Origin: a virus
Length of the DNA: 20,620 bases
Virus record (IMG/VR): IMGVR_UViG_3300011115_000616
Location: 1 to 20,620 of that record
Reading direction: 5' to 3' (one strand)
Program-made: the position numbers and the translations under genes
Notes under the pieces: model-generated
Seen by the model: only the letters and a program-made list of their open reading frames with translations
Told to the model about the DNA's origin: nothing
Database searches by the model: none
Shown here: positions 1 through 20,620 of the stretch, in pieces
How the letters are laid out: every line of letters begins with the position of its first letter
Numbering within the stretch: the stretch's first letter is position 1

Positions 1-158
1 AACAAAGCGCAAAAGTGGTGACGAATATGGGATTTACAGAAGAAGGCAGGATCAAAGAAGGGCGCCCAGCGGGCGACATTGTGTTTTACACGCTGCGCCG
101 CGACGACTGCCGGTTTTTAAATGAACGCTACAGCAAAAGGATCGCAAATCATGGGTAA
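1..158 (+). CDS. GNAT-family N-acetyltransferase, C-terminal fragment (5' end outside window)
   Basis: Codons run from base 3 to the TAA at 156-158, and the gene begins upstream of the window. The visible 51 residues include VVTNMGFTEEGRIKEG followed by GDIVFYTLRRDDCRFL. This has the look of the last strands of a GNAT acetyltransferase: a 'GF..EG..K' turn, then a strand ending in a short polar tail. GNAT enzymes transfer an acetyl group from acetyl-CoA to an amine. Phage genomes often carry one beside the structural genes, where its substrate is unknown. The acetyl-CoA binding motif is not in the window, so the assignment rests on the C-terminal pattern only. The stop overlaps the start of the next gene by eight bases (ATGGGTAA), which implies co-translation. 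Confidence 0.6.
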   Translation, partial: QSAKVVTNMGFTEEGRIKEGRPAGDIVFYTLRRDDCRFLNERYSKRIANHG

Positions 159-1044
159 ATCGTCACCATCAGCGCCGCCAGCGCCGGATTACGCGGGCGC
201 AGCTCAAGCGCAGGGCGCCGCAAACGTCGAAACCGCCCGCGTACAGGGTCGGATGAACAACCCGAATATCGTTGGCCCGTTGGGTGGGCAGACGGTCACT
301 TTTGGTGAAAATGATCAACCGACGGTCACGCAGAATCTAACGCCGACCGCACAATCTACGCTGGAATCGCAGCAACGCGTACAGCAGGCATTGGCCAATC
401 TTGGCGAGCAGGGTCTAGGCACTGCTCGTGAGGTTCTTGCAACAAAGTTTGATCCTAATTTGCCAGATATTCAAACCCGCGTTAATACTAGCAATATTGC
501 CAAAATGCCGGTAAATGCGGGCACAACTGGACAAGAAGCAATCATGTCACGGCTGGCGCCGCAGCTTGAAAAGTCAGACGCAGCAACGCGGCAGCGGTTA
601 ATTAACGAGGGTCTGGTACCGGGTGGCGAAGCATACGAAAACGCCATGATTTCGCAGAATCAGCAAAAGAATGATTTGCTCGCGCAGGCCGCGCTGCAAG
701 GTATTAATTTAGACACTGCTGCAAATGCTCAAGGATACAACCAAGAATTGCAATCAGGTCAATTTACAAACACAGCAATACAACAACTTCTAGCAAAAGC
801 GTCTGGATTGCGCGCTCAGCCATTAAATGAAATTTCTGGCTTGATGAGTGGTTCACAAATCCAAATGCCGCAGTTTCAAGGCTATCAAGGGTCAAACATT
901 GCACCGGCACCGATCTTTGCAGGGGCGCAGGCGGCAGGGCAGGGCGCAATAGATCGGTATGGAATTGCATCCTCAAACGTCAACGCGCAGAATGCCGGGC
1001 TTTATAACTTGGCAGGCACCGCAGGCATGGCGGTTGCGCTCTAA
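151..1044 (+). CDS. phage virion-associated protein, putative internal/DNA-ejection protein (297 aa)
   Basis: I start it at ATG 151 rather than the in-frame ATG at 121. The 151 start gives MGKSSPSAPPAPDYAGAAQA, the typical N-terminus of a podovirus structural family, and an AAAAGG lies 11-16 bases upstream. The protein is rich in Ala, Gln, Asn and Gly, has no membrane segment, and its middle (about residues 50-190) looks helical and amphipathic. From memory, proteins with this SPSAPPAPDY-like N-terminus sit next to tail or ejection genes in podoviruses and are annotated as hypothetical or structural. Being a virion component is inferred from context; no enzymatic motif is visible. Its TAA stop overlaps the next ATG as TAATG. 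Confidence 0.7.
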   Translation: MGKSSPSAPPAPDYAGAAQAQGAANVETARVQGRMNNPNIVGPLGGQTVTFGENDQPTVTQNLTPTAQSTLESQQRVQQALANLGEQGLGTAREVLATKFDPNLPDIQTRVNTSNIAKMPVNAGTTGQEAIMSRLAPQLEKSDAATRQRLINEGLVPGGEAYENAMISQNQQKNDLLAQAALQGINLDTAANAQGYNQELQSGQFTNTAIQQLLAKASGLRAQPLNEISGLMSGSQIQMPQFQGYQGSNIAPAPIFAGAQAAGQGAIDRYGIASSNVNAQNAGLYNLAGTAGMAVAL

Positions 1045-1733
1045 TGCTTGGAATTGCCTTTTCTGGTGGTAAAGATTCTCTGGCTTGCTGGTATTTATCC
1101 AAGCATCTGAATCCTGTTGTTTTGTGGGTAAATACTGGCACAGGCTATCCAGAAACTTTAAAAATTGTAAATGAGATAAAAAGCCAAGCATTTCAGTTTG
1201 TAGAAATTAATTCCGATAAGCAAAAGCAAAATGATGAATGGGGTTTGCCATCGGATATTGTGCCAATTCATTTCACAAATACTGGAATGCAAATTAGTGG
1301 CATCAAGCCAATAAAGGTGCAGAGTTATTTAGGATGTTGTTACGAAAACATAGCAAATCCGTTGATGCAAAAATGCAAAGAAATGGGCATTACTGAATTG
1401 ATCAGAGGACAACGATTAGACGAGAGTTATAAATCGCTTGCAGTTAATGGCTCAATGGTTGATGGCATTAAGTTTTTGCAGCCCATTGAAACATGGACAA
1501 AACAGCAAGTTTTAGATTATTTGCTAGACCAGCGCGGCAGTTTGCCAGAACATTATTCAATAGATCATTCAAGCCTTGATTGTTATGATTGCACTGCGTT
1601 TTTAGAGCATTCAGCAGATCGGATTGCGTGGACAAAACAGCGTCATCCTGACCTTTACGAGATATATTCTAAAAAAATGGACGCACTGAAAATGACCTTA
1701 AAACCCAGTCTAAATGCAATGGGGATGATATGA
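1044..1733 (+). CDS. PP-loop ATP pyrophosphatase, PAPS/APS-reductase-like, with four-cysteine Fe-S signature (229 aa)
   Basis: The N-terminus has the PP-loop SGGKDS (residues 7-12), which binds ATP or an adenylylated substrate in the adenosine nucleotide alpha-hydrolase fold. A GQRLDES segment (122-128) matches the G-x-R-x-D-E-S motif of the PAPS reductase family. Cysteines 98-99 and 180/183 form CC-X80-CxxC, the spacing used for the [4Fe-4S] cluster in APS reductases. The C-terminal ECGxH-type catalytic cysteine of true reductases is missing: no Cys follows residue 183. A thiolation or nucleotide-modification role (as for DndC or TtcA relatives) is therefore as plausible as sulfonucleotide reduction. 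The gene is AT-rich (40 G/C in 120 bases at 1141-1260) yet coupled on both sides (TAATG upstream, ATGA downstream), so it looks like an acquired moron within a late operon. Confidence 0.85.
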   Translation: MLGIAFSGGKDSLACWYLSKHLNPVVLWVNTGTGYPETLKIVNEIKSQAFQFVEINSDKQKQNDEWGLPSDIVPIHFTNTGMQISGIKPIKVQSYLGCCYENIANPLMQKCKEMGITELIRGQRLDESYKSLAVNGSMVDGIKFLQPIETWTKQQVLDYLLDQRGSLPEHYSIDHSSLDCYDCTAFLEHSADRIAWTKQRHPDLYEIYSKKMDALKMTLKPSLNAMGMI

Positions 1734-1978
1734 ACACCACTTATAACTTCAATCCCGACGACAAGCGTATGCAGCTCGCCGCGCTACTGCAAGATCCGAC
1801 ACAACCGTATCAGCGAGCCAAGAACACGATGGGCGCCCCCAGCTCAAGCATGGGCGGGCTTAATGACATGATGATGAAGATGATGATGCAGAAAGCCGGA
1901 ACGCAACCCGGCGCCCCCGTTGTCGATCGATCTGCACCATACGATCCGAATTCCCAAAACTTTACGCCGTCTTACTAG
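1730..1978 (+). CDS. small phage protein of unknown function, Met/Gln-rich (82 aa)
   Basis: Its ATG overlaps the stop of the PP-loop gene (ATGA), suggesting translational coupling. The sequence is hydrophilic, with a methionine-rich run near residues 47-53 (MMMKMMMQ) encoded by repeated ATG/AAG codons. The C-terminus is disordered and Pro/Asn/Tyr-rich. There is no signal peptide, membrane segment or recognised domain. Placement between two virion-type genes suggests a minor structural or assembly role, which is inference only. An in-frame ATG at 1769 would give a shorter product; I prefer 1730 because of the overlap. Confidence 0.55.
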   Translation: MNTTYNFNPDDKRMQLAALLQDPTQPYQRAKNTMGAPSSSMGGLNDMMMKMMMQKAGTQPGAPVVDRSAPYDPNSQNFTPSY

Positions 1979-1987
1979 AGGCTCAAA

Positions 1988-3694
1988 ATGGCCGCTTTCG
2001 ACTTACAGAATCAAAATCTAACGCACGCTTTCAACCTGCCCAGCCCATATCAGGCTGATTTGTCAAAACTTGCCCAGCAGCAAAAGATGGCCGAGCTGTT
2101 GCAAGCGCAATCTTTACAGCCCACAGAGCGGTATAGCTATAAGGGCATAGAGGCACGCACGCCAGCGACCGCAGGGCTTGCGAAAGTCTTGCAGGCTATG
2201 GGTGGGGCTTATTTGCAGAAACAGGGGCTTGAGGAACGGAAGGCGCTGGGGGAAAGGTATCGTGCAGATCAATCTGCTGATTTTACCAATCTTGCAAAAA
2301 TGCTATCTGCGCCTGTTGTTGCTGGTTCTGCTGCTATTCCAGAAAGATTTGCTGAACCGCCAATGATACCGACCGATGACGAAGGCAATCCTATGCCAGG
2401 CGTATCGGCCGCGCCTGCAATTCCTGCTGTTGCATCGCGCATAAAAGGTCAAATTGATCCTGAAATGATTGGGCAATTTAAAACGCCAGAAACGCAACAA
2501 ATGGCAATGGCGCAACTGTTGGCACAGATTGGTCCTAAAACTCCAATTAAAGCATCTGCTGGCGATGTATTTTTTGATGCACAAGGTCGGGAAATTTTCC
2601 GCGCACCAGAAAAACAAGAATATGGCACGACGCCGCATTATGAAATGGTTGATGGCAAGCCTCATGCTGTTGTTTATGACAAAAATGGCAATAAAAAAGA
2701 TTTGGGGCCAGCTTCACCACAAAATCAATTTACTACTGGAACCGTTGACGCACAGGCAAGACTTGCACAAGAGCGTGCAATATCAGATCGAAACTTCAAC
2801 CAATTGTCTGCTAATCAACAAGCGCAATTGAAAAATGATGCGGCAAGACTGGGCATCAGCGCAGAGCAATTGTTTTTTGATACAGGCGTTCGCGCTGGTG
2901 GCGCTGCAATGCCGCCTGCTACTGGCCCAAGTTATTTGCCTGTTCCTGCTGCCGCAGGGGTTGCGCCTGTTGTGCCGAGTATGCCGCCAACAGCTCGGCC
3001 TGTTGGTCAACCTGTGCCGGCGCCTGGTACCGCGCCTGTGCAAGCTGCGCCGCGTATCGGCATGGCGCCAACCCGTCCTGCTCAACCAGTAACGCCGGCG
3101 TTTGCGCCTAATGCGGTTGGTCCTACTGGTCAGGCTGTACAAGCAAATCAAGATAATGTTGTTCAAACCGCTGCTGGTCCTGTTCGAATAAGTGGAAAAG
3201 AACTTCAAAAATTAGCGGTTGCGTCACTTGAAGCGCAACAAAAGAAAGAACAAACAATGTCTGGTCTTGGTGATGCTCTTACTGAGGCAAGAAATATATT
3301 GATTGGCACAGATCCATTGACCGGAACGCCTGGACAAAAACCATTGCCTACCGCCAGTGGGGCCGGCAGTCTTGTCGATTATTTGGGAAATATTTTTGGC
3401 CAAGCACCTAGAGGACAAAATGAAGCAAAACGACTTGAAGTCGTTGCTGGAATATTGACATCAAAAGTGCCTAGAATGGAAGGGCCGCAATCTGATAAAG
3501 ATGTTGACCTTTATAAAAAGATGGCTGGCGATGTTGGAAATTCTGGTTTGCCAATTAGCACTAGACTTGCTGCTTTAGATACTATGCAAAAATTGTTTTC
3601 TAAATATGAGCGTTTTAATACAAACGCGCCTGCGGCAAATCAGCAAACGCAATCACCGCAATCAAATCAGCGTAGATACACGGTGGATTATTAA
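1988..3694 (+). CDS. large phage structural protein, putative internal virion/ejection protein (568 aa)
   Basis: ATG 1988 is preceded by AGAGG at 1976-1980. The N-terminal half is Gln/Ala/Leu-rich and probably helical (AAFDLQNQNLTHAFNLPSPY at the start). A long Pro/Ala/Val linker occupies about residues 307-381. The C-terminal part (about 390-545) is again helical, with a small-protein-binding or scaffold look, and ends in a Gln/Asn-rich tail. No enzymatic motif is recognised. Long low-complexity proteins of this kind in the late operon just before the tail fibre are typically podovirus internal virion or DNA-ejection proteins; the role is inferred from context and composition. The stop abuts the next ATG without a gap. 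G/C content varies along the gene and is lower around 2280-2860. Confidence 0.65.
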   Translation: MAAFDLQNQNLTHAFNLPSPYQADLSKLAQQQKMAELLQAQSLQPTERYSYKGIEARTPATAGLAKVLQAMGGAYLQKQGLEERKALGERYRADQSADFTNLAKMLSAPVVAGSAAIPERFAEPPMIPTDDEGNPMPGVSAAPAIPAVASRIKGQIDPEMIGQFKTPETQQMAMAQLLAQIGPKTPIKASAGDVFFDAQGREIFRAPEKQEYGTTPHYEMVDGKPHAVVYDKNGNKKDLGPASPQNQFTTGTVDAQARLAQERAISDRNFNQLSANQQAQLKNDAARLGISAEQLFFDTGVRAGGAAMPPATGPSYLPVPAAAGVAPVVPSMPPTARPVGQPVPAPGTAPVQAAPRIGMAPTRPAQPVTPAFAPNAVGPTGQAVQANQDNVVQTAAGPVRISGKELQKLAVASLEAQQKKEQTMSGLGDALTEARNILIGTDPLTGTPGQKPLPTASGAGSLVDYLGNIFGQAPRGQNEAKRLEVVAGILTSKVPRMEGPQSDKDVDLYKKMAGDVGNSGLPISTRLAALDTMQKLFSKYERFNTNAPAANQQTQSPQSNQRRYTVDY

Positions 3695-5290
3695 ATGGCT
3701 TACGAGATCGAAACAAAAGACGGCATTGTTATTAGGAATATTCCCGATAACATCAAGCCCGATGATCCTAGCGTAAAAGCAAAAGTCACCAATGCTAGAC
3801 AGGCTCGCATGGCAGAACAGGGCGCCACTGGTGAGCAACTTTCTGCGCCTGGCATTAATCCAACTGAGGGCATGAGCACCGGACAACGTTTTCTAGCAGG
3901 AACAGGCAAAGCATTTTCTGACATTGGCCGCGGCGTTGGGCAGCTCGTTGGCGCTGTTCCGCAATCTACCATTGATGAATCGGCAAGGCTGGATAAGCCG
4001 TTAATGAATACCGGCGCAGGAATGGCCGGTAATGTTGTCGGCAACATGGCTGCACTGGCGCCCACTATGATAATCCCAGGTGCTAACACAATGGCTGGCG
4101 CCACAATCGGCGGTGGCTTGCTGGGCGCCGCGCAGCCAGTCGAAACGGGGCAATCAAGAGCGCAAAATATTGGAACTGGCGCATTAGGGGGCGCTTTAGG
4201 TCAAGGCGTTGCTAATGTGATCGGCCGCGTAATCCGTCCTGTGCAGTCGCAACTCACGCCCGAAATATCCGCATTGGCATCTAAAGCTGAAAATGTTTAC
4301 GGCATTCCTTTGACCGCAGCAGATAAAACAGGATCAAGGCCGTTAAAAATTATTGAATCCGTTTTAGATCAATTGCCTTTGACCGCCGACCGTCAGGCAT
4401 TGGCAAAAGAATTGCAGCGATCTGCATTTAATAAAGCCGCGCTTGAAACAATTGGCGAATCTAGCACTAAGGCAACGCCCGAAGTGCTAAATGCCGCACG
4501 CACAAGGATTGGCAAATCGTTTAATGATCTATCGGGCAGGAATACTGTAACGCTTGCCGATGATTTTTTTAATTCATTGATAAGCATTGAAAGTGGCATT
4601 AATCCGTTTACCAAGCCAGCAGTGCGTGAAGCGATAGACAAAGGGCTTGAACTTGCAACGCAAAAAACAATCAGCGGCAAGGATTACCAAAAGATCAGAT
4701 CAACGCTCGGCAAACAAGGAAATGATGCGTTTGCCTCTGGCAACAGCGAACTAGGTCAAGCCTTAAAATCCCTTAAAGCTGGCCTAGATGATGCAGCAAC
4801 CGGATCTGTGTCCGCAGCAGATAAAGATGCGTGGAATCTTGCCCGTAAACAATGGCAGTCTTTAAAGGTTGTTGAAAAAGCTGCGGCGCCGACTTCTGCT
4901 GATGCGGTGGCTGGTAATGTATCACCGGCAAAGCTGGCGCAAGCGTTAATGTCTGTTGACAAAAAAGGATTTACTTACGGCACCAGCAATCAAAAACTTG
5001 GTGATATAGCTAGAATTGGGCAGGCTTTCGTTAAAGAACAAATCCCAAATTCTGGAACCGCACAACGCAGTTTTTATCAGAAATTGATGAACAATCCTAT
5101 TACCGCAGTATTGGAGGGCGGCGTTGGTGGTTTGTCTGTGCCGATGCAGAGAATTATGCAAAGCAAAGCAGGCCAAGCGTATTTGGGGCAAGGTCCAATA
5201 TCAGCAAGAACACTTGCACTTGCAAGAAAGCTGCGCGAAGGCGCCGGTATTGTTGGCGGCGCCGCGTTACCGGGTTATGTGGAACAATAA
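3695..5290 (+). CDS. putative phage DNA-ejection (internal virion) protein with Gly-rich hydrophobic segment (531 aa)
   Basis: It opens with MAYEIETKDGIVIRNIPD and then a KPDDPSVKAKV stretch, an N-terminal pattern I associate with phage ejection or injection proteins. Residues about 105-180 form a long Gly/Ala-rich hydrophobic stretch with small-residue repeats (MAGATIGGGLLGAA, GALGGALGQG). This is the type of segment thought to insert into or span the host envelope during DNA entry. The rest (about 190-480) is helical and amphipathic; the last 50 residues are again Gly/Ala-rich. GGTGG at about 3682 serves as a ribosome binding site. Last of three long virion-type genes before the fibre. The name is based on composition and context, not on a catalytic motif. 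Confidence 0.65.
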   Translation: MAYEIETKDGIVIRNIPDNIKPDDPSVKAKVTNARQARMAEQGATGEQLSAPGINPTEGMSTGQRFLAGTGKAFSDIGRGVGQLVGAVPQSTIDESARLDKPLMNTGAGMAGNVVGNMAALAPTMIIPGANTMAGATIGGGLLGAAQPVETGQSRAQNIGTGALGGALGQGVANVIGRVIRPVQSQLTPEISALASKAENVYGIPLTAADKTGSRPLKIIESVLDQLPLTADRQALAKELQRSAFNKAALETIGESSTKATPEVLNAARTRIGKSFNDLSGRNTVTLADDFFNSLISIESGINPFTKPAVREAIDKGLELATQKTISGKDYQKIRSTLGKQGNDAFASGNSELGQALKSLKAGLDDAATGSVSAADKDAWNLARKQWQSLKVVEKAAAPTSADAVAGNVSPAKLAQALMSVDKKGFTYGTSNQKLGDIARIGQAFVKEQIPNSGTAQRSFYQKLMNNPITAVLEGGVGGLSVPMQRIMQSKAGQAYLGQGPISARTLALARKLREGAGIVGGAALPGYVEQ

Positions 5291-5291
5291 G

Positions 5292-5336
5292 ATGCGTAAT
5301 TTCCGCGCAGACTGTCACGAAATAAAGGAGAGCTAA
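5292..5336 (+). CDS. possible 14-codon leader peptide upstream of tail fibre
   Basis: An ATG two bases after the ejection-protein stop opens a 14-codon frame (MRNFRADCHEIKES). It ends with TAA at 5334-5336, one base before the ATT start of the fibre gene. Only a weak GGA lies upstream. The arrangement would let ribosomes finish on top of the fibre start and reinitiate there. Alternatively it is a chance frame in a 47-base gap. I include it because of its exact stop/start apposition; there is no protein-level evidence. Confidence 0.2.
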   Translation: MRNFRADCHEIKES

Positions 5337-5340
5337 AATT
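5325..5340 (+). promoter_or_regulatory. ribosome binding site that fixes an ATT start codon for the tail fibre
   Basis: AAGGAG (5325-5330), a seven-base spacer, then ATT (5338-5340). Reading upstream in the same frame gives AAA, GCT, AGA, AGG and then a TAA stop at 5323-5325, so no ATG, GTG or TTG is available before ATT. The next conventional start in frame is GTG 5587, 83 codons downstream and without a Shine-Dalgarno. The 83 codons in between encode a recognisable fibre N-terminus. Confidence 0.75.
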
Positions 5341-6399
5341 AGCTACAACGGCAGCGGGACCTTTAACATCAACACGTCGGGCCAGCCTGTAGTCACCGGC
5401 ACCGTCATTTCTTCAACAGCATTTAACGCCCTCACAGCGGATCTAGGCACCGGCCTATCTACGGCAATCACGAAAGACGGCCAAACGACTGCGACGGCCA
5501 GGATACCGTTTGCAGCAGGCATCAACAGCAGCCTGGTTACAGACGCCACGAGCACGACGACTGGCTCGATCATCACGGCGGGCGGCGTGGGGATTGCAAA
5601 AGCATTGTATGTTGGAACAACTTTAAACGTAGCAGGTGCATCCACATTAGCTGCTATCACCGGCACATTCAACGGCACCGTAGGCGCGACCACGCCAAGC
5701 ACAGGTGATTTTACTTCTGTAACCGGCACAGTCTCATCTGGTGCTGTTTCTACTTACACCGCAAGCGGCGCAAATCAAAGCATTTATTCTAGGTATATCG
5801 GCGGGTCGCCCAGTGTGGCAAACGTATACGTCGGAACAGATAGCGCAGCAGGGGGCATATCCGGTATCGGTGGCGGTGGGATACTTTGGAACGTCGGTAA
5901 TGCAGGTTTAGCGTTTGGTGCAAATAACGCACTGGCAATGTCGTTAAGTACTACGGGCGCATTGGCTCTTAAAGGCGCAAGCACTTCAGCCACAGGGGTG
6001 GGCATCACCTTCCCCGCCACACAAAGCGCATCGACAGACGCAAATACGCTGGATGATTATGAGGAGGGAACGTGGACGCCTACAATAACTCCGCAAAGTG
6101 GGTCTATTACAACACTTGGTGCTGTTAGCGGAAAATACACAAAAATAGGAAATACTGTTTTTCTTTGGATAAAAGTTGCAATTACAGTAGTTGGAACTGC
6201 TTCGGGGGATTGCAATATATCAGGAATTCCTTTTTCTGCTTCACAATCGGGAAATGGTAGCGGTGTAAACAGCAGCAATATAACAATTGCTGTGAGACAA
6301 AATTCTGGCACATCAGCACTTTTTTGTAGTGCAACAACCGGCGGTAGCGCAATGGCATCTGCTACAAGTTACGAAATACAAATAAACTTTTTTGTTTAA
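5338..6399 (+). CDS. tail fibre protein, ATT start (353 aa)
   Basis: With the ATT start the protein opens (M)SYNGSGTFNINTSGQPVVTG, the N-terminal pattern of many podovirus tail fibres that attaches the fibre to the tail. A Thr/Ser/Gly/Ala-rich repetitive beta shaft follows (about residues 60-230). Around residue 239 comes the junction motif DDYEEGTWTPT, after which many phage fibres carry an exchangeable C-terminal tip. The tip here (about 250-353) is AT-richer: 19 of 60 bases are G/C at 6121-6180, against 32 of 60 at 6001-6060. This points to module exchange. The product is expected to bind the host surface and set host range. Either ATT is a genuine rare start, as known for E. coli infC, or an ATG was misread; the reading frame itself is not in doubt. 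Confidence 0.85.
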   Translation: MSYNGSGTFNINTSGQPVVTGTVISSTAFNALTADLGTGLSTAITKDGQTTATARIPFAAGINSSLVTDATSTTTGSIITAGGVGIAKALYVGTTLNVAGASTLAAITGTFNGTVGATTPSTGDFTSVTGTVSSGAVSTYTASGANQSIYSRYIGGSPSVANVYVGTDSAAGGISGIGGGGILWNVGNAGLAFGANNALAMSLSTTGALALKGASTSATGVGITFPATQSASTDANTLDDYEEGTWTPTITPQSGSITTLGAVSGKYTKIGNTVFLWIKVAITVVGTASGDCNISGIPFSASQSGNGSGVNSSNITIAVRQNSGTSALFCSATTGGSAMASATSYEIQINFFV

Positions 6400-6402
6400 T
6401 TA

Positions 6403-6423
6403 ACTACACCGGATTGGTGTAGT
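6403..6423 (+). other. perfect 8-bp stem hairpin after the tail fibre gene
   Basis: ACTACACC (6403-6410), loop GGATT, GGTGTAGT (6416-6423). It lies three bases after the fibre stop and just before the AAGGAG of the next gene. No run of T follows on either strand, so it is not a standard Rho-independent terminator. A processing or mRNA-stability element, or partial attenuation between the fibre and lysis genes, is more likely. Confidence 0.5.
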
Positions 6424-6440
6424 CAGACAAGGAGAAACAA

Positions 6441-6698
6441 ATGGCAATCACCAAAGAAACAGTAATCGACCAGATCACCGTCACCGAAAACGGCATCATT
6501 CTTTACCGTGAAGCAACTCGCATTATGGAAGATGGCACCGAACTGACCAAGACCTACCATCGCAACAGCCTGACGCCAGCGCAAGACCTGACGGGTGTGC
6601 CGGAGAAGGTGGTGGCGATCTGCAACACGGCGTGGACGCAAGACGTGATCGACGCATACAAAGCCTCGCTGCCGAAAGTAGAAGATGAACCTGCTTAA
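6441..6698 (+). CDS. conserved small phage protein downstream of tail fibre, unknown function (85 aa)
   Basis: ATG 6441 follows a strong AAGGAGA ribosome binding site at 6429-6435. The protein is soluble and mixed alpha/beta: a beta-rich N-terminal half with VIDQITVTENGIILYREATR, then a helical C-terminal half with a Trp near residue 65, and an acidic tail. I recall similar short proteins after tail-fibre genes in podo- and siphoviruses, without assigned function; a fibre chaperone or small tail component is possible. No catalytic motif is seen. The last 14 bases overlap the next gene. Confidence 0.65.
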   Translation: MAITKETVIDQITVTENGIILYREATRIMEDGTELTKTYHRNSLTPAQDLTGVPEKVVAICNTAWTQDVIDAYKASLPKVEDEPA

Positions 6699-6867
6699 AA
6701 GCAAAACAGTCTGGTATGCGATCATCATCGCAGTCTTGTCCATCGTGCAAGGCTATATCAACCTGCTGCCGATGACGCCGGTAGCACAGATGTTCATTGG
6801 GATAGTGATTTCGGTGGGCATCGTTATTTTGCGTCTTTTAACCACTCAACCGATCTCGGAGAAATAA
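6685..6867 (+). CDS. small membrane protein with two transmembrane segments, putative holin (60 aa)
   Basis: Two hydrophobic helices are clear: about residues 9-26 (VWYAIIIAVLSIVQGYI) and 34-53 (AQMFIGIVISVGIVILRLL), separated by a short Pro-containing turn, with Lys at both ends. That is the size and topology of class II holins, and the gene begins the membrane-protein run ahead of the endolysin. It overlaps the upstream gene by 14 bases and its stop overlaps the next start (TAATG). Its role is inferred from topology and location; a better family match to a holin lies at 7354. Confidence 0.6.
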   Translation: MNLLKSKTVWYAIIIAVLSIVQGYINLLPMTPVAQMFIGIVISVGIVILRLLTTQPISEK

Positions 6868-7019
6868 TGAAACTTGATCTTGAAGCCAATGAAGTGCAAT
6901 TCATCCTCAACATGCTTGGCGAACTTCCATCGAAGTCAGGATGCTTTCCGCTTATCGTGAAAATCCAAAGCCAAGCACAGCCGCAAGTCGAGCCGCCTAA
7001 AGAAGAAGAAGCAGCCTAA
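6867..7019 (+). CDS. very small soluble phage protein, unknown (50 aa)
   Basis: Starts at ATG 6867, overlapping the previous stop as TAATG, with GGAGA at 6858-6862 as ribosome binding site. The first 20 residues (MKLDLEANEVQFILNMLGEL) form an amphipathic helix, and the C-terminus is Pro/Glu-rich (EPPKEEEAA). It has no membrane segment. Short proteins beginning this way are common in phage late regions, but I cannot name a family. The good start signals and the tight packing on both sides support a real gene. Confidence 0.55.
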   Translation: MKLDLEANEVQFILNMLGELPSKSGCFPLIVKIQSQAQPQVEPPKEEEAA

Positions 7020-7028
7020 AGGATGGAA

Positions 7029-7199
7029 ATGATGGCATCTCTGACCGAAGTAGAAGGCCGTGTAAATACGCACGAGGCGGTGTGTCAGCTTCGGTATGAA
7101 AGCATCAACGCTCGTTTAAAGCGCATTGAAGCAATTGGCTTGACTGCGGCAGGTGCCATCATTATGTTGTTGCTGCATCTTGTGACAAAGGCTGGATGA
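7029..7199 (+). CDS. XhlA-like small lysis-associated membrane protein (56 aa)
   Basis: AAAGGA at 7018-7023 sits five bases before ATG 7029 (ATGATGG); ATG 7023 is in frame but overlaps the ribosome binding site, so 7029 is preferred. Residues about 5-35 are charged and predicted coiled-coil (EVEGRVNTHEAVCQLRYESI), and one transmembrane helix follows at the C-terminus (about 37-53, LTAAGAIIMLLLHLVTKAG). This N-terminal coil plus C-terminal TM plan is that of haemolysin XhlA-type holin partners. It lies directly upstream of other lysis genes. The family label is by architecture, not by a diagnostic motif. Confidence 0.55.
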   Translation: MMASLTEVEGRVNTHEAVCQLRYESINARLKRIEAIGLTAAGAIIMLLLHLVTKAG

Positions 7200-7354
7200 T
7201 GGATACCTTTGATATGCTGGTCAAGGCTTGGCCTATTCTCCTTGCTTTAATCACGCTAATCATTGTGTTATCCAAGATCGACCTGCGTGTAGCGGTGTTA
7301 GAGGAAAAGGTTAAAACGCTATTTGAACTCTGGAACAAAAGGAATGAAAAATAA
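7199..7354 (+). CDS. small single-TM membrane protein of the lysis cassette (51 aa)
   Basis: ATG 7199 overlaps the previous TGA; AAAGG at 7187-7191 fits it with seven bases spacing (ATG 7196 is a near-equivalent start). An N-terminal transmembrane helix covers about residues 7-24 (LVKAWPILLALITLIIVL). A charged helix of about 25 residues with heptad-like Leu/Val follows (LRVAVLEEKVKTLFELW). An N-terminal anchor with a coiled-coil tail resembles a miniature spanin or holin regulator, but it is much shorter than Rz proteins. Its stop overlaps the holin start (TAATG). Confidence 0.5.
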   Translation: MDTFDMLVKAWPILLALITLIIVLSKIDLRVAVLEEKVKTLFELWNKRNEK

Positions 7355-7782
7355 TGTTTCCCCTCGGCGCTATCCTCGATATTGGTTCCAAACTGGTCGA
7401 TAAGTTCTTCCCCGATCCGGCGCAAGCTGAACAGGCCAAACTCAAGTTACTGGAGATGCAGCAGAATGGCGAGCTGGCGCAGCTCGCGGCGGCAACGGAT
7501 CTGGCGAAATTGCAGATCCAGACCAATCTAGAAGAAGCAAAAAGCACTAACTGGTTTGTGGCCGGTTGGCGCCCATTTGTCGGCTGGATCTGCGGCGTTG
7601 GCCTGGCTTATGTGGCGATCTTTGAACCAGTAGCGCGGTTTGTCGCAAAGGTGCATTTCGGCTATGCCGGCGACTTTCCGGTCATCAACACGGATTTGAC
7701 CATGCAGGTATTGATGGGCGTGCTTGGGCTTGGGGCCATGCGTTCGGTTGAAAAAGTCAAAGGTGGAGAGGGCAGCAGATGA
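7354..7782 (+). CDS. holin, 3-TM (phage holin 3TMs) family (142 aa)
   Basis: The N-terminal 60 residues are amphipathic and helical (DPAQAEQAKLKLLEMQQNGE), followed by TNWFVAGWRPFVGWICGVGL and a further hydrophobic stretch near 116-130 (MQVLMGVLGLGAMRSVEKVK). The Asn-Trp-Phe...Trp-Arg-Pro signature with an N-terminal Gln/Glu-rich helix is characteristic of the phage holin family with three membrane segments. Holins form the timed inner-membrane lesions that let the endolysin reach the wall. It starts on a TAATG overlap and ends on an ATGA overlap with the endolysin, the normal holin-endolysin order. Confidence 0.85.
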   Translation: MFPLGAILDIGSKLVDKFFPDPAQAEQAKLKLLEMQQNGELAQLAAATDLAKLQIQTNLEEAKSTNWFVAGWRPFVGWICGVGLAYVAIFEPVARFVAKVHFGYAGDFPVINTDLTMQVLMGVLGLGAMRSVEKVKGGEGSR

Positions 7783-8291
7783 TTAGTAATTTCCCCGCGG
7801 CGCTGGCATTGGTGTTGAAGTCAGAAGGCGGCTTCGTCAATCATCCGTCAGACCCCGGCGGCATGACCAACCTCGGCGTGACGCGCAACGTCTGGCGCGA
7901 CTGGGTTAACCGAGATGTTGACGAGGCCGAGATGCGCGCTCTCACGCCCGAGCTAGTGACGCCGCTATACAAACAGAGATATTGGGATGCCTGCAAATGC
8001 GACGATCTGCCCCGAGGCGTCGATTACGCGGTGTTTGACTCTGCCGTGAACATGGGGCCAGGACGCGCCGCAAAGCTGTTGCAAGCGGCGCTAGGTGTGA
8101 CGGCTGATGGTGCTATCGGCAGGGCCACGATCGCTGCTGCGACCGCTGCCGATCCGGTGGAATTGTTGGAAGCCTTCAGCTTGGGCAAAGAGGCGTTTTA
8201 CCAATCGTTGCCGACGTTTGCGACGTTTGGCAAGGGCTGGCTAAATCGTGTGGCGCACGTCCAGGATGCGGCAGAGCAGATGATGAGCTAG
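7779..8291 (+). CDS. endolysin, glycoside hydrolase family 108 (170 aa)
   Basis: The GH108 N-terminal signature is clear: SEGGFVNHPSDPGGMTNLGV at residues 15-34, with Glu16 as the expected catalytic acid. The C-terminal half (about 95-165) fits the small peptidoglycan-binding domain usual in this family (GVTADGAIGRATI, then a helical tail ending DAAEQMM). The length of 170 aa is typical. There is no signal peptide or SAR anchor, so export should depend on the holin encoded immediately upstream, with which it overlaps by four bases (ATGA). The last 116 bases are also covered by a leftward gene on the opposite strand. Confidence 0.93.
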   Translation: MISNFPAALALVLKSEGGFVNHPSDPGGMTNLGVTRNVWRDWVNRDVDEAEMRALTPELVTPLYKQRYWDACKCDDLPRGVDYAVFDSAVNMGPGRAAKLLQAALGVTADGAIGRATIAAATAADPVELLEAFSLGKEAFYQSLPTFATFGKGWLNRVAHVQDAAEQMMS

Positions 8292-8439
8292 GTTCAGGTT
8301 CCGCAACTGTTAAGGATTCCTTAATAACTGGTTCCGCAAGCGCAACTCTAAGGATACCTGCGGCGAATGCACAATCGCGGTCATCATTGTTTAGCAAGTC
8401 CAATGCCGCAAGCGCGGCCTCTCTCAGTTTGTCGCTCAT
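8176..8439 (-). CDS. small phage protein whose C-terminus runs antisense into the endolysin gene (87 aa)
   Basis: Last gene of the leftward operon. Its ATG overlaps the stop of the upstream 65-aa gene (ATGA). Residues 1-35 look like an ordinary helical phage protein (MSDKLREAALAALDLLNNDD). After about residue 45 it becomes Ser/Pro/Thr-rich, and roughly the last 38 residues are antisense to the endolysin. The tail is probably read-through into neighbouring DNA after a mosaic junction removed the original stop. Unknown function. AEP appears twice because of a GGTTCCGCAA repeat at 8297-8306 and 8330-8339. Confidence 0.5.
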   Translation of the reverse strand: MSDKLREAALAALDLLNNDDRDCAFAAGILRVALAEPVIKESLTVAEPEPSSSSALPHPGRAPHDLASPCQTSQTSATIGKTPLCPS

Positions 8440-8633
8440 ATCGTATCTCCGCGTTTATGGGCTTTCCATACTTCAATGGCTTCTTTTAGCTGCTCACACT
8501 GCTCTAATCGAATATCGTCCATAATACCAAGTCCAATAATTTCGCTATTCATATTACGCATAGTCATAGCCATAAGCTCATCGTGTTTTGTTTGTAATGC
8601 GTTCAATACTACATCGTATGTTTCAGTCATCAT
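8436..8633 (-). CDS. small hypothetical phage protein (65 aa)
   Basis: Begins with tandem ATG codons (8633 and 8630) after AGGGTG; the second ATG has better spacing. It is helical and charged with no membrane segment or cysteine cluster, and contains VVLNALQTKHDELMAMTMRN in its first half. The sequence is moderately AT-rich like its upstream neighbour. It is separated from that neighbour by only eight bases and overlaps the next gene by four. I do not recognise the family. Confidence 0.55.
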   Translation of the reverse strand: MMTETYDVVLNALQTKHDELMAMTMRNMNSEIIGLGIMDDIRLEQCEQLKEAIEVWKAHKRGDTI

Positions 8634-8641
8634 TCACCCTC

Positions 8642-9346
8642 TCATTTTTCAATAAATTTATAATCGTGGAATACTGCGCCAAGCTCTACGCTGCCCACCT
8701 TGCATGATTTAACCCACACGTTTTTACCATTACGCAAATGTCTTAAATGACCGCGACGGTCATGCAATCGCGGTGATGCGTGTGTGCCGCCTTTACTTTC
8801 TTTTTTATTTGATTTTGCACCAATCAAAACGGTGCGCCAATCGTACGTCGGCATTTTTCCTTGCGCTATTTTTCGTCGATTTGTAAACGTGTTCTTGATT
8901 TCTGGTTTATATGTTTCGCACTCATTTTCAAGTGCGCGATACCAACATCCGACCATAGCCAACATTAATTCAGCCACTTCTTTTGCAATTGTTTCTTTAT
9001 TGTCAAGGCCGCCATATCTAATTTGATCTGCATCTATTAAATAAATCATGTAAGGCATACGAATTGGCTTTTTACCTACAGGCCCTTTCCACATTGATAC
9101 AATAATGCCTTCTTCTGGATCGGTTCCGGCAACGATCATCATCACTTCGTAATCAAAATGATTTCTTGTCGGCCCTTTCCATACAACCACATTTTTTTCA
9201 AAAGGCGGTCGATACGTCATTAATGGCTCAAGGTCTGCCTTCGCATCTTTTTGCCATGATTTTGATATATCAAACCATTGCAAATCAACGGGATCAACGC
9301 CGCCCTCAAACATCAATTGCATCGTTGATTTAATTAAAGGCGTCAT
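8642..9346 (-). CDS. conserved phage protein of unknown function with C-terminal GTHASPRLHDRRGH motif (234 aa)
   Basis: The C-terminal 60 residues carry GGTHASPRLHDRRGHLRHL, then GKNVWVKSCKVG and ending FHDYKFIEK. I recall this as a recurrent C-terminal block in phage and prophage hypothetical proteins. The His/Arg-rich block, with a preceding mixed alpha/beta region containing several Trp residues, suggests nucleic-acid binding, but no known catalytic motif is evident. Two tandem-looking 'VVWKGPTRN' and 'SMWKGPVGK' segments (about residues 54-90) hint at an internal structural repeat. It overlaps the upstream 111-aa gene by 17 bases. AT-rich relative to the recombination genes. Confidence 0.65.
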   Translation of the reverse strand: MTPLIKSTMQLMFEGGVDPVDLQWFDISKSWQKDAKADLEPLMTYRPPFEKNVVVWKGPTRNHFDYEVMMIVAGTDPEEGIIVSMWKGPVGKKPIRMPYMIYLIDADQIRYGGLDNKETIAKEVAELMLAMVGCWYRALENECETYKPEIKNTFTNRRKIAQGKMPTYDWRTVLIGAKSNKKESKGGTHASPRLHDRRGHLRHLRNGKNVWVKSCKVGSVELGAVFHDYKFIEK

Positions 9347-9665
9347 TATTTAGCCTTCGATACCTCTCCGCGTCCTCCCGCAGCGCCACAATTATTTCAA
9401 TGTAGTCACCCTTCATTCCGTCAAGGGCTTGCTCAACTGCATAGCAAAACTTGCGCTTGTCGTTCAGTTCTTCTTTTGTTTCGGCAAGTTCAGCGGCAGT
9501 CGTAAACTGGTCAACATTGCATAACCGCAATTGCTCTTTTACTTCTGCAAGTTCGCGCTCAAGGTCAGTAATTCGCTCAAGCGCGTTGCGACCCAACTGC
9601 GCCAGCCCTTGCACACCGGGCTGATCTTTAAGCACAGACAGCGGGTATGTCACTGTGTCGGTCAT
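9330..9665 (-). CDS. coiled-coil small phage protein (111 aa)
   Basis: Residues about 28-75 form a strong predicted coiled coil (LERITDLERELAEVKEQL, AAELAETKEELND). A short conserved-looking C-terminus follows (YIEIIVALREDAERYRRLNN); 'DAERYRRLN' endings are frequent in small phage proteins of this layout. No enzymatic residues are visible. Its ATG overlaps the preceding 55-aa gene by four bases (ATGA) and its end overlaps the next gene by 17. Function unknown; a multimeric accessory protein is a reasonable guess only. Confidence 0.6.
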   Translation of the reverse strand: MTDTVTYPLSVLKDQPGVQGLAQLGRNALERITDLERELAEVKEQLRLCNVDQFTTAAELAETKEELNDKRKFCYAVEQALDGMKGDYIEIIVALREDAERYRRLNNDAFN

Positions 9666-9829
9666 TTCATCACCTCAATGCCATAAATCAGAATCAGCGC
9701 AAAGATAATCATCAGGCCGGTTACGCCAGCATCGAAAAAACCCTCACGATAGCAATGCTTACAATGCGGCGTAACAATTCGCCAATTCTTCTTTTCATTC
9801 TTGTATGCGTGATCCCAATCCATAGCCAT
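9662..9829 (-). CDS. tiny CxxC-plus-TM membrane protein (55 aa)
   Basis: Starts ATG at 9829 with GGAGG and eight bases spacing. The N-terminal 30 residues are charged with a CKHC pair (Cys23, Cys26). A single transmembrane helix covers about residues 36-52 (VTGLMIIFALILIYGI), ending in a short basic tail. The start is nested in the previous stop (TGATG) and the stop overlaps the next start (ATGA), so it belongs to the coupled chain of mini-genes. No known family recognised. Confidence 0.55.
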   Translation of the reverse strand: MAMDWDHAYKNEKKNWRIVTPHCKHCYREGFFDAGVTGLMIIFALILIYGIEVMK

Positions 9830-9981
9830 CAAAAAATCCTCCGCTCTTTCACTGCGATAAAAGATACGCTCTTACGCTCAAGGCAGCTTTTGCACTTCCA
9901 TATTCGACGGGTGCCTTTGGTAATCTTGACCAGCTTGTAGCCGGCCTCTCGGCGGCAGGACTGGCACACCGGGGCGATCAT
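9829..9981 (-). CDS. tiny zinc-ribbon protein (50 aa)
   Basis: Begins MIAPVCQSCRREAGYKLVKI and has a second pair CKSC. Cys6/Cys9 and Cys30/Cys33 make a CxxC-x20-CxxC zinc ribbon spanning most of the protein, followed by a basic tail. Small zinc ribbons like this are usually nucleic-acid or protein adaptors. The ATG overlaps the previous gene's stop (ATGA) and its own stop overlaps the next ATG (TGATG). The role is unknown; the metal-binding prediction is firm from the spacing. Confidence 0.6.
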   Translation of the reverse strand: MIAPVCQSCRREAGYKLVKITKGTRRIWKCKSCLERKSVSFIAVKERRIF

Positions 9982-10148
9982 TTACGCACCTGCTTGATGG
10001 CTGGCACTCCCTGCACCTGCTGTTTGTAACGCCGGATCGTGGCGCCCACATCGGTTTTTGCCACATTGGTTGGAATAAATGGGAACTCAATAATGTAGAT
10101 TTTGCGCTCGCGTAAATAGGCTATGGCGGCTTGCAGTTTGTCGTTCAT
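9978..10148 (-). CDS. small basic phage protein, unknown (56 aa)
   Basis: ATG 10148 follows GAGGAAATAGCC, a good ribosome binding site, two bases after the Lar-like gene ends. The sequence is basic and mixed alpha/beta (LQAAIAYLRERKIYIIEFPF, then ATIRRYKQQVQG). It has no cysteines or membrane segment. The chain of overlaps and the good Shine-Dalgarno support it being translated. I do not recognise a family. Confidence 0.55.
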   Translation of the reverse strand: MNDKLQAAIAYLRERKIYIIEFPFIPTNVAKTDVGATIRRYKQQVQGVPAIKQVRK

Positions 10149-10150
10149 GG

Positions 10151-10411
10151 CTATTTCCTCTGGTTCCAGCGTTGAATAGCAACCTCAAGCGGTTGATCGG
10201 TATCGTGGTGCGGTCCGATCATCTGGCATTCATCGCATGTAATCGCAATCACATTGGGTTTAACCTCGTCAACAACCACGTCATCATTCCTGCAAAACGG
10301 ACAAGGCAGGATGACGATCTGGCGTTTCTGGCGCTGCTCTCTGGCAGTTTCCCAGCGGTCGAGATCCTGGCTAAATTGGCGCTCAAGCTGATCAAAGGCG
10401 TTTCTGCTCAT
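10151..10411 (-). CDS. Lar-like restriction alleviation / zinc-binding protein (86 aa)
   Basis: I start at ATG 10411 (MSRNAFDQLERQF) because AAGGA lies just upstream and the start overlaps the exonuclease stop (ATGA). An upstream in-frame ATG at 10462 would add 17 residues inside the exonuclease gene. The C-terminal half has LPCPFC...ITCDEC and ends AIQRWNQR, the pattern of the Lar family (LxPCPFCG...C..C...A...WN.R). Lar of the Rac prophage relieves type I restriction in E. coli; family members are widespread in phages. The first half is a charged helix. Anti-restriction is the family-based expectation, not shown here. Confidence 0.7.
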   Translation of the reverse strand: MSRNAFDQLERQFSQDLDRWETAREQRQKRQIVILPCPFCRNDDVVVDEVKPNVIAITCDECQMIGPHHDTDQPLEVAIQRWNQRK

Positions 10412-11541
10412 TTTGATTTCCTTTTTGGGCGACTGCAAATAATGACATTGGCTTTTTCCCACGGCAGATCGTCGACCAGATCCTTGAAATGGTCAACCGG
10501 CGCGGCTGGCGTAATGTCGCAGTCAAACTCGGTTTTAATGCTAGTCAGAGCAAAATCACCGAGCAGTGACTTGTCAACCAGGTTGGTTATGTCTTGGCTG
10601 GTGTAGGTCGGCTGCTGGAACTCGACGTTGGTCAGCTTATTACGGTAGGTCAACAGATTATTACTGGTCGCGTCCATCAACTCGGCGAATCTACCCAACA
10701 GCGTTGGTATGTGGCGGTGCTCTCCGCAGCCGGCACGTTGCGCTGATACGTCCATATCAGGTTTGCCCTGCGCGCAACTCCAGCGGGCCTCTCCGTCGGT
10801 CTCAGGCGTGCTTTGGGCGCAGGTTCTGCAGCTCACCGCGGGCGCTTCCGTTTCGTAGCATTGCGATTTAAACCGGCAGAACTTGCAGGTAAAGTTTGTC
10901 GCATCTTCGGCCAGCGTCACCGCAGGTTCCGGCGACGTGATGATGCGCTCGGCGCGTTGGATCGCCTGATTAAACGCATCCTTGTCAAATTCAATGCGCT
11001 CGGTGTGAATGTCGTCGGTATCCTTGTTGACCATCATATACATGGCTCGCGTCAGGCCAGCCCAGCCCATGTATACTTGCATCTGCACCCAGTGTTGCGG
11101 CTTGGCCTCCTTTACTCCTTTTTTTGTCATCACGGCAAAACTCTTGGCGTTTGCGGTCTTAAATTCGAGCAAATGCGGCGTTTTAGGCGCTTCCGGCAAG
11201 CCCAGGGCAACACCGTCAAGACTGCCTGCAAAATGCCCACCAACGGCTTTATAACGCCACTGGTTGCCTTCTGCGTCCTTATCCCACACCTCAACACCTA
11301 TGGCACGCAGATCCGCGATCAAGCGCGGTTCCTGGTGGTTGCCGCTGTCAAATAACCTGAGCATCCGGCCGTCGAAGTCTGCCGGCTTTGCCCAGCGGAA
11401 TGACAGCCAAAGGTAGCGGTCGCATTCGTGGCCGATCTCGCTGGCACCAAGATGCGAGCGCCCCTGCCGGTCGGCGCTGGTTTCGTAGTGCCGGAATATT
11501 GCGGTTCTGGTGCTGTTCTGTGGCTCTGGTATCTCTGCCAT
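10408..11541 (-). CDS. PD-(D/E)XK exonuclease, Cas4/RecB-like, with Fe-S and second cysteine cluster (377 aa)
   Basis: Nuclease core: GSLDG (Asp109), LLEFKTAN (Glu126-x-Lys128) and QMQVYMGW (Gln153xxxTyr157), the RecB/Cas4 motifs II, III and QxxxY. Cys40 in LGASEIGHECDR together with Cys219, Cys222 and Cys228 (CKFCRFKSQC) matches the C-xn-CxxC-x5-C iron-sulfur set of Cas4/AddB-type nucleases. A second group, Cys238, Cys241, Cys256 and Cys272 with nearby His275/277, may bind zinc. Residues after 280 form an extra C-terminal domain. A GGAGG site precedes the start. It is encoded with a Sak4-like ATPase and a DUF669 protein, consistent with resecting DNA ends for single-strand annealing or recombination. 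Confidence 0.85.
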   Translation of the reverse strand: MAEIPEPQNSTRTAIFRHYETSADRQGRSHLGASEIGHECDRYLWLSFRWAKPADFDGRMLRLFDSGNHQEPRLIADLRAIGVEVWDKDAEGNQWRYKAVGGHFAGSLDGVALGLPEAPKTPHLLEFKTANAKSFAVMTKKGVKEAKPQHWVQMQVYMGWAGLTRAMYMMVNKDTDDIHTERIEFDKDAFNQAIQRAERIITSPEPAVTLAEDATNFTCKFCRFKSQCYETEAPAVSCRTCAQSTPETDGEARWSCAQGKPDMDVSAQRAGCGEHRHIPTLLGRFAELMDATSNNLLTYRNKLTNVEFQQPTYTSQDITNLVDKSLLGDFALTSIKTEFDCDITPAAPVDHFKDLVDDLPWEKANVIICSRPKRKSK

Positions 11542-11559
11542 ACATCCTCCGATGACGCC

Positions 11560-11575
11560 GGGGCGTTGCCGCCCC
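11560..11575 (-). other. intercistronic hairpin with GCAA tetraloop
   Basis: On the leftward mRNA: GGGGCG-GCAA-CGCCCC, a 6-bp all-GC stem closed by a GNRA tetraloop. It sits between the DUF669 stop (11586) and the exonuclease start (11541). No U-run follows, so termination is unlikely; a stability or processing element that sets relative expression is more plausible. Confidence 0.5.
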
Positions 11576-11585
11576 AGCGGGTTAA

Positions 11586-12083
11586 TTACTTTTTAGACCA
11601 GGGCGCTGCCGGTGCCACTTTGCCAGTCGCAAAGCCTGCGGGTGCTGCCGATTTAGCTGCTGCCGGTTTCGGCGCCGGTGCGCCTGTGGCCGTTGAGTAG
11701 CCCTTAATGCGGTTTGTCATCTGGCCTGACACGGGATTATTTTCCTGCACCACATCCACCGTCAGGGGGATATTGTGCAATTCCTCGCTGTCGCCGGGTT
11801 CGAGCACGCCGACACAGTGACAGATGGCGCTCAACTCGCGCTCTGCGATCTGGACCGCGGTCGCGTTGGGGTTGACCAGGTTGAGGCGGGTCCAGAGTTT
11901 CCGGCCGCTGTGCTTGGTGTCGCCGATCACTTCCATGGTCAACATCAAATACTCGCCTGTCCCGGCTTTAGTGTCTTTCATTTCGCTGTCTGTGATGATC
12001 ACCTCGTAGCGGCCGGCGGGGAGTGCGTCAAAACTCTGTTGCGGTTCGATGTTTGCGGCGTTGAAATTATTAAGTGAGGCCAT
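11586..12083 (-). CDS. DUF669 family protein, putative ssDNA-binding protein (165 aa)
   Basis: Starts MASLNNFNAANIEPQQSFDA, then LPAGRYEVIITDSEMKDTKA and TGEYLMLTMEVIGD. This is the DUF669 pattern: an OB-like beta fold in which the ligand-binding strands follow 'AGxYxxxIxxSexKxtk'. The C-terminal 35 residues are a low-complexity Ala/Pro/Lys tail ending in APWSKK, analogous in position to the disordered tail of SSB proteins. DUF669 genes lie beside Sak4-type ATPases in many phages and are thought to bind single-stranded DNA; that role is family inference. The start follows AAGGAAAATAATC and lies two bases beyond the ATPase stop. Confidence 0.8.
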   Translation of the reverse strand: MASLNNFNAANIEPQQSFDALPAGRYEVIITDSEMKDTKAGTGEYLMLTMEVIGDTKHSGRKLWTRLNLVNPNATAVQIAERELSAICHCVGVLEPGDSEELHNIPLTVDVVQENNPVSGQMTNRIKGYSTATGAPAPKPAAAKSAAPAGFATGKVAPAAPWSKK

Positions 12084-12085
12084 GA

Positions 12086-12844
12086 TTATTTTCCTTTTGA
12101 TGGTTTGATTGTTTCGGTTGTGGTCGTCATTGCGTCTGCCAAAGCTGACCAGTCCAACGGCAGTGAATCGGGTAATGAGTATCTGTTTTTGGCAAGGTAG
12201 GCCGGTTTCTCACTGGTATATAACAGGCGCTCGCCGGTGCTGATGCCGCGGCTTACTTTGTTGTTGAAGCCCACATCGCTAGATTTCACGATCGTCTTGT
12301 AATTGGCAAACCCAACCACATCGCACCATTCCTGCACGAGTGCGCTGCTGCGGGCTTGCAGCTTAGGCTGGTATCTTTCATAAGGCTCAACTTCTGGCGA
12401 GTCAAACCGCTTGATCTCACAGTGGGCGAGCAGGATGCTGGCCATGCCTTTGCTACGCAGGGCGGTCAGATCGTCTAACACTTTGCGCCAGAGATCCGCG
12501 GCGATCACCGCCCCTTTGCCATAGGCCAGATCTTTCGCTTCATACTGGCCGTTGATCTGTTCCCAGATCAAGTTATCCAGCCAATCCAAACTGTCGATGA
12601 CGACGGTCTGGAAATCGTGCTCGCCTTGCAGTGATTTGAGTGCATCCTGCACGTCTGCGAACTTGGTCGCCAGCGGGAAATGATCCGCTTCGAGGCGCCC
12701 GAGGCCGTCCTCTGTCAGGATGAATATCGGGTTTGGTGCGCTGGCGCCGAACGTCGTTTTGCCGAGGCCATGCGGTCCATACACCATAATGCGGGGCGGC
12801 TGGATTGCCGTGTTGCGGCTTACTGATTGCAGGTTAATTGCCAT
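12086..12844 (-). CDS. Sak4-like RecA-fold ATPase / single-strand annealing protein (252 aa)
   Basis: Walker A is GPHGLGKT at residues 23-30 (after PPRIMVY) and Walker B is VVID at 81-84 (FQTVVIDSLDWL). A further conserved block ILLAHCEIKRFDSPEVEPYE lies near 135-155. This is the phage nucleotide-binding AAA_24/Sak4 group, a shortened RecA/Rad51-type core that promotes strand annealing of ssDNA in phage recombination. The length of about 250 aa is typical. Upstream AACGGAGGAATC gives a strong ribosome binding site that overlaps the end of a 29-codon gene. With the DUF669 protein and the exonuclease downstream it forms a coherent recombination module. Confidence 0.87.
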   Translation of the reverse strand: MAINLQSVSRNTAIQPPRIMVYGPHGLGKTTFGASAPNPIFILTEDGLGRLEADHFPLATKFADVQDALKSLQGEHDFQTVVIDSLDWLDNLIWEQINGQYEAKDLAYGKGAVIAADLWRKVLDDLTALRSKGMASILLAHCEIKRFDSPEVEPYERYQPKLQARSSALVQEWCDVVGFANYKTIVKSSDVGFNNKVSRGISTGERLLYTSEKPAYLAKNRYSLPDSLPLDWSALADAMTTTTETIKPSKGK

Positions 12845-12854
12845 GATTCCTCCG

Positions 12855-12944
12855 TTAATTTAATGAGAACAGTAAAACAACAAAAATCCATAATGATGCG
12901 AAAGTCACTAACCCTAAAACACAATCAAGAATAATCTGTTTCAT
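12855..12944 (-). CDS. 29-residue single-TM microprotein in the recombination operon
   Basis: The frame from ATG 12944 to TAA 12855 encodes MKQIILDCVLGLVTFASLWI and a continuing hydrophobic stretch ending FSLN, almost wholly a transmembrane helix. The start overlaps the upstream stop (ATGA) and follows GGGGGC four bases earlier. Its stop lies in the leader of the Sak4 gene. The 96 bases between the two larger genes would otherwise be the longest unexplained gap in the recombination part of the operon. Function unknown; membrane microproteins of this size are easily missed by gene callers. Confidence 0.5.
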   Translation of the reverse strand: MKQIILDCVLGLVTFASLWIFVVLLFSLN

Positions 12945-13318
12945 ATTTGCCCCCGATCATCACAAATGTCTTGCGCCATTTCTTCGACGCAATCCGAATC
13001 TTCCAAATGCTTTTTAAGCATTGCCTGCACTTGGTCGTAAAGGCGCTCAATGCGGGCTTCAAGGGCGGGCTTGTTTGTGCCGAGGGCGGCGACAACGAGC
13101 TCGTATGCAAAGCTGCTGTCCAATTCCTCAGTGACAAATTCATACAGATCAACTTCGGTGCGGCCGAGCTGCGGGAATTTGCCGGTGTCGAGAATTTCAT
13201 CAACGATCACATCCAATGCTTCGGCGCGGTTGTCGTCTGTGATTTCGCAGGCTTGACGATTAAGAGGATAACAACGCTTGCAATCTTCTGCACCGCACAT
13301 ACAGCGTTCGGCGCTCAT
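12941..13318 (-). CDS. small phage protein with N-terminal Cys cluster (125 aa)
   Basis: The first 18 residues carry CMCGAEDCKRCYP (Cys6, Cys8, Cys13, Cys16), a compact metal-binding motif seen at the start of many phage early proteins. The remainder is acidic and helical (EALDVIVDEILDTGKFP, RIERLYDQVQAMLKKHLED). No enzymatic motif is visible. The start overlaps the upstream gene's stop and the end overlaps the 29-codon gene (both ATGA), so it is part of a continuous coupled unit. Role unknown. Confidence 0.65.
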   Translation of the reverse strand: MSAERCMCGAEDCKRCYPLNRQACEITDDNRAEALDVIVDEILDTGKFPQLGRTEVDLYEFVTEELDSSFAYELVVAALGTNKPALEARIERLYDQVQAMLKKHLEDSDCVEEMAQDICDDRGQI

Positions 13319-13731
13319 GCTGCCACCGCCAGTTCGACTTTTTGCACAGAGAATTGCGCGGTGAATTTTGACACTGCAATGTCCCGTTGGGCGGGTGTCA
13401 GGATCAATTGATCTTTGCTTGCATTACCCCAGTTGTCGATTTTGTTTGCAGCAATCAAAAACCACGCAGACGATCCGCGCTCGATCGTGTAAGTGTTAAC
13501 GATGCGGCTATATTTGTAAGACGACGGAACGTTACCGCCTGACATGCCAGATGCTTTTGCACCGTTGCGGTCTTTTTTGGCAATGTCGAATTTTTCAAGC
13601 TGCAATTCGCTTGATTCGGCGAGATCGAAAATGTGTTTGTGAAAAGCCGTGTGCGACCACGACTTGCCGTTGATCTCGCCTAGCAAGATGTTGATGGCGC
13701 GGCGGTTTGCTTCTGTGATTTTGATTCTCAT
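13315..13731 (-). CDS. hypothetical phage early protein (138 aa)
   Basis: I choose ATG 13731 (MRIKITEANRRAINILLGEI) over ATG 13737, because AAAGGA ends one base before 13737 but lies seven bases before 13731. The N-terminal half is helical. The middle has a Gly/Ser-rich loop (AKASGMSGGNVPSSY) followed by a likely beta segment with aromatic residues (SAWFLIAANKIDNWGN). No recognised domain. Its leader includes a copy of a 22-base repeat shared with the 71-aa gene upstream, and a UUCG hairpin lies between the two. Confidence 0.6.
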   Translation of the reverse strand: MRIKITEANRRAINILLGEINGKSWSHTAFHKHIFDLAESSELQLEKFDIAKKDRNGAKASGMSGGNVPSSYKYSRIVNTYTIERGSSAWFLIAANKIDNWGNASKDQLILTPAQRDIAVSKFTAQFSVQKVELAVAA

Positions 13732-13736
13732 TTTCA

Positions 13737-13758
13737 TTCCTTTCGGTTGGTGGGTTGG
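13737..13758 (-). repeat. leader repeat copy 1 (CCAACC...CCAACCGAAAGGAA)
   Basis: This 22-base stretch matches 14008-14029 with one mismatch and contains the Shine-Dalgarno AAAGGA of the 138-aa gene. It reads CCAACCCACCAACCGAAAGG and AA on the leftward mRNA. It may be a duplicated translation-initiation region. Confidence 0.6.
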
Positions 13759-13761
13759 GTG

Positions 13762-13777
13762 CGCCCCCGAAGGGGCG
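13762..13777 (-). other. intercistronic UUCG tetraloop hairpin
   Basis: On the leftward mRNA: CGCCCC-TTCG-GGGGCG, a 6-bp GC stem closed as C(UUCG)G, the most stable common RNA tetraloop. It begins nine bases after the stop of the 71-aa gene. No U-run follows leftward, so a processing or decay block is likelier than termination. Confidence 0.55.
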
Positions 13778-13785
13778 AGGAGTTT

Positions 13786-14001
13786 TTACAGTGAGAAGCC
13801 AGCGGTGCGAAGAATCTCGCGGCGCAGCCACACGCTCTTGGCATCAGCGGCGTTACGCAACGCTCGCACTTGCGCCATGTCTTGTTCAAATTTTTCTGAT
13901 TGTCCGAGCATGATCCATGCTGTCAATGCTGACTTTGCAAACGCTTCGATTTGGTCAGCGATCGTGGTCAATTCTGATTTTTTTACTGAGTAGAGCTTCA
14001 T
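13786..14001 (-). CDS. first gene of leftward operon, small phage protein (71 aa)
   Basis: ATG 14001 follows GAAAGGAAATAAAA. The promoter TTGACA-17-TATTAT lies only about 45 bases upstream, so this is the first cistron. The sequence is helical and basic near the end: MKLYSVKKSELTTIADQIEA, then QDMAQVRALRNAADAKSVWL. It has no cysteines, membrane segment or known motif. Position as the first immediate-early gene suggests a regulatory or host-takeover role, which is inference from position alone. Confidence 0.6.
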   Translation of the reverse strand: MKLYSVKKSELTTIADQIEAFAKSALTAWIMLGQSEKFEQDMAQVRALRNAADAKSVWLRREILRTAGFSL

Positions 14002-14007
14002 TTTTAT

Positions 14008-14029
14008 TTCCTTTCGGTTGGTCGGTTGG
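14008..14029 (-). repeat. leader repeat copy 2 (CCAACC...CCAACCGAAAGGAA)
   Basis: Second copy of the 22-base leader repeat, one mismatch from 13737-13758. It lies in the 5' untranslated region of the operon's first gene and includes the AAAGGA ribosome binding site. A third CCAACC-like unit (AACCAACC) directly precedes it on the mRNA. Confidence 0.6.
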
Positions 14030-14045
14030 TTGCTGCGATGTGTGA

Positions 14046-14074
14046 ATAATATAGACCTGTTTACAGCCTGTCAA
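14046..14074 (-). promoter_or_regulatory. strong sigma70-type leftward early promoter
   Basis: Read leftward: TTGACA (14074-14069), a 17-base spacer, TATTAT (14051-14046). The -35 is a perfect consensus, the -10 matches five of six, and spacing is optimal. It drives the whole leftward operon from the 71-aa gene onward. A CTGTTTACAG dyad fills much of the spacer, which suggests control by a repressor. Confidence 0.85.
14057..14071. promoter_or_regulatory. candidate operator: overlapping CTGT/ACAG dyads in the early promoter spacer
   Basis: CTGTTTACAG (14057-14066) is an inverted repeat CTGT-TT-ACAG, and ACAGCCTGT (14063-14071) is a second dyad sharing the ACAG. Both lie between the -10 and -35 of the leftward promoter. 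A protein bound here would block RNA polymerase. The neighbouring small HTH gene is the obvious candidate binder; this is inference. Confidence 0.4.
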
Positions 14075-14080
14075 CAATAT

Positions 14081-14109
14081 TTCGCAATTATTTTTATTTA
14101 GTGTAATAT
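14081..14109 (+). promoter_or_regulatory. candidate rightward promoter for the HTH-dcm-primase operon
   Basis: TTCGCA (14081-14086), 17 bases, TAATAT (14104-14109); each hexamer matches four of six consensus positions. It would start RNA about 20-25 bases before ATG 14139. CAATATT (14075-14081) and AATATTG (14105-14111) form inverted arms around it. Weaker than the divergent leftward promoter and possibly activator-dependent. Confidence 0.45.
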
Positions 14110-14138
14110 TGCCAGACCGTAAACTAACGAGGATTGCC

Positions 14139-14312
14139 ATGTATCTCACAGTCACAGACGCCGCCAAGCGGCTAAAAGTCAGCCGACAATGGACTACAAC
14201 GCTGATAAATCAAGGAAAAATAGCCACAACCATCCTCGCCGGTCGGCGGGTGGTCATCGCTGACAAGACATTCCAGGCGATGGAAAAAGGGCGCCGGAAG
14301 GCGGGGAAATGA
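14139..14312 (+). CDS. small excisionase/MerR-type helix-turn-helix DNA-binding protein (57 aa)
   Basis: ATG 14139 follows GAGG at 14129-14132. The protein begins MYLTVTDAAKRLKVSRQWTT, then LINQGKIATTILAGRRVVIA. This is the winged-helix pattern of excisionase/helix_turn_helix_17 proteins (T-xx-A-A-xx-L-x-V-S-xx-T-V-xx-L-I-xx-G-xI), covering nearly the whole protein. It is encoded at the start of the rightward operon, beside the divergent promoters, so a role as the early switch regulator is plausible. No integrase is present to support excisionase activity. Its stop overlaps the methyltransferase start (ATGA). Confidence 0.75.
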   Translation: MYLTVTDAAKRLKVSRQWTTTLINQGKIATTILAGRRVVIADKTFQAMEKGRRKAGK

Positions 14313-15937
14313 ATTATTTGTCAGTTTGTAGTGGAATTGAGGCGGCCACAGTGGGCTGGCATTCTTTAGGCTGGAAACCTGTTGCCTTTTCTGAGATTGA
14401 AAAATTCCCATGTTCTGCATTGGCGCACCATTATCATGATGTGCCTAACTGGGGAGATATGACTAAATTTAAGGAGTGGCCAAATGCTTGTGTATGCAGG
14501 GAATTGGGACACGCCGAAAAAGGGGAGAGCGGAACGAGTTCATCGATGGAAGTTGCTAGACGACGCAATTCCAACGCTAACCAGAACGGCAGGAAGCGGA
14601 TCGACGAACGACGCAGTATTGGTGGTTTATGCGGAACAGTTAAAGGAGTTTGCAATGAATGCGGAGGCACAATTGTCGATGTTCTCGTCGGAGGAACCCC
14701 CTGCCAATCTTTCAGTGTCGCAGGACTCAGAAAAGGATTGGCAGACCCGCGTGGCAACCTCATGCTTACGTATCTTGCCATTGCTGCAAAGTATAGCCCC
14801 GAGTGGTTGGTTTGGGAAAACGTGCCCGGCGTCTTGTCCAGTAACGGAGGACGAGATTTTGCCAGCCTCCTTCGAGGGATGGGGCAACTCGGGTATGGGT
14901 TCGCCTACCGAATTCTTGACGCTCAACACTTTGGAGTTCCCCAGCGACGCCGTCGCGTGTTCGTTGTCGGATGTCTTGGAGGTTGGCAACGTGCCGCAGC
15001 GGTTCTTTTTGAGCGCCACAGCTTGCAAAGGCATACTGCGCCGCGCAGAGAAGCGGGGGAAAAAATTGCCGGAACAATTGCAAGCCTCTTTGGAACAGGT
15101 GGCGCAGACTACGATACAAAAGAACTGATCGGAGGGATTGATTACGAGAACAACGGTCATGGCCCTACTGGCCCTACTGACCCTTTGCTGAAAGGTTCGC
15201 CGACCGGTGGCGGCAGACCGTTACCTGCTATTGTTCAAGCTCACCGTCAGGTTGCGTTTGGCGAATACGTTAACGATGACACGGCTTCGGCGATGAAGAT
15301 GCGTGATTACAAAGATGCAACTGATCTTGTGACGCACTCCCTTCGCGGTGAAGGCTTTGACGCCAGCGAGGACGGAACGGGGAGAGGGACGCCGTTGGTG
15401 CCGGTGGCGTATTCAATCCTCGGCAACGCCATTGGTCGCCAGGACCATAACGGCCCGAACGGGCATTGTATTTCGGAAGAAGTAGCACCGACTCTGGACA
15501 AAACTGCGGTGCATGGCGTGGCAACTACTTTTAGGGCAAAGGCATCTTTTGATCTTGGGGTTGGGATTGATGTTAGCGGCACGTTAGAGGCCATTAATCC
15601 GACTGCCGTGGTTGCTGCTTTTAAGGGTAATCAAGGCAGTGCGGCTGGCAGCATTGGTTACAGCGAGCACGTTGCTCCTACATTATCAAATAACACACCA
15701 ACCCTAATGCAGACAATGCAAGTGCGCCGCCTTACTCCTCGCGAGTGTGAACGCTTGCAAGGGTTCCCTGATGATTACACTTTAGTGCCGCACAACGGAA
15801 AAATAGCCGCTGATGGGCCGCGCTACAAGGCACTTGGCAACAGCATGGCGGTGCCAGTAATGGCATGGATCGGTAAACGAATTCAACAAGTGGAGGAAAT
15901 AACATGCACCACAAAGCGAAAATACCATTCAGCATAG
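14309..15937 (+). CDS. DNA (cytosine-5) methyltransferase with insertion before the PCQ motif (542 aa)
   Basis: Motifs in order: I, YLSVCSGIEAATVGWHSLGW (residues 3-22); IV, GGTPCQSFSVAG with catalytic Cys132; VI, WLVWENVPGVLS (Glu170-Asn171-Val172); VIII, FGVPQRRRRVFVVG (208-221); IX/X near the end, RRLTPRECERLQGFPDDY and YKALGNSMAVPV. It transfers a methyl group from S-adenosylmethionine to C5 of cytosine, probably protecting phage DNA. PCQ normally comes soon after motif III; here residues about 61-122 (CVCRELGH... to CNECGG) look inserted. No restriction endonuclease is adjacent, so it is an orphan enzyme. The variable region 270-480 includes the phage-typical GEGFDASEDGTGRGTPLVPV. Bases 14484-15128 are also open in the +1 frame. 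Confidence 0.95.
   Translation: MNYLSVCSGIEAATVGWHSLGWKPVAFSEIEKFPCSALAHHYHDVPNWGDMTKFKEWPNACVCRELGHAEKGESGTSSSMEVARRRNSNANQNGRKRIDERRSIGGLCGTVKGVCNECGGTIVDVLVGGTPCQSFSVAGLRKGLADPRGNLMLTYLAIAAKYSPEWLVWENVPGVLSSNGGRDFASLLRGMGQLGYGFAYRILDAQHFGVPQRRRRVFVVGCLGGWQRAAAVLFERHSLQRHTAPRREAGEKIAGTIASLFGTGGADYDTKELIGGIDYENNGHGPTGPTDPLLKGSPTGGGRPLPAIVQAHRQVAFGEYVNDDTASAMKMRDYKDATDLVTHSLRGEGFDASEDGTGRGTPLVPVAYSILGNAIGRQDHNGPNGHCISEEVAPTLDKTAVHGVATTFRAKASFDLGVGIDVSGTLEAINPTAVVAAFKGNQGSAAGSIGYSEHVAPTLSNNTPTLMQTMQVRRLTPRECERLQGFPDDYTLVPHNGKIAADGPRYKALGNSMAVPVMAWIGKRIQQVEEITCTTKRKYHSA
14484..15128 (+). CDS. overprinted ORF in the +1 frame of the methyltransferase gene (214 aa, or 157 aa from an internal start)
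   Basis: Lies wholly inside the methyltransferase gene, one base out of frame. It has two well-placed starts: AAGGAG (14471-14476) seven bases before ATG 14484, and AAAGGAG (14642-14648) six bases before ATG 14655. The protein looks natural: DDAIPTLTRTAGSGSTNDAV early, then APSGWFGKTCPASCPVTEDE, NSGMGSPTEFLTLNTLEFPS, CSLSDVLEVGNVPQRFFLS, ACKGILRRAEKRGKKLPEQL. From memory, the block from KTCPASC to GILRRAEKRGKKLP resembles a family of phage hypothetical proteins. The overlapped methyltransferase frame keeps all its motifs. Function unknown. That both frames are translated is inference. Confidence 0.6.
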   Translation: MLVYAGNWDTPKKGRAERVHRWKLLDDAIPTLTRTAGSGSTNDAVLVVYAEQLKEFAMNAEAQLSMFSSEEPPANLSVSQDSEKDWQTRVATSCLRILPLLQSIAPSGWFGKTCPASCPVTEDEILPASFEGWGNSGMGSPTEFLTLNTLEFPSDAVACSLSDVLEVGNVPQRFFLSATACKGILRRAEKRGKKLPEQLQASLEQVAQTTIQKN

Positions 15938-16062
15938 TGCAGGAAGCTAGGCACCAGCGGCAGCGGTTCGGCAGGGCATACTCGGTCATCGCGGCGTTTT
16001 ACGATGTGTCAATGTGGACCGTTCGAGACTGGTGCGAGTATCGGACGAGGGTGGCGAGATGA
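15904..16062 (+). CDS. small homeodomain-like HTH protein (52 aa)
   Basis: ATG 15904 follows GGAGGAAATAAC and lies 34 bases inside the end of the methyltransferase. After a basic start (MHHKAKIPFSIVQEARHQRQ) comes RFGRAYSVIAAFYDVSMWTV then RDWCEYRTR. This is a helix-turn-helix pattern in which the second helix 'VSxWTVRDWxxYRTR' would contact DNA. Such mini-HTH proteins are common in phage early regions; target unknown. Its stop overlaps the next start as ATGA, linking it with a zinc-ribbon gene. Confidence 0.6.
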   Translation: MHHKAKIPFSIVQEARHQRQRFGRAYSVIAAFYDVSMWTVRDWCEYRTRVAR

Positions 16063-16253
16063 ACGTCAAAAACGCCATCAGACCTGAAAACATGGTCTGC
16101 CCAAGCTGCGGCTGCAAGAACTTCCAGACGGTCGAACGGGCGGCTGGGCAGTCGTTTGTCTGCAAGGACTGTCGCAAGACTTACAAGCGAAAATCAACTA
16201 GTGGATCCGGCGTTATTGCGGGGCCGGTTTATTATCGGACTCAAGAGCTATGA
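16059..16253 (+). CDS. small zinc-ribbon protein (64 aa)
   Basis: Starts at ATG 16059 (MNVKNAIRPENMVCPSCGCK), overlapping the HTH gene's stop (ATGA) and preceded by GAGGGTGG. Cys14/Cys17 and Cys35/Cys38 (CPSC...CKDC) form a zinc ribbon like those of transcription or replication proteins. A basic RKTYKRK follows, then a short Ser/Gly tail. Its position directly before the primase-helicase, and the presence of a zinc ribbon in many primases, make a replication-accessory role possible. That is inference. Confidence 0.6.
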   Translation: MNVKNAIRPENMVCPSCGCKNFQTVERAAGQSFVCKDCRKTYKRKSTSGSGVIAGPVYYRTQEL

Positions 16254-16267
16254 ACCGAGGGGATAGC

Positions 16268-18382
16268 ATGACAGACACAGAGAAAGGCGCTGCAAAAGCC
16301 AGCGTCAAGAACAGCGAATTCCTGCAACTGCTCTATGCCGGTATTCCAGAGAAGTCTAGCCTGTGGGTTACCTCGTTCTACGGCAATCCTGATTTGACGG
16401 ACAGCGGCAACTGGTTTGGGCGCCCATATCGCCCCGACAAGCACGCGCTGGTCGACTCAATGGTCACCGTAAATTCCTATTTCTCGGTGGCCGCACTCTC
16501 GCCGACCGCAGACGGGGAAGTGCGGCGCCGGAAGGCGAACTTTGAACAGATACTGGTCCTGGTCGCCGACGATGCGCTGATCGACGACATAAAAGGCACT
16601 GTGTCGTATGTGCTCAACACGTCACCCGGCAAAGCGCAGATCGGCATCTTTATCGACAAGGATGATCCTGACGCTAAAAACCGCAATCTGGTCGACTCGA
16701 TCGTCACGCGCATGGCCGAGAACGGTTTGCTGCGAGCTGACGCCAGCGGGAACAACAGTGTGCGTTATGTGCGCCTGCCGGTAGGTCAGAATCAGAAACC
16801 GCGGGAAACGGGGCCGTGGGATCACCAGCTTGCAGTCTGGAACGCCGACTGCGTGCTCTCACTGGCCGATGCCGCGGCAGTATTCGGGATTGATGTGGAC
16901 GAGCTGCGGAAGATCAAAGAGGCGGCGCCGGCCGACAGCAAAAGCTCAATCTACGATGGCCAGGCCGATCTGCTGCGTCTGACGGCCAGCAATATCGTGC
17001 GCGGCGAGCGGTTGCACGAATCTATCAACGAGATGGCGTTTAGCCTGGTTGCCTGCGGCACACACCCCGGCACCGTGGTGAGCACGCTGCGCGGGTTGAT
17101 GGAATCGTCACTGGTGGCGAAGGATGAACGCTGGAAAGCACGATACGACGATATCCCGCGCTCGGTGACGACGGCGGTGGAGAAACTGAAGGATGATAAA
17201 ACGCTGGAAGTCACGCCGCAAAATCACCCGTTTGCAAATTTCTTGCCCTATGCGCTGGGCGATTTAGAACCCGACGAATTTATATTCGACGACATTCTGA
17301 TCGCTGGCGTAACCCTGCTGGCCGGGTTCACAGGTATCGGCAAGACCACCGCGCTGGTGCCGTTGATGACTAAGGCGGCGCATTTGTGCGCGGCCGACGA
17401 CGGGCTAAAGCCACTGCTACGCCGCAAGGTGATTTATGTGTCAGAAGATCCTAAGCAGGTCGTGCGGGTTCTAACCTCGATGCGGGTGGCCGGTGAGCTA
17501 ACAGCCAGCGACGCAGAAATCAGCGAATGGTTCAAGATCGTGCCTGCCAAACGCATGGATGCGGCGTCCATCGTAAAAGTGCGGGAAATCTACGAAGCGA
17601 TGGTCTATCGTAATAACTCCGCAAAATCGGGGTTTTTTTACGATGCGCTGCCGATCGTGGTGCTGGATACCAGTAATGCGACCATTGAGCTGGAAAATGA
17701 ATCTGACAACTCAGAAGTCGGGAAAGCGGTTTCAACACTCAAAAGCGAGCTGGGTGGGATCCCGCTTATTATTGTGGCGCATTTAGCCAAGACGCTTAAA
17801 AAGGCCGATATCAGCGACATGACCAGCCGCGGTGCCGGTGCTTGGGAAGGCGACGTTAATCAAGTGCTCTACATGACAAAAGAGGATGACGGCGCCCGGT
17901 GGCTGGACGTTGCCCAGGCCAAGCACCGGTTTGTTACCAAAGCCGACGGCATTGTGTTTCGCGCAGTCGCATCAGAAATAAAGGGTCGGGATGTGCTCGG
18001 AAACGAAAAAGACCTGTTTTTGATGCACTGTCGGCCGGAAATGGTGCAGAAGGGCGGTCGGGAGGCTATGCAGGAACAGTCAAAACAGGCCGCTGCGCGT
18101 AATAAAGAGATCGCCGAGCAGATGGTTAAGGTCAGCAGGAAAAAGCGCGTGACGGCCATTCTGGACGCGCTGGCGGTCGGGGAATACAAAACCAAGAGCG
18201 AGCTGTCAAAAGACATGGGCGGCAGAAAGGATAATAACCTTGAGCTGATCGACCAGATGGTCAGCGATGGCTTAATCGAGCAGTTTGTGCCTGCCGCCAA
18301 GCGCGATAAGAATCATAATAACGGCTATCGGCTGACCAAGAACGGGGCGCAGGAATACGGTAATTTAAGTAATGGCGTTTAG
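16268..18382 (+). CDS. phage primase-helicase: RepB-like primase domain fused to RepA/AAA_25 ATPase (704 aa)
   Basis: I start at ATG 16268 because GAGGGG lies just upstream; the in-frame ATG 16250 overlaps the zinc-ribbon stop but has no clear site. Residues about 30-210 resemble a RepB-type primase: YVLNTSPGKAQIGIF, then VRYVRLPVGQNQKP at 165-178, the conserved RLP.G.N.K block. Residues about 325-580 are a RecA-fold ATPase with Walker A GFTGIGKTT (353-361) and Walker B IVVLD (463-467), as in RepA helicases. The last 70 residues look like a winged helix (KTKSELSKDMGGRKDNNLEL). The product should prime and unwind DNA for phage replication. The likely origin repeats begin at its stop codon. Confidence 0.85.
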   Translation: MTDTEKGAAKASVKNSEFLQLLYAGIPEKSSLWVTSFYGNPDLTDSGNWFGRPYRPDKHALVDSMVTVNSYFSVAALSPTADGEVRRRKANFEQILVLVADDALIDDIKGTVSYVLNTSPGKAQIGIFIDKDDPDAKNRNLVDSIVTRMAENGLLRADASGNNSVRYVRLPVGQNQKPRETGPWDHQLAVWNADCVLSLADAAAVFGIDVDELRKIKEAAPADSKSSIYDGQADLLRLTASNIVRGERLHESINEMAFSLVACGTHPGTVVSTLRGLMESSLVAKDERWKARYDDIPRSVTTAVEKLKDDKTLEVTPQNHPFANFLPYALGDLEPDEFIFDDILIAGVTLLAGFTGIGKTTALVPLMTKAAHLCAADDGLKPLLRRKVIYVSEDPKQVVRVLTSMRVAGELTASDAEISEWFKIVPAKRMDAASIVKVREIYEAMVYRNNSAKSGFFYDALPIVVLDTSNATIELENESDNSEVGKAVSTLKSELGGIPLIIVAHLAKTLKKADISDMTSRGAGAWEGDVNQVLYMTKEDDGARWLDVAQAKHRFVTKADGIVFRAVASEIKGRDVLGNEKDLFLMHCRPEMVQKGGREAMQEQSKQAAARNKEIAEQMVKVSRKKRVTAILDALAVGEYKTKSELSKDMGGRKDNNLELIDQMVSDGLIEQFVPAAKRDKNHNNGYRLTKNGAQEYGNLSNGV

Positions 18383-18550
18383 GGAACCGCATGTAACCGA
18401 GTGCCTATTTTTTAAGCAGTTGTATGCGGTTCCCGTACATGCGGTTTCCCTTAAGGGTAAAAACCTCGGGAACCGCATCTTTGTTGATGCAGTTCCCAAT
18501 TCACCCGATGTTCTGGGAACCACATGAAACCGCATGAAACCGCATGAACA
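18382..18550. repeat. iteron-like repeat field, consensus GGGAACCGCATG, candidate replication origin
   Basis: The 184-base gap after the primase-helicase holds at least eight copies or near-copies. Forward: 18382-18393, 18468-18478, and 18515-18526 (with CACATG), the last followed in tandem by AAACCGCATG at 18527-18536 and 18537-18546. Reverse: 18424-18434, 18437-18450 (one extra T) and 18487-18497 (one mismatch). A CCCTTAAGGG palindrome lies at 18448-18457 between the reverse and forward groups. Repeated binding sites beside a replication gene suggest an origin or initiator autoregulation site. No open frame of note occupies the gap. Confidence 0.7.
18468..18497. other. hairpin formed by opposed iteron-like copies
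   Basis: GGGAACCGCATC (18468-18479), loop TTTGTT, GATGCAGTTCCC (18486-18497): a 12-bp stem with one mismatch. It could extrude as a cruciform at an origin or fold in the transcript. No U-run follows, so it is not an obvious terminator. Confidence 0.55.
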
Positions 18551-18566
18551 CTTTTAGGGGTAAGAC

Positions 18567-18875
18567 ATGACACCAACCCAACGCAGTCTGGCCGCTCTCC
18601 GCGAACTCGGTTATCTGGTCGAAGTCGTCGAAAAATGGAATTCGTTTACCCGAACGCGTAAGGATCTTTGGGGCTGGGCCGATCTGCTGGCCATCCGGCG
18701 CGGCGAGGTGCTCGCGGTCCAAGTCACCAGCGAGGGCGTGGCCAACAGGGTCAAAAAGGTTACGGACTCGGAAACCATCGCCCGGGTGCGCGAGGCTGGG
18801 GTTCGGGTCGAGGTTCACGGTTGGCGTAAGAACGTAAAAGGGCGCTACGTGCAGCGAATTGTCGATTTATCCTAA
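18567..18875 (+). CDS. small PD-(D/E)XK-like phage nuclease-fold protein (102 aa)
   Basis: ATG 18567 follows AGGGG. The protein begins MTPTQRSLAALRELGYLVEV, then RTRKDLWGWADLLAI and GEVLAVQVTSEGVANRVKKV. This is the strand pattern of small restriction-endonuclease-fold proteins common in phages: Asp39 after 'DLxGxxD' and a strand 'LAVQVTS' where an E-x-K would normally sit. The acidic/Lys pair is replaced by Gln52-Val-Thr54, so catalysis is uncertain, although that substitution is usual in this phage group as I recall it. A role in resolving or degrading DNA near replication is possible. The last gene before a small promoter-bearing gap. Confidence 0.7.
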   Translation: MTPTQRSLAALRELGYLVEVVEKWNSFTRTRKDLWGWADLLAIRRGEVLAVQVTSEGVANRVKKVTDSETIARVREAGVRVEVHGWRKNVKGRYVQRIVDLS

Positions 18876-18879
18876 ATTT

Positions 18880-18908
18880 TTGACTTGCACGCGAAATTAT
18901 TGTGCACT
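18880..18908 (+). promoter_or_regulatory. possible promoter before the terminase-proximal genes
   Basis: TTGACT (18880-18885) matches the -35 consensus in five of six. At 17 bases spacing the -10 position is TGCACT, which is poor; TAAACT (18908-18913) is better but too far away. TGCAC (18886-18890) and GTGCA (18902-18906) form an inverted repeat within the site, suggesting a controlled promoter. The 147-base gap to 19023 holds no convincing gene; GGGCGCT occurs in it three times (18918, 18978, 19015). Confidence 0.3.
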
Positions 18909-19022
18909 AAACTGGCTGGGCGCTGATCTCCTCCGTGAAGCGCATCCCTACCCGCTAAACGGCGACTTGAGCGATGCGGGCGCTCACCCGGCGGTCGCCG
19001 TTGCCTATCTGAAAGGGCGCTT

Positions 19023-19388
19023 GTGGACTATCAGAAGAACGCCGCGCTGTTTGTGTCTGTGCTGTTTCATAGCGGCACGAACGCTCATTTCATGCACTTG
19101 CAGACAAAAAGTTACAGCGAGCACAAGGCGCTTCAGAAATACTACGAAGGCATCATCGACATCGTTGATCGCTGGGCCGAGGCGTTTCAGGGTTGTTATT
19201 CAGTGATCGAAACGTATCCGGCCGATTTTCATATTGCCAAATTGCCGCTGAAATATCTGGAACAGATTAAAGATTTTGTGGACTCGATCCGCAAGGTGTT
19301 ACCGGACGAAACGCAACTGCAAAACATTATTGACGAGGCGTGCGAGCTGATTGACTCAACGATCTACAAGCTGAAGGTGCTGAAATAA
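19023..19388 (+). CDS. DUF5856-like helical phage protein (121 aa)
   Basis: GTG 19023 is the start that fits AAAGGG at 19012-19017; no in-frame ATG precedes it. The sequence contains ALFVSVLFHSGTNAHFMHLQ, KSYSEHKALQKYYEGIIDIV and, near the end, NIIDEACELIDSTIYKLK. This looks like an all-helical bundle with His and Glu residues in the helices, reminiscent of ferritin/Dps-like folds. I associate it with DUF5856, found in many phages, function unknown. The stop overlaps the next ATG (TAATG). The family label is from memory and should be searched. Confidence 0.6.
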   Translation: MDYQKNAALFVSVLFHSGTNAHFMHLQTKSYSEHKALQKYYEGIIDIVDRWAEAFQGCYSVIETYPADFHIAKLPLKYLEQIKDFVDSIRKVLPDETQLQNIIDEACELIDSTIYKLKVLK

Positions 19389-19678
19389 TGGCCGACATTG
19401 AGAAACTGGTGGCCGCATTGATGGCATCAGAAAATCAAGATCGCGCAATGAAAATGCGAATTCAAGGCGGCGGTGGATATGACAATTCTCGCGGCGCCAG
19501 TCTGCTAAGTGGCGGCGGCCGGGCAACGCTTGATATTCCAGTTTCTGATCGGTTGACGGTATCGCCGTGGTTTGGCGGCGGTGGGGCGACAGGCAAAGTG
19601 CCCACACCGCAAGGCGACTTCAAGATCAACAAATTCGATCCGCAGTTTGGGGTCGGATTAAATTATAAGTTTGATTGA
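19388..19678 (+). CDS. Gly-rich, beta-rich small phage protein (96 aa)
   Basis: Starts on a TAATG overlap. Residues 1-22 are helical (MADIEKLVAALMASENQDRA). After that come alternating Gly clusters and amphipathic beta strands (GRATLDIPVSDRLTVSPWFG, then FGVGLNYKFD at the end). The strand pattern and C-terminal 'GVGLNYKF' resemble outer-membrane beta-barrel strands, but there is no signal peptide. A virion or adhesion-type component is possible. I recall similar proteins near podovirus terminases without assigned function. Confidence 0.55.
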   Translation: MADIEKLVAALMASENQDRAMKMRIQGGGGYDNSRGASLLSGGGRATLDIPVSDRLTVSPWFGGGGATGKVPTPQGDFKINKFDPQFGVGLNYKFD

Positions 19679-19679
19679 T

Positions 19680-19853
19680 ATGCCTTCCGGCTCACCAGCT
19701 CAAGCCCGCCTGATGGCCGCGGCCGCGCACGATCCGAAGTTTGCTAAGAAGGTCGGCGTGCCGGTTTCTGTGGCGCGAGACTTTAACCAGGCGGATAAGG
19801 GTAAGAAGCTGGCCGAGGCTATGAAGCGGATGCCCGAAAAGAAAAATGGCTAA
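19680..19853 (+). CDS. small basic phage protein preceding the terminase genes (57 aa)
   Basis: ATG 19680 (MPSGSPAQARLMAAAAHDPK), one base after the previous stop. The N-terminal 'MPS.S.aQarlM.aaAh' pattern followed by FAKKVGVPVSVARDFNQADK is that of short phage proteins that often sit immediately before the small terminase gene (DUF3008-like group, from memory). It is basic and helical, with no membrane segment. Its end overlaps the next gene by eight bases. Function unknown. Confidence 0.6.
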   Translation: MPSGSPAQARLMAAAAHDPKFAKKVGVPVSVARDFNQADKGKKLAEAMKRMPEKKNG

Positions 19854-20145
19854 CGCAGGACAATTTAAAAAAGGCGACAAAAGGCCAGGGGCGGGCCGGC
19901 CTAAAGGGTTGCAGAACAAAGCAACCATAGTCGCCAAAGAAGCGATTGCTCGTTTTGTCGACGGCAACGCCGACCGGCTGCAAGAGTGGCTGGATCAGAT
20001 CGCAGTGCAGGACGGGCCGCAGGCGGCTTTTAAATGCTTTTCAGATCTGCTTGAATACCATGTGCCCAAACTGTCACGCGCAGAGGTCAGCGGGCCTGAT
20101 GGCGGGCCGCAGGTCGTCGAAGCCACTTGGCGGCTGGCCGAGTGA
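19846..20145 (+). CDS. putative terminase small subunit (99 aa)
   Basis: Begins MANAGQFKKGDKRPGAGRPK and continues GLQNKATIVAKEAIARFVDG. The basic, Gly/Arg/Pro-rich N-terminal 'GqFKkG..RPGaGRPKG..NK' arm followed by a helical domain is typical of phage DNA-packaging or small terminase proteins (DUF5681-like arm). The small subunit recognises the packaging site and hands DNA to the large subunit, whose gene follows with a GTGA overlap. The subunit role is inferred from arm and position. The acidic C-terminus reads VVEATWRLAE. Confidence 0.7.
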   Translation: MANAGQFKKGDKRPGAGRPKGLQNKATIVAKEAIARFVDGNADRLQEWLDQIAVQDGPQAAFKCFSDLLEYHVPKLSRAEVSGPDGGPQVVEATWRLAE

Positions 20146-20620
20146 ATATCGTTAAAGTCGAGATCCCATACGCGCCCAGACGGGCGTTTATGCCTTTCCA
20201 CAACCGAACGCATCGCTGGGCCTGCCTGGTCGCGCACCGGCGAGCAGGTAAGACCGTTGCCGCTATCAACGACATGATTCGCGCTGCTTTCACCAGCAAG
20301 GACTCGATGCCGCTTTATGGTTACGTGGCGCCGTATCGCAGCCAAGCTAAATCGGTGGTTTGGGATTATCTCAAGCACTACAGCCGGCCGATCAGCAAGG
20401 ATGCCAACGAAGCAGAATTAACGGTCACGCTGCTGAATAACAGCAAGATCCGACTATTCGGCGCTGACAACGCAGATGCGATGCGCGGGCTGGGTTTCTC
20501 TGGCGTTTACTTGGATGAATTCGGCGACTTTAAGCCGAGCGTATGGGGTAACGTGGTCCGGCCGGCGCTCAGTGACAAGCAGGGCTGGTGCGTGTTTGGC
20601 GGCACGCCGAAGGGCAAAAA
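20142..20620 (+). CDS. terminase large subunit, N-terminal ATPase part (3' end outside window)
   Basis: GTG 20142 overlaps the previous stop (GTGA). The 159 visible codons carry the packaging-ATPase motifs: Walker A AHRRAGKT (residues 31-38), the adenine/Q-like region FMPFHNRTHRWACLV just before it, Walker B VYLDEFGDF (122-130) with catalytic Glu126, and the coupling motif GGTPKGK (153-159) where the window ends. The C-terminal nuclease domain lies outside. It powers translocation of DNA into the procapsid and cuts the genome. The gene continues to the right, with portal and capsid genes expected beyond. Confidence 0.93.
   Translation, partial: MNIVKVEIPYAPRRAFMPFHNRTHRWACLVAHRRAGKTVAAINDMIRAAFTSKDSMPLYGYVAPYRSQAKSVVWDYLKHYSRPISKDANEAELTVTLLNNSKIRLFGADNADAMRGLGFSGVYLDEFGDFKPSVWGNVVRPALSDKQGWCVFGGTPKGK

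Follow-up and report, generated by a model that had tools for sequence, protein, structure and literature searches.

The window analysed here is a stretch of viral DNA of 20,620 nucleotides (positions 1 to 20,620 of the IMG/VR virus record IMGVR_UViG_3300011115_000616). A replication protein of 710 aa, encoded on the plus strand at positions 16250-18382, is made of an N-terminal module (residues 1-~316), a RepA/SF4-type helicase (~316-~610) and a predicted C-terminal winged helix-turn-helix (~636-710). The gene is followed by an array of short repeats (18382-18546), by a gene encoding 102 aa (18567-18875, plus strand), which has no match in Pfam or PHROGs, and by a TerS/TerL pair (19846-20618). 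A recombination cassette, which includes a Cas4-like exonuclease, a DUF669 SSB-like protein and a Sak4-like AAA_24 protein, resides on the minus strand at 10408-12844. The window overlaps both ends of a near-identical contig, G001 (IMGVR_UViG_3300011114_000296, 34239 bp), and the genome, of about 35 kb, therefore appears circular or circularly permuted.

AAA_25 is the sole Pfam domain recognised in the 710-aa protein (E 2.6e-8), and a Walker A motif, GFTGIGKTT, is present in the helicase core. The fold predicted for residues 316-710 from an alignment of 30 sequences (pLDDT 83) finds its best match in the hexameric helicase RepA of RSF1010 (E 3e-9), and the top Foldseek matches for the helicase region are 1olo, 1nlf and 1g8y. 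Profile searches revealed no sequence similarity to any solved RepA chain, so that the kinship to RSF1010 RepA is solely one of fold. The C-terminal domain, modelled as a helix-helix-helix-strand-wing-strand succession (pLDDT about 85-91) and weakly matched by Pfam winged-helix models (HTH_24, E 5.7e-5, in the L003 homologue; HTH_45, E 0.04, in the window protein), is predicted to be a winged helix-turn-helix. The N-terminal module of the window protein has no Pfam match, is modelled at a pLDDT of 40 only, and showed no likeness to another type of N-terminal module with which it was compared. Prim-Pol plus PriCT domains replace it in two relatives endowed with the same helicase (L005, L020), and a RepB_primase domain is found in the homologue of a Propionivibrio MAG; because relatives with the same helicase carry such domains at this place, a primase function of the window module is plausible. 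The gene had been called a primase-helicase in an earlier note on this DNA. The primase half of the name is not borne out in the window, as the N-terminal module lacks a Pfam match, though Prim-Pol is found in relatives with nearly the same helicase. The module (16250-17197) stands in for Prim-Pol/PriCT with a constant boundary near residue 317, and does so ahead of helicase modules as different as the window type and the L012 type, in a modular exchange of the presumed primase. An in-frame insert of roughly 117-141 bp, flanked by the short duplication TCGGCAAGACCACCG, breaks the helicase Walker A in L006 (750-890). The insert is missing in L005, otherwise 99% identical there, and is possibly an assembly error.

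About nine GGGAACCGCATG-like units, set in both orientations around CCCTTAAGGG (18448-18457), fill the interval 18382-18546. The array begins directly 3' of the helicase gene stop, and ends just short of the next ribosome binding site. Unit 1 (GGGAACCGCATG, 18382-18393, plus strand) is accompanied, 10 bp after it, by a degenerate AACCG unit (AACCGAGTG, 18395-18403). Two inverted units follow, ATGCGGTTCCC (18424-18434) and CATGCGGTTTCC (18438-18449), both on the minus strand. The constant core, CCCTTAAGGG-TAAAAACCTC (18448-18467), features a CCTWAAGG-like sequence retained in most relatives despite changes of the surrounding units. Next comes a hairpin (18468-18497), formed by a plus unit (GGGAACCGCATC, 18468-18479), a loop of 6 nt and a minus unit (GATGCAGTTCCC, 18486-18497). 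Three tandem plus units close the array, GGGAACCACATG (18515-18526) and two copies of AAACCGCATG (18527-18536 and 18537-18546), all three in register at a period of 10 bp. The earlier note, which counted at least eight copies or near-copies within about 170 bases, had described the region rightly: the repeats lie at the place it gave, and two inverted units in a row, a hairpin pair and three tandem 10-base units were all recovered.

GAACCGCAT, searched at up to one mismatch, is found 8 times in the 165-bp array and 7 times in the remaining 20.4 kb, where no copy is exact. At the same threshold AACCGCATG has 16 matches in the window (shuffle mean 7.9, maximum 14), 7 of which reside inside the array. 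Within the 260 nt past the stop, 47 pairs of matching 8-mers were counted versus 1.8 expected, a number reached by none of 200 shuffles, made as first-order Markov resamplings. All four exact AACCGCATG copies in G001 (34.2 kb) fall at the array site. The repeat motif is essentially confined to a single site in a phage genome of ~35 kb. Scattering of the motif along the genome, which the earlier note would have taken as evidence against its reading, is clearly not observed in the window or in G001.

No RNA family of Rfam was matched in the window. The hairpin, followed by GAGGTTTTT, resembles an intrinsic terminator of the minus strand; such structures were counted at chance level and leave the array unexplained, and termination on the minus strand may be a side function of the hairpin. 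Cumulative GC skew makes no turn near 18.4 kb. The inflection which the earlier note asked for at this place is, to the letter, missing, and skew lends no support to an origin; it tracks gene orientation, and is for this reason not diagnostic here.

Searches of viral contigs and genomes provided ~107 usable loci. The relatives are uncultured phage contigs, several of the loci are fragments of uncultured viruses in which assembly errors are possible, and some are near-duplicates, so that locus counts do not equal independent events. In 57/107 loci a significant array begins as soon as the homologous gene has ended; among these 57 is the Propionivibrio MAG homologue, 44% identical. Eleven other loci, which encode related winged helices, carry 6-10 copies of ATCGTTCG at 0.6-2.4 kb downstream, and in ~38/107 loci no clear array was found within the few kb of sequence examined. 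The retention of the array, made of other units, at the equivalent position in close relatives clearly runs against the possibility, raised in the earlier note, that relatives keep the gene and lack repeats. A DNA search for the array among annotated phages returned nothing meaningful, and the annotated phage records searched hold no close relative of the replication protein (best match, 28% over 45%). The helicase module has no relative in plasmids, and among 399 genomes from the order to which the Propionivibrio MAG belongs, this MAG alone matched. A distant homologue (28% identity) occurs in a single annotated phage, MW202879 (L051), in which a weak cluster of repeats, CTTGGGGA, is likewise located at the gene stop (L051:4160-4480).

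Arrays have been sorted according to the repeated unit. Units of the alpha type (GAACCGCATG) reside in the window, L005-L009, L024 and L019, beta units (CTACCGCATG) in L003 and L010, gamma units (GGGAACAGCAG) in L004 and L020-L023. Other loci feature GGGAACCGG (L012, L013, L015-L018), GGAAACGATCG (L011, L014), TACCGCTAAT (L131-L146, L151), ATACCACATG (L147-L150), GGGAGCGGGTT (L156, L157) or ATCGTTCG (L085, L102). The layout is recurrent: units come first, then inverted ones, then a CCTWAAGG-like core, which an A-rich stretch often follows, then a unit, a hairpin or both, and last tandem units spaced 9-12 bp apart. The core was identified in most families, and was not recovered in several with the pattern used; a hairpin of altered sequence follows it also in other families. 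At the site, alpha, beta and gamma loci each have 8-12 copies of the unit proper to them, and neither of the other two units occurs. Change is thus concerted, as every copy within one phage shifts to the same version on a shared scaffold. In some members of the TACCGCTAAT group (L136, L139, L144, L151) a second array, made of a different unit (ATGTTGCA / GTTGGACA), is found about 2 kb past the helicase stop.

The type of unit tracks only the last 60-80 residues of the helicase, which correspond to the predicted winged helix; no such match is seen with the N-terminal module, with the core of the helicase, with the gene that comes next or with the terminase. L003 and L004 have identical N-terminal modules (100%) and nearly identical helicases (98%); their winged helices, compared over the last 80 residues, are 53% identical, and the similarity of the units is 0. 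Likewise, L011 and L012 share the N-terminal module (99%) and the helicase (98%), differ in the winged helix (58%), and have units of similarity 0. The opposite is seen in L003 and L010 (N-terminal module 20%, helicase 93%, winged helix 84%, unit 0.96), and in L004 and L020 (18%, 78%, 81% and 0.94, respectively). Over all pairs, unit and winged helix have a partial correlation of 0.36 (Mantel p <= 0.001) once helicase and N-terminal module are accounted for. It rises to 0.66-0.69 when only pairs whose helicases are more than 60-80% identical are taken, and the helicase then scores -0.14 to -0.32; with helicases >80% alike the values are 0.69 for the tail and -0.32 for the helicase. The match is not one-to-one over the whole domain, because L132 and L133 have alike units (0.94) though their winged helices are just 50% identical.

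Sliding identity, plotted for eight pairs of loci, changes abruptly on either side of the stop, near -180/-240 and near +180. L012 and L011 are ~95% identical up to -181, 52-67% across -180 to +179, and again 83-95% alike beyond, past an extra gene present in L011. In the mirror pairs L003/L010 and L004/L020 similarity peaks in that same block around the stop. In the window the block corresponds to 18140-18560, that is the last ~60-80 codons, encoding the winged helix, plus the array. To judge from these profiles, winged-helix codons and array are swapped as one cassette of about 360-420 bp.

Contiguous DNA is moved by recombination. Because most loci have the winged-helix codons right beside the array, the link between the two is partly physical. 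Arrays unrelated to the protein could in principle hitch-hike with the adjoining 3' end of the gene, an explanation to which we assign a very low likelihood. All 8-9 separate copies change alike on a conserved scaffold. The other immediate neighbour of the array, the 102-aa gene about 20 bp away, which served as a flank control, is independent of the type of repeat: the window copy is 96-99% identical to those in loci with differing arrays (L003, L004, L012, L013), and 66-68% identical to those of L005 and L024, which share the unit of the window. Moreover, a clade with very similar tails (L063, L066, L068, L074-L076, L078, L081, L087, L107, L111) keeps ATCGTTCG, and thereby the pairing of unit and winged helix, across 0.6-2.4 kb of intervening DNA, at many different distances. 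Flank control and displaced arrays weaken the contribution of physical linkage, without abolishing it. The terminase genes lend themselves to a similar comparison. Packaging (pac) sites are often near terS, and the TerS/TerL pair lies about 1.3-1.5 kb downstream, but recognition of the repeats by the small terminase seems extremely improbable, as the unit tracks the winged helix of the helicase. L013 has the next gene (99%), a DUF5856 gene (100%), TerS (100%) and TerL (100%) in common with the window, and features another helicase module and other repeats; L005, in turn, has the repeats of the window and a TerL which is 35% identical.

Iteron arrays of plasmids often serve also as operators, and the end of the array just precedes the next ribosome binding site. 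The repeats might accordingly be bound by the winged helix of the helicase, or by another regulator, controlling the downstream genes or the operon of the helicase itself. That this is their main role is very improbable. No sigma-70-like promoter was detected within 18000-19100 of the window, and neither the motif scan of the window nor the exact AACCGCATG copies in G001 revealed a second array, be it ahead of the helicase gene or at any other place; the autoregulatory operator, which the earlier note considered as an alternative, thus loses ground. An operator dedicated to the next gene does not fit, as this gene and array type vary independently: loci that share an array have different downstream genes (L004/L020, window/L005), and one and the same downstream gene is preceded by different arrays in other loci. 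A secondary regulatory role of the array may coexist with another function.

The reading that we favour, with a probability of roughly 0.8, is that 18382-18546 is a replication origin, and that its iterons would be bound by the RepA-type helicase of the preceding gene, through the winged helix at the C-terminus. Short direct and inverted repeats cluster beside a putative initiator gene, the position of the array is kept in relatives, and the units are matched to the predicted DNA-binding domain, as in iteron-type origins. The iteron reading of the earlier note gains strong support from the confinement of the motif to one site, and from arrays at the equivalent place in close relatives. We envisage that winged helices would sit on units one helical turn apart, and that inverted arms and tandem arm would place and load the hexameric helicase at the constant core, which would open. 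Hairpin and opened strand might then be primed before a polymerase takes over; in relatives the Prim-Pol or RepB-like module at the N-terminus would do so, in the window phage a module of unrecognised type. New types of units could arise, or be imported, together with the matching winged helix.

No annotated phage record searched has a close relative of the replication protein; for the start of replication in these uncultured phages, a concrete candidate origin and a predicted binding domain are now offered. Near-identical proteins which differ only in a tail of 60-80 residues, each with its own 10-bp unit, are a ready set for studies on sequence choice by winged helices. The same series is suited to ask whether origin specificity separates co-infecting phages. 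More speculatively, and with considerable doubt, cassettes might define replication-compatibility groups in the phage population, concerted diversification and exchange being driven by antagonists that read the origin, either satellites borrowing the helicase or origin-directed nucleases as in ICP1/PLE. If true, the matched pairs would represent a natural protein-DNA recognition code.

Type-specific origins are likewise featured by lambdoid O proteins and SaPI Rep proteins. The helicase of the P4 alpha protein belongs to SF3, and the P4 origin and crr are separate sites. In P4 alpha, a helicase and a C-terminal winged helix which binds origin repeats are part of one protein (PMC4234260, citing Ziegelin and Lanka 1995; Yeo et al. 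2002), the primase of which is of the Toprim type (PMC4234260). The window protein similarly combines a helicase and a predicted C-terminal winged helix; in contrast to P4 alpha, the helicase is RepA/SF4-type, and the primases of relatives are Prim-Pol or RepB-like. The Toprim primase plus SF3 helicase that denote the P4 alpha family were not found in the window protein, which has a RecA/SF4-type helicase and no recognised primase domain. In the IncQ plasmid RSF1010, RepC binds the oriV iterons and RepB' primes at ssi hairpins (PMC4234260). RSF1010 provides the closest fold for the helicase core, and iterons plus hairpins mark its origin as they mark the putative one described here. However, RepA, RepB' and RepC are three separate proteins, whereas here helicase and predicted DNA-binding domain, and in relatives the primase too, make one polypeptide, and the array resides directly behind the gene.

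ORF904 of pRN1 is a primase-helicase-winged helix protein, and the origin, directly downstream of the gene, varies in sequence between conserved flanks (PMC4234260). A variable, putative origin similarly lies here behind the gene of a helicase-winged helix protein, but the pRN1 helicase is of the SF3 type, and one stem-loop of 100 nt is used, free of iterons. In the PLE satellites of Vibrio cholerae the DNA-binding domain of RepA co-varies with the origin, modules are exchanged, and only cognate pairs support replication; an origin-directed nuclease has been proposed as the driver of the exchange (PMC8263062). The exchange of a DNA-binding domain, here predicted, and of an origin as one module is common to both, but PLE RepA, carried by a satellite, is an initiator of the RepA_N type, which binds through an N-terminal domain and lacks a helicase, whereas here a phage would have its own helicase-initiator. 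Precedents for single features of the locus thus exist in P4 alpha, RSF1010, pRN1 and the RepA/ori modules of PLE satellites. New are a phage-borne lineage, in which a RepA-type helicase is joined to a predicted C-terminal winged helix and its gene is followed by a putative origin, and the naturally occurring set of matched, exchangeable cassettes.
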